Assembly (NCBI RefSeq): GCF_000430825.1 | Contig: NZ_AUMT01000003.1 | Coordinates: forward strand, 248,001-312,000 | DNA: 64,000 bases | Reading direction: 5' to 3' | Source: Chryseobacterium daeguense DSM 19388 | GTDB taxonomy: Bacteria; Bacteroidota; Bacteroidia; Flavobacteriales; Weeksellaceae | Part shown: positions 1 through 64,000 of the stretch, piece by piece | Position numbering within the stretch: position 1 is the stretch's first letter | Layout of the letters: every line of letters starts with the position of its first letter | Notes under the pieces: model-generated | The model's input: the letters and a program-made list of their open reading frames with translations, nothing else | Database searches by the model: none | Told to the model about the DNA's origin: nothing | Made by a program: the position numbers and the translations under genes

Positions 1-2
1 TA

Positions 3-491
3 ATGAAATATTTACTAGCCCTTTGTGCATTTGTCTTTTTATTTTCTTGCAATTCTCAAAAAGCGAATTCAAAATATTCTAAAATTGAATATAATGCAAC
101 GGCATGCTTCGGATTTTGTCCGATCTTTAAAATGACCATCAATCCGGACAGGACAGCAGTCTTTGATGCAGAACATTTTAATTTTACTGACAAGCCGTCA
201 AAAGACGAATTTTCCAAGACACGCGAAGGCACTTTTACAGGAACAATTAAAGAAGAAGATTACAATAAGCTAATCGCTTTACTGGATGGTTTGGATGTGA
301 AAAATTTAAATGAAAAGTATGGCGAAAGGAATATCAGCGATCTTCCCTCTTCCTATTTAAGTATTACTTTCGCGGACGGAACTTCAAAGCATGTGGAAGA
401 TTACGGAAAACATGGAAGCGAAAAACTGGCAGAAGTTTATAAGTTTTTTGAAGATTTAAGAAAAAACCAGCAGTGGACAAAAGTGAAATAA
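3..491 (+). CDS. DUF6438 domain lipoprotein
   Basis: Secreted lipoprotein of 162 residues. The N-terminus is a lipoprotein signal with the lipobox LFSC (Cys16), so the mature protein should be anchored in an envelope membrane. Residues 31-48 carry the Cys-x-x-x-Cys-Pro signature of DUF6438 (ATACFGFCPIFKMTI), a family of unknown function common in Flavobacteriia. The C-terminal half ends with the usual LTFADGT-type strand and a charged helix. The ATG lies two bases inside the window, so the promoter is not visible. A diverged paralog follows 155 nt downstream on the same strand. Family call is good; function is unknown. Confidence 0.8.
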   Translation: MKYLLALCAFVFLFSCNSQKANSKYSKIEYNATACFGFCPIFKMTINPDRTAVFDAEHFNFTDKPSKDEFSKTREGTFTGTIKEEDYNKLIALLDGLDVKNLNEKYGERNISDLPSSYLSITFADGTSKHVEDYGKHGSEKLAEVYKFFEDLRKNQQWTKVK

Positions 492-524
492 TTTAATCAA
501 AATATTTAAATTATATCTTTACAA

Positions 525-560
525 ATTATGATTTCTTCTCAATGAAGAATTTTTTTTTAT
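525..560 (+). terminator. Probable rho-independent terminator
   Basis: A TTCTTC/GAAGAA stem with a short loop is followed by a run of nine T, between the two DUF6438 genes. The stem is short, so this is a moderate call. Confidence 0.5.
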
Positions 561-645
561 TCAAAGCTTTTATTTGTAACTGTTGTCAAAAGTACTAATC
601 GACTGTTTGGAATAATTATTGAGAGATTCCTTTAAAACTTAAAAA

Positions 646-1137
646 ATGAAATATTTATTCCCTCTTTTTGCATTTCTTTTATTATTTTCATGCAATTCTC
701 AATATGCGCAAACCAAGCAAAACAGTCAGTCGAAATATGCTGTAATTCAATATACGTCAACATCTTATTTTGATATTAATCCCAATATTGCAATAACGAT
801 CAATGCCGACAGAACAGCTGCTTTAGAGGTAACCCCTTCTAATTCTTCAAAAATTAATCCAAGAAGTGTACAGCCTCAAAAATTGCAAGGAACTATAAAA
901 AAAGAAGATTATAACAAACTGGTTTATTTATTAAACAGCATAGACTTTAAAAACTTACCAGCTTACAAACCCGGAGATAATATGGTAAATGGTCGTTGGA
1001 CAGCCATTTTGAAGCTTAAACTTACTGACGGAACAACGGAAAAAATTGAAGATTATGGCAAAAATAAAACCGAAAAGCTGGTAGAAGTTTACCGTTTTAT
1101 TGAAGATCTGAGAAATAATCAGGAATGGCGAAAGTGA
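646..1137 (+). CDS. DUF6438-like lipoprotein lacking the Cys motif
   Basis: 163-residue lipoprotein with the same signal peptide as its upstream neighbour (MKYLFPLFAF..LLFSC). The body aligns along its length: the INADRTA strand, the GTIKKEDYNKLVYLL helix and the KIEDYGKN..EKLVEVY..IEDLR C-terminus all match. The segment that carries CFGFCP in the first gene reads STSYFDINPNI here, so both cysteines are lost. It looks like a tandem duplicate whose defining site has decayed or been repurposed. Function unknown. Confidence 0.75.
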   Translation: MKYLFPLFAFLLLFSCNSQYAQTKQNSQSKYAVIQYTSTSYFDINPNIAITINADRTAALEVTPSNSSKINPRSVQPQKLQGTIKKEDYNKLVYLLNSIDFKNLPAYKPGDNMVNGRWTAILKLKLTDGTTEKIEDYGKNKTEKLVEVYRFIEDLRNNQEWRK

Positions 1138-1177
1138 AATAACTCACTTTAAAATAATTAAACTACCTTTGCAAGAT

Positions 1178-1206
1178 AATTCCTTCCTTTTGAAGGAATT
1201 TTTATT
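1178..1206 (+). terminator. Rho-independent terminator
   Basis: Perfect 9-bp stem AATTCCTTC/GAAGGAATT with a 5-nt loop and a following T-rich tract, 40 nt after the second DUF6438 gene and 20 nt before the helicase start. Confidence 0.75.
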
Positions 1207-1225
1207 TAATTAAAAAACAATTCAT

Positions 1226-2533
1226 TTGAATTTTACAGACTTACAATTAATCGAGCCTATTGCAAAAGCAATACAGGAACAAGGATATACGAACCCTACT
1301 CCTATTCAGGAAAAATCGATTCCACAAATCTTAAATCACAGGGATTTTTTGGGATGTGCTCAGACAGGAACCGGAAAAACAGCTGCTTTTGCCATTCCTA
1401 TTTTACAAAATCTTTCTAAAAATAAAACACCCAATAAAAATATTAAAGCTTTAATATTAACGCCTACAAGAGAATTAGCAATTCAGATTGAGGAAAATAT
1501 CAAAGCCTACGGAAAATACTTGCCTTTAAAACATCTCGTTATTTTCGGTGGTGTAAAACAGGGAAACCAGGAAACAGCACTGAGAAGAGGCGTTGATATT
1601 CTGGTAGCCACTCCGGGAAGATTACTGGATTTTATCGCTCAGGGAATTATCAGCTTAAAAAATCTTGAAATTTTCGTTCTGGATGAGGCAGACAGAATGC
1701 TGGATATGGGTTTTGTGCATGATGTAAAGAGAATCATCAAGCTTTTACCGCAAAAAAGACAGACTTTATTTTTCTCTGCAACCATGCCTGCAGAAATTCA
1801 GAAACTGGCAGACTCCATACTGAACAATCCTGTAAAAGTGGAAGTTACACCTGTTTCATCAACTGCTGATACCATTAAGCAATCCGTATATTTTGTTGAA
1901 AAGGAAAACAAGCTGAATCTTCTTACTCATATCCTTAAAAATGATATTTCCGATTCTGTTCTTGTATTTTCAAGAACCAAGCACGGCGCAAATAAAATTG
2001 CCCAAAAGCTGCAGAAAAGCAATATTACAACGGAAGCTATCCACGGAGATAAATCTCAAAATGCAAGACAAAATGCCCTTAGCAACTTCAAATCAGGCAA
2101 AACCAGAATTTTGGTGGCAACCGATATTGCGGCAAGGGGAATTGATATTGATGAGCTGAAATATGTTATCAATTTTGAGCTTTCAGACGTTTCAGAAACC
2201 TATGTCCACAGAATAGGAAGAACAGGCAGAGCCGGCGCAGAAGGGAGCTCAATATCATTTGTGGACGGTCTGGATTTATTAAATTTAAAGAATACAGAAA
2301 AACTGATCGGCAAGAAAATCCCGGTGGTAAAAGATCATCCTTTCCACACTGATGATCTGGTGGCTCAAAAAAGGGATTCTAACAATAAACCAGCTCCGCT
2401 GTCAGAAAGATCCAACGCTCCAAAATCAGGTCCACCGAGGTCTAATAACCGCAAAAAGAAACCTACAGGCGAAAATAATAACTCTATCAGTTTTAAAAAG
2501 CCTAAGAATAAGAATTTCACAAGAAAAAAATAA
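1226..2533 (+). CDS. DEAD-box RNA helicase, RhlE type
   Basis: 435-residue ATP-dependent RNA helicase. All core motifs are visible in order: [12 protein letters not shown] (motif I), PTRELA (Ia), TPGRLLDF (Ib), [10 protein letters not shown] (II), FFSAT (III), [11 protein letters not shown] (V) and [10 protein letters not shown] (VI). After about residue 370 the sequence becomes a basic, Asn/Ser/Pro/Lys-rich tail typical of RhlE proteins, which act in ribosome assembly or RNA turnover. The start is a TTG codon; no ATG gives a complete N-terminal Q-motif region ([22 protein letters not shown]). It stands alone between two terminators. Confidence 0.93.
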
Positions 2534-2536
2534 AAC

Positions 2537-2570
2537 AAAATCCGTCTCACACCTGTGAAACGGATTTTTT
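2537..2570. terminator. Bidirectional terminator
   Basis: AAAATCCG and CGGATTTT arms with T/A tracts on both sides, in the 40-nt gap between the converging helicase and TatD genes. It can serve both strands. Confidence 0.7.
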
Positions 2571-2573
2571 AGT

Positions 2574-3344
2574 TTATTCAATAGTATTAAATATTCTTTT
2601 TGCATTCTCCGTAGTGATCCTGTCTATTTCAGAGAAATCTTTTCCGTAGATATTCACCAGCTTTCCGGCTACAAGATCGAGGTAGGAGCTTTCATTTCTT
2701 TTCCCGCGGTAAGGAACCGGAGCAAGATAAGGAGAGTCTGTTTCCAGAACAATTTTTTCTAACGGAATTTCGTTCAAAAACTGATCTATTTTTCCGTTTT
2801 TGAAGGTTACTACTCCACCGATTCCCAGTGTAAAATTTAAGTCGATGGCATGTTTCGCGTGTTCAAGATTTCCGGAAAAGCAATGGAAGATTCCTCTCAA
2901 TTTCGGGTGCTTTTTTCTTTCTAATACCTCAAAAGTTTCATCAAAACTTTCTCTGGTGTGAATTACAATCGGCAGGTCTTTTTCAATGGCCCAGTCAATC
3001 TGCTGCTCAAAAGCTTTTACCTGGATATCCAAGGTCGTTTTGTCCCAGTACAAATCAACACCTATTTCCCCGATTGCGGGAAAATCTCTCTCATTAAGAT
3101 AGTTTTTTACAATATCAAGCTCTTTTTCCCAGGTTTCAGGCTTTACATAACAGGGATGCAGCCCCATCATCGAAAAGATCCGGCTTGGATATTCTGCTTC
3201 CAGCTGCAGCATTTTTTCATGAGATTCTGAATCTATGGCAGGAAGATAAAATTCATTAATCCCTTTATCCAGAGCTCTCTGAATCATTTCCTTTCTGTCT
3301 TCATCAAATTCTTCTGCGTATAAATGTGTATGAGTATCAATCAT
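2574..3344 (-). CDS. TatD family metal-dependent hydrolase
   Basis: 256-residue TIM-barrel hydrolase of the TatD/YcfH family. Metal-binding landmarks are all present: MIDTHTHLY at the N-terminus, GEIGVDLYW (metal Glu), VIHTRES, GIFHCFSG and LETDSPYLAP with the terminal Asp. Family members are 3'-5' DNases or D-aminoacyl-tRNA deacylases in the cytoplasm. It is the last gene of a minus-strand operon: the DUF4269 gene ends 4 nt before its start. Confidence 0.93.
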   Translation of the reverse strand: MIDTHTHLYAEEFDEDRKEMIQRALDKGINEFYLPAIDSESHEKMLQLEAEYPSRIFSMMGLHPCYVKPETWEKELDIVKNYLNERDFPAIGEIGVDLYWDKTTLDIQVKAFEQQIDWAIEKDLPIVIHTRESFDETFEVLERKKHPKLRGIFHCFSGNLEHAKHAIDLNFTLGIGGVVTFKNGKIDQFLNEIPLEKIVLETDSPYLAPVPYRGKRNESSYLDLVAGKLVNIYGKDFSEIDRITTENAKRIFNTIE

Positions 3345-3348
3345 TTTC

Positions 3349-3876
3349 TTAAAATTTCAATAGATCTTCATAAGGGTTTTCGAGGCCCAGCAATATTCCG
3401 AAAGCAGGCTCTGTTTTGATTCCTTTTTTCTTTAATTCTATTATTTTTTGTTTAAAATCTTCTCCTTTTTCCTTTAATATCTTGTATTCTGCAATCATGT
3501 GGCGGTAAGCATTTTGCTCAGTTGTCGGTTTATTTTGTCCGAAAATTTCAATAGGAAATTCCTCAAGCTTAAAATTTAAAATGATACATTTTTCGCCATT
3601 TATAATTGGATTTTCAACCTTAACTTCTATATTGTGAGGAATAAATTTGCTGAACATTAAATCGTCCAAAAAATCTTCTTCAAACCTAAGATCAACCTCA
3701 CAAATAATATCCAGATCACTTCCGTCAACATCAATTTCAATGGGAACAGTTCCGGCCAGTATTGGATGATAATCCTTTAGTTTTTCAAATAACCGATGCT
3801 TTGTGAGAATCTGGTAAGCCCTTTTCTGCCTTTCATTCCCATTTCTTAAATAATCAATGGTTGTAAAATCAGTCAT
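3349..3876 (-). CDS. DUF4269 protein (nucleotidyltransferase-like)
   Basis: 175 residues. The segment LAGTVPIEIDVDGSDLDIICEV (residues about 40-62) resembles the Gly-Ser/Asp-x-Asp core of the minimal nucleotidyltransferase fold, and the protein matches DUF4269 in length and in its ARHM-like C-terminal helix (AYRHMIAEYKILKEKG). Activity is not established for the family. Its start overlaps the end of the GSCFA gene by 8 nt and its stop lies 4 nt before tatD, so the three are translationally coupled. Confidence 0.8.
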   Translation of the reverse strand: MTDFTTIDYLRNGNERQKRAYQILTKHRLFEKLKDYHPILAGTVPIEIDVDGSDLDIICEVDLRFEEDFLDDLMFSKFIPHNIEVKVENPIINGEKCIILNFKLEEFPIEIFGQNKPTTEQNAYRHMIAEYKILKEKGEDFKQKIIELKKKGIKTEPAFGILLGLENPYEDLLKF

Positions 3877-4828
3877 CTGAAAAAATTTTGTGCTTTACTT
3901 TTTGCTGCTGTACTTTGATTCTTTGGTTTAATTTTTCTTTAAACTCAATATATTTCGGATCTTTTTCATCATCTGTTTTATGGTCCAGCGCTTTAATTAT
4001 TTTAAAGTTTTCTTTAATAAAATCTTTGGTTTCAGAAGAGAAAAAAGCATTCCCGAATTTCTCAAAAATATAATTAACAGCCTGGCTATTAGGGTGAATC
4101 ATATCTTCTTTATAAAAACGGTAATCCCGAAGATCGTCCATTAAAATTTCGTACACCGGAAGATACTGGCAGTTTTCAAATTGAGTAATAACCTCATGAA
4201 TCGCCGTGATTAATTTTGACTTACTCAGTTGATTTTCAATCATTCCGTCTTTTGTGTGACGAACCGGTGAAACCGTAAACAAAATCTGAACATCATCCTT
4301 ACAAATATCTTTTAAGTTTAAAACAGTATTGTAAACAGAATCAGCGATTTCCTGAGTGGTCAACAGCTTTTTTTCAAAGAATTTCTGAGGAATTTTATGA
4401 CAGTTGGCTACCAGTTTCTGTTTTGGAATAAACTCGTAAATGAATGATGTTCCGTAGGTTATGATAACCCAGTTAGCCTCCTGAAGAAAGGAATTCCCTT
4501 CTTCAATCTTCGTATTGATTTTATTTAAGGTCTGGTGAATATATCTTGTATCAAAGCTTGTGTGATGATCCAGAGAAATAAATTCATCGTTAAAGGTTAT
4601 TAATTCATCTTCAATATAAAAGTCGGCATCATGAAGCCTTTTAAAAGCATTATTGATCGAAAAGGGGTTGAAAATGGTTCCAAAAGGATTATTAACCGTC
4701 TGTAATTGTCCCTGCTGAAAAAGTTCAGACATTTCTGAAGAAAAGCAGGAACCGATTGAAAATATTTTATCTTCAACTCCAATTTTCTTCTGCGATTCTT
4801 TGATATCAACTTCTGTCCTGAATTTCAT
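3869..4828 (-). CDS. GSCFA domain protein
   Basis: 319-residue cytoplasmic protein named after its N-terminal motif, seen here as IFSIGSCFSSEMSELF, followed by NPFGTIFNPFSI. The layout (GSCF near the N-terminus, ITYGTSFIYEF mid-way, FTVSPVRHTKDG, and IHPN near residue 255) resembles SGNH/GDSL-type esterases, with Ser and the distal Asp/His of IHPNSQAVNYIFEKFG as possible catalytic residues. The family is widespread in Bacteroidota without a settled role. First gene of the GSCFA-DUF4269-TatD operon. Confidence 0.85.
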   Translation of the reverse strand: MKFRTEVDIKESQKKIGVEDKIFSIGSCFSSEMSELFQQGQLQTVNNPFGTIFNPFSINNAFKRLHDADFYIEDELITFNDEFISLDHHTSFDTRYIHQTLNKINTKIEEGNSFLQEANWVIITYGTSFIYEFIPKQKLVANCHKIPQKFFEKKLLTTQEIADSVYNTVLNLKDICKDDVQILFTVSPVRHTKDGMIENQLSKSKLITAIHEVITQFENCQYLPVYEILMDDLRDYRFYKEDMIHPNSQAVNYIFEKFGNAFFSSETKDFIKENFKIIKALDHKTDDEKDPKYIEFKEKLNQRIKVQQQKVKHKIFSDD

Positions 4829-4916
4829 ATTTTAGGGATTAGGAATAAGGATTTAGGAATTGGTTATCGTAGCCCTAAAAAGCTAAATCCTAATTCCTAA
4901 GACCTGGAGCCTAATT
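4829..4916. repeat. Intergenic imperfect inverted/heptad-like repeat
   Basis: Short units of the type TTAGGAAT/GGATTTAGG appear on one side and their complements (CTAAATCCTAATTCCTAA) on the other, so the spacer can fold on itself. It may act as terminator for the polyprenyl synthase gene. No open reading frame. Confidence 0.5.
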
Positions 4917-5888
4917 TTAACTTTCTCTTCTCAATAAATAATTTGCCAGTTCAGTGAACGGTTTTTTCTTCTCTTCCGGAATATCAATTTTCTGAAGATA
5001 GCTTTGTCCGATTTCGTTATGCTTTTCGATTAAACGTAATGCTTTTTCGTCAACCTTCGTTCTTCTGAAAATCTTTTCTACGCCGTAGACTTTATCAATA
5101 TTATCCGTCTTTTTAGAATACCAGTAATCCAGCTCTTTTCTTTCTTCTTCCGTTGCGTGTTCTCTCGCCATAAGGTAAAGCACTGTTTTTTTGTTTTCGT
5201 AGATATCCCCTGCATGTTTTTTACCAAACTGCGCCTGATCCCCAAATACGTCCAGATAATCATCCATAATCTGGAAGGCAATTCCGATGTGTTTTCCGAA
5301 GTTGAAGATTGCTTTTGCATCTTTAAAGTTAGCTTTAGCAATCAATGCTCCGATTTCAAAAGAAGATGCGCTTAAAACTCCGGTTTTGTAAGTAATCATC
5401 CTGATGTAATCATCAAAAGTTACATTCTCCTGAGTTTCAAAATTAATGTCATATTGCTGACCTTCACATAAAAGCAAGCCTGTATGTGTGAAAATCCTGA
5501 TACATGCTTTAAAAGTTTCAGGTTCAAGGTCTTCAAAAAACTTGTAAGCCTTCAGCATGAGACCATCTCCTGAGAGAATCCCTACATTAATCCCGTGTAA
5601 AGTGTGGATCGTAGGCTTGTTTCTTCTCAACGGTGCTTCATCCATAATATCATCATGAATGAGGGTGAAATTATGGAAAAACTCAATCGCCAGAGCAGGC
5701 TTAATGGCTTCATTCAGATTTCCACCAAATAAGTCGCACGCCATTAAAACCATAATGGGACGGAGACGTTTTCCACCATGGGAAATGATGTAGTTCATCG
5801 GTTCATAAAGCTCCGCCGGCTTGTCTTTAAATGTGTATTTGGTAATGGCATCAGCAACGATCTGTTGGTATCTGTCTAAAAATTCCAT
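4917..5888 (-). CDS. Polyprenyl (isoprenyl) diphosphate synthase
   Basis: 323 residues from the ATG at 5888 (MEFLDRYQQIV). An upstream ATG would add 17 unrelated residues. Both Asp-rich motifs of trans-prenyltransferases are present: IHDDIMDEA (first, DDxxD) and QIMDDYLDVFGD (second), together with GGKRLRPIM and EFFHNFTLIHDD. The enzyme condenses isopentenyl diphosphate onto allylic diphosphates, giving farnesyl or geranylgeranyl diphosphate for quinone, carotenoid or undecaprenyl synthesis. Chain length cannot be fixed from sequence alone. Single minus-strand gene. Confidence 0.92.
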   Translation of the reverse strand: MEFLDRYQQIVADAITKYTFKDKPAELYEPMNYIISHGGKRLRPIMVLMACDLFGGNLNEAIKPALAIEFFHNFTLIHDDIMDEAPLRRNKPTIHTLHGINVGILSGDGLMLKAYKFFEDLEPETFKACIRIFTHTGLLLCEGQQYDINFETQENVTFDDYIRMITYKTGVLSASSFEIGALIAKANFKDAKAIFNFGKHIGIAFQIMDDYLDVFGDQAQFGKKHAGDIYENKKTVLYLMAREHATEEERKELDYWYSKKTDNIDKVYGVEKIFRRTKVDEKALRLIEKHNEIGQSYLQKIDIPEEKKKPFTELANYLLRRES

Positions 5889-6068
5889 ATTTCTAATAGT
5901 TTGAACAAAAATACAATTTTTCAGGGCTTTATAAAACAAAAAACCTCACCGTTTTAAGAAGTGAGGACTTAATTTTTATGTGAATACTTATTTATCTTAA
6001 ATTCATGAAAATCTTAAAGTTTTTATTTGATTAAACTTTTCTTTTTACGCTCGATTTATTACTGCGTA

Positions 6069-6154
6069 GTTTGTCATTCCGCAGGAATCCAGGCATAGTA
6101 TTTGAAAATTAAATGGGAAAATTCGTGCCTGGATTTCTACGGAATGACAAACTC
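6069..6154. repeat. REP-like inverted repeat (CATTCCGYAGGAAT type)
   Basis: Two 26-nt arms around an AT-rich centre of about 35 nt. A related half unit (TTTCTGCGGAATAACAA) recurs near 16008. Such units are scattered in Chryseobacterium spacers. Confidence 0.6.
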
Positions 6155-6177
6155 TGTGGTTATTTTTCATAATTTGA

Positions 6178-6307
6178 ATATGCGACTGCCACCTTAGCCC
6201 TGATTGAAGCATTTGTTTGAGCTCATTTTTCAGGCTTCAGGGGCGGCGGCTTTGCCGCCGCCCCTGAAGCCTGAAAAATAGCGAGTGCGGAAAGCAGGAA
6301 AAAGCTC
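6178..6307. repeat. Interspersed hairpin element, copy 1
   Basis: A perfect 26-bp palindromic stem (6225-6250 with 6254-6279, 3-nt loop) with GC-rich inner half sits between flanks that recur at 41160: left flank TAGCCCTGATTGAAGCAT, right flank GCRGGAAAAAGCT. Both copies lie just beyond the terminator of a minus-strand gene. The flanks are conserved while the stem sequence differs. Confidence 0.65.
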
Positions 6308-6334
6308 CAAATTCCCCCAGATCCTACAAACAAA

Positions 6335-6366
6335 AAACTTTGCCTGGATGAGCAAAGTTTTAAAAT
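6335..6366 (-). terminator. Terminator of the GLPGLI gene
   Basis: AAACTTTGC (6335-6343) pairs with GCAAAGTTT (6352-6360); read on the minus strand the stem is followed by a T run. An almost identical stem-loop, including the loop, ends the PiT gene at 7615-7640. Confidence 0.8.
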
Positions 6367-6367
6367 T

Positions 6368-7162
6368 TTAATCGAGATAATTATTTACGCGTTTAGCATT
6401 ATTATTAATCCTTGCAATATCAGCAGGTTTTAAAGTAATTCCGGTTTGATTTGAAAGTACACCGGCTGCGTTCTCTATACTATTTTGTCTTGCTTTATAA
6501 AATGTAGAATATTTAGTTGCAAAAGCATCTTTCATTAATGTCATAGGCTTTTCAACCTTCTTAAAACTTATCATCGTAAAATGAATATTATCATTAGGAT
6601 CGTACACTTCTAATACTAATCCAGGTAATCCTTTAAAAACATATGGTCCTTCAGGAATAGGAATAAATTCGGTAAACCATGCAATATAATGTCTCCCTTT
6701 ATACTTTCCTGTAGCTTTTTTACATAGATAAGATTCTATCACTTTAGTTTCGGTTCCGATCTTCCAAATAATAGGATCTTCCAAGGGAAAAGAAAATCTA
6801 TTTCTCATCAGCTCTTTGTAGATTGTTTGTTTTCCGTTATCCGTAAAAACTTCAGATTTGAAATAAACACCAGGAACATTTTTCATATCCAGTATGACTT
6901 TTCCATCAACTGGATTCTCAAAACTTTTTTTTCCTATAGCCATCGCAATTGAATCACTTATTGCTTTTTGAGTACTTCGAAATAATGACACATTATCTTT
7001 AATTAGTAAAGATAAATTCTCTTCTGCAGCATTATATTTTGATAATGTATCATTATAGCTTTTAATTTTGTATATATCTTCATACTCTGATTTAAGATTA
7101 TTCATGGATTGTGAATACAAAATATGACTAAATAACATTAAAAGTAATAGGTAAAAACGCAT
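6368..7162 (-). CDS. GLPGLI family secreted protein
   Basis: 264 residues from the ATG at 7162, which gives a clean signal peptide (MRFYLLLLMLFSHILYSQS). Starting further upstream would read through the spacer of the preceding peptide gene. The family-defining motif is visible as VFKGLPGLVLEVYD (about residues 170-185), followed by the ITxxSFKKVEKP strand. GLPGLI proteins are secreted or periplasmic proteins of unknown function restricted to Bacteroidota. It follows a small cysteine-containing secreted peptide locus on the same strand, 10 nt apart, so the two are probably co-transcribed. Confidence 0.9.
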   Translation of the reverse strand: MRFYLLLLMLFSHILYSQSMNNLKSEYEDIYKIKSYNDTLSKYNAAEENLSLLIKDNVSLFRSTQKAISDSIAMAIGKKSFENPVDGKVILDMKNVPGVYFKSEVFTDNGKQTIYKELMRNRFSFPLEDPIIWKIGTETKVIESYLCKKATGKYKGRHYIAWFTEFIPIPEGPYVFKGLPGLVLEVYDPNDNIHFTMISFKKVEKPMTLMKDAFATKYSTFYKARQNSIENAAGVLSNQTGITLKPADIARINNNAKRVNNYLD

Positions 7163-7172
7163 TTTAAATAAT

Positions 7173-7519
7173 TTAATTTGGACCTCCTGTTCCCCAACCA
7201 CTGCCTGTTCCCTGTCCACAAATGTACTCAGTCAATAATTGTGAGTTATGAATTTCATCTGCAATTGCCTGCTGATATGTTGCAGTTCCTGACCCTTCTC
7301 CCCAGCACACTGTATCATGATAAAATTCTCCAGTACACCAAACAAACATTGCATTTTGAATACACTGCATCTTTAATATTTAGCATCTGTTTTTTCTACC
7401 TGATCACTTTTATTTTCGGACTTTTCTCTTTCTTTTTTACCTTTTTCAAGATCAATATTTTTTGCATTTACTAATCCCGTAAAAATAAATACAGATAGCA
7501 ATAATGTTTTATATATTTC
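7173..7519 (-). pseudogene. Small secreted Cys-containing peptide, frame-disrupted
   Basis: Two pieces abut. The upstream piece (7519-7373) encodes a signal peptide-like stretch (TLLLSVFIFTGLVNAKNI) and a Lys/Glu-rich linker, then stops at TAA (7375-7373). Two bases later an ATG at 7370 opens a 65-residue frame with cysteines at MQCIQNAMFVWCTG, DTVCWGEGSG and LTEYICGQG, ending in a Gly-rich tail. Adding one A to the AAA run before the TAA joins both into one frame of about 115 codons (..TDAKILKMQCIQ..). Either the peptide gene is frameshifted, or the second frame is translated by reinitiation. No clear ATG exists for the leader. Family not recognised with certainty. Confidence 0.5.
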
Positions 7520-7613
7520 CCAAATATATGAATACTAATAAAAGTAAACAATAGAACAAGAAAAAAGACAAAACTAATTTTTTGCACAAATACATTAAAA
7601 ATCGTTAAAACAA
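7520..7613. other. AT-rich spacer
   Basis: No gene seen. It contains the AAAAAAGACAAA motif that recurs in other spacers (see findings). Confidence 0.5.
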
Positions 7614-7614
7614 A

Positions 7615-7646
7615 AAACTTTGCCCGGATGAGCAAAGTTTGATTTT
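7615..7646 (-). terminator. Terminator of the PiT operon
   Basis: AAACTTTGC/GCAAAGTTT stem with an 8-nt loop (CCGGATGA on the plus strand), followed on the minus strand by a T run. Near-identical to the structure at 6335. Confidence 0.8.
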
Positions 7647-7667
7647 ATAATGTAATTAATTTATACT

Positions 7668-8810
7668 TTAGAATACAAATGTTACCAAAAGATAAGTAAT
7701 CCCGGCTACAATTGCTGAAATAGGAATGGTAAGAACCCAAGCCCAAAGTAAGCTTACAGTAATCCCCCATCTTACGGCTGAAATTCTTTTCGTTAAACCA
7801 ACCCCGATGATAGACCCTGTAATAGTATGTGTAGTAGAAACAGGAATACCGAAGTGATCTGTGATGAATAAAGTAATTGCACCCGCAGTTTCAGCGCTTA
7901 CACCTTCCAGGGAAGTTACTTTTGTGATTTTAGTACCCATTGTCTTGATGATTTTCCAACCACCGCTCATGGTTCCCAAACCGATCGCTAAGAACGAAAC
8001 CAAAGGCACCCAAAGGTAATGCTCGGCAAAGTAATCAAAACGCTCTGCAGCAGGAATATTAAGATAAACCGGATCCTGAAGCATATTAACGTGATAAAAA
8101 ATCAAGGCTGCACCAATGATACCCATTACTTTCTGAGCATCATTAAGACCGTGACCCAAGCTGAATAAAGCTGAAGAAGCCAGCTGTAATCTCTTGAAAG
8201 ATTTATCTGCTTTATGCGGGTTCGACTTTTTATAAAGGTGAACAATAATTAATGTAATAATGATCGAAATAATCATCCCGATAATTGGAGCAAGGAAAAT
8301 GAAAAGGAAGATAGGAATCACCTTATTAAATTTCACTACACTCTGATGTGTAACCTGATTTGCAGCTTCTTTTATTGTCGCCCAGAAGCCTAAAGCCGGC
8401 TGACTTACAGCTACATCGTGGTAATCCATCATGAAGGCATTCATTAAAGCTGCTCCTAAAAACCCTCCGATCAAAGTATGGGAAGATGATGAAGGAATAC
8501 CGAACCACCATGTTAAAAGATTCCATAAAATAGCCGCCACAAGACCGGAAAATATCACTTCAAGATTAATAAAATTTTCATTAACCGTCTTGGCAATCGT
8601 GTTACCGATCTTAAATTCTCCAATCACATAAGCCGCTAAAAAGAAAGCCGCAAAGTTCCAGAGCGCAGCCCAAAGCACTGCCTGGAATGGAGTTAAAACT
8701 TTTGTAGAAACTATAGTTGCAATAGAGTTGGCCGCATCATGAAAACCGTTGATGTAATCAAAAATAAGAGCCAGCGCGATAATAACTATAAGTAAAATAG
8801 GAAATTCCAT
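7668..8810 (-). CDS. PiT family inorganic phosphate transporter
   Basis: 380-residue inner-membrane permease for phosphate (cation or proton coupled). The family's internal duplication is visible: DYINGFHDAANSIATIVSTK near the N-terminus and SLGHGLNDAQKVMGIIGAAL in the middle, each with the conserved Asn-Asp/His-Asp-Ala pattern. A third signature, GIPVSTTHTITGSIIGVG, lies near the C-terminus. About ten hydrophobic segments follow the usual order. The DUF47 gene lies 20 nt upstream on the same strand, the standard Bacteroidota PiT operon. A Pho-box-like array precedes the operon (9522-9559). Confidence 0.95.
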   Translation of the reverse strand: MEFPILLIVIIALALIFDYINGFHDAANSIATIVSTKVLTPFQAVLWAALWNFAAFFLAAYVIGEFKIGNTIAKTVNENFINLEVIFSGLVAAILWNLLTWWFGIPSSSSHTLIGGFLGAALMNAFMMDYHDVAVSQPALGFWATIKEAANQVTHQSVVKFNKVIPIFLFIFLAPIIGMIISIIITLIIVHLYKKSNPHKADKSFKRLQLASSALFSLGHGLNDAQKVMGIIGAALIFYHVNMLQDPVYLNIPAAERFDYFAEHYLWVPLVSFLAIGLGTMSGGWKIIKTMGTKITKVTSLEGVSAETAGAITLFITDHFGIPVSTTHTITGSIIGVGLTKRISAVRWGITVSLLWAWVLTIPISAIVAGITYLLVTFVF

Positions 8811-8830
8811 CTGTTAATTATAATTATTAA

Positions 8831-9469
8831 TTAAGCGTATTTAATCATGATGTTCTCAATAGTATTGGCAACATCTTCTGCTTTGTCAGTTACTACTTCC
8901 AGATAATTAAGTACAGATGAAACTTTAATAATGTTGATCGCGTCATTTGTTTCGAACAATTCTACCATAGAATTGGAAAGAAGGTCGTCTGCGATGTTTT
9001 CAATAGAATTTACTTTGATACAAGCTTCTTTTACCTGCTCCATGTTTTTGAAGCCTTTAAGGTTCTTCATGGCATTCTGAATTTCAAGACATGCCTTGTG
9101 GATTAGTAAGGAAAAATCCGAATACGCCTTCATCTCAGGCGATTTATATAGGAAAATGTATTTTGTAGATGCGTAGATGTAATCCGCAATATCATCCAGC
9201 CCTGTAGCCAGTGTGTGGATATCTTCTCTGTCGAAAGGTGTGATAAAGTTTTTGCCCAGTTCTACGAATATTTCGTGAGTAAGCTCATCATTTTTGTGTT
9301 CGTAATCGCTCATCTTTTTCAACATAGAATCGTCATTAAGATCGAAATCCTTGATCCCGTGGTTGAAATCCTCAGACATTGCTACTAAGTTTTCTGTAAC
9401 TTTTTCGAATAGTACAAAGAAGATTTTATCTTTCGGCTGAAAAGCGTGGAAAATATTACCAATTCCCAT
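8831..9469 (-). CDS. DUF47 (PhoU-like) phosphate transport accessory protein
   Basis: 212 residues from ATG 9469 (MGIGNIFHAFQPKDKIFF). A longer start adds nine residues not seen in the family. All-helical protein of the DUF47/TIGR00153 group, related to PhoU, with the motif EHKNDELTHEIFVELGKNFITPFDREDIHTLATGLDDIADYI split over helices 3-4 (metal-binding E/D-rich patterns). DUF47 proteins accompany PiT permeases and are thought to control their activity. First gene of the operon. Confidence 0.93.
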   Translation of the reverse strand: MGIGNIFHAFQPKDKIFFVLFEKVTENLVAMSEDFNHGIKDFDLNDDSMLKKMSDYEHKNDELTHEIFVELGKNFITPFDREDIHTLATGLDDIADYIYASTKYIFLYKSPEMKAYSDFSLLIHKACLEIQNAMKNLKGFKNMEQVKEACIKVNSIENIADDLLSNSMVELFETNDAINIIKVSSVLNYLEVVTDKAEDVANTIENIMIKYA

Positions 9470-9493
9470 TTTTAAGTTTTTATAATTCGTGTG

Positions 9494-9559
9494 CAAATTT
9501 CTTAAAAAAGGACTTCACCTGAAACAATCTAACATTAAGTTTTGTTAACATTGCATTAA
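9494..9559 (-). promoter_or_regulatory. Predicted promoter with Pho-box-like hexamer repeats (PiT operon)
   Basis: On the minus strand: TTAATG (9559), TTAACA (9548), TTAATG (9538) and a weaker TTGTTT (9527-9522), spaced 11, 10 and 11 bp. Twenty nt further is GAAATTTG (9501-9494), close to the -7 consensus TAnnTTTG. The spacing matches the susC and Oar-like receptor promoters in this window. Weakest of the three. Confidence 0.5.
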
Positions 9560-9578
9560 CGACTGGTTATCAAATAAA

Positions 9579-9606
9579 AAAACCGGCCAAAAAGCCGGTT
9601 TTAAGT
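9579..9606 (-). terminator. Terminator of the DeaD-type helicase
   Basis: AAAACCGGC (9579-9587) pairs with GCCGGTTTT (9594-9602); on the minus strand a T run follows. Confidence 0.8.
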
Positions 9607-9619
9607 ATGCTTAAAGCGT

Positions 9620-11308
9620 TTAGTTTGCCACTTCCGCTCTCATTTCTTTTCCTTTAAATTTCATAGACCCTATGTTGCTTAAAACATTGTCTTTGAAAGA
9701 TTTTTCAACTTCGAAGAATGAGAATTTCTCTAAGATCTCAATATCACCGATTTCCGCTCTTTTTTTGCTTTTTCCGGCTGTAGCTTTATTGATGATATCT
9801 AAAACATCAAGCTTTTTCAATTGATCTTTTTTACCAAGGTTGAAGAAAAATCTTACCATGTTTTCATTTCTTCTTCTTGGTTTTCCGCCACGCTCTCCTC
9901 CTCTGTCGCTTCTCTCACGATCTCTGCCTCTGTCTCTGTCGCGATCTCTTCTGTCTCTTCTGGATCCGTCATCATCTCTGCTGCTCAGCTTCTGCTCAAT
10001 AAGATCATGTCTGTCTTTGTAATAAAGCGCAAGATCTTTCAATTGGAACTGAAGAAGTTTGTGCACCAATTCCTCTTTTGTGAATGCAGATAAATCAGGG
10101 ATTAAAGAATCATCAAATTCAAAGAAATCCTCGTGTACTTCAAAAAGGCTTTCAAATACACCTCCTACCTGGGCTTTGATAATATCTTTTCCTGTAGGAA
10201 CCGTGCTTTCAACGATATCAATCTTCGTAGATGATTTAATCTGCTTTAACTTCCTGCTTTCTTCAGGCTTAATAAGAGCCATAGAAATACCGTCTTTTCC
10301 AGCTCTACCCGTTCTACCACTTCTGTGAACGAATACTTCCGGATCATCAGGCAAAGAATAGTGAATTACGTGTGTAAGAGAGTTCACATCAAGGCCTCTT
10401 GCTGCAACATCCGTCGCTACAAGAATATCAATATTCTTCAATCTGAATTTCTTCATTACCGTATCTCTCTGCGCCTGAGAAAGATCCCCGTGAAGCGCAT
10501 CTGCTGCGTAACCGTTCTGCATTAAGAAATCGGCAACTTCCTGAGTTTCCATTCTTGTTCTGCAGAAAATGATGGAATACTGATTCGGGTTTGAATCAAT
10601 TAATCTTTTAAGAACTTCTTTTTTCTGACGGTAACCTGTCACATAATATTCATGCTTGATGTTCTTCTTAACCTCGTTAATAGAACCTACAGAAATTCTG
10701 TGTGGTTTTGTCAGGTAATTTTTAGAAATTCTCTCAACTTCCTTGTTCATCGTTGCAGAGAAAAGGAAAGTTTGTTTAGTTTCAGGAGTTTCTCTTAAAA
10801 TTGTTTCCAATTCGTCTTTGAAACCCATGGAAAGCATTTCATCGGCTTCGTCCAAAACCAGCCAGTGAATTGCTGAAAAGTCAAGTGCTTTTCTGTTGAT
10901 AAGGTCAATCACCCTTCCCGGAGTCCCTACAATAATCTGTGGTTTATCCTTCAGAGATCTGATCTGCTCCATGATACTGCTTCCACCATAAACTGCTGTA
11001 GTTTTGATGTCTTTCATGTACTTGGAATAATTTTTTATGTCTTTTGTAATTTGAAGACATAATTCTCGTGTCGGACAAAGCACCAAAAATTGGATTTTGC
11101 GACTCGTTTCGTCAATCATATCCAAAATCGGAAGCGAAAACGCTGCTGTTTTGCCTGTCCCTGTTTGCGCAAGTGCGATCAAGTCGCGAATATCTGAAAG
11201 AATAAAAGGGATAGTCTGTTTTTGGATTTCTGTCGGGCTTTCGAAGCCCAGTTCGCCAACTGCCTTAAGAATATCAGGACTTAAATTGGTCTCCGTAAAT
11301 AAATTCAT
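9620..11308 (-). CDS. deaD: DEAD-box RNA helicase, DeaD/CsdA type with DbpA-like RNA-binding domain
   Basis: 562 residues from ATG 11308 (MNLFTETNLSPDIL); the longer reading adds 20 unrelated residues. Core motifs: [62 protein letters not shown]. After the core come a helical DeaD-type region (residues 350-450), an Arg/Asp/Gly-rich low-complexity linker (about 455-490) and a C-terminal DbpA-type RNA-binding fold (NMVRFFFNLGKKD..EIGDIEILEKFSFFEVE). Such enzymes act in 50S assembly and mRNA unwinding, often at low temperature. The second DEAD-box helicase in the window, clearly distinct from the RhlE type. Confidence 0.93.
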   Translation of the reverse strand: MNLFTETNLSPDILKAVGELGFESPTEIQKQTIPFILSDIRDLIALAQTGTGKTAAFSLPILDMIDETSRKIQFLVLCPTRELCLQITKDIKNYSKYMKDIKTTAVYGGSSIMEQIRSLKDKPQIIVGTPGRVIDLINRKALDFSAIHWLVLDEADEMLSMGFKDELETILRETPETKQTFLFSATMNKEVERISKNYLTKPHRISVGSINEVKKNIKHEYYVTGYRQKKEVLKRLIDSNPNQYSIIFCRTRMETQEVADFLMQNGYAADALHGDLSQAQRDTVMKKFRLKNIDILVATDVAARGLDVNSLTHVIHYSLPDDPEVFVHRSGRTGRAGKDGISMALIKPEESRKLKQIKSSTKIDIVESTVPTGKDIIKAQVGGVFESLFEVHEDFFEFDDSLIPDLSAFTKEELVHKLLQFQLKDLALYYKDRHDLIEQKLSSRDDDGSRRDRRDRDRDRGRDRERSDRGGERGGKPRRRNENMVRFFFNLGKKDQLKKLDVLDIINKATAGKSKKRAEIGDIEILEKFSFFEVEKSFKDNVLSNIGSMKFKGKEMRAEVAN

Positions 11309-11566
11309 TAAATATTTTAAAATTTTTGCAAAGATACAATTATTATTTGAATTACATTGAAGTATCATTAGAGAAACAATAATTTAACATTCAAAACAAG
11401 AAAATATTTTACAATTTCCGCAGAAAAAACACATATTTTTTAATTTTATTCTAATAATTATTTTAAAATGAACACCGGCTTATTATTAATTCCGGAAGCC
11501 CTTCACAGTAAGTAAAAATTTGGCTGCTTCAAACTTTTAATTAAATTTGATTAAAAATAAAAAAAT

Positions 11567-12235
11567 ATGTCCGCAAACCTTTCTCCAAAAGTTTTTGATT
11601 TTCTAAAGAAGCTCAATAAAAATAACAACCGCGAATGGTTTACAGAAAATAAAAGCCTTTATACTGAATCTCAGGAAAACGTAATTGCTTTCATAGAAGA
11701 TCTGCTCAAAGAAATGGCCGGTTTTGATCAGGATCTTGGGAAAATAGATGCTAAGAAATCCCTGTTCAGAATATATCGTGACACCCGTTTTTCAAAAGAC
11801 AAAATACCTTATAAAACCAATTTCGGGGCTTCTTTAGGAATGGGAAAAGGAAGCCAGAAAGGCGGCTATTACCTCCACCTTGAGCCCGGAAAATCTTTCA
11901 TCGCCGGAGGAATTTATATGCCTGAATCTTCAGTTTTGAAAGAGCTTAGAAAAGAAATTTCATTATACGGAGATGATTTTATTAAAATTGTAAATAACAA
12001 AGATTTCAAAAAATATTTTCCTGAGCTAGATCAGGATGACAAGCTTAAAAAAGTTCCTCAGGGCTTCGAAAAAGAAGATCCAATGGCGGAATACCTGAAA
12101 TTAAAAAGCTTTATCGTAGTTTATAATTTAAAAGACGAAGAAGTTCTGGACAAAGACGCTGTAAAAAAACTGACCGTAATTTTCAAGGCCATGAAGCCTC
12201 TTAATGATTTTCTTAATACTCCACTTTCTATCTAA
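11567..12235 (+). CDS. DUF2461 domain protein
   Basis: 222 residues. Matches the DUF2461/TIGR02453 family by its opening (FDFLKKLNKNNNREWF), the RIYRDTRFSKDKIPYKTN motif and GGYYLHLEPGKSFIAGGIY. Function is unknown; proteins are cytoplasmic and widespread in Bacteroidota and Actinobacteria. Stands alone on the plus strand, divergent from the helicase, with about 258 nt of AT-rich spacer upstream and no clear -7 box that I could fix. Confidence 0.9.
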   Translation: MSANLSPKVFDFLKKLNKNNNREWFTENKSLYTESQENVIAFIEDLLKEMAGFDQDLGKIDAKKSLFRIYRDTRFSKDKIPYKTNFGASLGMGKGSQKGGYYLHLEPGKSFIAGGIYMPESSVLKELRKEISLYGDDFIKIVNNKDFKKYFPELDQDDKLKKVPQGFEKEDPMAEYLKLKSFIVVYNLKDEEVLDKDAVKKLTVIFKAMKPLNDFLNTPLSI

Positions 12236-12573
12236 AAAAATATCGCTTACAAACTCTCCTCCTCTGGAGGGGTTGCGAAAGTTCAAAGAATTTTTGACAG
12301 GGTGGTTTAAGTGTGAATGGTTAATTGTTAATTGTGAGCTTACTGCGTAATAATAGTGATTCATCTGATCAAAAATTCACTGCCGGCGGTTGACAATTAT
12401 GGCTCAATCCTCACTTTTTCTAGCTTCAATAGTTAAGGATTATCAACAGATAACGAGAAAAGTTCTAAAAAATAACTTATCAAGCATTTGATTTTCAATA
12501 GATTATAATTACATTATTTTAATATTAGTTTAACATTTTTGCTTATCTTTGCTGTTCGTTCAAAAAGCTAACA
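12236..12573. other. Intergenic region with interspersed repeats
   Basis: No gene. Holds a repeat of the CTCCTCTGGAGGGG type followed by GTTCAAAGAATTTTTGACAG (about 12252-12310), common in Chryseobacterium spacers, then degenerate heptads of the TTAATTG type (12318-12345). The AT-rich end just before 12574 should contain the fkbM promoter; TATCTTTGC at about 12543 fits a -7 box. Confidence 0.55.
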
Positions 12574-13368
12574 ATGTCCTTATACCAAAGAATTGCAGAA
12601 AAGTTACAATACATCAGTCCGGGGTTTTACAAAAAAAGATATTTTAAAAAGCTGAATGGCCTTACTAAAACTAATTTCCCGGAAAGAAATGTAGAACCTG
12701 AATTGGTCTGGATTAAAGAATATCTGCCTAAACATGCTGTAATTCTGGATATTGGCGCCAATGTAGGAACATTTCTGTATCAGCTGGAGGACAAGCTGGA
12801 TCACGAAAAAATTTACGCTTTTGAGCCTAATAAACAACTGTACACACGCCTGAAAAGGCTTTTTCCAAGAATGAGAGTCTTTCCATTAGCACTTTCTGAT
12901 GAAAATACTACAGCTGAATTTAAAGTTCCTGTAATTAAAGGAAAACTGATCCAGTCCAGAGGAACCCTGCAGACCGATTACAAAGAAGTGGGCGAAGAAA
13001 GCAGCCACACCGAAAAAGTAAAAGTGATAAAGCTGGACGACTGGGCTGCAATAGAACATTTTAAAAGACTGGATTTCATAAAGATAGACGTAGAAGGAAA
13101 CGAAATGAAAACGCTTGCAGGAGCTAAAGGCATCATCCAGCAGTTTAGCCCGACCCTCATGATCGAAATGGAGCAAAGACATCACACCACCCCGATCTGG
13201 GAAGAAATTTCCGAAGTGGAGTCCTGGGGCTATGATGCAAAATACCTGGACAGAAATTCCTTTACTCTTGAAAAAGTAACGGAAGAAATTCTATTAAAAA
13301 ACACTGAAGATGAAAAAAATAAAAAAGAATACATTAACAATATAATTTTCATCCCTAAAAACCAGTAA
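12574..13368 (+). CDS. FkbM family methyltransferase
   Basis: 264 residues. Class I SAM-dependent methyltransferase: AVILDIGANVGTFLYQL is the SAM-binding motif I and KIYAFEPNKQLYTRLK motif II. The FkbM C-terminal block LDFIKIDVEGNEMKTLAGA..PTLMIEME is complete. FkbM proteins O-methylate sugars or polyketides; next to a flippase and glycosyltransferases the likely substrate is a surface glycan (inference). The flippase gene starts 7 nt downstream, so the two form an operon. Confidence 0.92.
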   Translation: MSLYQRIAEKLQYISPGFYKKRYFKKLNGLTKTNFPERNVEPELVWIKEYLPKHAVILDIGANVGTFLYQLEDKLDHEKIYAFEPNKQLYTRLKRLFPRMRVFPLALSDENTTAEFKVPVIKGKLIQSRGTLQTDYKEVGEESSHTEKVKVIKLDDWAAIEHFKRLDFIKIDVEGNEMKTLAGAKGIIQQFSPTLMIEMEQRHHTTPIWEEISEVESWGYDAKYLDRNSFTLEKVTEEILLKNTEDEKNKKEYINNIIFIPKNQ

Positions 13369-13375
13369 AATCCTT

Positions 13376-14854
13376 ATGAGTGTAGTAGCAAGGCAAGGAT
13401 TCAAGTATTCCATCATTGGCTATATCGGTTTTTTGTTGGGTACCATTTCCGCAATTTTCATTTTCCCGAACGATTTTGAATTTTACGGAAAGCTGCGTTA
13501 TATACTTCCCAGCGCAGAATTTCTGGTTCCGTTTGTGGTGATGGGGATTTCATATTCCAATGTGAAATTTTTTCACAAAGTAGAAAAGGACGGCAAAGAA
13601 CAGAATATGCTTTCTTTGTCTCTGCTTGCCGTTTTTATTAATTTTATCATTTTTCTGGCAATATTTTTCGTGCTTCCTTATGTTTATCCAAAATTTAGAT
13701 ATTCAGAAGCCTGGAAAGTGAAAGAAATTATTCTGCCATTGGTATTGCTGCTTTCATTCTGTACCATTTTTAATAAATACACATCTAACTATAAAAGAAT
13801 TGTTGTTTCTAATATCTTTGATAATCTTTTTCCTAAAATAGCGAACCTGGGTGCATTCTGTCTGTTTTTCTATTTTGCCTTATCCCAAAAAACAGCGTTT
13901 ACTTTTTTCTTCGGAATGTTTGCGTTGATGCTGTTTGGCTATATTTATTATACCAACAGGCTGAAAAAAATCAACTTCGATTTCAGCACCGAATATTTTA
14001 AAAAAGATAATTTCTGGAAAGAATTTTTCAACTACAGCTTTTTCGGATTTTTAGGGACTTTTGGTAATTATTTAGCGATCAACAGCTTAATGATCGGAGA
14101 ATTTATGGGAATGGAAGAAAATGGTATTTACGCTGTTTTATATGCTCTGATTTCCCTAATTTCTATCCCTCAGCTTGGGCTGTTCAATGTTTCAGCGCCT
14201 ATTATCAGTAAAAATTTGGCTGACGGTGATATGGAAGGGCTTGACAGATTTCATAAAAAAACGTCATTAAGTTTATATTTTTTAGGAGCTGTTTTATTTT
14301 CCTGCATCATGGTAGGATTTCCTTTCCTGACCCAGTTTATGCCAAAAAACGGAGTCATGCTGAGAGAATACGAGCCCGTGGTATGGATCTGGGGATCAGC
14401 GGTTTTAGTAGATTTAGCAACAGGATTTAACGGCAATATCATTTCACTTTCAAAATATTACAGATTTAATATTGTTGTAATGCTGTTGCTGGCGGGTCTT
14501 ACCATCGGACTGAACCTTTATTTTATAAAAAATACTGATCTTAAACTGATAGGAATTGCTTTATCCACGGCTATTTCGCTTACAACTTATAATGTTATCA
14601 AGATTATTTTCAATTACATTATGTTTAAGGTTTCACCTTTGAGCATTGAGATGATTTTTGTATCGATTATCTGTACATTAGCCATTACAGTGGCCATTGT
14701 CCTTCCGACTTTTGAAAGTAATTTCATCAACCTTATTTACAAGCCTGCCGTTGTGCTGATTTTGATTTTTATAGGAAATTATTTCACGAAAGTATTTCCA
14801 ATTGAGGATTATTTAAACAAAAACTTTATTAAAAGTATTTTTAAATTTAAATAG
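13376..14854 (+). CDS. Polysaccharide flippase (Wzx/MATE-like)
   Basis: 492-residue integral membrane protein with about 12-14 hydrophobic segments beginning FKYSIIGYIGFLLGTISAIFI. The pattern, including a long amphipathic middle (KKDNFWKEFFNYSFFGFLGTFGNYL), matches lipopolysaccharide/O-antigen translocases that move lipid-linked glycans across the inner membrane. Co-transcribed with the FkbM methyltransferase. Its last 8 nt overlap the converging glycosyltransferase gene. Confidence 0.88.
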   Translation: MSVVARQGFKYSIIGYIGFLLGTISAIFIFPNDFEFYGKLRYILPSAEFLVPFVVMGISYSNVKFFHKVEKDGKEQNMLSLSLLAVFINFIIFLAIFFVLPYVYPKFRYSEAWKVKEIILPLVLLLSFCTIFNKYTSNYKRIVVSNIFDNLFPKIANLGAFCLFFYFALSQKTAFTFFFGMFALMLFGYIYYTNRLKKINFDFSTEYFKKDNFWKEFFNYSFFGFLGTFGNYLAINSLMIGEFMGMEENGIYAVLYALISLISIPQLGLFNVSAPIISKNLADGDMEGLDRFHKKTSLSLYFLGAVLFSCIMVGFPFLTQFMPKNGVMLREYEPVVWIWGSAVLVDLATGFNGNIISLSKYYRFNIVVMLLLAGLTIGLNLYFIKNTDLKLIGIALSTAISLTTYNVIKIIFNYIMFKVSPLSIEMIFVSIICTLAITVAIVLPTFESNFINLIYKPAVVLILIFIGNYFTKVFPIEDYLNKNFIKSIFKFK

Positions 14855-15893
14855 AAATCAGGCTGTTCAAAACTTTTTCTAATTGCTGCTGAACCGATTT
14901 TTTATTATATTTTTCCTGAAAATCAAACTGACTGTTTTTAAGCTCTTTAAACTGCTCTATAATATTTTCACGCTCTGGAATAATGAAATCTAATTTAGAT
15001 GGATAATTTTCAGGGAAAACGGCAAATTTCCCGAATTTTATTGCGTCACCAATATTTCCTGTCATTTTTGTTACCCCATATATTTCTTTTTGGCTAAAGA
15101 ATTCCGTTTCCTGCTGAATGGGACACCAAAGAATATCTGCTTTCTTCATCCAGCTTTCGAAATCGGTTTGGGAAACTCTCTCTTTGAAATATTTAAGTGT
15201 GAGATTTTCAGAAAGATTTTGAGATAAATCTTCTAATTTCCTCAATTCATTATCTTTTGCTTTTCCAAGAAATACAAATGTGAAATTTTCATCAATTTTT
15301 AGATTTTGTATAATTTTAAAAACACGATCATAGCCTCTCCTCTTTTGAGAAACACCACCGGGAATAACAATCGTAAAAACTTTATTTTGAGCTTTTTCAA
15401 AATCTTTAGTATAAAAAAGAGGTAAAAACTTCAATTGACCAGCGCTAAGCTCTTCATCTAAAACCAGAAGGCTTTTGGCTTTTTGGTAAACTTTTGATGA
15501 AAAAAACAGACCTTCTTTCCACCATAATTTTAACCTATAAACTGTATCGCCTTTAAAAATGTTTTTGAACAAATCGGCTTTTGAAGCATTCATAAAATTT
15601 ATATTATGAACAATAACCGCAACATTATATTTTTCTACAATTACCTTAAATGTATTAAAATAACGATGAACCGTTCCGACAATGATAAGATCATATTTTT
15701 TCACCTTCAACTGATCCAAAATCATTGAACTGTCCGATAGAAAAACCTGCTCTCCATGATCAACAATCTGGTCCTTTATCTTTTCTGAAAAATAATAATC
15801 TACCGAAAATTCATCAGATTCCTGCATGATTTCTATGAAATCCTGGGCAACTTCTGCGTGGGTGTCTATTTCTATGTAGGCTATTTTTTTCAA
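14847..15893 (-). CDS. Glycosyltransferase (GT-B-like)
   Basis: 348 residues. N-terminal half has Rossmann-like strands (KYDLIIVGTVHRYF, VAVIVHNINFMNAS) and the C-terminal half carries FTIVIPGGVSQKRRGYDRVF, FVFLGKAKDNEL and a late ILWCPIQ..TEFFSQKEIYGVTKMTG segment, the arrangement of GT-B retaining glycosyltransferases. The canonical E-x7-E is not obvious. A role in surface polysaccharide synthesis is inferred from the neighbours. Converges on the flippase gene. Confidence 0.7.
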   Translation of the reverse strand: MKKIAYIEIDTHAEVAQDFIEIMQESDEFSVDYYFSEKIKDQIVDHGEQVFLSDSSMILDQLKVKKYDLIIVGTVHRYFNTFKVIVEKYNVAVIVHNINFMNASKADLFKNIFKGDTVYRLKLWWKEGLFFSSKVYQKAKSLLVLDEELSAGQLKFLPLFYTKDFEKAQNKVFTIVIPGGVSQKRRGYDRVFKIIQNLKIDENFTFVFLGKAKDNELRKLEDLSQNLSENLTLKYFKERVSQTDFESWMKKADILWCPIQQETEFFSQKEIYGVTKMTGNIGDAIKFGKFAVFPENYPSKLDFIIPERENIIEQFKELKNSQFDFQEKYNKKSVQQQLEKVLNSLISI

Positions 15894-16030
15894 TTGCTAA
15901 TAGGTTTTGGCTAAAGCCGAATTGCGGTTTTATTTTTTCTAAACGGGCTAAAGCCCGCTTCTTTTGTCATTGCGAAGAATGAAGCAATCTCGTTAATCTA
16001 TCTGAATTTCTGCGGAATAACAATTTCACT
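15894..16030. repeat. Spacer with flavobacterial interspersed repeats
   Basis: Contains GGGCTAAAGCCCGCTTCT (also at about 40193 as GCGGGCTAAAGCCCGCTCC) and GTCATTGCGAAGAATGAAGC, a single half of the CATTGCGAGGAGC inverted repeat found at 40049-40184. Confidence 0.6.
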
Positions 16031-16885
16031 TTACATCTTCAGCCATTTTTTCTTCAGCATTTTCCAGCGTTGATTGTTGATGATTTTTTGCTCCTTTTTT
16101 GAAATTTTTAATTCTAGTTTTTGAGAACGGCAGTATTCATAGGATTTAATTATTTTAAAGAAAAAAGACACGGATTTACTTTTCATTGCTTCCTTTGAAG
16201 AGGCGATGTAAGCCAGAAACCTGTTCAGCCCTAAAAAATAAAAATATCTTCCGTAATAATCCGCCGGCTTTATGGTGTAATCTATGCCTTTTACTTTGAT
16301 TAATTGTACATGGAGCTCGGGCAGCACAACTTCTTTCCAGCCAAGATTTTCAAGTAAAATAGAATCGATATTATCCCAGCCTAAGGTTTCGCGTAAGCCT
16401 TCCATTTCAATGAAACTTTCTCTACGGTACGCTTTCATCGGGCCACGTACATGATGTTTGCTGGAATTCCCTTCATAAACCCAGCTTCCATTTTTTTCGA
16501 TGTATAAAAGTCCGCCGACAAGGCCGTATTTTGGATTATTTTTGAAAGCATTTTCAATCGTTTCAAGATAATTTTCCGGCAGAATTATGTCAGCATCAAA
16601 TTTACAGATAACATCAAAATTAGCAATATCTTGGGTTTTCAAACCATTTTTAAAAGCATTAACAACCTTTGATCCCGGCTGATGTGCAGATTTTTCCAGA
16701 TTAACAGTTTCAAAACGGAAATCCTGTCCAATATATCTTTGTATAACCTGAGAGGTTCCGTCCGTGGATCCGTCATTAACGATCACAACTTTAAAATCCT
16801 TAAAACTCTGGCGTTGTAAAGAATCTAGCGTGAAGGAAAGATTATCTTCCTCGTTATGGGCAGGAATTATAATTAAAAATTTCAA
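16031..16885 (-). CDS. Glycosyltransferase family 2
   Basis: 284 residues from a TTG start at 16885, giving the usual opening MKFLIIIPAHNEEDN; the upstream ATG at 16921 adds 12 aromatic residues that do not fit the family. GT-A motifs: VIVNDGSTDGTS, CKFDADIILPENY (DxD), GLVGGLLYIEKNGSW, and the acceptor-side GWDNIDSILLENLGWK. Inverting sugar transfer to a surface glycan is the expected role. About 80 nt from aspA on the same strand. Confidence 0.85.
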   Translation of the reverse strand: MKFLIIIPAHNEEDNLSFTLDSLQRQSFKDFKVVIVNDGSTDGTSQVIQRYIGQDFRFETVNLEKSAHQPGSKVVNAFKNGLKTQDIANFDVICKFDADIILPENYLETIENAFKNNPKYGLVGGLLYIEKNGSWVYEGNSSKHHVRGPMKAYRRESFIEMEGLRETLGWDNIDSILLENLGWKEVVLPELHVQLIKVKGIDYTIKPADYYGRYFYFLGLNRFLAYIASSKEAMKSKSVSFFFKIIKSYEYCRSQKLELKISKKEQKIINNQRWKMLKKKWLKM

Positions 16886-16966
16886 GGTGAAATGATAAAA
16901 TGATGAATAAAAAAAAGACAAACGACAATTGAAATATTTACATCAATTATCGTTTACCCATTAATT

Positions 16967-18367
16967 TTATTTATTGTGAGGTTTCAACATGTTTCGAGGG
17001 TCAAGAATCTCATCCAACTTCTCCTGTGAAAGCAGGTTTTTCTCCAGCACAAGGTTGTAAACACTTTTCCCGCTTTCCAATGCTTCTTTTGCAATTTCAG
17101 TGGATTGCTTGTAGCCGATATATGGGTTAAGCGCCGTTACAATTCCGATGCTGTGTTTCACCATATTCAGGCAGACTTCCTTGTTCGCAGTGATCCCAAC
17201 AATGCATTTTTCACGTAACGTATCCAGTGCATTGCAAAGGAAATGAATATTTTCCATAATGGAATGGCAAAGTACCGGTTCCATTACATTCAGCTGCAAT
17301 TGGCCTGCTTCCGCCGCGAAGGTTACCGTAAGATCATTTCCGATTACCTTAAAACAAACCTGATTTACCACTTCCGGAATAACAGGGTTTACCTTTCCGG
17401 GCATGATGGATGATCCCGGCTGCATTGGCGGAAGGTTAATCTCAAAAAGTCCCGCTCTAGGCCCTGAAGAAAGCAGTCTTAAATCATTACAAATTTTTGA
17501 AAGCTTTACCGCAAGACGCTTCGTTGCAGAAGAATAAATTACATAAGATCCCGTATCCGGGGTTGCCTCCACCAAATCCGGTGCGGAAATTACAGGAAAC
17601 CCTGTAAGCTGAGCTAAGTTTTTCGCGCAAAGTGTCGCATAACCCACCGGAGCATTTAATCCTGTTCCGATTGCGGTAGCGCCCATATTTACTTCTACAA
17701 AAAGATTCGCGTTATTATTTAGTTTTGAAATATCTTCTTCCAAAGTAGCGGCAAAGGCTTCAAATTCCTGCCCTAACGTCATGGGAACAGCATCCTGAAG
17801 CTGGGTTCTCCCCATTTTGATGACATCATGGAATTCTTTTCCTTTTGCCCTGAAAGCCTCAACTATTTTTTCAAGCTTTTCAACCAGATCTGCGTTCATC
17901 TGAAGCAATCCCATTTTGATAGCAGTAGGATATGCGTCATTCGTAGATTGAGAAAGATTAACATGATCATTTGGCGAACAAAACTGGTACTGCCCTTTAT
18001 TTTTGCCTAGTTTTTCCAAAACTCTGTTGGCAATCACTTCATTGGCATTCATGTTAATTGAAGTTCCTGCGCCGCCCTGAATCATATCTACAGGAAACTG
18101 CTCATGCAGCTCTCCGGCAATTAATTCATCGCAAGCTTCTGCAATTTTAAAGTATAACTCCTCTTCAAGTAAGCCTAATTCATAATTTGTCTTAGCTGCT
18201 GCTTTCTTTACGTAAGCCAGTCCTCTGATAAACTGTGGATAGGAAGACAAAAGCTGCCCGGAAATTTTAAAATTATTAATTGCCCTCTGCGTCTGAACTC
18301 CATAATAAGCATTTACCGGAACTTCCAGTTCACCTAATAAATCGCTCTCTTTTCTGAAATTTTCCAT
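16967..18367 (-). CDS. aspA: Aspartate ammonia-lyase
   Basis: 466-residue cytoplasmic enzyme of the fumarase/aspartase superfamily, converting L-aspartate to fumarate and ammonia. The signature loop GSSIMPGKVNPVIPE is present, as are the substrate-binding GGAGTSINMNANEVIANR, NDHVNLSQSTNDAYPT and GRTQLQDAVPMTLGQEF. Length equals that of E. coli AspA within a dozen residues. The C-terminus NPYIGYKQSTEIAKEAL favours aspartase over class II fumarase. Single gene. Confidence 0.95.
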   Translation of the reverse strand: MENFRKESDLLGELEVPVNAYYGVQTQRAINNFKISGQLLSSYPQFIRGLAYVKKAAAKTNYELGLLEEELYFKIAEACDELIAGELHEQFPVDMIQGGAGTSINMNANEVIANRVLEKLGKNKGQYQFCSPNDHVNLSQSTNDAYPTAIKMGLLQMNADLVEKLEKIVEAFRAKGKEFHDVIKMGRTQLQDAVPMTLGQEFEAFAATLEEDISKLNNNANLFVEVNMGATAIGTGLNAPVGYATLCAKNLAQLTGFPVISAPDLVEATPDTGSYVIYSSATKRLAVKLSKICNDLRLLSSGPRAGLFEINLPPMQPGSSIMPGKVNPVIPEVVNQVCFKVIGNDLTVTFAAEAGQLQLNVMEPVLCHSIMENIHFLCNALDTLREKCIVGITANKEVCLNMVKHSIGIVTALNPYIGYKQSTEIAKEALESGKSVYNLVLEKNLLSQEKLDEILDPRNMLKPHNK

Positions 18368-18474
18368 AATTATTTAATTAATGTACTAATTCAGCAGTGT
18401 ATCAATGTAACAATACTTCAAGATCTTAGTGTATTGTTCCATGATTACATTGCTATATTGCTAAATTTTTACAC
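18368..18474. repeat. Spacer with facing AATGTAACAAT-type repeats
   Basis: TATCAATGTAACAATAC on one side faces GTATTGTTCCATGATTACATTG on the other, giving an imperfect hairpin that may terminate the amidase-side transcript read towards aspA. No gene. Confidence 0.45.
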
Positions 18475-19503
18475 TTATTTTACCGGATATTTTTGTATTA
18501 AGGCCTGTAAAATGGCAAAAGTTTCTGCATCCATGATCCCGTCATAGTTTTGTGGACGGAAATGATACTGGAAGGCTTCAATTGTTTTCTTTGTAGCGTC
18601 ATCCCATTTCCCGCTCAGATCAATCCCATAACCGAATTTCTGCAATTGGGTTTGAACATTATAAATAAATGAAGGGTCGTTATACTTCGTCTGGAAATCC
18701 GTAGAAACAGCTAAATCATAATAGCTCTGCTTGGATGCCTCATCATACCACATCCCGATTTGGTATTCGTCATATAATTTTTTCCAAGGAAACATTGGTC
18801 CCGGATCCTGTTTTCTTGTAGGAGCAATATCAGAATGCGCCAATACATTAGTAGCAGGAATCTGGTATCTAGTGATAATATCTTTTGCTAAAGCTGCCAC
18901 TTTTCTCACCTGAGCATCATCAAATGCGGCAAAAACTCTTTGTCCTGAGGCATCGGTTGTGTATCCTGTATTTACAATTTCAATCCCGATGGAAGTATCA
19001 TTCAGGTTTTTATCAGCTCTCCAGGCGCTTACTCCTGCGTGATAGGAACGTTTGTTTTCATCTACCAGCTGATAAATCTCGTTGTCACCGGTGTTGTTTA
19101 CCAGGTAATGAGCACTCACTGCCTGCTGGGTAAGGACGGTAATGGATTTATCATCCGGAAGTGCCGTATAATGAAGAATTAAATATCTCTGTCTGAAATT
19201 TTGTGCAATAGCAGGAAAATAGGTTTTTACCACTTTATATCCTGCAGGTTTTGCAGAGACAATTGAGCCGTAGCTTGCAGTGTTGTCATTTTTTGCCGGA
19301 TCAGCAATATTGGTGGTATAAAATTCTACTCCGCGCTCATTTGTAATTTGCGTTTTTGGTTTTTCCGGAGTCGGTGTTTTAACAGCTGTTTTTGGCTTTA
19401 CCACAGGTGTTTTGGGAATGTACTGCCTATTTTTGCTGCTTGGCTGCGAGGTGCATGAAAACACAAATACGCTTAATCCGATGATATATAATGTCTTACG
19501 CAT
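18475..19503 (-). CDS. N-acetylmuramoyl-L-alanine amidase lipoprotein
   Basis: 342 residues. Lipoprotein signal (VFVFSC, Cys17) followed by a Pro/Lys/Thr-rich linker (about 20-60). An Amidase_2 (AmpD-like) domain follows with zinc ligands in RYLILHYTALP (first His), NVLAHSDIAP (second His) and the Asp of RKQDPGPMFPW. The C-terminal 75 residues are a peptidoglycan-binding type 1 domain (VQTQLQKFGYGIDLSGKWDDATKKTIEAFQ, in two parts). It cleaves the lactyl-amide bond of cell-wall muropeptides in the periplasm, likely in recycling or remodelling. Confidence 0.92.
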   Translation of the reverse strand: MRKTLYIIGLSVFVFSCTSQPSSKNRQYIPKTPVVKPKTAVKTPTPEKPKTQITNERGVEFYTTNIADPAKNDNTASYGSIVSAKPAGYKVVKTYFPAIAQNFRQRYLILHYTALPDDKSITVLTQQAVSAHYLVNNTGDNEIYQLVDENKRSYHAGVSAWRADKNLNDTSIGIEIVNTGYTTDASGQRVFAAFDDAQVRKVAALAKDIITRYQIPATNVLAHSDIAPTRKQDPGPMFPWKKLYDEYQIGMWYDEASKQSYYDLAVSTDFQTKYNDPSFIYNVQTQLQKFGYGIDLSGKWDDATKKTIEAFQYHFRPQNYDGIMDAETFAILQALIQKYPVK

Positions 19504-19562
19504 CAGTTTGGTTTTTTAATGGTTTATTACCTCAAAAATACACAAATTTTTCTTGAAAAATA

Positions 19563-19594
19563 TTTGGTAAATAAAGAAATCTATTCTATATTTG
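19563..19594 (+). promoter_or_regulatory. Promoter of the tRNA cluster
   Basis: TTTG (19563-19566), 20-nt spacer, TATATTTG (19587-19594): a full match to the Bacteroidota sigma-ABfr promoter TTTG-N19/20-TAnnTTTG, 46 nt before tRNA-Ser. Confidence 0.8.
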
Positions 19595-19640
19595 CACTCG
19601 CAATAAAGGAACAACGATCATTAAAAAACGAAGATAAACA

Positions 19641-19725
19641 GGAGGGTTGCCGGAGTGGTTAACGGAGCAGTTTGCTAAACTGTCGACGCGAAAGTGTCGC
19701 AAGGGTTCGAATCCCTTACCCTCCG
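19641..19725 (+). tRNA. tRNA-Ser (GCT)
   Basis: Acceptor GGAGGGT/ACCCTCC, discriminator G, class II variable arm (CGACGCGAAAGTGTCG) and loop TTGCTAA with anticodon GCT. First of three tRNAs read from the promoter at 19563. Confidence 0.93.
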
Positions 19726-19744
19726 CTTTCCTATATATCTTTTT

Positions 19745-19819
19745 CGGGGCGTAGCGTAGTCCGGTCATCGCGCCTGGTTTGGGACCAGGAGGTCGCAGGT
19801 TCGAATCCTGCCGCCCCGA
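19745..19819 (+). tRNA. tRNA-Pro (TGG), copy 1
   Basis: Acceptor CGGGGCG/CGCCCCG, anticodon stem CCTGG/CCAGG, loop TTTGGGA with anticodon TGG, and a T-loop TTCGAAT. Identical copy at 32526. Confidence 0.95.
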
Positions 19820-19870
19820 CTTTATTTTAAAAACGCGCTTATTACTAACTAAGCGAGAATCAACTTTTAA

Positions 19871-19944
19871 GGGTGCGTAGCTCAGCTGGATAGAGCATCT
19901 GCCTTCTAAGCAGACGGTCAAAGGTTCGAATCCTTTCGCGCTCA
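19871..19944 (+). tRNA. tRNA-Arg (TCT), copy 1
   Basis: Acceptor GGGTGCG/CGCGCTC (two wobble pairs), anticodon loop CTTCTAA with anticodon TCT, discriminator A. Identical copy at 32619. Confidence 0.95.
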
Positions 19945-19949
19945 CTTAA

Positions 19950-19981
19950 GGAGACAAAATTTATTTTTGTCTCCTTTTTTT
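19950..19981 (+). terminator. Terminator of the tRNA cluster
   Basis: GGAGACAAAA/TTTTGTCTCC 10-bp stem followed by T7, directly after tRNA-Arg. Confidence 0.88.
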
Positions 19982-20613
19982 ATGACTAAAATCTTCGTGT
20001 TAAGTCTTACTGTCAGGCCTTTAAGGAATATGATACTGATTGAAATTAGTGATTATACCCGTATAGAATATTCTTCAATAATACCTAAACCATCTCTTTA
20101 TAATATTTTATATCATTAATCTATTGAAAACTTTTTGATTACTTAAAAAGTTGAGCCGAAGGACATAAGTACCTCCGGCTCAAACCAAAACACTAGATAT
20201 GAAATAACAATTTTTATATAAATTTTATAGATATTGCGGTTATGTATTGTGCATCATATTATATTTTAAAAACATGATTGGATGAAAATCACTGAATCTG
20301 TAGTGATTACAACATATGATGTCAAATTATTAAATATATCTTTGATAGTAAGCTCCTGATAGGTTGAGATATTGTATATTAAATTTGTATTTTTTTCGGA
20401 ACATACTGTATATGATAATATATTTAAAAAAGACAACAGGGGAAGGAGTGAAAAATAAAGTATCCCCTGCGTCCAAGCACAAAAACTAAATGAAAAACAG
20501 AAATGTAAAAGAGCGTTTATTTATTCTGTTTTTACTTATAATTTATAATGATTTGTAAGACAAGTAATATAGATTTTCTGACTTCTCTATTAATCATTCA
20601 ATTACTGATTATA
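19982..20613. other. AT-rich spacer with two terminator-like hairpins
   Basis: No gene of size. Two hairpins: 20151-20183 (TTGAGCCG/CGGCTCAA) and 20437-20470 (CAGGGGA facing TCCCCTG). Each has the octamer AAACACTA or AAAAACTA 4-12 nt to its right on the plus strand. Read on the minus strand both are followed by T-rich DNA and could end the surface-protein transcript. A 22-codon frame at 20490-20558 (MKNRNVKERLFILFLLIIYN) is too short to call. Confidence 0.5.
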
Positions 20614-22963
20614 CTACTTTTGAATACATTTTTGCTGCGCCTTATCAAATACCTGACCATCTGCGCATCGTAAAATATATTGAAGCCAGTTATTATTCTG
20701 ATATATACAGTAATGGAACCAATTGGGATCAATAGGATTTACATGGTATCCAGCCGAAGTACAAACTATTGCCTGTGGTGCAGTGGTATTATATGCCACA
20801 TTCACTGAAAGTGTACAAGCTTTCCCTCCAATATTGATAACAAAGTTTGCAGTACCTCCTGTATTAGGTGTTCCTGTAATAGTATAAGTTAGTGTTCCGT
20901 TTCCGTTGGCAAAATTTCCTGCGGCTAAGGTCGCCGTTAAACCTGTTACTCCTGTAGAAGTTACTGTTTGTCCGTTATGAGATCCTCCATTAGCTCCTGT
21001 ATAAGGTATCACTGATGAAACTCCAGAGGCAGCAATTCTTGCTGTTAATGTACCATTGTTTGTAGCTCCTGCGCAATTGATGATTCCACCGATACTTCCT
21101 ACAGCTCCTGTCACAGTTCTCGTTAGTGTACATGTACGCCCTCCAATATTTATTGCAAAGTTTGCTGTTCCTGCAGCAGATGGTGTTCCGGTGATGGTAT
21201 AGGTAAGGTTTCCGTTTCCATTTGCAAAACTTCCCGCAGATAAGGTGGCCGTTAAACCTGTTACTCCTGTAGAGGCTACCGTCTGCCCTCCATGAGACCC
21301 TCCATTCCCGCCTGTATATGGGATAACAGACGTCACTCCGGATGCAACAACTCCACTTGTTAAATTACCATTATTTGTAGCGCTCCCACAGGTAATTCCG
21401 GTAACCGTTCCCGGTGTAGGAGTGCTCGTTCCACAGGTAGATACCCACGCCGATGAGTTCCAGAAATCCATACAATTTGTATTGGTATTATAGATCATTA
21501 AACCAGCCGGTCTGCTGGCAGCTGGCAGCTGGAATGGCATCTCTTTGAGCGGCTGTAAGTCGTGGGGGTAAAAAGCCTTTATCGGTAGAAGATAACTCAA
21601 GGACAGCCCTCGAAGCCGGTGTAGTTGTTCCTATCCCAACGTTTCCGGAAGGCAACATAGTTGCTACCGTTGTCAATACCTGTCCGTCATCGCCATACGT
21701 ACCCTTAGAATTTGACCCTACATTGAACTGTAATCCATCTTCAGCACCGGATGCATTAATAGAAGGGAAACGTGGCCCTACATTAAACCAGATATTATCC
21801 CAGCTACCGCTATTTTGAGAATTTTTAAGACCAAAAGTTGTCCCAACAATATCAAACTTTGCCAACGGGGTTGTCGTACCTACCCCAACTCTGTCATTAG
21901 CTGCATCTACGGAAAAGGTATTCTCGTCTACAGAAAATGCATTGGTTGTAGTTCCTGTAAATGTTAAAGAATTAGCTCCCTGCGTCACTGTTCTATCTCC
22001 TGTAAGACTACCATTTATATTATAAATATTAGTATCTGCGAGCACAGAATTCAATTTACTCCATGCTGTTCCATCAAAATGATAGTACCCTGCAACATCA
22101 ATATTTGCAGCTGTACCCGTTGCGGTACCGGTAGTAACATCATTTACATAAATCAGCGTAGAAGTAGGAATCTCAGTCATACTTTGCGCTCTCTGCCTGT
22201 CTACTCTTGGGATTAGCAACCCATCAACATTAGTAGAAGTTCCTGTTGCATTTTTTGCCATAATATCTACTGTAGAAGCTGGATTTGTTGTTCCTATTCC
22301 TACTGTTCCGTTTGCCATTATTCTCATTTGTTCAGCTCCATTCCTGCCAATAACAAAAGGTCCTCCTGATCGGTTATCTAGATAACCTTTAGCTCCTTCT
22401 CCAAAAATAGCCGAACCATTATCCACCCCTAAATAAATATTACCGGCCCCAGCACCAATACGGATATCCTTACGGCTGTTTTCTTCAGTATTTGAGTTTA
22501 AAAAATTAGTACGGGTAATACCATTGTTGTTAGTATCCACAGTAAATGCGCCGGTAGTTCCTCTAAAGGTTAAGTTTTTACCTTCCATCGTTACGGTTCT
22601 ACCTGCTGTAAGGGTTCCGTTTGAGTTGTAGATATTTGTGTTTTCCTCGTTCATTTTAACCCATTCGGTTCCATTAAAGTAATAATATCCTACCATGTCA
22701 ATATTTACAGCAGTTCCTGTTGTAGTTCCTGTGGTAATACTGTCAACATAAATAAGCGTGGAGATTGGCACATTTGTCATACTTTGTGCTCTCTGCCTGT
22801 CTACTCTGGAAATTAATAACCCGTCTACATTTGCAGATGTACCGGTTGCATTCTTTGCAGTAATATCTAATGTGGATGAAGGGTCGGGAGTATTAATTCC
22901 GACCTGTGAAAATGCTAATGATGAAAATATCATTGCACTCATAATAAATACATTTTTTTTCAT
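20614..22963 (-). pseudogene. Secreted repeat-containing surface protein, frameshifted by a 7-bp tandem copy
   Basis: The first frame (22963-21488) has a signal peptide (MKKNVFIMSAMIFSSLAFSQ) and two long related blocks starting VGINTPDPSSTLDITAKNAT and IGTTNPASTVDIMAKNATG. It breaks after AQRDAIPAAS. The second frame (to 20614) continues with RPAGLMIYNTNTNC, two ~95-residue modules (..GSFANGNGNLTYTITGTP..NIGGRTCTLTRTV) and a Cys-rich end. Plus strand 21514-21532 reads GCTGGCA twice plus GCTGG. Removing one 7-bp unit joins the frames into 780 codons and restores the junction seen intact in the paralog at 35242. The last 50 residues (CTSAGYHVNP..FHYC..LRCADGQVFD..QQKC) resemble a CBM14/peritrophin-A fold. 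Confidence 0.75.
21514..21532. repeat. 7-bp tandem repeat (GCTGGCA x2.7) at the frame break
   Basis: GCTGGCA-GCTGGCA-GCTGG on the plus strand. Gain or loss of one unit changes the reading frame of the surface protein. Confidence 0.85.
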
Positions 22964-23295
22964 TGCTTAAATTTTACATTCTTAAAATTTTCTTTTTTGT
23001 GTGTTTAGAATCGTATCTCCAAAACAGGCTTTCTGTTTTCGAAATCATTGATGAAAATGTGTTTGCAAAACTAGATACTTTAAGCTGGAAAATCTGCACT
23101 ACAGTTATACTTTAAATTCATAATAATCTAAAAACCAATAATTTAATTTAAAAATTGAAGTATAAGTGTAGTGCATTAAAAATTAGATTTATTTTCTTTT
23201 TCATTAAATAAATTCATGAGTTTGGGTAATTTTCACTAATTTTTCGGTAAAATTTACTATTCCAATAAATAAATTCCACCGATGGAAACCACTTT
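22964..23295. other. Divergent regulatory region
   Basis: Spacer between the surface protein and the TPR-LuxR gene. It carries an 18-bp inverted repeat (23095-23112 and 23158-23175) and the -7 box for the leftward gene. No gene. Confidence 0.7.
23066..23175 (-). promoter_or_regulatory. Candidate activator-controlled promoter with inverted repeat
   Basis: TAGTTTTG (23073-23066, minus) fits the -7 box. No -33 box is present. Instead the arm TGCACTACAGTTATACTT (23095-23112) begins 21 nt upstream, and its complement with one mismatch lies at 23158-23175. The layout suggests binding of the regulator encoded next door (inference). Confidence 0.5.
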
Positions 23296-24734
23296 ATGAA
23301 AATATACATGCTATTCTTGTTGTTTTTTGTGGCCTGGTGTCCGGCGCAGATGTATTCAGTAAGTGAACTGGACAGCATTACTAATAGCCATAAAACAAAA
23401 GGTGATATAGGTCTTGCGGTTGATTTTAATCAAAAAGCATTAAAGCAATACAATAAGAATCATAATATGGAGGGAATTGCTGCCGCAAATATCAATCTCG
23501 GGAATCTTCTCTGCACTCTCAATCAATATGCTGAAAGCATCATTTATCTTGATAAGGCAAAATCTGAAATATCTGAAGTGGAAAATCCTTATCTGCAGAC
23601 CAGATTGTATAATGAGTATGGAAGAAACTATTCTTTATTAGGTTTATTTGCCAAAGGGAATGAGTATTTTAACAAAGCTATCAGCAAGGCTCGAAAGATT
23701 CCGAATCAAAAAGAGAAAAACCATCAGCTCTATTTCAGCTACACCTGGAAATGGTATAATTTCGAATATTTAAAAAAAATGGATTCTGTATACAAAATGC
23801 AGAAAAAATGTCTGGAAATTGCTCAAGAGCCAATTATTTACGTGAAAGCAGCCGGAAGATTTATTGATCAGAAAAAACATCTTGATTCTGCTGAATATTA
23901 TCTGGAAAAAGCAGTTCCTTTATTTGAAAAAAGTCCCGCAGATCAAAAGGCTATGACGTTACTTCTTTTTGGTGATTTATATATTGAAAAAAAGAGTACC
24001 AGAAAGCTTTGGATTATTATTTTAAGTCACTTGCCATTTCTCAGGCCATGAAACGCAAGGATCATATAAGAAATGTCTATAAAAGAATTTCAAAAACTTA
24101 CAAAATCCTCCATGACCAGCAAAAAGCTGATGAATATTTTAGAAATTACTCATTTTTAAATGACAGTATAAATGATAAGGAGAAGGAAGTATTACATGTT
24201 ATTGTAGAACAGTTAGCACAAGAAAAAAAACAAGAAGAAACAGATAAGAAAAAGCTTTATATAATGCTTTTACTTATTTTGCTCATTTTTGCGGGTCTTT
24301 TATATTTTTTACGTAGAGCCTATATAAAAAAACAAAAGAAAAAAGATGAGCTGATTCAAAGTAAAAATGATCTGATTGAGAAAAAAGATGAACTAATCGG
24401 GATAAAATCACAAGAAGCCAACCTTTTGAAAAAGAAAGTGAATGACGCATTTCCACAGCTTATCAAGCTGGCCAAGACAAATGACCCTTTTTTCATCATA
24501 CGTTTTAAAGAAGTATATCCCGAATTTTGTGAAAAGCTACTCTCTGAACATCCTGATCTTAAAGACAGTGAACTAAAGATTTCTGCTTTTTTAAGGCTGA
24601 ATCTCACCAATAAGGAAATTGGTCAATATGAAAATATAAGCCTCCGCGCTGTAGAAACCAGAAAGTATCGGTTGAAAAAGAAATTAGGGCTTGCTCCTGA
24701 AGAGGATCTTATAAAATGGATTCAGCAGTTATAA
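23296..24734 (+). pseudogene. TPR - transmembrane - LuxR-type regulator, frame-disrupted
   Basis: The first frame (23296-24051) has a signal peptide (MKIYMLFLLFFVAWCPAQ) and tetratricopeptide-like helices, and falls out of frame after GDLYIEKK. The second frame (to 24734) carries on with YYFKSLAISQAMKRKDHIRNVYKRI, a transmembrane segment (LYIMLLLILLIFAGLLYFL, about residue 320), a coiled coil, and a C-terminal LuxR/GerE-like helix-turn-helix (LRLNLTNKEIGQYENIS..VETRKYRLKKKLGL). Plus strand 23987-23993 has seven A; eight would restore EKKEYQKALDYYFK and a 479-codon gene. Such proteins sense periplasmic signals and bind DNA from the membrane. Likely regulator of the divergent surface protein (inference). 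Confidence 0.8.
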
Positions 24735-24768
24735 CATTATTTCTTTTTTTACTTTACTGTAAAAATAA

Positions 24769-24800
24769 AGAGGCTGCCTTAAAAGGGCAGCCTCTTCTAA
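24769..24800. terminator. Bidirectional terminator
   Basis: Perfect 10-bp stem AGAGGCTGCC/GGCAGCCTCT in the gap between the converging regulator and lipoprotein genes. Confidence 0.85.
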
Positions 24801-24816
24801 TTTAAAGCTATTAAAT

Positions 24817-25206
24817 TTATTCTCTAGTAAAATAAAATGTTTGAGAATTATAGGAAACTTTTACTGTATCCTTACTGTTAACAGATTTGATTTCTTTCTT
24901 AAAAATATTTTGATCTTCAGTATCTTTCGACAGCTTACCATATTTACTTGATTCTATATTAAAATCAAATCCTTTTAAGTTTTCAAATCTTACTATAACA
25001 GCTTTTTTCTTTTCTCTTACTTTAGTTTCAATAACGCCAACCTTCAAAAGAATAGTATCCGATTGATTAACAACAATAGCGTCATAATCATTAAAAGATG
25101 TTCTTTTACCGCCAACTAATTTGTACTTAATATAGCTTCCGCCAGGGCATGCAGTCAACAACAAACAAGCGAGCAGAAAGAAACTAATTCTCAATGTTTT
25201 TTTCAT
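24817..25206 (-). CDS. Lipoprotein, candidate immunity protein of the Rhs system
   Basis: 129 residues from ATG 25206, which gives a lipoprotein signal (MKKTLRISFFLLACLLLTAC, Cys20); longer starts run back into the Rhs gene. The mature part is beta-rich (YDAIVVNQSDTILLKVGVI, KAVIVRFENLKGF, DTVKVSYNSQTFYF) with no family I recognise. It starts 5 nt after the Rhs stop, so it is the last gene of that operon. Position directly behind a toxin-like tip is the usual place for an immunity gene; the lipid anchor would place it in the envelope (inference). A 41-residue lipoprotein at 37601 shares its N-terminal pattern. Confidence 0.7.
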   Translation of the reverse strand: MKKTLRISFFLLACLLLTACPGGSYIKYKLVGGKRTSFNDYDAIVVNQSDTILLKVGVIETKVREKKKAVIVRFENLKGFDFNIESSKYGKLSKDTEDQNIFKKEIKSVNSKDTVKVSYNSQTFYFTRE

Positions 25207-25210
25207 TTTA

Positions 25211-28200
25211 TTATAATTTAATGCAGTTTCCATTAGTGTCTGTAATTGTACATCCCCCAATCTGCTGAAGTTTATACTCAGCATCGAACTCGTTATACTG
25301 CATACCTTCATTTTTATACTCCACGTAAGGTTCTATACCCATAAATGTACGTAAAATCCATTGTTCGATAATACCATGCATCTGAAATACAGCCCAACCT
25401 TGAGGCCTTGGAGCATGACTATTGCCTCTGTAATAATTCTGACCACGATACTGCTGAACATAATGTGCAAATTCATGCCCGTACACATTTGGGTTATTTA
25501 CATCATTTCTATTCATTCCTATATTTTCACCGATGGTGATTGACGAAAATAAATTAGGAATAATACCACCGTGTCTCCACATTAATCTTTTTGTAGGTGT
25601 ACTGAATTTTGTAGATAATTCTTCTACGCATCCCAGATTTTCTTTTTTCGGCATATAAACAGCTCCCAGAAGTGCTATGTTTGCAATAGTTTGTGATGCA
25701 CTTCCAATAGCTCCATTGATCATGCCTCTCTTCATACCATCACCTACGTTGCCCCCACTTATTGCTGCTGCTACGGTTCCTGACACACTTCCAAGCAATG
25801 CTCCTGTTCCTGAATTATAGATAAGTTCACCAGCAACATTAGAAAGGTATCCTCCGTTTTCGAATGCACTGAAGTTTTCCATTTTTCCTCCAAGATATCC
25901 GCTTACCAATCCTGATACTACAGTTGCCCAACCAATTTTATCTCCCATAACTAAGCCTGTTCCTACCTGCGAAGCTACACTTGTAAGCATATTCATGGTA
26001 GAACTCTGCCAGAAGGAACCTGCAGCTGAAGCCCCCGCAGCAGCTCCAATACCACCGCTTATAGCCCCCGTTACTGCACCATATAATGCAGATTTACTGG
26101 CAGCCCTTAAATTCCAGCTTCCATTAAGAAGTGCCGGAATGGAATACGTCACCACTGCAATTGCCGAACCGATTAATGCTCCGTAAAGCATCCCCAACCC
26201 GATAGCCGCTAATGTAATAGGCTCTTCTCCTGACGGATCTGTATAAAGCAAAGGATTATTCAATACGTATCCATATCTGTTATAACTCTGAGTATTATAA
26301 GGATCCGAAACAAAGTTGTCTACCGATAAGAAAGTATGCAATTTAGGATCATACATTCTTCCGTTCATATGGATAAGACCAACAGCAAAGAAATGTTCGT
26401 GCCCGGTATATCCTCTTTCTAAAAGTGTCTGTTGTGGAGCTATTGCAATACCATTTCCATCAACAATCTTTACAATATTTCCCCATGCATCAAAATGTCT
26501 TTTTTCTTCAACATTTCCTACTTCATCTGAAAAAGCCAGGACACTTCCCTGATAATCTCTGTGAATATAATGAAGCGCTGCCCTTGTGAGGCCAGATACC
26601 GTGAAATCCTGGATGTAAACTGCCTGTGCTGTATATGCATCCCCTCCGATATAGGTGTAAATTTTAGTACTTATAAAGTTGGCATTTGGCCTGCCTATCT
26701 GATTGAGATGCAACACTTCAACAGATTTGTCATCTGAATATATTTTATTTTTCTCATATATCAGATAGCTTGGTATATAATCGTACGCTGATGTTGCTTT
26801 TTTCTGATGAATATTATAGTTAAATAATACATGAGCAAAGCCATCCTGGGAAATTTTTACCGGAAGCCTATTTGCATTGTACTCTATCTGCTGAAGCTGG
26901 TTTACGCTGTAATATGCGTCTCCTGCCGCATTCAGGGCGATTGTACCCTTTCGGTATCTGTTTCCCGGAACATATTTATAATCTCCTACATCGCTGTTTT
27001 TATCGATTCTTCCGTAATTATCATAGGTATGAGTCTGTGTCCCGTTAGGATCCGTCCAGGAAGTTAAGCGTAAAAGATTATCATACTCAAATATTTCATT
27101 CCATCCTCCCGGCTGGATTGCATTATTGGATCTTGAATTTAGCGTTCCAAAAAGGACATTGAAGCTATATGTATTATTTACCACAGCAACGCTGCTTGAA
27201 TTGGTATGATTAATACTCGTTAGATAATAATTGCTGTCATAAGCATTAGCTACCTGTACTCCGTTTCCTAATGTAGAGCTAAGAACCTGCCCCTTTTCAT
27301 TAATATCATTTAATTTCCAGATGACAGTTCCCGTAGCAACATCTTTTATTTTTTCCAAATCTCCGGAAGCAGCATACACATTTTCTATTTTGAAGCTGCT
27401 CACATTCGAGCTGGAATGTGTCTCTGTAAGCTCGGTGTTTATTCTTCCGAAATCATCAAAAGTATATATCTTATCTATTGTAACTCCTGCAATTGTTTCG
27501 GTTTTCTTTTTGTTTCGGAAATAGGTATCATATTCATAAGTAAATGAATTGCCTATTCCGTTTGATGTTCCGGCTTCTGAGGTTAATAACCCATTGGTAT
27601 CATAAGTAAAATTGGCTCTGATGTCCGTATTATCTCCCTGAACCTTTTTGGTGGCTACTCTTCCATACGCATCATAAGTGTAGGTGGTTTTACCCTTCGG
27701 ATTTTCTTCCGTAAGAAGCTGCCCAAAATTATCATAAGTATAAGTATAATCTCCACCTACGGAAGGGTCTGACATTTTGGTTTTTGCACCCCATCCATTC
27801 TGCTCTATGCTTACAATATGCCCACCATAATTTGCGGATTTTAAATTTCCGTTAGCAAAATAAGTATAGTTTATCTCACCGCCGTTATCTGCCATTTTCA
27901 CCTTATTTCCCCAGGCATCATTGGTAACGGTCTGCACTTTTTGTCCGTCTACAACGGTTGATGACAATCCACTATATGATGAAGTCACAACTTTTCCTGT
28001 AGGGAAAGTAACTTTTTTACCTCTTCCGTATTCATCAAATTCAGAAATTGTCCACCTGGTTGCAGTATTGGTAGAAAAATAAGGGTCACTTTTTTTATGA
28101 GGTCTGTCTAATACGTCATATTCAGTACGCCTGTCTATCCATTTATTGTTAATACTCAACTCCCTTTCCAGGCGTTTTCTTCCCCAAACATCGGTGTATG

Positions 28201-31200
28201 TCTCTTTAATGGCACCTGTAGGATCCGTAACTCTAAACTTTATCCCGTTTAAAAATTCACTGCTTGTGATCCATTCGTAGTTGTATAGAGTTTCTTTATT
28301 ATAAAAGTCTGTTTCTTTGGTTTTTTTCTGCCATCCGTCGTAGGTATATGAGAAAGTCTGGTTCAGATAATTTGTTTTGGATAATAAAAGGCCAAAATTA
28401 AAATCATAATTCATTTTGTCTTTAAATCCTAAAACATTGGTAGTCTGAACGATATATCTTCCGGATATATCATACTGCATGGCTTCCACCCTTGGCGTCA
28501 TCCCGGCAACAGAAAGTGTTTTTTGGGACATATTCCCATAATCATCATACAGGTAATCTTCCACCAGATAATCTGTCCCGTTTCCTTTTTTCTTTAGCTG
28601 CGTAAGGTAAATTCCGGAATACACAAATTGCTGCTCAGTGGAAAATGTCTCCGTTCCGAGTGTTTTTGTAACCGTTTTTTTAAGAGGTCTTCCTATATAA
28701 TACTGATTAGAAATGCCTCCAGGATTATTATCAAATTCAAAAGTTGTTACTTTTTCACCTCCGGGAGCTACATCTTTTGCTTTCTTAAGATTGTAAAAGC
28801 TGTCGTACTCTTCATATATTGTAGATCTTGTGATACCCGTCAGATTATCAATTTGGTCAGACTGGGAGATCATGTTTACAAAAACCTTATTGGATAATAG
28901 GGATGTATTATAGGATTTAGTGCTTTTTGTAATAAAATTAGTAGGCGAGTTGTAATCTACAAATCCTTTCAGAAGATATGATTCTACATTTGCACCACGT
29001 TTTAGCATGTCTTGCTTGGTGATCGTCCACATAATATCATTGGAATTTGTACTTCCAGAATATACCGAAGATGTTGCATTTCCTTTAAATCCTAAAAAGC
29101 CAAATCCGTCCAGATGCATTACAGCTCCCTTATATCTGAAATCCTGAATTTTGGTTTCACTTCCAAAACTTTTTGAGACTTTACTTACTACCAGTGTGGA
29201 AGGGGAAACATTAATATTAACATAAGGATAAGTCTCCGCTGTATCATCGGTATAAACTCCATTACCATTATCAATTACAGGGCTGTATGTAATGCTGGTT
29301 AATATGTCATTTTCTTTTACTCTCTTTAACAAAACATCCGTTCTGTTATCTTTTTTGAAAGTAATATATTTTATTTTATCCGCACCGAAAAATGCATAAT
29401 CCAAATTCTGGTTTATCGCATTCTGATTAGACAGGAACATTGGTGAGCCATTCACTGTGCTGCCTCCGTACGTGTAATTATTCTGCCATGTATCAACTGC
29501 CGCTGAAAATTCCGGGTTACCATTGATATCATTATTCATGTTATACCAAACAATACCCTGATCTCTGATTGTATAATTTGAGCCATAAGTCTGGTAAGGA
29601 TAATTCCATTGACCTCCATTAGGATAATTATGAGGAGCAAGGATTCTGTGAGAGAAAATATCTCCTTTACCGTCACCGTTAATATCTGCAAAGTTGAAAT
29701 AAATGCTTTCCTGCATATATCCACACAGCATTCCTCCTCCTGCAGCAGGATAACATTGATTAGCAATCCAGGACTTACGGTATTTCACCCCAATATCCTT
29801 TACAGTAGTCTTAAGATCTTCGCCATTGGCTATAATAAAGAACCAGTTACTGTTATCATCAGCAATAGGAATTACCAAATCTGTTTTCCCGTCACCATTC
29901 ATATCTGAAGTGTAATGTGGGAAATCTGCTTTGATCAAATTACTGGAAACAGAGATTTTTTGTTCAAAAACTCCGTTTTTCATTCCGAAAACATATACAA
30001 TCCCCGGATTTACTACATACAGATCAGACATTCCGTCACCTTCAAAATCCGCAACATAGATTTTAGAAGAAGACTTAATAACATTATTCCAACCTATAGA
30101 TTGAGGCTGCTGAACAGCGCTGTTATTGGCATCCATCTTTAACAGGAAAGCCTGGGCATAATCTGTATAGTAGCTCTCATCGCAACATCCTGTTGGTATC
30201 CCTTCTCCAGGATTCTCACTCGGATCCGTACTTGGATCCAGCGGGCCGCCCGGACCATTATTACAAACTGTAGGATAGTATGTATAATAAGGAAGTGTAA
30301 TAGTAAGGATATCAGAAATACCATCTCCGTCGAAATCTCCGGAAAAGTACTTTTTCGGCATCTTTGAATAGTATATATCATTACCTCCTATCGCAAAACA
30401 TCTCTGATTCTGGATAGTAGGGAAAGTATATGAATTGCTAAATGCAAGATCTAATGTGCTGGAACTTGTATTTGTAGTATAATTATTGATTTTAATAACT
30501 TCCGAATCTGTAGTTATTCCCGTACTTTCAACCAATGTTGAAACAGCATCAAGATTATTAAACTTATTATTAGGAAGTACTATTTTAGTGGAAAAAACTT
30601 CGGTAAATTTTTCAACATTATTCAAGCTACCGCTGACATTGGATGTAGCAATTGTTAATTGACTTGAATTAAATCGATATAATTTATCCTTGGAATTTGG
30701 ATAGGTCATGAAATCCAATGCTCCATCCCTGTCAAAATACCCGGAAACATATTGCCAGTTTGAGGTGTCAAAACCAGGAGAAACATTACTAATAATTGCA
30801 TTTGGATCATTAATGACACCATTTTGCGTTGTATCATATTCAAAGGTAATGGGTTTCAAACTTTCATTGACCCCGTTAAACTCCTGAACCTGCACTAAAC
30901 GGTCATAATTCAAAGATGTAGTGTTATATGTAAGTTGGTATTTTCTGTACAGTTGGTTTCCTCCTAAAACTTCTACCTTGTCCAGTTTTTTGTTTATTCT
31001 GATCCTTCTTGGCGAACTGTAAATGAAATTTACTTCATTACGTGTTACATCTTTATAATAAAAATTAATTGTATTAATAACGCTTGAAGGATTGAGCGAA
31101 GAATTATTACCGTATTGAATTGATTTTATATAAATATTACTGTCATAACTTTCATACAGAAATTTTATTCTGTTGAAGTTTGCATCTTCAATCTGGTTGA

Positions 31201-31735
31201 TTTTCCATTCGAATGTATTTCCTGCCTGATTATTGTCTGAGTAGCCATATCTTGCCACTTTTCCATCCGGATAATACACCAAAAAATATAACGGACCGCC
31301 TACGATCTGTCCGTGGGAGGTAATTTTTAGATTAGAGTAATTTTCTGTTTGATATTCTGCACCATCCTGACCATAAGTACCAGACTTTAGTACCAATCTC
31401 TGTCCATCTAATGCGAACCTGTCATAGGAGTCGTAATCCACCCCATCCATCATTCCATCATGAAATTTTGTAGACGGAATTCTTGTAATTGATGAAACAC
31501 CGGTAATATTCCAGCCCCATCCTGCAATACCATTTCCACCCTGATGGGAATATGAGAGAGCAATTTCAGGAATCATTTCTTTAATACCCGGCAATGTTTT
31601 AATAGGCACCGTGTAGTTGGCTCCCCCACCGGGTGACACCGAAAAGCTACCGGCAGTCTGCCCTACGCCCTGTGCATTCAAAATATTCATCATACTGATT
31701 AACAGCATGACAAACAGTGAGAGTTTTTTTCTCAT
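25211..31735 (-). CDS. Rhs/SpvB-type giant secreted protein with C-terminal metallopeptidase-like tip
   Basis: 2174 residues. Signal peptide (1-22). SpvB/TcaC-like N-terminal domain (GSFSVSPGGGANYTVPI..LSYSHQGGNGIAGWGWN). FG-GAP/VCBS-like Ca-binding repeats between about 463 and 690 (DFDGDGISDI, DFEGDGMSDL, DMNGDGKTDL, DINGDGKGDI). Many YD/Rhs repeats from about 990 to 1730 (YTYDNFGQL, YTYDAYGRV). Rhs core end GRMYDPKLHTFLSVDNFV..YNRYGYVLNNPLLYTDPSG at about 1790-1836. The variable tip (1837-2174) begins with Gly/Ala-rich hydrophobic segments and ends with YGHEFAHYVQQ (HExxH, about 2087) and NEFDAEYKLQQ as a possible third metal ligand. Most likely a polymorphic toxin; substrate unknown. Middle of a three-gene operon. 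Confidence 0.88.
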   Translation of the reverse strand: MRKKLSLFVMLLISMMNILNAQGVGQTAGSFSVSPGGGANYTVPIKTLPGIKEMIPEIALSYSHQGGNGIAGWGWNITGVSSITRIPSTKFHDGMMDGVDYDSYDRFALDGQRLVLKSGTYGQDGAEYQTENYSNLKITSHGQIVGGPLYFLVYYPDGKVARYGYSDNNQAGNTFEWKINQIEDANFNRIKFLYESYDSNIYIKSIQYGNNSSLNPSSVINTINFYYKDVTRNEVNFIYSSPRRIRINKKLDKVEVLGGNQLYRKYQLTYNTTSLNYDRLVQVQEFNGVNESLKPITFEYDTTQNGVINDPNAIISNVSPGFDTSNWQYVSGYFDRDGALDFMTYPNSKDKLYRFNSSQLTIATSNVSGSLNNVEKFTEVFSTKIVLPNNKFNNLDAVSTLVESTGITTDSEVIKINNYTTNTSSSTLDLAFSNSYTFPTIQNQRCFAIGGNDIYYSKMPKKYFSGDFDGDGISDILTITLPYYTYYPTVCNNGPGGPLDPSTDPSENPGEGIPTGCCDESYYTDYAQAFLLKMDANNSAVQQPQSIGWNNVIKSSSKIYVADFEGDGMSDLYVVNPGIVYVFGMKNGVFEQKISVSSNLIKADFPHYTSDMNGDGKTDLVIPIADDNSNWFFIIANGEDLKTTVKDIGVKYRKSWIANQCYPAAGGGMLCGYMQESIYFNFADINGDGKGDIFSHRILAPHNYPNGGQWNYPYQTYGSNYTIRDQGIVWYNMNNDINGNPEFSAAVDTWQNNYTYGGSTVNGSPMFLSNQNAINQNLDYAFFGADKIKYITFKKDNRTDVLLKRVKENDILTSITYSPVIDNGNGVYTDDTAETYPYVNINVSPSTLVVSKVSKSFGSETKIQDFRYKGAVMHLDGFGFLGFKGNATSSVYSGSTNSNDIMWTITKQDMLKRGANVESYLLKGFVDYNSPTNFITKSTKSYNTSLLSNKVFVNMISQSDQIDNLTGITRSTIYEEYDSFYNLKKAKDVAPGGEKVTTFEFDNNPGGISNQYYIGRPLKKTVTKTLGTETFSTEQQFVYSGIYLTQLKKKGNGTDYLVEDYLYDDYGNMSQKTLSVAGMTPRVEAMQYDISGRYIVQTTNVLGFKDKMNYDFNFGLLLSKTNYLNQTFSYTYDGWQKKTKETDFYNKETLYNYEWITSSEFLNGIKFRVTDPTGAIKETYTDVWGRKRLERELSINNKWIDRRTEYDVLDRPHKKSDPYFSTNTATRWTISEFDEYGRGKKVTFPTGKVVTSSYSGLSSTVVDGQKVQTVTNDAWGNKVKMADNGGEINYTYFANGNLKSANYGGHIVSIEQNGWGAKTKMSDPSVGGDYTYTYDNFGQLLTEENPKGKTTYTYDAYGRVATKKVQGDNTDIRANFTYDTNGLLTSEAGTSNGIGNSFTYEYDTYFRNKKKTETIAGVTIDKIYTFDDFGRINTELTETHSSSNVSSFKIENVYAASGDLEKIKDVATGTVIWKLNDINEKGQVLSSTLGNGVQVANAYDSNYYLTSINHTNSSSVAVVNNTYSFNVLFGTLNSRSNNAIQPGGWNEIFEYDNLLRLTSWTDPNGTQTHTYDNYGRIDKNSDVGDYKYVPGNRYRKGTIALNAAGDAYYSVNQLQQIEYNANRLPVKISQDGFAHVLFNYNIHQKKATSAYDYIPSYLIYEKNKIYSDDKSVEVLHLNQIGRPNANFISTKIYTYIGGDAYTAQAVYIQDFTVSGLTRAALHYIHRDYQGSVLAFSDEVGNVEEKRHFDAWGNIVKIVDGNGIAIAPQQTLLERGYTGHEHFFAVGLIHMNGRMYDPKLHTFLSVDNFVSDPYNTQSYNRYGYVLNNPLLYTDPSGEEPITLAAIGLGMLYGALIGSAIAVVTYSIPALLNGSWNLRAASKSALYGAVTGAISGGIGAAAGASAAGSFWQSSTMNMLTSVASQVGTGLVMGDKIGWATVVSGLVSGYLGGKMENFSAFENGGYLSNVAGELIYNSGTGALLGSVSGTVAAAISGGNVGDGMKRGMINGAIGSASQTIANIALLGAVYMPKKENLGCVEELSTKFSTPTKRLMWRHGGIIPNLFSSITIGENIGMNRNDVNNPNVYGHEFAHYVQQYRGQNYYRGNSHAPRPQGWAVFQMHGIIEQWILRTFMGIEPYVEYKNEGMQYNEFDAEYKLQQIGGCTITDTNGNCIKL

Positions 31736-31760
31736 TGCAATTAATTAGTTTTGTTTCTGG

Positions 31761-32195
31761 TTAATGTTTTAAGACTTTATAAGTAAGTTTTTCTCCACTG
31801 TTGAGATGAAAGATAATGACATACATACCTACAGGTTCATCAGAAAGATCAAGTGTAACCTTACCTTCCCTTTTGTTAAAAGGAATCGATCTGAATTGTG
31901 TAAAATTGTAAGCCACATATTCTATCCGTTCTATCATATCTCCAAGTTCTGGTTTCCAGACAAGATTTACCTTATCTTTGGTAGGATTGGGATAAACTTT
32001 TACCTGATAGGCTTCGGGTGGGAATTCTTCCTTTGTGATCAAGGTTTCCTGTGTTGCAGTTTTGCCAAGAACAGCACACATACCGCAATACTGTCTTACT
32101 TTTTGGTTACCGCCTGTATCATATTCAAAAGTAAGGGTCTGAGCCGCTACATTCTGAAAAAACACTACAGGCAAAACAAGTAAAATGTTTTTCAT
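31761..32195 (-). CDS. Small T9SS-sorted protein preceding the Rhs gene
   Basis: 144 residues. Signal peptide (MKNILLVLPVVFFQNVAAQ), a 50-residue segment with TLTFEYDTGGNQKVRQYCGMC, and a complete type A type IX secretion C-terminal sorting domain (QVKVYPNPTKDKVNLVW to GMYVIIFHLNSGEKLTYKVLKH). The short FEYDTGGNQ stretch resembles one YD/Rhs repeat unit. Twenty-five nt separate it from the Rhs start, so the two are one operon. The Rhs protein itself has no sorting domain, which makes an accessory role in export or display possible (inference). Confidence 0.85.
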   Translation of the reverse strand: MKNILLVLPVVFFQNVAAQTLTFEYDTGGNQKVRQYCGMCAVLGKTATQETLITKEEFPPEAYQVKVYPNPTKDKVNLVWKPELGDMIERIEYVAYNFTQFRSIPFNKREGKVTLDLSDEPVGMYVIIFHLNSGEKLTYKVLKH

Positions 32196-32212
32196 GGTAG
32201 TTAATTTTTTTT

Positions 32213-32242
32213 CAAAAATAGTAAAATGACTTAAAAAATCAA
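32213..32242 (-). promoter_or_regulatory. Probable promoter of the Rhs operon
   Basis: TATTTTTG on the minus strand (32220-32213) fits TAnnTTTG, with TTG (32242-32240) 19 nt upstream. It lies 18 nt from the first ATG of the operon. Confidence 0.5.
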
Positions 32243-32472
32243 TATTTATTCTCTTAAAAATGAATTAATTTAACGTTAATTGAAAATATATTAAAATTAC
32301 AAAACATAAAACACTAAAAAACAGCGTCAATCAATTATTAAAAATATTTTCTATATGGTAAAATTCCATTTTAAATCTCGTAAAAGAGACTAAATAAATT
32401 GGCTAATCCTTTGAACACAGCAATATTTTTAATAAAAATCAATATTTTCTTTTTTAATTCAAAAAAACTATA

Positions 32473-32480
32473 TATATTTG
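32473..32480 (+). promoter_or_regulatory. -7 box of the second tRNA pair
   Basis: TATATTTG followed by CACCCACA, similar to TATATTTGCACTCGCA before the first cluster. The -33 box is weak. Confidence 0.6.
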
Positions 32481-32525
32481 CACCCACAAAAAACGAGGTA
32501 ATATTCGTTATTTAGATGACCTCAT

Positions 32526-32600
32526 CGGGGCGTAGCGTAGTCCGGTCATCGCGCCTGGTTTGGGACCAGGAGGTCGCAGGTTCGAATCCTGCCGCCCCGA
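32526..32600 (+). tRNA. tRNA-Pro (TGG), copy 2
   Basis: Same 75 nt as 19745-19819, anticodon TGG. Confidence 0.95.
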
Positions 32601-32618
32601 CCATTTTTACAATATTTA

Positions 32619-32692
32619 GGGTGCGTAGCTCAGCTGGATAGAGCATCTGCCTTCTAAGCAGACGGTCAAAGGTTCGAATCCTTTCGCGCTCA
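32619..32692 (+). tRNA. tRNA-Arg (TCT), copy 2
   Basis: Same 74 nt as 19871-19944, anticodon TCT. The Pro-Arg gap is 18 nt here and 51 nt in copy 1. Confidence 0.95.
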
Positions 32693-32698
32693 CTTCTC

Positions 32699-32737
32699 GG
32701 GACAAGGTAGACAACTCTACTTTTGTCCCTTTTTTAT
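32699..32737 (+). terminator. Terminator of the second tRNA pair
   Basis: GGGACAA..GTAGA pairs with TCTAC..TTGTCCC, followed by T6. Different sequence from the terminator at 19950, so the duplication does not include it. Confidence 0.85.
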
Positions 32738-33153
32738 TTACACATAACCGCTTGCTAACCTGAGTAATACAGCAATACTCCATTCTCCCGGGCGAAGAAA
32801 CATCACTATTTTTATACATGATTTTTCAGGATAAATCGAACAAAGATTCTTTCATATTTCTTTCAAACAGTCATTTCCGGGTGCATTTCTTATTTCCGAA
32901 ATCTTTTTAACACTTTATAAAGAGAAAAAGGCCGATTATTAATTGGCATACAAAATAATTTTATTTTATAAATCATTTTTGAAACACCGTTTTGGAGTGA
33001 ATTGTTAAGAAACTATAATTTATTTAAAAACCTGTGCTCATACAATATCAGATCGACCGATCACCGCTCCAACTGCAAGATAATGATGAAGAAAAAGTTG
33101 ACTTATTATTTAATCTAATATTACTAAATTGCATAAACAACAAACACTATAAA
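32738..33153. other. Spacer before the AraC pair
   Basis: AT-rich, no RNA gene or repeat recognised. An in-frame extension of the AraC gene back to 33034 is possible but has no homologous character. Confidence 0.5.
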
Positions 33154-34134
33154 ATGGAAAATTTTTCCTTTCAATATAGCTATGACTACAATAAACTTAT
33201 AAAAAACATTGAAGAATCCGTTGATACTCATGCTATTGAAAACCGCATAAAAATTAGTAATTCCTCATTTAATGGAGAATATATTTTTTGTCAGGTTGAT
33301 GAAAATATTTCTGTCATGATAATAGATGCCTTGTACGATAATGATACCCTATTTCATATCCGAAATGATGACGACAGTTTTATTGGAATGTACTATAATT
33401 TATCAGACACTGATTTTAAATTAAACATTGGCGGTCAGTTTTTTAAAGTAGGAAATACATTCAATAACCTTACAACACTGGACAGCTCTCTTAACTGTGA
33501 TGTGATAGTAAAAAAAGGCTGCAAGGCCTACAATTTTTATATATTCATAACAAAAGGGGCCGCAAAATCTTATCTTCCACAATCCGAGAAAACCATTAAA
33601 CATATTGAAGACTTACTTAACGAAAAGAAGAACACAATTATTCGTTTTGAAAGAATAAATTACGCTAGCTTATCTGTTTTAAAAGATCTTAAACTCCAGT
33701 TAGAAGAAGGCTTGTTCACAGAATTTTTCATTAAAAGTGCTGCTTACGAATTATTGGATATCTATATCAAACATATCATTGTATCACAAAGAATCGTAGG
33801 AAAAATAACGGATACCGAGCTGAATTATATTTTAATTTCCCAGCAGACTTTATTAGAATCAGTGAATGGGGATTTTCCAAGTATTGAGTCTTTGTCTAGG
33901 GAGGCTTGCATGTCGCCTACCAAATACAAAAATATTTTCAAAAAGATCATTGGAACCAGCCCTAAATCCTACTTTTTATTTAATAAATTAGAAAAAAGCA
34001 AGAAGATGCTTATATCGGGTTATTCTGTAAATGAAGTTTCTTATAAATTAGGCTACAAAAGCAGTTCCCATTTTGTAAACCAGTTTAAGGCGGAATATGG
34101 TATAACACCTAAGGATTTCATATTAAAATTTTAG
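33154..34134 (+). CDS. AraC family transcriptional regulator (first of two)
   Basis: 326 residues from ATG 33154 (MENFSFQYSYDYNKLI). The N-terminal 200 residues are a divergent sensor without an AraC cupin signature I can name. The C-terminal 100 carry two helix-turn-helix units: SIESLSREACMSPTKYKNIF and SVNEVSYKLGYKSSSHFVNQ, ending in the typical FKAEYGITPKDF. It ends 1 nt before the next AraC gene, so the pair is translationally coupled. Confidence 0.85.
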   Translation: MENFSFQYSYDYNKLIKNIEESVDTHAIENRIKISNSSFNGEYIFCQVDENISVMIIDALYDNDTLFHIRNDDDSFIGMYYNLSDTDFKLNIGGQFFKVGNTFNNLTTLDSSLNCDVIVKKGCKAYNFYIFITKGAAKSYLPQSEKTIKHIEDLLNEKKNTIIRFERINYASLSVLKDLKLQLEEGLFTEFFIKSAAYELLDIYIKHIIVSQRIVGKITDTELNYILISQQTLLESVNGDFPSIESLSREACMSPTKYKNIFKKIIGTSPKSYFLFNKLEKSKKMLISGYSVNEVSYKLGYKSSSHFVNQFKAEYGITPKDFILKF

Positions 34135-34135
34135 A

Positions 34136-35131
34136 ATGATGAGAAAATTTGAACATATAGATGCTATTGAAACTATCTGGGCGCAAAAATTTATTGATGA
34201 ACTCGGGTTTTCACTGAAAGATAACAAATATTTACTTGCTCCTGAAAAGGTATGGGATGGTGGTATTTATTTTAAATACTTTCACAAGGGTTTTGCCTTA
34301 GCTGTTGTGGATTATATCGCAAAGGAAAAAATAGAATTCATAAAAAAACCGGCAGAAAACATCGACTTTTATTATATAATGTATGATCTGAGCGAGGGTA
34401 AAAACCAACATACAATAGACAGTAAACCCTATGAAATGGGAAAAAATTCGGATTTCAATTTTGGTTTCCTGGAGGGCAATACAGAAAGAAGAGTGATACC
34501 AGAAATAGGAAAAAGAACCTTCTCTTTTAGAATACTGGTTTCTAAAACCTTTTTTAATGAGCTTTTAAAAGAATATAGCTCCGGTGCATTCAATGATATT
34601 CTTCAGGAAAATCTTGTAAAGCATTTACATTTTTACGGCTATGCAGACAGCAAATCCAAAATTCTTCTTGAGCAGCTAACCCGCCGAAGGCTTGGAGATA
34701 ATAATTATGAGCTCTTAGCGCTTTCCCTTGCCCATAAGATTTTAGGGAATTTCATGAAAAGCCTTGTGAAGACCAATACTTTTATCATGAAACATTCTAA
34801 AGCCGATCATGATGCCATCATCCATATAAAAAAATATCTTGATGAAAATCTAACATCACTTTTTGAAGGAATAGATGCACTAGCATCAAAAGCCGGAATG
34901 TCTGCATCCAAATTTAAGCTTCTTTTCAAAGAAATGTATGGTATAACCCCGGCTAATTATCATAAGACCGAAAAGCTTAAACTGGCAAAGGCGATTTTAG
35001 AAAGCAATAATTACAGTACAGTTACTGACTTAGCTTATGAATTCAATTACCATAAGCCATCTTATTTCATTTCTGTTTTCAAAAAAGAGTTTGGCTTCAC
35101 TCCCCATGAGCTTATACGAAACGATAAGTAA
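34136..35131 (+). CDS. AraC family transcriptional regulator (second of two)
   Basis: 331 residues (two adjacent ATG codons; either may be used). N-terminal sensor region unlike known ligands. C-terminal HTH pair: GIDALASKAGMSASKFKLLFKEMYGITPANYH and TVTDLAYEFNYHKPSYFISVFKKEFGFTPHE, each split over normal helices. Similar in size and layout to the gene before it, so probably an old tandem duplicate. The downstream surface protein gene converges on it. Confidence 0.87.
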   Translation: MMRKFEHIDAIETIWAQKFIDELGFSLKDNKYLLAPEKVWDGGIYFKYFHKGFALAVVDYIAKEKIEFIKKPAENIDFYYIMYDLSEGKNQHTIDSKPYEMGKNSDFNFGFLEGNTERRVIPEIGKRTFSFRILVSKTFFNELLKEYSSGAFNDILQENLVKHLHFYGYADSKSKILLEQLTRRRLGDNNYELLALSLAHKILGNFMKSLVKTNTFIMKHSKADHDAIIHIKKYLDENLTSLFEGIDALASKAGMSASKFKLLFKEMYGITPANYHKTEKLKLAKAILESNNYSTVTDLAYEFNYHKPSYFISVFKKEFGFTPHELIRNDK

Positions 35132-35137
35132 TTAAAA

Positions 35138-35172
35138 AACGAATAGCAGCAGGAACGAATCCTTACTGCTAC
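35138..35172 (-). terminator. Terminator of the second surface protein gene
   Basis: TAGCAG/CTGCTA arms (35144-35149, 35166-35171) with extra inner pairs; on the minus strand TTCGTTTTTT follows. The octamer AAACACTA lies at 35180-35187. Confidence 0.6.
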
Positions 35173-35241
35173 TCTATGTAAACACTATTATTAAATCACT
35201 TTTATAAGCGCCTGTAACGTTTTCAATAAGTTTAAATTACT

Positions 35242-36837
35242 TTAAAATCCTTTCGCCTTATCAATAGCATAAGCCATTAGATTATGGAGAAATCTTTCCT
35301 GGGCCGTGTCAATCAGGTTTCCTGAAATAGATCCAGACTTAAATACACCTTCTGCCCAGACAAAAATAACTCTTCCATTGTATCCACCCAGAGTCCACAC
35401 GGCAGGAGAACCATCTGCTGCGGTAGCATAAAGCGTACTGCCACTCGGAAGCCTTGATGATGTCACTTTTACAGATGGACCACTTACGGATAAAGAAACC
35501 CCTCTTGAATCACCGAAAACACTGCTAAAAGCATTAGATGAGCTGGCTGATGCTGTAGTATTGGAAGGGCCTGCAATATTGTTACCAGAAATGCCAAATA
35601 TATTGCATAATGTATCAAGATAGTTATTTCCATCCACATCCAGTGTTACAATAAGAACCCCACCTAAATTAACAAAGTCTTTAAGCCTGTTGGCTGTTCC
35701 TTCGTAAATATAATATCCGGATGAAGTCATATTGATAATATCAAATTTTGCTTTAAGTTGCGCCCCAGTATCATTTGTAAGTTCATCATACATGATAGTA
35801 GTTTCATAACCGCTGCTTTTAGTATATGTACCTGCAGGCCCATAATTTGTTGGGTTCGACAATTGTGTTCTGAAGGCTTCAAATTCGCCTGTCCCAGATG
35901 GCGGAAAAGGTCCCGCTCCATTAACACCAATTTTTATAACGGGTCCACCCACAGTGCGTGTTAGAGTACAGGTTTTACCTCCAATATTAATAGCAAAGCT
36001 GGCAATCCCTTTTCCTGAAGGAGTTCCTGTAATAGTATACGTCAAAGTTCCATTACCGTTTGCAAAGCTTCCAGCAGAAACCTTAGCTGTAAGACCTGTA
36101 ACACCTGTAGAAGTAACCGTCTGACCACCATGGGCACCTCCGTTTCCTCCTGAGTATGAAATTATAGACTTTACGTTACTCGCTGCTGTTCCAGAAATAA
36201 GACTACCGTTGTGGGTTGCTCCTGAACAATTTAATGATGAAATACTGCCTGGTGCTCCTGACACGGATCTTGTCAGGGTGCATGACTTTCCACCTATATT
36301 AATGGCAAAAGAGGCATTACCCGATCCAGATGGAGTACCTGTAATTGTATATACCAATGTCCCACTTCCATTCGCAAAACTTCCGGAACCTAAGATAGCA
36401 GTAAGACCACTTACTCCTGTTGATGAAACAGTCTGCCCGTTATGAGCCCCACCATTACCACCAGTATAGGAAATAGATGAAGAAACTCCCGATGCAGCCA
36501 TACCAGCTACCAGACTTCCAGTATTTGTAGCACCAGTGCAATCTAAGGATGATATGATACCTGTTCCGGGATTTCCAGAATCTGAACAGTCTCCTTTCCA
36601 CATGGTAGTGTTCCAGTACTGCATACAGTTTTCATCTGTATTGTAAATCATAAGTCCGGCGGGCTTTACTGAAATACTGTCCCTTTGGGAAGTACTTAGT
36701 CTTGGGGGTAAAAAGCCCTTGTTACTTGAAGTAAGATCCAACACGGCACTTAGATGTGGTTGTGCTGTTCCTATACCTACTTGAGAGAATGCCGTGACTG
36801 TAAAAAACATCATGGCTATAAAAATAAATTTTTTCAT
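35242..36837 (-). CDS. Secreted repeat-containing surface protein, intact paralog
   Basis: 531 residues. Signal peptide (MKKFIFIAMMFFTVTAFSQ), a short VGIGTAQPHLSAVLDLTSSN block, then the joint SQRDSISVKPAGLMIYNTDENC that is broken in the paralog at 20614. Two ~95-residue modules follow (about 95-190 and 195-290), each with GANGGAHNGQTV-like and SFANGxGTLxYTITGTPSG motifs and a single Cys in NIGGKxCTLTR. The C-terminal 230 residues (IKIGVNGAGPF..) include KFDIINMTSSGYYIYEG and RLKDFVNLGGVLIVTLDVDG, resembling a flavodoxin- or glutaminase-like alpha/beta fold; this is uncertain. No T9SS sorting domain seen. Role probably adhesion or display (inference). Confidence 0.7.
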   Translation of the reverse strand: MKKFIFIAMMFFTVTAFSQVGIGTAQPHLSAVLDLTSSNKGFLPPRLSTSQRDSISVKPAGLMIYNTDENCMQYWNTTMWKGDCSDSGNPGTGIISSLDCTGATNTGSLVAGMAASGVSSSISYTGGNGGAHNGQTVSSTGVSGLTAILGSGSFANGSGTLVYTITGTPSGSGNASFAINIGGKSCTLTRSVSGAPGSISSLNCSGATHNGSLISGTAASNVKSIISYSGGNGGAHGGQTVTSTGVTGLTAKVSAGSFANGNGTLTYTITGTPSGKGIASFAINIGGKTCTLTRTVGGPVIKIGVNGAGPFPPSGTGEFEAFRTQLSNPTNYGPAGTYTKSSGYETTIMYDELTNDTGAQLKAKFDIINMTSSGYYIYEGTANRLKDFVNLGGVLIVTLDVDGNNYLDTLCNIFGISGNNIAGPSNTTASASSSNAFSSVFGDSRGVSLSVSGPSVKVTSSRLPSGSTLYATAADGSPAVWTLGGYNGRVIFVWAEGVFKSGSISGNLIDTAQERFLHNLMAYAIDKAKGF

Positions 36838-37600
36838 TGTTTGTCTACTTTTTTCTTTTAGTTCTTAAGAATTGTCCGAAACGACTATTTTATCCAGGTT
36901 AGAAGATTGAGGGAAAAACTTTTAACCTTATAATATTTTATAATAGGCTTACCTATTTTAATAATAAATTTGTGTTTTTAGAATCGTTGATTGTGTAATG
37001 GATAATACTCTGTAATTATCAGCATATGAATTCTGACTACTTGTGAATTCTTTGATTTGTTCAAAAAATTTAATAAAATGCTTTTTGAAATTAAATCGTA
37101 TCAGAATTGCTGACCTGACTGAATTTTTTTTTCTTTTAACCATACTTAATGTTTTAAATGTTTAGTATTATTATTTATTAATTACTTTATCTCAAATTGA
37201 GCAATGCAAAGTTCAGTCTTACAGCCAACTAAATAATCCCTTTAAAGTCAGATTATTATAAAAAAAAGACAAATCTTAAAATAAGGAGCAGGGCCAGAAA
37301 CCCTGCTCACAAACACTAAACACAAAACACCAGAATAAAATGAATTTTATTCTATGTATTCAAAAAATTCATTAAATTTAGAATATAGCAACAGTAAGGT
37401 TACATCAAGAAATGAAATATTGTAAACCATTTAATAGAAGATCCTTATGTGGTAGTTAAAGTCGCTTGTTATATTTACAAAGTACCTCAAATAAAAAAGC
37501 AATTAATTCCCCTATAAGGTGAATTAATATAACAAAAAGACAAATTATTATTTAGTGAAAATTGGTATATCTGGCTTACTGTTTCAGTAGTATTTCATTA
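36838..37600. other. AT-rich spacer with one hairpin
   Basis: No credible gene. Hairpin GAGCAGGG/CCCTGCTC at 37286-37308, with AAACACTA at 37311 and AAAAAAAGACAAA at 37261. A further AAAAAGACAAA lies near 37537. Confidence 0.5.
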
Positions 37601-37726
37601 TCAAAATTTCTTTGCATTGGCTACCCGCTCCACCACTTCATGTAATTTTATGTAAGTTCCGGCAGGGCAGGAACACAGTATCATACAGATCGCAGTGGCT
37701 AAAAGTAACTTTAATATTGATCTCAT
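37601..37726 (-). CDS. Very short lipoprotein (41 residues)
   Basis: ATG at 37726 to TGA at 37601. A hydrophobic signal with a lipobox-like LCSC is followed by PAGTYIKLHEVVERVANAKK. The N-terminal pattern (signal, Cys, Pro, Gly, Tyr-Ile-Lys) parallels the candidate immunity lipoprotein at 24817 (CPGGSYIKYK). It may be a true micro-lipoprotein or the remnant of an immunity-like gene. Same strand as the small membrane protein upstream, which has its own terminator in between. Confidence 0.5.
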   Translation of the reverse strand: MRSILKLLLATAICMILCSCPAGTYIKLHEVVERVANAKKF

Positions 37727-37807
37727 AGATAAAATTTAATTAAATCAACATAAATACACACGGATTTCAAATATTAATTTAAATTCCATTTAAAATTTCC
37801 TCACAAA

Positions 37808-37830
37808 AAAGCCGGCAAGAAGCCGGCTCA
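37808..37830 (-). terminator. Terminator of the small membrane protein
   Basis: GCCGGC/GCCGGC stem (37811-37816, 37822-37827); on the minus strand a T6 run follows. Confidence 0.8.
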
Positions 37831-37874
37831 GATTTTATAGTATTAACGAAATTATCTACTTGTAAAAAGGCAAT

Positions 37875-38099
37875 TTATCCAAAAAACTTATCTGCAATAA
37901 GCTTATACATATATAGAAAAATACCCACAAATAATAAAATGAACCCTGCGGGAATCAGGAAAAAGAAAGGCTCATTAAGAGTACCGTCCGATGCAGTGCT
38001 TGATTTTGTAGCATCCATGGATTCGGTAATCATTTTTATGACAAAACATAAAACTCCGGCACTTAAAATAGTGATTGATAATAAATTTAATTTTTTCAT
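37875..38099 (-). CDS. Small two-TM membrane protein
   Basis: 74 residues from ATG 38099 (MKKLNLLSITILSAG). Two hydrophobic segments, LLSITILSAGVLCFVIKM and PFFFLIPAGFILLFVGIFLY, flank a polar, Ser/Thr-rich loop. No family recognised. Own terminator downstream. Confidence 0.6.
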   Translation of the reverse strand: MKKLNLLSITILSAGVLCFVIKMITESMDATKSSTASDGTLNEPFFFLIPAGFILLFVGIFLYMYKLIADKFFG

Positions 38100-38207
38100 T
38101 TTTGTTTTTTTTAACTGATGAGAATCTTTCAAAACGTATGCCATGAAAGTATATTACCATACACTTTAACCAAATAGGCAAAAATGCATAATATTATTAA
38201 TTAAAAA

Positions 38208-39044
38208 CTATTTAACAACACAATAATTACCATTCCAAAGATAGGTTTTAGTGGAATATTTTTTCTTTTCCCTGTCTCGTTCATCCTTTTCCATTTCTTC
38301 CATTTTAAAAATAAAAGCATCAGGAATTCCACCTTTATCATTCGGGAAAATGAATTGCTCAGAATGATAGTAAACATCGGCATCACCCACATTCATCAGT
38401 TGGGGCAATGCAAGAAGTTTTTTACCTGTAAATAAAACATATTGGTCATAACCTGCGACACCGCAAGCCTCACCGGAAACAGATGCTTTCAGTGTGAACT
38501 CCACGTTTTTAAGCTTATGATTGCTTTCAATAATAAAAGATGCGAAGTTCAGGCTTTCCCCGGAACCCGTATCAAAGAAAACCTCATCCAGCAATTTATT
38601 ACCTTCCAGCATTTTGATCCCTGCAATATTCTGTTTATAGTTTTCATTAAATTTTTTATCCTTCCTGTCTATTGTTTTTGATAATCCGAAAAGAAAATCA
38701 TAACCGTTTTTATTCCTGTGACCTATGCAAAGATTACCGCCCCAGATATAACCTTCCGAAGTTTTACCCTCCTTTTCATAAGAGATTTTGTACCAGTTGG
38801 CGCTTCTTTCACCCAGCTGCAAAACAGCTTTCTCTTTTTGTTTGATTAAAACCTGCTGATTTGTTTTCAAAGAATCTATGATTTTTGACGTAGCATCAGG
38901 CTCCTGGCGAATCCTTGACCAGTCGGTAAATACTTTCTGGATTTTATTCTCTTCAAAATTAAAGATCCCGTTGGCATAAGATTCTTCCTGTGCAGAAAAA
39001 AACTGAATCAGAATTAAAAATAAAGCAGTGAATAAAGGTTTCAT
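38208..39044 (-). CDS. Secreted SH3-domain protein
   Basis: 278 residues. Signal peptide (MKPLFTALFLILIQFFSAQ), then a bacterial SH3 type 3 fold (residues about 38-105): DWSRIRQEPDATSKIIDSL, VLIKQKEKAV, NWYKISYEKEGKTSEGYIWG. The C-terminal 170 residues are beta-rich and not assigned. SH3b domains often bind cell-wall peptides or act as spacing modules in secreted proteins. 17 nt downstream of prmA on the same strand, possibly an operon by proximity only. Confidence 0.75.
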   Translation of the reverse strand: MKPLFTALFLILIQFFSAQEESYANGIFNFEENKIQKVFTDWSRIRQEPDATSKIIDSLKTNQQVLIKQKEKAVLQLGERSANWYKISYEKEGKTSEGYIWGGNLCIGHRNKNGYDFLFGLSKTIDRKDKKFNENYKQNIAGIKMLEGNKLLDEVFFDTGSGESLNFASFIIESNHKLKNVEFTLKASVSGEACGVAGYDQYVLFTGKKLLALPQLMNVGDADVYYHSEQFIFPNDKGGIPDAFIFKMEEMEKDERDREKKKYSTKTYLWNGNYCVVK

Positions 39045-39061
39045 GGTAAATTAGTTTATCA

Positions 39062-39889
39062 TTATTTTTCAAGCAGCAGGCTCACCCATTCCTCACGCTG
39101 CAATTGTTTTTTAAGCTCCAAACCATTTTCTTTTGTTACCTCCAGAATATCATCCACATCGAAGAAACATAGTCCTGAAAGCAAAAGCTTACCACCATCA
39201 TTTAAAACAGAAACATACGTCGGAATATCTGAAATTAAGATATTTCTATTAATATTCGCTAAAATAATATCATAATTTTCTTTTCCTAAATTCTCTGCAG
39301 TTCCCAGCTCAATATCAAGCTCAACACCGTTTCTTACTGCATTTTCTTTTGAGTTTTCCACTGACCATTCATCAATATCGATTGCTTTGGTATTGCCGGC
39401 TCCGATTTGTTTGGCATAAATTGCTAAAACAGATGTTCCACAACCCATATCCAGGACTTTTTTATCCTTAAAATCAATATCCATCATCTGCTGGATCATC
39501 AAATGTGTCGTCGGGTGATGCCCTGTACCGAAAGACATTTTCGGCTGAATGATAATTTCATGCATTCCGGGAACAGATTCATGGAATTCTGCCCTGATCA
39601 GTACTTTATCATCAATATTTATAGGTTCGAAATTCTTTTCCCATTCTTCGTTCCAGTTGATGTTTGGCATTTCCTGAAATGTATATTCTATTTTCACCTC
39701 TTCATTCTGAAAAAGCGGCAATGCTTTCAAATCTTCTTCATTAAATAAATCTTTCTGAATATATCCTAAAATACCATCAATTTCTTCCGTAAAGCTGTCA
39801 AAACCGATTTCTATAAACTCTGCCATTAATATTTCGTTCCAGGGCTGAAGCGGAGAAATTTTGAAATTGAATTCTAAATAATTTTGCAT
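39062..39889 (-). CDS. prmA: Ribosomal protein L11 methyltransferase
   Basis: 275 residues from ATG 39889 (MQNYLEFNFKISPL). SAM-binding motif KKVLDMGCGTSVLAIYAKQIGA and the substrate-side PKMSFGTGHHPTTHLM are both present, as is the NPPY-type motif in the form LANINRNILI. PrmA trimethylates ribosomal protein L11. The N-terminal L11-recognition domain is shorter than in E. coli, as usual for Bacteroidota. Confidence 0.93.
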   Translation of the reverse strand: MQNYLEFNFKISPLQPWNEILMAEFIEIGFDSFTEEIDGILGYIQKDLFNEEDLKALPLFQNEEVKIEYTFQEMPNINWNEEWEKNFEPINIDDKVLIRAEFHESVPGMHEIIIQPKMSFGTGHHPTTHLMIQQMMDIDFKDKKVLDMGCGTSVLAIYAKQIGAGNTKAIDIDEWSVENSKENAVRNGVELDIELGTAENLGKENYDIILANINRNILISDIPTYVSVLNDGGKLLLSGLCFFDVDDILEVTKENGLELKKQLQREEWVSLLLEK

Positions 39890-40324
39890 GTGAATAATTT
39901 GTTGCAAAAATAAAGAATTAACATTAGAATCCGGCTGTAAGTATCAGCGATGTCACACCGAGCCTGCCGAAGTTTTTTTTTAACGCAAAGGATACAAACT
40001 TTTTTTGATATTGTTTTGTATTTTTTGTTCGCAAAGGGGTTACGTTGTCATTGCGAGGAGCGGAGCGAACGAAGCAATCTCTTTGTTTGAAGAATTATTT
40101 TGATTTGTTTCGTGAAAAATTTCACCAATTAAAAGTGAAAAAAATTATGAGATTGCTTCGTTCGCTCCGCGCCTCGCAATGACGTGAAAAAAGCGGGCTA
40201 AAGCCCGCTCCTATTGATAATTCCAGAATTAGTTTTACAAAAGCCCACCCTTTTATAGAAAAGAATTTACTGCATTTCTAATACTAACTTCTAACTTCTA
40301 ACTTCTAATATCTAACCTCTATTC
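39890..40324. repeat. Spacer with inverted and heptad repeats
   Basis: Contains a half unit of GATGTCACACCGAGCCTGCC (39949), a long inverted repeat at 40049-40184 (GTCATTGCGAGGAGCGGAGC facing its near complement, arms about 35 nt), GCGGGCTAAAGCCCGCTCC at 40193, and TTCTAAC heptads at 40281-40318. No gene. Confidence 0.7.
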
Positions 40325-41038
40325 CTATGGATTTGTAGAAAAAATAGAACCATTGGCAATCAGGGCTCTTCGGTTCATTTTAAGAATATCCCTTACCCAT
40401 TCTGCAAAATCTTCCGGCTGTAGCACTTTATCGGGATTACCGTCCGTAAGGCCTCCCTGGATGGACATATCTGAAGCAATCGTACTCGGAGTCAACGTTA
40501 CAACCCTGATATTCTGCTTTCTCCATTCCGCCATCATGGATTGGGATAAGGAAACTACCGCCGCTTTTGAAGCCGCGTATGCCGACATGTTCGGACCTCC
40601 TTTTAAACCGGCTGTAGATGCTACATTTACGATATCACCTTCCCCTTTTTGCTTCATATAAGGATAAACTGCTTTTGCAGTGTAATACACCCCGAAAAGA
40701 TTGGTTTTAACAACCTGTTCCCAGGTTTCAGAAGGCATTTCTTCAATGCTTCCAAAATCTCCGATTCCGGCGTTGTTAATTAAAATATCAATCCCGCCAA
40801 GCTGCTCTGCCAGAGATTCGATGCCTGCTTTTACCTGAATTTCATTGTCCACCGTAAAAACTGCGTAGGCTGCATGCACTCCTGCTTTTTTAATTTCTTC
40901 AACAGTCATTTTAAGGTTTTCCTCATTTCTGCCCGTAATTCCTATGTTTACGCCTTCATTTGCCAGTGCCAAAGCCACCGCTTTTCCTAATCCTCTTCCG
41001 CCGCCTGTAATGACAGCGTTTTTCCCGTTTATATTCAT
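40325..41038 (-). CDS. Short-chain dehydrogenase, 3-ketoacyl-ACP reductase-like
   Basis: 237 residues from ATG 41038 (MNINGKNAVITGGG). Classical SDR: cofactor motif TGGGRGLG, NNAGIGDFG, Ser of VNVASTAGLKG and YAASKAA catalytic Tyr/Lys. Resembles FabG-like ketoreductases acting on acyl or small ketone substrates with NADPH (the Arg in ITGRNEE supports NADPH). Isolated gene; specific substrate not predictable. Confidence 0.88.
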   Translation of the reverse strand: MNINGKNAVITGGGRGLGKAVALALANEGVNIGITGRNEENLKMTVEEIKKAGVHAAYAVFTVDNEIQVKAGIESLAEQLGGIDILINNAGIGDFGSIEEMPSETWEQVVKTNLFGVYYTAKAVYPYMKQKGEGDIVNVASTAGLKGGPNMSAYAASKAAVVSLSQSMMAEWRKQNIRVVTLTPSTIASDMSIQGGLTDGNPDKVLQPEDFAEWVRDILKMNRRALIANGSIFSTNP

Positions 41039-41156
41039 TTTTATAGAATTTTTTACTGTTTGCAAATGTACAAAAGATGTTTTCTAAACACTAATAAACA
41101 ATGTTTTTAGCGTAATGATTCTCAACAGCTACTATTTGACTGTTTTAAAATGAGAA

Positions 41157-41272
41157 TGACTGCAACTCTAGCCCCGATAGAAACGGCATCCTTTTTTGTT
41201 GCGGCTGAAGCAAAGCGGAAGCCGTAACAAAAAAGATATAGTGGATAGCGGGAAAAAGCTACAAATAAAAAT
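41157..41272. repeat. Interspersed hairpin element, copy 2
   Basis: Flanks TAGCCCCGATAGAAACGGCA and GATAGCGGGAAAAAGCT match copy 1 at 6178-6307. The stem (41191-41206 with 41220-41235, one mismatch) has a different sequence. Confidence 0.65.
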
Positions 41273-41277
41273 AAAAC

Positions 41278-41304
41278 AAAACCAGCTCCTGATGAAGCCG
41301 GTTT
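41278..41304 (-). terminator. Terminator of the metallophosphoesterase
   Basis: AAACC-GC arms facing GC-GGTTT with a mismatch; on the minus strand a T-rich tract follows. Confidence 0.6.
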
Positions 41305-41331
41305 CTATTGAAAGTATAGTAAAAATGAAAA

Positions 41332-42915
41332 CTAAGGAATAAGAACTGAGTTTTGAACCTCAAATTCTTCTGATGTTGAGAACTGATTTCCATACATATC
41401 CATCGCTCTTACCTCAACCTTATGTTTTCCCAATGATAGTTTATTTCCGAATCCTCCTACCCAGATGTGTCTCGACATTTCAGGGTTTGAAGGCCTTCTT
41501 CCCGGGAAAAGATTCTGTGTGGTATCCCACTTGAAAACGGACATTGCAAAGTTTGGATCGATGGTTTCATCGTAATCCATATCTTTCCATTCTCCGCCGT
41601 CTATTCTGTATTCCACTTTGTCTTTTTTGCTTCCAATAAAGAAATTAGCCAATACTTTTGCAGAAGTTTTTGATGGGAAAGGAATTACTTTCGGAACATA
41701 TAATTTGATCTGATAGTCCTCCGGTTTTCCTGCTGTTTTGTACTTAACTTTATACTGATTATCATCAAAACTGATGAAAGAATATCCTTTTGCCGTACCG
41801 TCTCTCATGGTGGAAGTCGGCAACCCGATTTCATCTGAAGTTCCTGACCACCAATCGCCGCAGGTAGTTCCTACGTTGTATTCGTGAAGGTCTTTTGAAC
41901 CATTCCATCCTGCCTGTTTTCCGTAGAAAATCTGCTGCTGAATGTGAGTGTGGGCCGATAAGATCAATGCATTTTTGAATGGCGTTAAATAATCAAACAG
42001 TTTCTGACGGTCAGAATTTCTGAAATTATCTTCGTTTTTGTGATCCAGCGGAATGTGGAATGAAACAACCACCAGCTTATTTTTATCAACCAATTTAAGG
42101 TCGTTTTCCACGAATTTCATCTGATCTTCACGGAAACCGCCCCAATATCCTTTTCCGTCTCTTGGATCCGGATATAAAATATCATCCAAAATAATGAAGT
42201 GAACATTTCCGTAATTGAAAGAATAGTTGGCCGGCCCGAAATTGGATTCAAAAGTTTCATCGGAAAGCATATCTTCCTTGGCATCATAGTTCATATCATG
42301 GTTACCCATAACGTTGTACCACGGTAATCCCACTTCTTTCATCACGTCTGCGTAAGGCTTTTGAAGGCTCAGATTGTCTCCTACCAAATCTCCTAAGCTG
42401 ATTCCCAATACTGCATTTTTCTTGGTATTCTTAACTTCATTTACAATCGCTCTTCTGAAGTAATCAAGCTCTTTTTCCGTGTAAGGCTGCGGATCCCCGA
42501 AGACAAGAATATCGAAGTTTTTGCTTTCATTTTGTTTGTTTAATGCAAAGTTTACTTCTTTTGGAAGCTCGCCTGTAGGCGCTGATCCTTTATATTTAAA
42601 CTCTGCCGGAGAACCTTTTGGCTTATATTGATAATAATATTGAGGAAGATTATTTCCATTCACCGGAGTCATATATCCTGAAGGCTTGATCACAAAAATG
42701 GTCTGTCCATCCTGAACCGGAAGGCTGTATCTTCCGTTTTTATCCGTTAGAATAACCTGTGTCCCGTTGGAAACCGCTACCCCTTCGATTCCTTTTTCTT
42801 TGTTTTCTTTTTTTTGGTTTTTGTTGCTGTCTTCATATACATATCCCGAAACAGAAGCCTGTGAAAATGCCATCGCTGAAATTAATAGACATGGCATTAA
42901 AAATTTTATATTCAT
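41332..42915 (-). CDS. Calcineurin-like phosphoesterase with N- and C-terminal beta domains
   Basis: 527 residues. Signal peptide (MNIKFLMPCLLISAMAFSQ). An N-terminal metallophos_N fold with SGYVYEDSNKNQKKENKEKG, then the calcineurin core with metal motifs DILVFGDPQPY (D-x-x variant of DxH), GISLGDLVGDN (GDxxxD), NVMGNHDMNY (GNHD) and ALILSAHTHIQQ (GHxH variant), then a C-terminal beta domain (VLANFFIGSKKDKVEYRIDG). Exported phosphodiesterase or phosphomonoesterase. It sits 95 nt behind susD on the same strand, so probably processes what the SusCD pair imports (inference). Confidence 0.9.
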   Translation of the reverse strand: MNIKFLMPCLLISAMAFSQASVSGYVYEDSNKNQKKENKEKGIEGVAVSNGTQVILTDKNGRYSLPVQDGQTIFVIKPSGYMTPVNGNNLPQYYYQYKPKGSPAEFKYKGSAPTGELPKEVNFALNKQNESKNFDILVFGDPQPYTEKELDYFRRAIVNEVKNTKKNAVLGISLGDLVGDNLSLQKPYADVMKEVGLPWYNVMGNHDMNYDAKEDMLSDETFESNFGPANYSFNYGNVHFIILDDILYPDPRDGKGYWGGFREDQMKFVENDLKLVDKNKLVVVSFHIPLDHKNEDNFRNSDRQKLFDYLTPFKNALILSAHTHIQQQIFYGKQAGWNGSKDLHEYNVGTTCGDWWSGTSDEIGLPTSTMRDGTAKGYSFISFDDNQYKVKYKTAGKPEDYQIKLYVPKVIPFPSKTSAKVLANFFIGSKKDKVEYRIDGGEWKDMDYDETIDPNFAMSVFKWDTTQNLFPGRRPSNPEMSRHIWVGGFGNKLSLGKHKVEVRAMDMYGNQFSTSEEFEVQNSVLIP

Positions 42916-43010
42916 TTTTTTTTATTATTTATTTAAAAATTCAGAGATTATGAGATTTAGAAATTAGATTTTTTTTAAATCTTAAACTGAACCTGAGCCT
43001 TAATCTCAAC

Positions 43011-44465
43011 TTACGGTTTATTCCACCAAACTTTTACGTTGATATCATCACCGCCCATCTGCTGAACTGCTGTCTGATAGTTTGCCGTATTCAACACTTT
43101 TGGATTCGGTGGATACATTAATCTTGAAGGAAGGTTTCCGTTGTTCAACAATCCGCCGTTGTTTGGAAGCACCGGAAAGCCCGTTCTTCTTTTTTCAAAC
43201 CATTGCTGCTGATCCACAAAGAACAAAGCCACATATTTCTGAAGCATAATTCTCTCTAAAGTCCCGTTGTAAGCCACATTAGGATTCGTAAAATAATTGG
43301 CCGGCATGGTAGAACCCCACTGCTCGATAGTCGCTTTTACTCCATTTTCATAGAACGTCTGTGCATTTCCCGGAATAATTCCTTTAAATGCCAGCTCGGA
43401 AAGCGTAAACTGCAATTCTGCATACGGATAAATCAAAATATTTAACGGTGCTTTTGCAAGATTCTGATTCATGTTTGAAGGCTGATAATTGAACGTCGTC
43501 CCGAAAGCATATCCGGAAGGAGCTCCTTTATAACCGATATTTGCATTGGTGGCAAGATCTTTTGCCTGCCCGAAGAACATAGACATTCTTGGGTCATTAT
43601 TTTGTTTTAAAGTTTCAACAAAAAACGCTGAAGCGGCTCTTCCTGTCGTGAAATCCTGAGGTCTTGCAATTGGCGGAAGAAGTGGTGCAACTCCCGTGAT
43701 GTTTAGTTTAGCGGTCTCTGCATTGCTCTGGAAAATAGGAAATGTAGTTGGGTTATTTATGATTTCCTGAATTCTTTCATGTACATTTACCTCACCATTT
43801 TTACTCAAAATCCTTGTTAATAATCTTAAAGAAAGTGAATTACAGAATTTTTTCCAGTTGGTAATTCCGTTGGTGTCTGTTCCTGCATTGTAGAAAAGGT
43901 CTGTTCCTGAAATTGGCTTGTTGGTGATGAAAAGTGAGTTTGCTTCTTTCAGATCATTCAGTAACTGAATATAAATATCCTTCTGCTTATCAAATTTCGG
44001 CTGGGTAATTCCTTCATCCAACCTTGAGGCTTCTGTAAAAGGAACGTCCCCGAAACTATCTGTAAGATTTGAAAGAATCCATGCGTTCATTACCAGGGCA
44101 ATTGCCTGATAATTTTTATCATTTGACTTAATAGCAGCCATTTTAAGGTCTCTGATCTGCTTCAGCCATCTATAATTGTTATTCCAGAAGCCAGCTCCTG
44201 TATTTTCGGTCATGTAGTAACGGCTCAGGGAATTTCCTTCATTAGGAAAATCAAGGGAAACCTGCATGATATCGAAAGTAAAATCATTAGCCCTCATATA
44301 ATTAATTGAGGCCATATTGTACTGTGCCGGCGCGAGAAAACTTGATACCTCAGGCTCCAATATCCTGCTTGTATCTGTATTGATTTCGTCTAAAGTCCTG
44401 TCGCAAGATAGAGTGACTAAGCCCAATCCGGCCAGAAGAAAATATTTAAGTATTGTTTTTTTCAT
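43011..44465 (-). CDS. SusD/RagB-like outer-membrane substrate-binding lipoprotein
   Basis: 484 residues. Lipoprotein signal with VTLSC (Cys21). The body resembles the SusD-like_2 group (ILEPEVSSFLAPAQYNMASI; NAWILSNLTDSFGDVPFTEA with the classical DxxGDVP motif; ELAFKGIIPGNA; WGSTMPANYF; LQKYVALFFVDQQQWFEKRR). It forms the lid on the SusC barrel and captures ligand at the cell surface. Starts 11 nt behind susC. Confidence 0.93.
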   Translation of the reverse strand: MKKTILKYFLLAGLGLVTLSCDRTLDEINTDTSRILEPEVSSFLAPAQYNMASINYMRANDFTFDIMQVSLDFPNEGNSLSRYYMTENTGAGFWNNNYRWLKQIRDLKMAAIKSNDKNYQAIALVMNAWILSNLTDSFGDVPFTEASRLDEGITQPKFDKQKDIYIQLLNDLKEANSLFITNKPISGTDLFYNAGTDTNGITNWKKFCNSLSLRLLTRILSKNGEVNVHERIQEIINNPTTFPIFQSNAETAKLNITGVAPLLPPIARPQDFTTGRAASAFFVETLKQNNDPRMSMFFGQAKDLATNANIGYKGAPSGYAFGTTFNYQPSNMNQNLAKAPLNILIYPYAELQFTLSELAFKGIIPGNAQTFYENGVKATIEQWGSTMPANYFTNPNVAYNGTLERIMLQKYVALFFVDQQQWFEKRRTGFPVLPNNGGLLNNGNLPSRLMYPPNPKVLNTANYQTAVQQMGGDDINVKVWWNKP

Positions 44466-44476
44466 GTCTGATTAAT

Positions 44477-47455
44477 TTAAAATTTTACATTAAGCTGGAA
44501 CCCTACCGTTCTGGCAGTCGGTAACTGACCTACTTCCACTCCAGGAGTGATAGTTGCATTGTCTAAAGTGGCCACTTCCGGATCGAATAATGGAAATTTC
44601 GTCCACATCCAAAGATTTCTACCGAAAATAGCTATGGTAAGATCTGTTAACTTTAAATTTTGAGTGAGTGATTTAGGGAAAGAATATGAAATCCTTGCGT
44701 CTCTCAATTTTATAAAAGAGGTATCGAATGTATTGGTTTCTACATTTGCTCTTCTGTAATAATCTGCATAGTAGGTAGATAACGGGATGCCTTTAACATT
44801 GGTAGAATAAGATCCGTCGGCATTCTGCACAACTCCACTTCCTATAATTAAGCCATCCGGATTTTCTCTTCCTACAAGGGTATGCTCAAGTTTCCCCTGT
44901 TCCGACATCTTGTGGTGAGACTGGGAATAGGCAACTCCTTTGTACTGCCCGTCAAATGAGAAACTTATAGTAAAGTTTTTAATTTTAAATTCATTCTGAA
45001 GGCCGGCTCTCCAAAGTGGATATGCATTTCCGATTTTCTTCACTTGGGTTGGTTTCGCCGTCAATCCATCTGATCCGTATATTACCTGACCGTCCGGAGA
45101 ATACATCAGACCGTATCCGTACATATCTCCAAGAGATCCACCTACAACCGCATTATAATACACTACTCCGCCTACACTTCCCATAGTATAAGGCTCTCCT
45201 TTAAATTCTTCAGGTAAAGACAGGATCTTATTTCTGTTCATAGACCAGTTTGCTGATATATTCCATGAGAAATTTTTGTTTTTAACAGGATATGCATTCA
45301 ATATCATCTCGATTCCCCTGTTCCTGATTTCTCCGGCGTTGATTACCTTTAAGGAATATCCCGTTTCCCATAATACAGGAACATTCCTGATGATCTGATC
45401 TTTTGAGTTACTTTGATAAGCGGTAATATTATATGTCAATCTATTTTTAAATAAGCTGAAATCCATACCGGCTTCAATATTGGTAATCATTTCAGGTCTC
45501 AGGTTCGGATTAGCGTAGGTGCTTGGTATTTCTACCGATCCCGGGAATGAGCTTACACTGTAATAATTAGCCAGCTGGTACGGAGTGGTATCATTTCCAA
45601 CCTTAGCCCATGAAGCCCTGAATTTCCACATGTTAAGGGTATTCGACCTTAATGCAAAAATATCGGAAAGAATAAATGAAGAAGCTACTGACGGGTAAAA
45701 ATAAGAACGGTTTGCTTTTGGAAGCGCACTGCTCCAGTCATTTCTGGCTGTGATGTCTAAGAATACTTTTTCCTGATAATTGAAGTTTAATAATCCATAT
45801 AAGCTGTTTACCATTTTATCATAAGGCTTCGGGATTTTAAAATCCTGTGCAATAGCATTCGTAAGACTGTAAACTCCCGGATTTTTAAGACCTATTGCAA
45901 AATAATCCTGAGTTTTTTGCTCTTCATACTGAGAACCTCCACCCGCAGTTGCGGCTACATTTAAATCCCCGAATTTATTTTTATAGTTAACCATCAGGTC
46001 ATTATTAAAATTAAATCCATTGATATATTGTTCTCTGTAATACCCTTTTAGGTAATTTGCAGAGCTGTAAGGTCTTCTCTGAGTACGCAATTCATCATTC
46101 CAAATCATTCCTGATCTTACTAAAACATCAAAATGCTTATCAATCTGATAGTTTAAGCTTACATTTCCTGTGATTCCTTTTCTGTTTACGCTATTCGTCA
46201 TTTCATAAGCAATCAGATAAGGATTGTCGATAAATGAGCTGAACGGGTGAATCTGGTCTACATTTTCCTGACCCGGCTTCCAGATTGGCTTGTACCACGC
46301 CAGGTCTACATTCGGATTCTGGAAAATCATGAAATAGGAAATAGACTGGTTGTTATACCCTGTTGCAGGAAGGTTATCACTTTTTGTATGCGCATAGGAT
46401 AACTTAATGCTGCTTTTTAATTTTGAAGTTAATTTATGATCTACCGAAAACTGCGCATTCCATCTGTCGAAGCCGGTATTGGGCATCATCCATTCGTTTT
46501 TCAGATAGGTTAAAGAGCCCCGGAATGAAGTTTTATCGTTAGAACTTTCTATAGACAAGTTGTTTGAATAGGTAGAACCTGTCCTCCAGAAACCTTTGAT
46601 GTTATCTTTGTAAGGTCTCCATAATTGTCTTTCTTTGCTCTGTCCATTTTGATTAGGATCATACTGGAAGTAGTACTGCCCGTCGAACTTCGGCCCGAAA
46701 GCACTGCTGGTTCCTCCGGTACTTACACCGTCTGCAGAAGCTCCGTAAGAATAGTAAAACTGTCCTGCTGTATTTTTTGTTAGTGTTCCCTGTCCGTATT
46801 CATATTGATAATCCGGCCATTTCAGTACGGTATCATAGCTGGAATAAGAGTTGAAATTCACCTGGAACTTACCGTCTTTTCCTTTTCCTGATTTTGTGGT
46901 GATCATAATCGCGCCCTTTGCACCTCTTGAACCATATAAAGCCGCAGCCGTAGGTCCTTTCAATACTGTAATGCTTTCTATATCATCAGGGTTGATGCTG
47001 CTTACCTCATTTCCATAATCAATCGGAAGATCTCCTCCTGAACCGGCCCCGTAAGCCGGTGTACCCGTACCCACAGATCTGCTGTTCATCGGGACACCGT
47101 CTACCACAATTAAAGCCTGGTTATCATCCATGCTGCTCATTGAAACATCACCCCTTAAAGTAATTCTGGGTGTAGATAAAGGTCCTGCTCCTGCAGTCTG
47201 AATCTTTAACCCGGCTACTTTTCCTTCTAATGCTCCCGTCCAGTTATTGTTTTGGGTTCTTAGAAGCTCATCAGATTTAATGGTTTCAGTAGAATATCCC
47301 AAAGACTTGTCCTGTCTTTTGATCCCTAAAGCAGTTACCACCACCTCGTCAATGCTTCTGATTGTGTCTTTCTTAGCTTTTTGCTGAGCCGTAAGATTGA
47401 CACTTACTAATCCTAGCAGTGACAAAACCAACAGCTTTTGTGTCTCTTTACGCAT
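44477..47455 (-). CDS. SusC/RagA-like TonB-dependent outer-membrane transporter
   Basis: 992 residues. Signal peptide (MRKETQKLLVLSLLGLVSVNLTAQQ) then directly the TonB box and plug (DEVVVTALGIKRQDKSLGYS, LRGDVSMSS, ALIVVDGVPM, SITVLKGPTAAALYGSRGAKG). The usual N-terminal carboxypeptidase-like regulatory domain is missing, so the protein is shorter than typical SusC. The rest is a 22-strand barrel ending in the aromatic FQLNVKF. Imports an oligomeric nutrient with its SusD partner. The promoter carries six 11-bp hexamer repeats (47500-47560). Confidence 0.94.
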   Translation of the reverse strand: MRKETQKLLVLSLLGLVSVNLTAQQKAKKDTIRSIDEVVVTALGIKRQDKSLGYSTETIKSDELLRTQNNNWTGALEGKVAGLKIQTAGAGPLSTPRITLRGDVSMSSMDDNQALIVVDGVPMNSRSVGTGTPAYGAGSGGDLPIDYGNEVSSINPDDIESITVLKGPTAAALYGSRGAKGAIMITTKSGKGKDGKFQVNFNSYSSYDTVLKWPDYQYEYGQGTLTKNTAGQFYYSYGASADGVSTGGTSSAFGPKFDGQYYFQYDPNQNGQSKERQLWRPYKDNIKGFWRTGSTYSNNLSIESSNDKTSFRGSLTYLKNEWMMPNTGFDRWNAQFSVDHKLTSKLKSSIKLSYAHTKSDNLPATGYNNQSISYFMIFQNPNVDLAWYKPIWKPGQENVDQIHPFSSFIDNPYLIAYEMTNSVNRKGITGNVSLNYQIDKHFDVLVRSGMIWNDELRTQRRPYSSANYLKGYYREQYINGFNFNNDLMVNYKNKFGDLNVAATAGGGSQYEEQKTQDYFAIGLKNPGVYSLTNAIAQDFKIPKPYDKMVNSLYGLLNFNYQEKVFLDITARNDWSSALPKANRSYFYPSVASSFILSDIFALRSNTLNMWKFRASWAKVGNDTTPYQLANYYSVSSFPGSVEIPSTYANPNLRPEMITNIEAGMDFSLFKNRLTYNITAYQSNSKDQIIRNVPVLWETGYSLKVINAGEIRNRGIEMILNAYPVKNKNFSWNISANWSMNRNKILSLPEEFKGEPYTMGSVGGVVYYNAVVGGSLGDMYGYGLMYSPDGQVIYGSDGLTAKPTQVKKIGNAYPLWRAGLQNEFKIKNFTISFSFDGQYKGVAYSQSHHKMSEQGKLEHTLVGRENPDGLIIGSGVVQNADGSYSTNVKGIPLSTYYADYYRRANVETNTFDTSFIKLRDARISYSFPKSLTQNLKLTDLTIAIFGRNLWMWTKFPLFDPEVATLDNATITPGVEVGQLPTARTVGFQLNVKF

Positions 47456-47471
47456 ATCCTTTTTGTTTGCG

Positions 47472-47560
47472 CAAAATTAAAACGACATTATGGTTATGGC
47501 TTTAACACGGTTTTAACGTTTATTAAAGAATTATTAAACGCTATATTAATTTATTTTTAA
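47472..47560 (-). promoter_or_regulatory. Predicted Pho-box-like promoter of susCD
   Basis: On the minus strand six hexamers begin exactly every 11 bp from 47560: TTAAAA, TTAATA, TTTAAT, TTTAAT, TTAAAA, TTAAAG (ending 47500). Twenty nt later is TAATTTTG (47479-47472), a full -7 match; no -33 box is present, its place being taken by the last repeat. Confidence 0.65.
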
Positions 47561-47728
47561 CGAAATTATATACACGTATGATTAACAATAGGTTAAAGGA
47601 ATTAAGAAATTTTAATGTTTAATGCCCATAATATTTCCCTAACTTTATTGTCTTTTCCTGAGAAAATAATGAATACCACATACATACCTCATCATTTTCA
47701 AGCTTAAAAATTAATTCGTATTTAAGCA
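47561..47728. other. AT-rich spacer
   Basis: No gene. A further TTAA-type pair with 11-bp spacing (TTAACC, TTAATC) lies just upstream of the array at about 47576-47592 on the minus strand. Confidence 0.4.
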
Positions 47729-47757
47729 AAAAGCCCGCCTCAAATGAGACGGACTTC
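47729..47757 (-). terminator. Terminator of the glycerophosphodiesterase
   Basis: AAGCCCGCCTCA faces TGAGACGGACTT with two mismatches; on the minus strand the stem is followed by a TTTTTGC tract. Confidence 0.7.
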
Positions 47758-47779
47758 TATAACTAAGATTAAAAAATGC

Positions 47780-48526
47780 TTATTTATTTTTCAGCTGGTC
47801 AGGAATATTGGTAGTAATAAATCCTATCCCCTGTTTTTTCAGCTCTTCATAGATCGCTACGTCATTTACTGTCCAGGCGTTTGTGATAAGGCCTAATGCC
47901 TTTGCTTCAGATATCCATGTAGGGTTTTTCTGGAAAATGCTGTAGTGATAGTCTATTCCGTCCAGCCCTTCATCTTTGATCTGCTGTGGAGACAATTCTC
48001 CTTTCAGATACTGTACCTTAAACGATGGTTCAAGCTTTTTGATTTCCTTACAGATATTTAAACTGAAAGAAATGAATTCACTTTGCGATTCCAGCTTCAT
48101 GTCTTTAATCATTTTGACGGTTTTCGCAGTAAGCTCATCCTCTTTTTCCTTTGTTTTATCAGGTTTTATTTCAACAATCAGCTTTAGTGACTTGTCTTTT
48201 TTACCCTGTTTCAGATAATCCTTTAAAGTGGGTAAATCTTCACCATTGGAAAGCTTTACCTTTTTTAATTCTTTAAAATCCGTTTCCGAAATTTCCATTT
48301 TTGCATGATGTTCATCATGGTTCACTACCAAAACGCCGTCTTTAGTCATCCTTACATCGAACTCTGATCCGTAGATTTTAAGGTTCTGGGCATTTTCCAA
48401 TGACTTCAATGAATTTTCGGTAGTTGGCGGCTGCGACTGAAAATAGCCTCTGTGCGCAATAATCTGGGTTTGTGCCTTCATTACAACTGTGCTTAAAACT
48501 GCTAACCCTAAGATAAAATTTTTCAT
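47780..48526 (-). CDS. Glycerophosphodiester phosphodiesterase family protein
   Basis: 248 residues. Signal peptide (MKNFILGLAVLSTVVMKAQ). GDPD TIM-barrel motifs: IIAHRGYFQSQPPTTENS (catalytic HR and the metal Glu), GSEFDVRMTKDGVLVVNHDE (E-x-D and catalytic His), LIVEIKP and the C-terminal VNDVAIYEELKKQGIGFITTN-type end. Hydrolyses glycerophosphodiesters to glycerol-3-phosphate and an alcohol in the periplasm. Between two TonB receptors, consistent with a phosphorus-scavenging block. Own promoter not resolved: a TACCTTTA near 48548 is close to the -7 consensus. Confidence 0.93.
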   Translation of the reverse strand: MKNFILGLAVLSTVVMKAQTQIIAHRGYFQSQPPTTENSLKSLENAQNLKIYGSEFDVRMTKDGVLVVNHDEHHAKMEISETDFKELKKVKLSNGEDLPTLKDYLKQGKKDKSLKLIVEIKPDKTKEKEDELTAKTVKMIKDMKLESQSEFISFSLNICKEIKKLEPSFKVQYLKGELSPQQIKDEGLDGIDYHYSIFQKNPTWISEAKALGLITNAWTVNDVAIYEELKKQGIGFITTNIPDQLKNK

Positions 48527-48669
48527 AATATAAATTTGATATTAATAAAGGTAGTTAAATTTGTGAATGTGAATTTTTGCTTTGTAAATGAATGGTGAAT
48601 TATATATTTTAATATTGACAATTCACAATTTCTGATTCACAATTCACCATAAACTATTATTCACAATTT
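48527..48669. repeat. Spacer with ATTCACA heptad-like repeats
   Basis: Several units of AATTCACAATT and GATTCACAATTCACC between 48615 and 48667. No gene. Confidence 0.5.
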
Positions 48670-51600
48670 TTAAAACGAATACTTCGCTCCGACCTGGATC
48701 TGGTAAGGGTTCCCTGACAATGGCTCCAAACCGCTCGTATTCAGATTATATTTAAGCTCTTTCGTTACCGGATCAAATCCTGAGATTCTGTACAGTGACA
48801 TATTTCCGTAAGATTTGTTTACACCCCACTCTCTGTTTAGCAAATTCGCAACATTGAAAATATCCACGGAAAGCTCAAATGCCCCTATTTTTTCAAATTT
48901 GAATTTTTTCGCTACACGTACATCCCAAACTCCATAGAATCCGTTTTTCCCGCCGTTTCTTTCTGCGATCTGGTTGTTATAATCCGTGATGTAGTTTTTC
49001 AGTGCAGATCCTACTTCAGGGTTATCAATTAAAGTTTGTGTAAGGTTAGGGAAAATATACGCCAGATCATTAGAATCAACAAAATCACCGTTTACATTTC
49101 CTCCGGCCGTCACTGAGAAACGTGTCCCGCCGATTCCAGCATACCTGATTCCCAAAGTAAATCCTGCAATGGTAGGTGAATTTCCATAGATCACCACTTT
49201 ATTTCTGAACTGATTATCAGAATAGGTCATTCTAAGGTTTCTCGGATCACTAGGAGTTAATGTAGACAGTGTCGCAGAATTGGCTACATTCCCGTTGTAA
49301 GAAGTATTATCCTTAATATCTGACCAGGTGTAACTTGCCGTAATTTCCCCGTCTTTCCAGTAGCGGTAACTTGTATCTACCACAAATGAAAACTGGTTTA
49401 CTTTCCCGTCACTTACCAGCTCCAGAACCCTTCCGAAATTCTGGTTGATTCTGCCGTCTTTCCAGTTCATAGTTCCGTTTGCCGCAACCGATGTTATAGG
49501 TACGAAAACGCCTCTTCCGCCTTCCTTATCCAAAGTGAAAAAAGGATCAGCCTTCATATTCCTGTCGTAGTAGAAATAATTGTTTCTTCCTAAAGCCATA
49601 TATCCTGCAATTCCCGCTCTGAATCTTTCATTAAAGAAATGTGTATAGGAAATATTCGCTTTGTAAACCACAGGAACTTTTGCATCTTCGCCTGTATAAT
49701 TGATGGTAGGAAGCTGATACTGAGGCAGTGTAGGAACTGTTCCGTAATCATTTCTATAACTGATGAAATCCGGCGTCAAACCAATTTGAGAAGGATTTAC
49801 ATCCACCGTGGCCAAATGTTTTCCGTCAAACACCAGATTATTAATTACCATATAATTATTGATATCAGATGAGAAAATTCCCGCTCCGAACTTTAAGAAA
49901 TCCTTGTTTCCTTCATTAATATTCCAGTCAAACTGAAATCTTGGCTGGATAATAAACGACTGAATCTGATTATCCGTGCGGATTCCCATTTCGTCATATA
50001 ATTTTTGGTTAAACTCTGCTTTGGGATATCCACCGTAATCAAGCCTTAAACCAGCCATTAAATCTAAGCCTCTGGCAATTTTAGTCTGAATCTGTCCGTA
50101 AACTCCGATGTTCCAGATATTTGATTTCACGGAAGGATCTTCCATCAAAGGAACTTCCCTGTAGAACCTGTAAGCCGTAAGATTATTAAAATTATAAAGA
50201 TTATCCGGATTGGTAGCCGCTTCCCTGAAATGGAACCTTCCGTTTACCTCGCTTCCGTAAACTGATCTTGCCGTAGTGTACATAAGATCTGCTCCAAAAG
50301 TATATTTAATCTTATCTGTATTATAGTATAAATTATCTACAATCTGGAAAACATTATTTCTGAAGCTTTCCTGAGCAAAACGATGTCCCCCGATTTGGAT
50401 ATTGGTAGCTTTATTACCATCAATATTAGTGATGATGTTTTCTACAATTGCCCTTGGCACGGCATGTCCCAGCTCATCATTCTGGTAGCTGTCCTGGAAA
50501 GTATACAGATATTGAGCCTTTAATTCATTGGTCATATTAGGCTTTAAGTTTGATCTTAAAGTTAACAAAAGGCTGTTGTCAAGGTTTTTATCATTTCCGT
50601 AGGATTCGAAGAAGTTGATGGCTGTGTTATCACCCAAACCGTTTTTGTTCATGTCGTAGGTGAAGTTATTTCTTAATGTCAATAAGTTTTTGTCATTAAT
50701 CTGCCAGTCGAGACGCAAAAATCCTGCATCAGAATTTCGTACTTTATCAAAGCTGCCGAACTGCTGTGTATTGGCAACACCATATTTTGCCCTTGCAATA
50801 TCCAGGAATTTATTTAATGTTGCAGTTGTTGTATTTAATCTAAGCTCATCTTCACGTGATCTGATATCAGCAATCTGTAACGGTCTAGAATCCAACTGAT
50901 GATCCCAAGCTACGAAAAAGTGTAATTTATTTTTAATAATCGGGCCACCCAATGAAAACCCGAACTGCGAGGTGGAGAAATCATTGTTTCTTTTATTTCC
51001 ACGGATATCATACGGGCTTGAAAGCCAGTTTGTTCTCAGATATTCCCATGCGCTTCCTGAAAATTTATTGGTTCCCGACTTTGTAACGGCACTTACCGTT
51101 CCGCCGCCGCTTCTTCCCAACGTCACATCATACTGGTTGGTTGTAATTTTAAATTCACGAACGGCTTCAATGGAAATTGAGAAAGGCGCCCCGCTTCGGC
51201 TGGTTGTAGAACCCGCGGAAGTTGGGTTTTTAGCCGTCATCCCGTCAATTGTAAAATTGGTGGAAGAACCCAGCTGTCCGGATAAATTCCCGCCCCTGCC
51301 GCTTAATGGAGAAAGCTCTGTAAGATTGGTGAAATTTCTTCCGTTCACCGGTAAGATTCCGATGTTTTTTGCCGTAATTGCCGTTGCAGCACCCAGGTTT
51401 CCTATTTTGTTTTTCAGGTTTCCTGTGATTACAACTTCTTCAATAGATTTTTCAGCACCACTTACATCTACATTTACGGTTACCTGATCCCCGAAATTTA
51501 CGTTATAGCCCGCCTTCTTTTCATCATTTACAATAACCGTATACGGCCCTCCAAGAGGAATCTCCTTGAAAATATACTCCCCTCTGGAATTCGTTTCGGT

Positions 51601-51771
51601 TTCGGTTTTAAACCCTGTGGATTCATTAATAATCGTTACCTTCACTTTTTCCTTCGCTGCATTACCGATGCCCGTTACCTTACCTGTTATGGAAGCCTGT
51701 GTAGTCTGTGCGTACGCCAGTGTTCCGAAGCTCAGGAATAAAAGTCCCAATACAATTTTTACTTTTCTCAT
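48670..51771 (-). CDS. Oar-like TonB-dependent receptor
   Basis: 1033 residues. Signal peptide (about 1-22, ending AYAQT), a carboxypeptidase-like regulatory domain (ASITGKVTGIGNAAKEKVKV..FKEIPLGGPYTVIVND) and an Oar-type plug (EEVVITGNLKNKIGNLGAATAI, LPVNGRNFTNLTELSP, TIDGMTAKNPTS, EFKITTNQYDVTLGRSGGG). The barrel ends in the aromatic YQIQVGAKYSF. Oar-type receptors import peptides or other ligands without a SusD partner. Its promoter carries five 11-bp hexamer repeats, like susC. Confidence 0.92.
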   Translation of the reverse strand: MRKVKIVLGLLFLSFGTLAYAQTTQASITGKVTGIGNAAKEKVKVTIINESTGFKTETETNSRGEYIFKEIPLGGPYTVIVNDEKKAGYNVNFGDQVTVNVDVSGAEKSIEEVVITGNLKNKIGNLGAATAITAKNIGILPVNGRNFTNLTELSPLSGRGGNLSGQLGSSTNFTIDGMTAKNPTSAGSTTSRSGAPFSISIEAVREFKITTNQYDVTLGRSGGGTVSAVTKSGTNKFSGSAWEYLRTNWLSSPYDIRGNKRNNDFSTSQFGFSLGGPIIKNKLHFFVAWDHQLDSRPLQIADIRSREDELRLNTTTATLNKFLDIARAKYGVANTQQFGSFDKVRNSDAGFLRLDWQINDKNLLTLRNNFTYDMNKNGLGDNTAINFFESYGNDKNLDNSLLLTLRSNLKPNMTNELKAQYLYTFQDSYQNDELGHAVPRAIVENIITNIDGNKATNIQIGGHRFAQESFRNNVFQIVDNLYYNTDKIKYTFGADLMYTTARSVYGSEVNGRFHFREAATNPDNLYNFNNLTAYRFYREVPLMEDPSVKSNIWNIGVYGQIQTKIARGLDLMAGLRLDYGGYPKAEFNQKLYDEMGIRTDNQIQSFIIQPRFQFDWNINEGNKDFLKFGAGIFSSDINNYMVINNLVFDGKHLATVDVNPSQIGLTPDFISYRNDYGTVPTLPQYQLPTINYTGEDAKVPVVYKANISYTHFFNERFRAGIAGYMALGRNNYFYYDRNMKADPFFTLDKEGGRGVFVPITSVAANGTMNWKDGRINQNFGRVLELVSDGKVNQFSFVVDTSYRYWKDGEITASYTWSDIKDNTSYNGNVANSATLSTLTPSDPRNLRMTYSDNQFRNKVVIYGNSPTIAGFTLGIRYAGIGGTRFSVTAGGNVNGDFVDSNDLAYIFPNLTQTLIDNPEVGSALKNYITDYNNQIAERNGGKNGFYGVWDVRVAKKFKFEKIGAFELSVDIFNVANLLNREWGVNKSYGNMSLYRISGFDPVTKELKYNLNTSGLEPLSGNPYQIQVGAKYSF

Positions 51772-51791
51772 GTTTACAAATTAGCTGTGTG

Positions 51792-51870
51792 CAAAGGTAT
51801 TGTGACTTCTCAAGCTTCCTATTTAAGGGAATTTTAACATTTTTTAAATTAAATTGAAACATTATGTTAA
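51792..51870 (-). promoter_or_regulatory. Predicted Pho-box-like promoter of the Oar-like receptor
   Basis: On the minus strand TTAACA (51870), TTTCAA (51859), TTTAAA (51848), TTAAAA (51837) and TTAAAT (51826) begin exactly every 11 bp. After 21 nt comes TACCTTTG (51799-51792), a full -7 match. Confidence 0.65.
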
Positions 51871-51986
51871 ATAAAACTGAACACGCAATTTATCGTGTAG
51901 ACAGCCAGTGCATTGGAATATATTAAGCAATTTTAATTTTCTCATAATATTTAATTCCCATATCTTTTAAATTGGGATTAGTTTAA

Positions 51987-54017
<2,031 letters not shown>

Positions 54018-54052
54018 CAAGCCTAATTCAGTTGTACAAAATATTCAAGATG

Positions 54053-54080
54053 AAGACTGTCGCTGCGGCAGTCTTTTTTT
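54053..54080 (+). terminator. Terminator of ligA
   Basis: AAGACTG/CAGTCTT stem with inner GC pairs, followed by T8. Confidence 0.85.
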
Positions 54081-54151
54081 TATAATTCCAATCATAATGC
54101 CTGACAGAATTTTTATCGTAAATTTATACTAAGAAGCTTAAAATTTTAACT

Positions 54152-54796
54152 ATGGAATTTCTAAAGGACCATTCTATTCAAAACGAATTACTGTTGATTT
54201 TCATATCGGTTGTATTGGGCATCCTGATTGGTGCAGAACGCGAATACCGCAATAAATCAGCTGGTTTAAGGACTTTCATTCTGATATGTTTCGGGTCTTG
54301 TCTCTTTACCATTCTTTCCATAAAAATCGGGATTCATGATCAGGATCGTATTGCTGCCAATATTATTACCGGAATAGGTTTTCTGGGTGCGGGAGTAATT
54401 TTTAAAGGTGATAATAAAATTGACGGAATTACTACTGCTACCACCATCTGGGCCACTGCTTCAATCGGGATGGCTGTGGGTTCGGGATATGTTTATCTTG
54501 CAGTTTTAGGAATCATTCTGATCTTATTGATTTTGAGCTCACTCACTATTTTTGAAAAGCTGATTGACAGGGAACATAAAATCCGGGAATATAAAATTGC
54601 CGTCGTCAATTACCATGACATCGAACATTGTGAAGAAATTTTTAAGAAAAACCATTTGAAATTTAGCATCTCAAAACAGCAGTATACACAGGGAAATCTC
54701 GCCACATCATGGATTGTCACTGGAAAAAGCATTCATCATAAAGCTTTAATGAAAAATCTTATGGAAGACGAAAAAATAATAGCGTATCAGTTTTAA
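54152..54796 (+). CDS. MgtC/SapB family membrane protein
   Basis: 214 residues. Four to five transmembrane helices in the first 140 residues with family motifs GILIGAEREYRNKSAGLRTF, ANIITGIGFLGAGVIFKG and TTATTIWATASIGMAVG, then a C-terminal ACT-like cytosolic part (KIAVVNYHDIEHCEEIFKKN). MgtC proteins adjust magnesium and phosphate balance and ATP-synthase activity under stress. Single gene. Confidence 0.9.
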   Translation: MEFLKDHSIQNELLLIFISVVLGILIGAEREYRNKSAGLRTFILICFGSCLFTILSIKIGIHDQDRIAANIITGIGFLGAGVIFKGDNKIDGITTATTIWATASIGMAVGSGYVYLAVLGIILILLILSSLTIFEKLIDREHKIREYKIAVVNYHDIEHCEEIFKKNHLKFSISKQQYTQGNLATSWIVTGKSIHHKALMKNLMEDEKIIAYQF

Positions 54797-55013
54797 ACCG
54801 AATCTTCCGAAAAAATAATTATTTGAATTTTTACTAATTTAAATTAATTAACGAAAATTTTTAAGCACGCATTTTAGTATAAATTTGGAGCTACATCTCT
54901 AAAATTTTAACTTCCAAGTCCCTAAATAACTGATAATCAAAATAAAATTTAAAACAAAAAACTCAAAACCTTAAACTCACATTTTCTTTGTAAATTAGGG
55001 CAAAATTTTGATT

Positions 55014-57152
55014 ATGACAAAAAAGATACTCTTATCTGTATTTCTTTTGCCGGCTGTAATGACTTTTGCGCAGCAATACGGAGGAATGTGGATCCCTACA
55101 GAGCTTAATGAGAAGGAAATGAAGGACCTGGGAATGAAAATCTCTGCAAAAGACATCTTCAACCCTCAGAAAGCAAGCATAAAAGATGCTGTAGTACAGT
55201 TCAACGGAGGCTGTACCGCCGAAATCATTTCGCCAAAAGGGCTTTTACTCACCAATCATCACTGTGGTTACGGGCAGATCCAGGCACATTCTACGGTTCA
55301 GAATGATCTTTTATCCAATGGATTCTGGGCAAAAAATCCTCAGGCAGAACTTCCGAATCCGGGAGTAACAGTAGGCTTTATTGTTGATATCAAAGAAGTT
55401 ACCAACCAGATTCTGGAAGGTACAGGCAACCTTACAGAACCTGAACTTTCAAAGAAAATCGCCAATAATATTGAGGTTTACAAAAACGCGCAGAAAACTG
55501 AGCCTTATCAGTCAATTTCTGTAAAATCAATGTATTACGGCAATAAATATTATGCCTATACCATCGAGACCTATAAAGATATCCGTCTTGTAGGAGCACC
55601 GCCGCAAAGCATCGGAAAATTCGGGTCTGATACGGATAACTGGGTGTGGCCGAGACACACGGGAGATTTCTCCATGTTCAGAATCTATGCCGACAAAAAC
55701 AATAAACCTGCAGAATATTCAAAGGACAATGTTCCGTATGTTCCGAAGCATTACCTTCCGGTTTCCATTAAGGATAAAAATGAGAATGATTTCACTTTCG
55801 TATTCGGATTTCCGGGAAGAACGACGGAATACCTGCCTGCAATTGCCGTGGAAAAAATTATGAAAGAGATTGATCCTGCCAGAATTGCAGTAAGAGATGT
55901 AGCTTTAAAAACATTAGACGAAAAAATGCGTACCGATGATGCAACCCGCATCAAATACGCTTCAAAATATGCTTCCGTAGCCAATTACTGGAAAAAATGG
56001 ATCGGTGAAGTGGAAGGTCTGAAAAAGTCAAACGCTGTTGAGAAAAAAGTAATGTATGAAGGTTCTTTAGTAGCTAAAAATCATGAAATTAAATCTACTT
56101 TAGACCAATTAAACAAACTTTATAATGACCAGGCTCCGTTTGCTTTAAACAATGCTTATTACTCTGAAACCATCAGAAATGCAGAAACGCTGACGCTTGC
56201 CAATCTTTACTACAATTACATCACAGCCGTAGAAGCCGGAAGAATGGACGAAAAGGGCACCACTGCTTTCAAAAACAGGCTGACTTCATTCTACAAAGAT
56301 TACAGTGCAGAACTGGATGCTAAGGTAACAGCGAAATTATTGGCTTTATACGCTAATAAAACCGCTCCCCAATTCCTTCCGGCCGGATTTGAAAAGTATA
56401 AAAACGAAGCACAAAATATCCAGAATATTGAAGAAATTTCTAAAAACTCGATCATCACAGGAAGATCAGAAGTTAACGGAGCTTTTTTATCGCAGGATAT
56501 TGATAAAGCATTCTCCAATCAGGACAAATTAATTAAAAACCTGAAAAAAGATCCTGTTTTCCAGCTTTTCACGGTAATCAGAGATACTTATATGACGAAG
56601 GCAGATCCTCAGTTTGCTTCGCTTCAAACGAAAATTGATGCGTTGCAAAAAACGTATATGGCACAGCAAATGGCGACGGATAAAGAAAGAAAATTCTTCC
56701 CGGATGCCAATTCCACGCTTCGTGTGACGTACGGAAAAGTAAAAGGCTCATCACCAAGAGATGCAGTCTCTTACAACTACCAGACACATCTGGCGGGGGT
56801 AATGGAAAAATACGTTCCGGGAGATTATGAATTTGATGTTCCTAAAAAACTAATCGATCTTTACAACAAAAAAGATTTCGGAAATTATAAGGACAAAACA
56901 GGAGATGTTCCTGTAGGATTCACAGCTACCAACCACACAACGGGAGGAAATTCCGGAAGTCCTGCCCTTGATGCCTATGGAAATCTCGTAGGATTGAACT
57001 TTGACAGACAGTGGGAAGGTACAATGAGTGACATCAATTATGATCCGCGTTTCAGCCGAAATATCATGGTGGATACGAAGTATATCCTTTTTATCATTGA
57101 TAAATTTGCTGATTCTAAATGGATCGTGGATGAAATGAAAATTGTGAAATAA
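55014..57152 (+). CDS. S46 family dipeptidyl-peptidase (DPP7/DPP11 type)
   Basis: 712 residues from ATG 55014 (MTKKILLSVFLLPAVMTFAQ, signal peptide). Catalytic His in LLTNHHCGYGQI, Asp in the segment DNWVWPRHTGDFSMFR, Ser in TTGGNSGSPALDAYGN. Periplasmic serine exopeptidase releasing dipeptides from peptide N-termini. The S1-pocket segment reads GLNFDRQWEG, with Arg where DPP11 enzymes (Asp/Glu in P1) have it and DPP7 has Gly, so DPP11-like specificity is favoured (family knowledge, from memory). Single gene, own terminator at 57172. Confidence 0.93.
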   Translation: MTKKILLSVFLLPAVMTFAQQYGGMWIPTELNEKEMKDLGMKISAKDIFNPQKASIKDAVVQFNGGCTAEIISPKGLLLTNHHCGYGQIQAHSTVQNDLLSNGFWAKNPQAELPNPGVTVGFIVDIKEVTNQILEGTGNLTEPELSKKIANNIEVYKNAQKTEPYQSISVKSMYYGNKYYAYTIETYKDIRLVGAPPQSIGKFGSDTDNWVWPRHTGDFSMFRIYADKNNKPAEYSKDNVPYVPKHYLPVSIKDKNENDFTFVFGFPGRTTEYLPAIAVEKIMKEIDPARIAVRDVALKTLDEKMRTDDATRIKYASKYASVANYWKKWIGEVEGLKKSNAVEKKVMYEGSLVAKNHEIKSTLDQLNKLYNDQAPFALNNAYYSETIRNAETLTLANLYYNYITAVEAGRMDEKGTTAFKNRLTSFYKDYSAELDAKVTAKLLALYANKTAPQFLPAGFEKYKNEAQNIQNIEEISKNSIITGRSEVNGAFLSQDIDKAFSNQDKLIKNLKKDPVFQLFTVIRDTYMTKADPQFASLQTKIDALQKTYMAQQMATDKERKFFPDANSTLRVTYGKVKGSSPRDAVSYNYQTHLAGVMEKYVPGDYEFDVPKKLIDLYNKKDFGNYKDKTGDVPVGFTATNHTTGGNSGSPALDAYGNLVGLNFDRQWEGTMSDINYDPRFSRNIMVDTKYILFIIDKFADSKWIVDEMKIVK

Positions 57153-57171
57153 TTTCATTTAAAACAATATA

Positions 57172-57205
57172 AAACCCCGAAAGTTTTTCTTTCGGGGTTT
57201 TTGTT
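57172..57205 (+). terminator. Terminator of the S46 peptidase
   Basis: AAACCCCGAAAG/CTTTCGGGGTTT 12-bp stem, 5-nt loop, followed by T-rich DNA. Confidence 0.9.
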
Positions 57206-57216
57206 TCTTATATTGA

Positions 57217-57322
57217 GATGCTTCGACTCCGCTCAGCATGACACTTCTAATACTAACTGTTTTAATTTACCATATCAAAATGTAAATTTGTAGCGATGTC
57301 ATGCTGAGCCTGTCGAAGCATC
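57217..57322. repeat. Inverted repeat GATGCTTCGACTCCGCTCAG type
   Basis: Two 26-nt arms (57217-57242, 57297-57322) with two or three mismatches around an AT-rich core. A third half lies at 39949. Lies between the 3' ends of two converging peptidase genes. Confidence 0.75.
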
Positions 57323-57341
57323 TTTTCAATTCAATTAATTT

Positions 57342-60224
57342 CTAATGTCCAAAAATATCCTTCAGTCCCACTTCTTTAAACGTTCCCATCTGATTCACCG
57401 CATCCATATTCAGGTTTTCTTTTTTCCCGATAATAGCGGTGTTAAAATGAATCGGCTTGATTTCCGTATTGTAAAACTGCTTTAAATCTTCAAATTTCAG
57501 ACTTTCGATCTGTCTGTAAATATCTTTCCTGAAATCGTGATGGATGTTTAATTTTTTTAACCTCAGCGTATTAAAGAAAATATTGGTTCTTGTTACCCGT
57601 TGGGATGCAATCTGTTTTAACGCTGCATTTTTAGCATTCTGAAACTGCGCCGGAACTTCCGGAAGCTCATCCATTAATTCTGTCATGGTATCAACGGCGA
57701 TCTGCAGCTTATCCGGCTGTGTACCGATATAGGTGGTGATATAATCCGGATGGTTCAGGTCTGCATTAGCGGCATACGATACATACGCAGAATATGCAAG
57801 ACTCTTGCTTTCGCGGATTTCCTGAAAGACAATGGAAGACAGGCCTCGCCCGAAATATTCATTAAAAACATTGATTTTTCCAAAATTTTCAGTGTTCACT
57901 AGATGTCCTTTTCCTACTTTGCTCATTTCCATCTGAACCATATCATAATCTGTAAAGTAAACATTCCCAACTGTTTCCGGTTCAGGATATTTCTTTGGTT
58001 CCGGAATGGAGAAGCTTTCATTTTCAATATATTTTCCGATATAAGATTTAAATTTTCCAAAATCTTTACCGTAGAAAAACAGTTGATAAGGAAACTTGAA
58101 CAGCTTTTTCATTCTGTCTGTGAAAACTTCTACCTTGCTGTTTTCAAGCTCTTCTTTTGAAATAATATCTGTAAAACGAGAGAATTCACCCAGTTTTGTA
58201 TAGTTCGTTAAGGCTGTCATAATTCTGCCTTTATCTTTCTTCATTGCAGCGCGGTTTTCAAGGACAGTTTCTACAAACTGGTTGTAAATTTCCTGATCCG
58301 GTTTCACCTCATAAAGCCAGTGCTGCAGGAGTTCTACACCTTTTTCTATATTTTCTTCCAGCCCGTTTAAAGAAATCATCAGCTGGTCGTTTGTAGTTTT
58401 AAAATCATTGGTAACCCCGATTTTAAAAAATTCTTTCTTCAAATCTTCCGGCGAAAATTTTTCAGTTCCCAAATACTGAAGAATCTGGGTAGAAATTCCT
58501 AAATCCCTGTCATGATCGCTTCCAAAAGGAAAAATAAAATGAATCTGGGCAATATCATTGTATTTATTTGTGACGAAGCTTATTTTTTTATCTTTAACTG
58601 TATCTGATTTTATTTCTTTTTCATAATCAATAAATTCCGGCTGGATATCTTCTGTTTTTTCAGCTAAAATCTGCTGCAAAAATTCCGACTGTGCATCACG
58701 GTTGATCTTTACAGGAGTAATCCCCGGATTTTCCACGCGGATCAGCTTGTCATTAATTCCTTTTTCTTTATAAACTATGGCATAATTGTCTTTGAAAAAC
58801 TCATTGGCGAAATTTACTACATCTTCTTTCGTAAATGCTTCATATTCATCCATTTCATTTAATTCTTCCTCCCAGGTTCTGCCTTTGATGTAAGTGTCAT
58901 AAAGATTAGTTGCCAGCCCGTCCGCTGTTTCCAGTGTCTTCATCCTTTGAATTTTAAAATCATTGATGATCGCAGGAAGCATCCAGTCTGGAAACTCTCC
59001 TTTTTTAACCAATTCTATCTGTTCTAAAACCAAATTTTTAGCTTCATCCAAAGTCTGGGTCTCTTTCGGAACCGCTACAATTGAAAAATAACCGTATTGC
59101 TTTAAACCAACTGAAAAAGCCTGTCCCCAAAGCAGTTTTTGGGTCTGGTTGATATTTAAATCCATTAATCCCGCTTCTCCCCTGTTGCTAAGAATATTAG
59201 CAACAATATCCGCCAGCATCGCTTCTTTTGTCCCGTAACTTTCTGTTCTCCAGGCCAGCTGAACCCTTGGTGTTGTAGGGCTTTTTACGGTTCTTTTTAT
59301 AATTTCAGTAATCGGTTTTTCAACTATCGGGGTTTTCTTTGGTAATTCCCTGTAAGGAAGAGCTCCAAAATATTGATCCACAAGCTGGATCGTTTCTTCA
59401 AAATCCAGATCTCCTACCAAAACCATCGCATAATTATTGGGAACATAATATTCATCAAAATATTTATGAATAGCCTTCATAGAAGGGTTTTTAAGATGCT
59501 CTGCTTTTCCAAGCGTTGTCTGCTGGCCGTTTGGGTGGGTTGGAAAAATAGCGTCCATCAATTCATATTGAACCAATCTAGTATCGTTATCCTGCGCCCT
59601 GTTAAACTCTTCATACACCGATTCTAGTTCCGTATGGAAAAGTCTCAGAACCAGTTCAGAAAATCGTTCTTTTTCAACTTTCAGCCATTTTTCAAGTTCG
59701 TTATTCGGGATATTGTTTTTGTAAACCGTCTCGTCAAACCAGGTGTGCGCGTTAGTTCCTGTTGCTCCTAATGACGAAATGGCTTTATCATATTCATTTG
59801 CAATAGCATATTTACTTGCTTCCTGAGAAATTTCATCTATTTTTTTATAGATTTCTTTCTTTTTTTCGGCATTTTGCTCCGCTTTATGCTGTTCGTACAG
59901 GTCAGAAATCCGGTTGAGCAATTCACTTTCCTTTTCCCAGTTCTGGCTGCCGATTTTTGAAGTTCCTTTGAACATCATATGTTCAAGATAATGCGCTAAA
60001 CCCGTATTATCAGAGGGGTCATTATTGCTTCCCGTTCTCACCGGAATGTACGTCTGAATTCTGGGAGCATCAAAATTCTGGGCAAGAAAAACCTTTAAAC
60101 CATTTTTAAGGGTATAAATCCTTACCTTGTTTTCGTCATGGGAAATAGTGATATATTCGTAATTATTTTTATCTGTATGAGCTGTTTCTGTATATTTTTT
60201 ATCAATCATAAATTTCATTTTCAT
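57342..60224 (-). CDS. M16 family metallopeptidase
   Basis: About 960 residues; the ATG at 60224 is preferred, 60218 and 60209 are alternatives, and the longer frame back to 60296 has no homologous character. First M16 domain has the inverted zinc motif TGLAHYLEHMMFKGTS (HxxEH) and the distal Glu in SVYEEFNRAQDN. A second, inactive-looking M16 domain (about residues 520-950) follows, giving the full clamshell of pitrilysin or a mitochondrial-processing-peptidase-like enzyme. No signal peptide is evident at the preferred start, so cellular location is unclear. Confidence 0.9.
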   Translation of the reverse strand: MKMKFMIDKKYTETAHTDKNNYEYITISHDENKVRIYTLKNGLKVFLAQNFDAPRIQTYIPVRTGSNNDPSDNTGLAHYLEHMMFKGTSKIGSQNWEKESELLNRISDLYEQHKAEQNAEKKKEIYKKIDEISQEASKYAIANEYDKAISSLGATGTNAHTWFDETVYKNNIPNNELEKWLKVEKERFSELVLRLFHTELESVYEEFNRAQDNDTRLVQYELMDAIFPTHPNGQQTTLGKAEHLKNPSMKAIHKYFDEYYVPNNYAMVLVGDLDFEETIQLVDQYFGALPYRELPKKTPIVEKPITEIIKRTVKSPTTPRVQLAWRTESYGTKEAMLADIVANILSNRGEAGLMDLNINQTQKLLWGQAFSVGLKQYGYFSIVAVPKETQTLDEAKNLVLEQIELVKKGEFPDWMLPAIINDFKIQRMKTLETADGLATNLYDTYIKGRTWEEELNEMDEYEAFTKEDVVNFANEFFKDNYAIVYKEKGINDKLIRVENPGITPVKINRDAQSEFLQQILAEKTEDIQPEFIDYEKEIKSDTVKDKKISFVTNKYNDIAQIHFIFPFGSDHDRDLGISTQILQYLGTEKFSPEDLKKEFFKIGVTNDFKTTNDQLMISLNGLEENIEKGVELLQHWLYEVKPDQEIYNQFVETVLENRAAMKKDKGRIMTALTNYTKLGEFSRFTDIISKEELENSKVEVFTDRMKKLFKFPYQLFFYGKDFGKFKSYIGKYIENESFSIPEPKKYPEPETVGNVYFTDYDMVQMEMSKVGKGHLVNTENFGKINVFNEYFGRGLSSIVFQEIRESKSLAYSAYVSYAANADLNHPDYITTYIGTQPDKLQIAVDTMTELMDELPEVPAQFQNAKNAALKQIASQRVTRTNIFFNTLRLKKLNIHHDFRKDIYRQIESLKFEDLKQFYNTEIKPIHFNTAIIGKKENLNMDAVNQMGTFKEVGLKDIFGH

Positions 60225-60353
60225 CCTTAAAATCAGAATGCAATACAAATGTACGCAATCAAAAAGTAACCTCAGGATATTTCTTATTATTACCATCTAT
60301 TGTGCTAATTTTTTAAAATAAATAATAAAATTTGGTTTTAAAATGTAATTTTT

Positions 60354-60388
60354 CTTTTCGGGCGGGAGCGAAGCTCCCGCCCGAAAAG
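60354..60388. repeat. GC-rich 16-bp hairpin
   Basis: CTTTTCGGGCGGGAGC (60354-60369), 3-nt loop, perfect complement 60373-60388. Lies between divergent genes, so it is not an ordinary terminator of either. Confidence 0.7.
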
Positions 60389-60443
60389 AGATCAAAATCA
60401 TCGCGAAATAATCCGCAAAGCTTCGGAATTAAGTTTTAAAATG

Positions 60444-60488
60444 TATATTTGCAGCGGGATGGAATTAGAAAATTTCATCCCATTTTTT
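60444..60488 (+). ncRNA. Candidate promoter-terminator unit (attenuator or very short RNA)
   Basis: TATATTTG (60444-60451, -7 box) is followed within 5 nt by an 11-bp stem (60456-60466 with 60471-60481, one G-T pair, loop AGAA) and then ATTTTTT. A transcript of about 30 nt or a leader attenuator of the DUF389 gene would result. No good -33 box. Confidence 0.4.
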
Positions 60489-60574
60489 ATATCCCTATGG
60501 AAATGAAATGTTTTTAATTGATAGTATGTAAATTTTAAACAAATTAATGATATCTTTAAAATACATTTAATGAC

Positions 60575-61864
60575 ATGAAAAACATGATTACTAATTTCCT
60601 GAATCTGCATACAGGAGAAGAAAATCCCAAAATTGTCCTTGAAAACGTTACCAGTAATGTTTCTTTCCGGGGAGCTAACCTTTGGATTCTGGCATGTGCC
60701 ATTTTAATTGCGTCGGTGGGTCTTAATGTAAATTCTACGGCTGTAATTATCGGAGCCATGCTGATCTCACCGTTAATGGGGCCTATTGTGGGAGCTGGAT
60801 TTGCTTTGGCGACCTTCAACTTTGGGTTATTAAAAAAATCAATCAAAAACCTGATTATAGCAACAATTGTAAGCTTAACGGTTTCCTCGTTATATTTTTA
60901 TTTGAGTCCGTTCAAAGAGGTACAGTCGGAGCTTCTGGCCAGAACTTCTCCTAATATTTACGATGTCCTTATTGCTTTCTTCGGAGGGGTTGTGGGTGCT
61001 ATTTCCATTACCCGTGTTGAAAAAGGGAACCCCATTCCGGGTGTAGCGATTGCAACTGCTTTGATGCCGCCGCTCTGTACGGCTGGTTTCGGTATTGCAA
61101 CAGGCAATTTTTCCTTTGTAGCCGGTGCTTTTTATCTGTATACCATCAATTGTTTCTTTATCTGTATTGCTACGTTTTTAATTATTAAATCATTAAAATA
61201 TCAAGCCGTAGTAAATGCCGACAAAATGTTGGAAAAAAGAATCCGTTACGGAATTTCAATATTAATTGTCATTATGATTATTCCGAGCTGCTATCTGGCT
61301 TACAACCTTCTCAATGAGCGAAAATATACCCAAAATGTAGAAAAGTTCATTAATGATGAATTCACAAAAAACGGCTATACGGTGATCTACAAAAAAGTAG
61401 ATTATCATACCAATCCAAAATCCATTGAGCTGGCGTTCCTGTCCAAAAAATTTGACAGTACAGAAATCAAAGAATTAAATAATTCACTTAAAAATTTTGG
61501 AGTAAATAATACCAAACTGATCATTAAGCAAAATACATCTGACCTGAAAGCAGAGATTCTTAATGAAATCAATCTCCAAAAAGCAAATGCTTCGGAAAAA
61601 GATGTTCAAATCAACGTTTTAAAAAATGAGCTGAATCAGTACAAAATGGATAATCCCGCTTTGGTAAAAGAAATTAAAATACTTTTCCCGGAAGTAAAAG
61701 AAATTGCAGTGGGAAAAATCCAAAACTTTTACACGACAGATTCCACCGCCGTTGAAACAGCTTTACTCTATAAAGCCGATGAGAAAATTGATGAGCAGAA
61801 ACTGAAATCATGGCTTGAAAACAAGCTAAAATCCAACAAAATTATTTTAATCAATACAAAATAA
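60575..61864 (+). CDS. DUF389 (TIGR00271-like) membrane protein
   Basis: 429 residues. N-terminal half with 6-7 transmembrane helices and the DUF389 core STAVIIGAMLISPLMGPIVG, VGAISITRVEKGNPIPGVAI and ATALMPPLCTAGFG. The C-terminal 190 residues are a soluble Lys/Glu-rich tail with two similar alpha/beta parts. Function of DUF389 is unknown. A candidate attenuator (60444) lies in its leader. Confidence 0.9.
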   Translation: MKNMITNFLNLHTGEENPKIVLENVTSNVSFRGANLWILACAILIASVGLNVNSTAVIIGAMLISPLMGPIVGAGFALATFNFGLLKKSIKNLIIATIVSLTVSSLYFYLSPFKEVQSELLARTSPNIYDVLIAFFGGVVGAISITRVEKGNPIPGVAIATALMPPLCTAGFGIATGNFSFVAGAFYLYTINCFFICIATFLIIKSLKYQAVVNADKMLEKRIRYGISILIVIMIIPSCYLAYNLLNERKYTQNVEKFINDEFTKNGYTVIYKKVDYHTNPKSIELAFLSKKFDSTEIKELNNSLKNFGVNNTKLIIKQNTSDLKAEILNEINLQKANASEKDVQINVLKNELNQYKMDNPALVKEIKILFPEVKEIAVGKIQNFYTTDSTAVETALLYKADEKIDEQKLKSWLENKLKSNKIILINTK

Positions 61865-61871
61865 AGCAATA

Positions 61872-61899
61872 GCCTTCAGCAATAACTGAAGGCTTTTTT
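61872..61899 (+). terminator. Terminator of the DUF389 gene
   Basis: GCCTTCAG/CTGAAGGC 8-bp stem, 6-nt loop, T6 tail. Confidence 0.88.
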
Positions 61900-61936
61900 C
61901 ATAAAAAATTTTATCTTCGTAAACAGTAACAATATC

Positions 61937-62499
61937 ATGAAACCAATATTTTTTTCAACACCCGAAGAATTCAGGAAATGGCTTGAAAAGAACCATCAGA
62001 AAGAAAAAGAATTACTGGTAGGTTTTTACAAAGTAGGTTCTAAAAAACCAAGCATAACATGGCCGGAATCTGTAGATCAGGCCTTGTGTTTTGGCTGGAT
62101 AGACGGCGTGAGAAGGTCTATTGATGAAGAAAGCTACAGCATCCGTTTCACTCCAAGAAAGCCAACGAGCATCTGGAGCGCCATTAATATTAAAAAGGTT
62201 GAAGAATTAACAAAAGCCGGATTAATGAAGCCCGAAGGGCTGAAAGCTTTTGAACTCAGAAAGGAAGAAAAATCCAGGGTATATTCTCACGAAAAAGAAA
62301 CAGCAACACTCGATCCCGAATTTGAAAGAACGTTTAAATCCAATAAAAAGCATGGGATTTTTTCATCAGCCAGCCACCCTCTTACCGGAAAGTGATGCTT
62401 CACTGGATCATGGGTGCAAAACAGGAGAAAACACGTTTATCAAGGTTAGAAAAAACCATTAAAGAAAGTGAGGATGAAAAAAGAATCAAACTGTTTTAA
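61937..62499 (+). pseudogene. YdeI/OmpD-associated family protein, frame-disrupted
   Basis: The first frame runs 61937-62395 with a standard YdeI start (FFSTPEEFRKWLEKNHQ..WIDGVRRSIDEESYSIRFTPRKP split over strands), but stops after FERTFKSNKKHG. With one more A at 62345-62349 it reads FKSNKKAWDFFISQPPSYRK.. up to TAA at 62497-62499, a 187-residue protein of normal family length. The family is linked to bacteriocin and peptide resistance by annotation, with little direct evidence. Real frameshift or sequence error. Confidence 0.8.
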
Positions 62500-62599
62500 T
62501 TTGATGATTTATTAATTATTCAACAATTGATTTCTTAAGAAATTTAAATTGTCATAACTTTGGGCTTCCATTAAACATGGGAACAATAATCAAACAATT

Positions 62600-62998
62600 A
62601 TGCAAACAGAGACATTAGATTTTTGGGTAGGAAATTTCAACACTGAAGAAGATTTTTATGAATTCGTAGAAGAGGATGATAATTTTTACCTTGAAGAAGA
62701 ATCTGATGAAAGATATATATCAAAATTTGCTGAATCTCAGGACACCGTATGGCTGGATCATGATTTTGTAGAATATGGTTTTGAAGCTGGAAACAGAACG
62801 ATCTACGAGAAGTTTGCCGATTATTCTTTTGCTGAGCAGTGGCTACCCATTTTAATCAACAGACTGAATGAAATTAATCCTGACTTTGATATCAATTCAA
62901 TAATCTTCCTGAACAGAGGACAGATTGCAAAGCCGGCTTCTGTGGAAAATGATTTTTTCTCGCTTGTTTATGTGGGTGGAATTGAGTTTAGCATTTAG
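62600..62998 (+). CDS. Imm22-like immunity protein
   Basis: 132 acidic residues (many Glu/Asp). The opening DFWVGNFNTEEDFYEFVEE and the SKFAESQDTVWLDHDFVEYGF segment match the immunity protein 22 group of polymorphic toxin systems, as I recall the family. No toxin gene is within reach of it in this window; the Rhs protein is 31 kb away. Possibly an orphan immunity gene that protects against toxins of neighbours (inference). Confidence 0.65.
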   Translation: MQTETLDFWVGNFNTEEDFYEFVEEDDNFYLEEESDERYISKFAESQDTVWLDHDFVEYGFEAGNRTIYEKFADYSFAEQWLPILINRLNEINPDFDINSIIFLNRGQIAKPASVENDFFSLVYVGGIEFSI

Positions 62999-63373
62999 CT
63001 AAGGTTTAAAAAATACAAAAGCTTAGAGTTTTTTAGCTTTATTGTTATAAATATTTACCTGTCCTACATATAAAGACCTTATATATATTAAATTATTTAT
63101 GTAGGTCAACATTAGATTCTGTAATTTTTAATAAACAATATATTATAAAAAAAACAATTTTTTTGTAAAAGAAAAAAAAGTTTTAACTTCGCTGCAAATT
63201 AAAAGACACAATGACGAATAAAAACCTTTACTTAATGGGTGCGTTTTCTTTATGCACTACCTTATATATCAATAAATTTTAAAAAATACCCCAATTTTAC
63301 TTACTGAAATTAATTTTTTGTAAGTAATAATTCAACTTAATACCTAATAAATCAATAATACAATAAAACACTT
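62999..63373. other. AT-rich spacer with a short signal-peptide-like frame
   Basis: Mostly A/T runs. A 23-codon frame at 63211-63282 (MTNKNLYLMGAFSLCTTLYI..) looks like the start of a secreted protein cut off by a stop. No RNA gene seen. Confidence 0.45.
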
Positions 63374-64000
63374 ATGAAAAAAAAGTTATTACCATTTGTT
63401 TTACTAATTTCAACATTTTCTTTTGCTCAGTCGTGGAATACCACAGGAAATTCAGGAACAGTACCCACAAGTAATTTTATCGGAACAATCGATAATAAAG
63501 ATCTTATTTTTAAAACTAATAATCAGGAAAGATTTAAAATTTATTCAGGACCATACGTTAATGGTATTGTTATAGGAAATCAAAGTGCAATAGGCACTCC
63601 TGGTGGAGCTAGACTAGAACTAGCAACTGTTTTATGTAATGGATGTATGTCTAACTGGGCTGTACCTTCTGATGTAGTAATTCGGAACTTAGGGAGTAGG
63701 AATATGGAATTTTTTATGCCAAATAACAACGCCATTGATTCTAATACAGACGTGAGCACACCTAATTCTTCAGGAATTACAAAAATAAAATTTAGTGATG
63801 CAGTTCATAAAAGCAATCTTGTTATTTTCAATACAGGAAAAGTAACCGTTGGTACTGACCAGTATGACAATGATCCCAATTATATTTTTTATGTAAAAAA
63901 AGGAATTAAAGCAGAGCAAGTTAAAGTAGAAAACCCTGCTGCTAATGGCTGGGCAGATTATGTATTCAAAAAAGATTATAAACTTCGTACATTAGAAGAA
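63374..64000 (+). CDS. Secreted protein, tail-fibre/adhesin-like, truncated by the window end
   Basis: Open to the last base (209 codons). Signal peptide (MKKKLLPFVLLISTFSFAQ) then a Ser/Thr/Asn-rich body with TGNSGTVPTSNFIGTIDNKD and IYSGPYVNGIVIGNQSAIG. Near the end GWADYVFKKDYKLRTLEE resembles the linker before intramolecular-chaperone or tail-fibre-like C-termini of flavobacterial secreted proteins. The 3' end is outside the window. Confidence 0.75.
   Translation, partial: MKKKLLPFVLLISTFSFAQSWNTTGNSGTVPTSNFIGTIDNKDLIFKTNNQERFKIYSGPYVNGIVIGNQSAIGTPGGARLELATVLCNGCMSNWAVPSDVVIRNLGSRNMEFFMPNNNAIDSNTDVSTPNSSGITKIKFSDAVHKSNLVIFNTGKVTVGTDQYDNDPNYIFYVKKGIKAEQVKVENPAANGWADYVFKKDYKLRTLEE

Follow-up and report, generated by a model that had tools for sequence, protein, structure and literature searches.

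A conserved array of 11-bp direct repeats before a SusC-SusD-phosphoesterase operon of Chryseobacterium as a putative Pho-box-like operator

Introduction

Bacillus subtilis PhoP prefers TT(A/C)ACA units, and activated Pho promoters typically carry the Pho box at the -35/-33 place, upstream of the -10/-7 element. Pho boxes are made of 11-nt direct repeats, each of them better conserved in one part than in the other (CTGTCAT and GTTCACC units are described), to which the regulator binds head to tail and from which it contacts the sigma subunit (PMC4415409). The sigma-A promoters of flavobacteria carry a -7 box, TAnnTTTG (PMC9723704). In Flavobacterium johnsoniae the SusCD pairs named PusCD, one of them accompanied by phosphodiesterases, are induced solely under phosphate depletion, and TonB-dependent receptors, one of which belongs to the PhoBR operon, are also induced in this condition (PMC8115612). 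The terms 'Pho box' and 'promoter' do not occur in the main text of that paper, and the part of the Bacteroides fragilis PhoB paper considered here mentions the Pho box a single time and in a general way (PMC3547664). Among the literature matches listed, judged by titles and the beginnings of abstracts, we found neither a Pho operator sequence for Bacteroidota nor an operator for the SusCD phosphate-starvation response of Flavobacterium.

An operator of 11-nt direct repeats is already known, and the six-step anatomy described here for a TANNTTTG promoter varies this known form. The array shares the 11-nt pitch and the -35/-33 place with the Pho boxes of Escherichia coli, B. subtilis and Streptomyces; it differs from them in having six in-phase repeats, in reading TTNA instead of CTGTCAT or GTTCACC, in preceding the Bacteroidota TANNTTTG box with no -33 element, and in being a predicted site. 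Some units read TTCA or TTAACA, and the CA of the Pho consensus is not fixed. Compared with the flavobacterial sigma-A promoter, the perfect TANNTTTG box is the same, whereas the -33 TTG is missing and a repeat unit stands in its place (PMC9723704).

Results

The array lies in a window of 64,000 nt from Chryseobacterium daeguense DSM 19388 (contig NZ_AUMT01000003.1, positions 248,001 to 312,000), whose genome measures 4.21 Mb. The features of the locus are given below in window positions.

41332..42915, minus strand: calcineurin-like phosphoesterase (MetallophosN, Metallophos, MetallophosC)
43011..44465, minus strand: SusD-like lipoprotein (PF12771)
44477..47455, minus strand: SusC/RagA TonB-linked outer-membrane protein, first gene after the promoter (TIGR04056, 543 bits)
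47472..47479, minus strand: susC promoter -7 box TAATTTTG, a perfect TANNTTTG
47489..47494, minus strand: place of a degenerate seventh unit (mostly CTCA in relatives; ACCA in the window, no match)
47500..47560, minus strand: array of six TTNA direct repeats at 11-bp pitch (evidence from letters, spacing, conservation and resampling)
TT at 47560, minus strand: unit 1, TTAAAA
TT at 47549, minus strand: unit 2, TTAATA
TT at 47538, minus strand: unit 3, TTTAAT
TT at 47527, minus strand: unit 4, TTTAAT
TT at 47516, minus strand: unit 5, TTAAAA
TT at 47505, minus strand: unit 6, TTAAAG
47780..48526, minus strand: glycerophosphoryl diester phosphodiesterase (GDPD), upstream of susC (family match)
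48670..51771, minus strand: TonB-dependent-receptor-like outer-membrane protein, the receptor below (PF13620, OMP_b-brl_4)

The last hexamer ends at 47500, which leaves 20 nt up to the -7 box (47479-47472), and unit six, at -26 from the start of that box, occupies the -33 position. The stretch from 27 to 17 nt upstream of the -7 box holds no TTG, either in the susC spacer of the window or in any of 63 relatives. The original prediction of a full -7 box 20 nt after the last hexamer, with no -33 box, is thus borne out. Its six hexamers every 11 bp hold exactly when the TT pairs are followed, that is, with the units read as TTNA; the TTAA cores themselves are spaced by 11, 12, 11, 10 and 11 bp. 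A consensus scan of the GDPD-susC spacer found no terminator.

SusCD genes co-located with phosphatase or phosphodiesterase genes mark a phosphate utilisation system, and this arrangement is found here. A search with SusD gave 63 related loci, of which 61 are labelled Chryseobacterium and the others Cloacibacterium normanense and a Weeksellaceae metagenome-assembled genome; the nearest SusD relatives are from Chryseobacterium (identity up to 86%). The phosphoesterase was matched in all of these loci except one short locus (62/63; L035), and the GDPD in 60/63, not always at the same position. The C-terminal part of the receptor was matched in 45/63, some of the loci being possibly too short to contain it.

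Arrays scoring as high in shuffled spacers, proposed with the original prediction as a check on it, were absent: first-order Markov resampling of the 324-bp susC spacer produced six units in none of 20,000 resamples and five in 33. Among the intergenic segments of the same genome (101 segments, 27.9 kb, 70% AT), six units at 11 bp are expected 0.005 times and seen once, and five units are expected 0.095 times and seen twice; the two five-unit segments are the promoter of the neighbouring receptor and apparently a site at L093:4567, which lies by a tRNA-like end and resembles a chance match. The control periods (7-10 and 12-15) gave no six-unit case and a single five-unit case, at period 7. When 110 promoters of the genome were examined, 65 lacked a TANNTTTG box within the scanned range; for the 45 that had one, scores anchored on the box were 6 for susC, 5 for the receptor and 3 for one other promoter, with the rest at 2 or below. 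That third-best promoter (window 31761-32300), in which three TTNA units at 11 bp are anchored on a TANNTTTG box, precedes an ORF of 144 aa without a family match.

The array is also rare among genes of its own kind. The genome has 24 SusC-family matches, and in the 16 that lie above the family cut-off the array precedes the window's gene alone. It is missing at the 15 others, the best of which reaches four units at period 11 when the -7 box is ignored; 14 of the 16 have no TANNTTTG box in range, and the start of one (L157) is probably wrong.

The phase of the array is conserved. A perfect TANNTTTG -7 box stands 13-20 nt ahead of the start codon in all 64 susC promoters (the window and its 63 relatives), which we reduced to 41 distinct rows (<85% identity). 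The TT columns are at -81, -70, -59, -48, -37 and -26 relative to the -7 box; each TT letter of the six units is T in 39-41 of the 41 rows, and position four of the units is A in 37-41. Some linker columns drift in the same rows, such as -30 (C18 G11 A8 T4) and -62 (G16 T13 A6 C6); others are also conserved, chiefly in units 3-5. Column-pair conservation, calculated on the 63 promoters without the window after reduction to 52 (<90% identity), is highest at period 11, with 1.85 bits; none of the other periods from 7 to 16 exceeds 1.59. In three divergent members (L051, L064 and L072) the TT phase is intact though many letters have turned over. The degenerate seventh unit, CTCA, is found at -15 to -12, ten bases ahead of the -7 box, in most relatives.

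Two explanations that need no dedicated protein bear on these data. Clustering of TTAA by chance could draw on the AT-richness of the spacers and on the frequency of short runs, since three units are the maximum at period 11 in 30 of the 101 intergenic segments; the resampling result and the phase retained in susC relatives and, at the receptor, in another genus leave it practically no probability, and we regard it as refuted by the conservation of phase. The array could instead be a bent or AT-rich, UP-like element that aids RNA polymerase. The array is AT-rich, and phased-looking TTAAA repeats also stand before a contig-end repeat, where TTTGG and TACTTTTG follow. Against this, TTNA is conserved rather than A-tracts, the L072 array keeps the grid with no run of four A or four T, the 15 other SusC promoters lack the array, and no susC promoter has a -33 TTG. 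We consider such an element very improbable. The contig-end repeat itself (L175-L177) exists in three copies, at the ends of contigs C2, C8 and C25, each with phased DNA rich in TTAAAA, a stretch of TTTGG and TACTTTTG; it is perhaps the end of an rRNA operon, and as an UP-element-like sequence it is a compositional rival for arrays of this sort. The array before susC is a real feature.

A second array precedes the receptor gene.

51792..51799, minus strand: receptor promoter -7 box TACCTTTG, 21 nt past the last hexamer
51821..51881, minus strand: second array, TT at 51881, 51870, 51859, 51848, 51837 and 51826 (5/6 units TTNA)

Its promoter was retrieved by a sequence model built from 30 susC relatives, none of them from this genome. 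Run on the whole genome, the model placed susC first (73.8 bits) and the receptor promoter second (27.6 bits, E 1.2e-5), with the third-ranked match only at E 0.024. In 12 distinct rows of receptor promoters, TT reaches at least 80% at -82, -71, -60, -49, -38 and -27 and at no further column of the scanned stretch, so the ladder is one base farther from the -7 box than that of susC. Column-pair conservation again has its maximum at period 11 (1.91, against at most 1.77 for other periods). Together with the phase conservation before susC, the match of the susC-only model to this promoter strongly supports the predicted phased direct-repeat activator site that replaces the -33 box.

In 296 genomes of the order, a search with the receptor found 24 further loci, and the gene is present in 3 of 90 genera, its own included (E <= 1e-120). 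Four to five TTNA units at period 11 precede it in 23 of the 24. When genomes are counted once, 32 of 33 distinct orthologues have four to five of the six units at 11 bp, a figure that combines the counts of 13/13 and 23/24, with four genomes shared between them by contig position. The receptor of another genus of the family (L234, 73% protein identity) has a promoter whose letters have diverged and whose grid and 20-nt gap are kept; a homologue from another family (L235, 63%) has a promoter without the array. In seven relatives (L225, L226, L228-L232) the -7 box and the start codon of the receptor are separated by a leader of about 100 nt that holds an inverted repeat, GAAACCTC ... GAGGTT; the species of the window has no such leader.

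The two strong arrays are 4.3 kb apart in one locus, so one could derive from the other. That both lie in a single locus also suits a different reading, in which another OmpR/PhoB-family protein or an unrelated regulator responds to a locus-specific substrate and not to phosphate starvation; the genome holds six OmpR-type regulators, and the match at phoX, described below, is just partial. On the other side, the ORFs scanned around the arrays, from 38208 to 61864, include no recognised regulator gene (two AraC-type genes at 33034-35131 are the closest ones found), and there are partial sites outside the locus, at phoX and beside phoB. We think this reading improbable.

The PhoB equivalog TIGR02154 is the best model for the candidate PhoB (L095:9334-10011), which scores highest on it of the six OmpR-type regulators, with 206.5 bits, below the cut-off of 296.2. 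The second on that model, from L093, reaches 204.5 bits, its own best model being a heavy-metal regulator (220.7). The candidate also leads on the Bacteroides PhoB model (190.5 bits, cut-off 270), and in its DNA-binding domain it matches E. coli PhoB (chain 1gxp) at E 7e-16. It is adjoined by a PhoR-like kinase, which scores under its cut-offs, and on the other side by a divergent receptor. The candidate was found in all 20 genomes compared (L127-L146), with identities of 85-100%; values of 97-100% in 16 of them and 85-88% in the other four are high for a response regulator.

Across phosphate-linked genes the site recurs unevenly. Two promoters, both in the window's locus, carry a strong version; phoX and the receptor divergent from phoB have part of it, phoB shows none, and Pit has a layout of its own. 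The phoX gene (L099:8479-10623) is accompanied by a MauG-like gene; promoters were available for 12 of 14 phoX loci, the match in two lacking the N-terminus. All 12 have TT at -37 and -26, the same positions as in susC. They contain two to three strict units; the upper units are shifted by one base, TT pairs off the grid are conserved as well, and conservation peaks at period 12 (1.79), with period 11 lower (1.70). At the phoB-divergent receptor, TT is found at -60, -49 and -38 in 13, 15 and 15 of 17 promoters, mostly before a TTCCTTTG box; of the 20 phoB loci one had no receptor match, and the pattern used found no box in two of the remaining 19 receptor promoters. Neither phoX nor this receptor was among the matches of the susC-only model at E <= 10, for which 150 of 8698 first-look candidates were scored. 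Autoregulation of phoB through the same array was rejected, as the promoter of phoB has no such array. A phoA match was present in 7 of 13 genomes, and none was found in the genome of the window.

The original prediction spoke of the same layout at two other phosphate-linked genes that it did not name, and we took these from the three-unit runs of the window. The receptor promoter (51881-51821) upholds this part; the other run, before PhoU_div-Pit, does not.

9534..9560, minus strand: TTAATG/TTAACA/TTAATG repeats before PhoU_div-Pit, a different layout that we consider not to be the same site

The Pit operon was rejected as a third site: its conserved TTAACA-TTAATG pair is 10 bp apart, stands at another distance, and is not accompanied by a TANNTTTG box in the window. 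A model built from four genes (R1) returned its own training genes as the best four matches in the genome, followed by the three copies of the contig-end repeat and then by weak matches, so it added no new regulon member. It scored 150 of 8397 first-look candidates, and with only 150 scored in each of the two model searches, weaker sites may be missed. One such match, before a 1012-aa choice-of-anchor I protein, is a weak three-unit site (E about 5) and was not counted; the gene (L210:2376-5414, contig C5) encodes a T9SS tail, and its three TTAAA units at 11 bp sit 20 nt ahead of a near -7 box.

Discussion

Direct repeats of 11 nt are the operator form of the OmpR/PhoB family, which suggests that the array would be bound by a member of it. 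We judge it somewhat probable that the array is a Pho-box-like operator through which PhoB activates the SusC-SusD-phosphodiesterase operon once phosphate is depleted. The functions of the neighbouring genes and the partial sites at phoX and beside phoB point to PhoB as the likely binder. Low phosphate would be the signal, and the operon presumably imports and cuts organic phosphate esters. The link to phosphate is suggested by the phosphodiesterase of the operon, the adjacent GDPD, the partial sites at phoX and at the phoB-divergent gene, and the Flavobacterium data on genes of the same kinds.

The Flavobacterium comparison is one of kind and not of orthology: the genes responding to low phosphate there are of the same sorts as those of the window. 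The F. johnsoniae PhoBR operon likewise has a receptor, and a MauG-like gene is likewise found at phoX (PMC8115612). PusD1 and PusD2 differ from the SusD of this locus in family (pf07980/pf14322, as opposed to PF12771), and the receptor here shares just the pf13620 tag with Fjoh_3841 (PMC8115612).

The main competitor for PhoB comes from Riemerella anatipestifer. DAP-seq of its 'PhoP' gave a motif whose most conserved letters are TTTAACA and which was likened to that of ArcA, and TonB-dependent receptors were among the targets (PMC9603813). TTTAACA, mostly in reverse, also lies within our arrays: counted on either strand, 57 of the 63 arrays before susC and 12 of the 13 before the receptor contain it, against just 5 of the 45 own promoters, two of these being the arrays themselves. 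In the window it appears in reverse (TGTTAAA) at unit six of the susC array and on both strands in the receptor array. The qPCR primers for Riemerella 'phoP' encode the peptides GEEGLK and GYQLGAD (PMC5399024), which fit an RprY-like regulator of our genome (L096, GEQGLK and GYQLGAD; 299.9 bits on the RprY model, cut-off 370) and do not fit the PhoB candidate (NEGIDK and GFQAGAN). From a comparison with the L096 gene (9400-10086), the Riemerella 'PhoP' is apparently an RprY ortholog and not the PhoB/PhoP of a phosphate system, as far as the parts of the two papers considered here allow (PMC9603813, PMC5399024). We therefore dropped the Riemerella motif as support for PhoB. The arrays could accordingly be operators of an RprY-type global regulator, with the link to phosphate incidental.

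The counts of TTTAACA in the arrays mean that the Riemerella motif favours RprY at least as much as PhoB, and since this motif is apparently of the RprY type and is present in the arrays, PhoB is a likely rather than a certain binder. However, the TTNA ladder readily produces TGTTAAA, which makes a match to TTTAACA a weak discriminator. The distribution of sites is also very different: the Riemerella motif was found at 579 of 583 peaks across the genome, with no phased ladder described in the portion of that paper considered (PMC9603813), whereas here there are two strong ladders, both beside phosphate-ester genes. TTTAACA is found in none of 12 phoX stretches of equal length, and the words 'phosphatase', 'phox' and 'susc' are absent from the main text of the Riemerella paper (PMC9603813). 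Given how few the strong ladders are, their place beside phosphate-ester genes and the ease with which they yield TGTTAAA, we hold PhoB likelier than RprY; the RprY-type reading seems unlikely, though it must be taken seriously.

If PhoB is the binder, we suggest the following mechanism. At low phosphate PhoR would phosphorylate PhoB, which would then fill the ladder, its protomers lined up head to tail. The protomer on unit six would replace the -33 contact and recruit the sigma-A polymerase, and the SusCD proteins and the phosphodiesterase could then import and cut phosphate diesters. A broader statement, which we make tentatively and which may almost as easily prove right as wrong, is that the array gives Bacteroidota their first Pho operator of defined anatomy. 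It would be a PhoB ladder of six steps, with TT every 11 bp, in which phase counts over letters; set 20-21 nt before a TANNTTTG box in place of the -33 element, it would turn a SusCD glycan importer into a scavenger of phosphate esters across Chryseobacterium and its neighbours.

The ladder makes PhoB and RprY cleanly distinguishable by experiment. With its fixed distance from the -7 box it offers a testable motif with which to search a major phylum of plant-associated and aquatic bacteria for its phosphate regulon, and the promoter alone could separate phosphate-scavenging SusCD systems from those for glycans.
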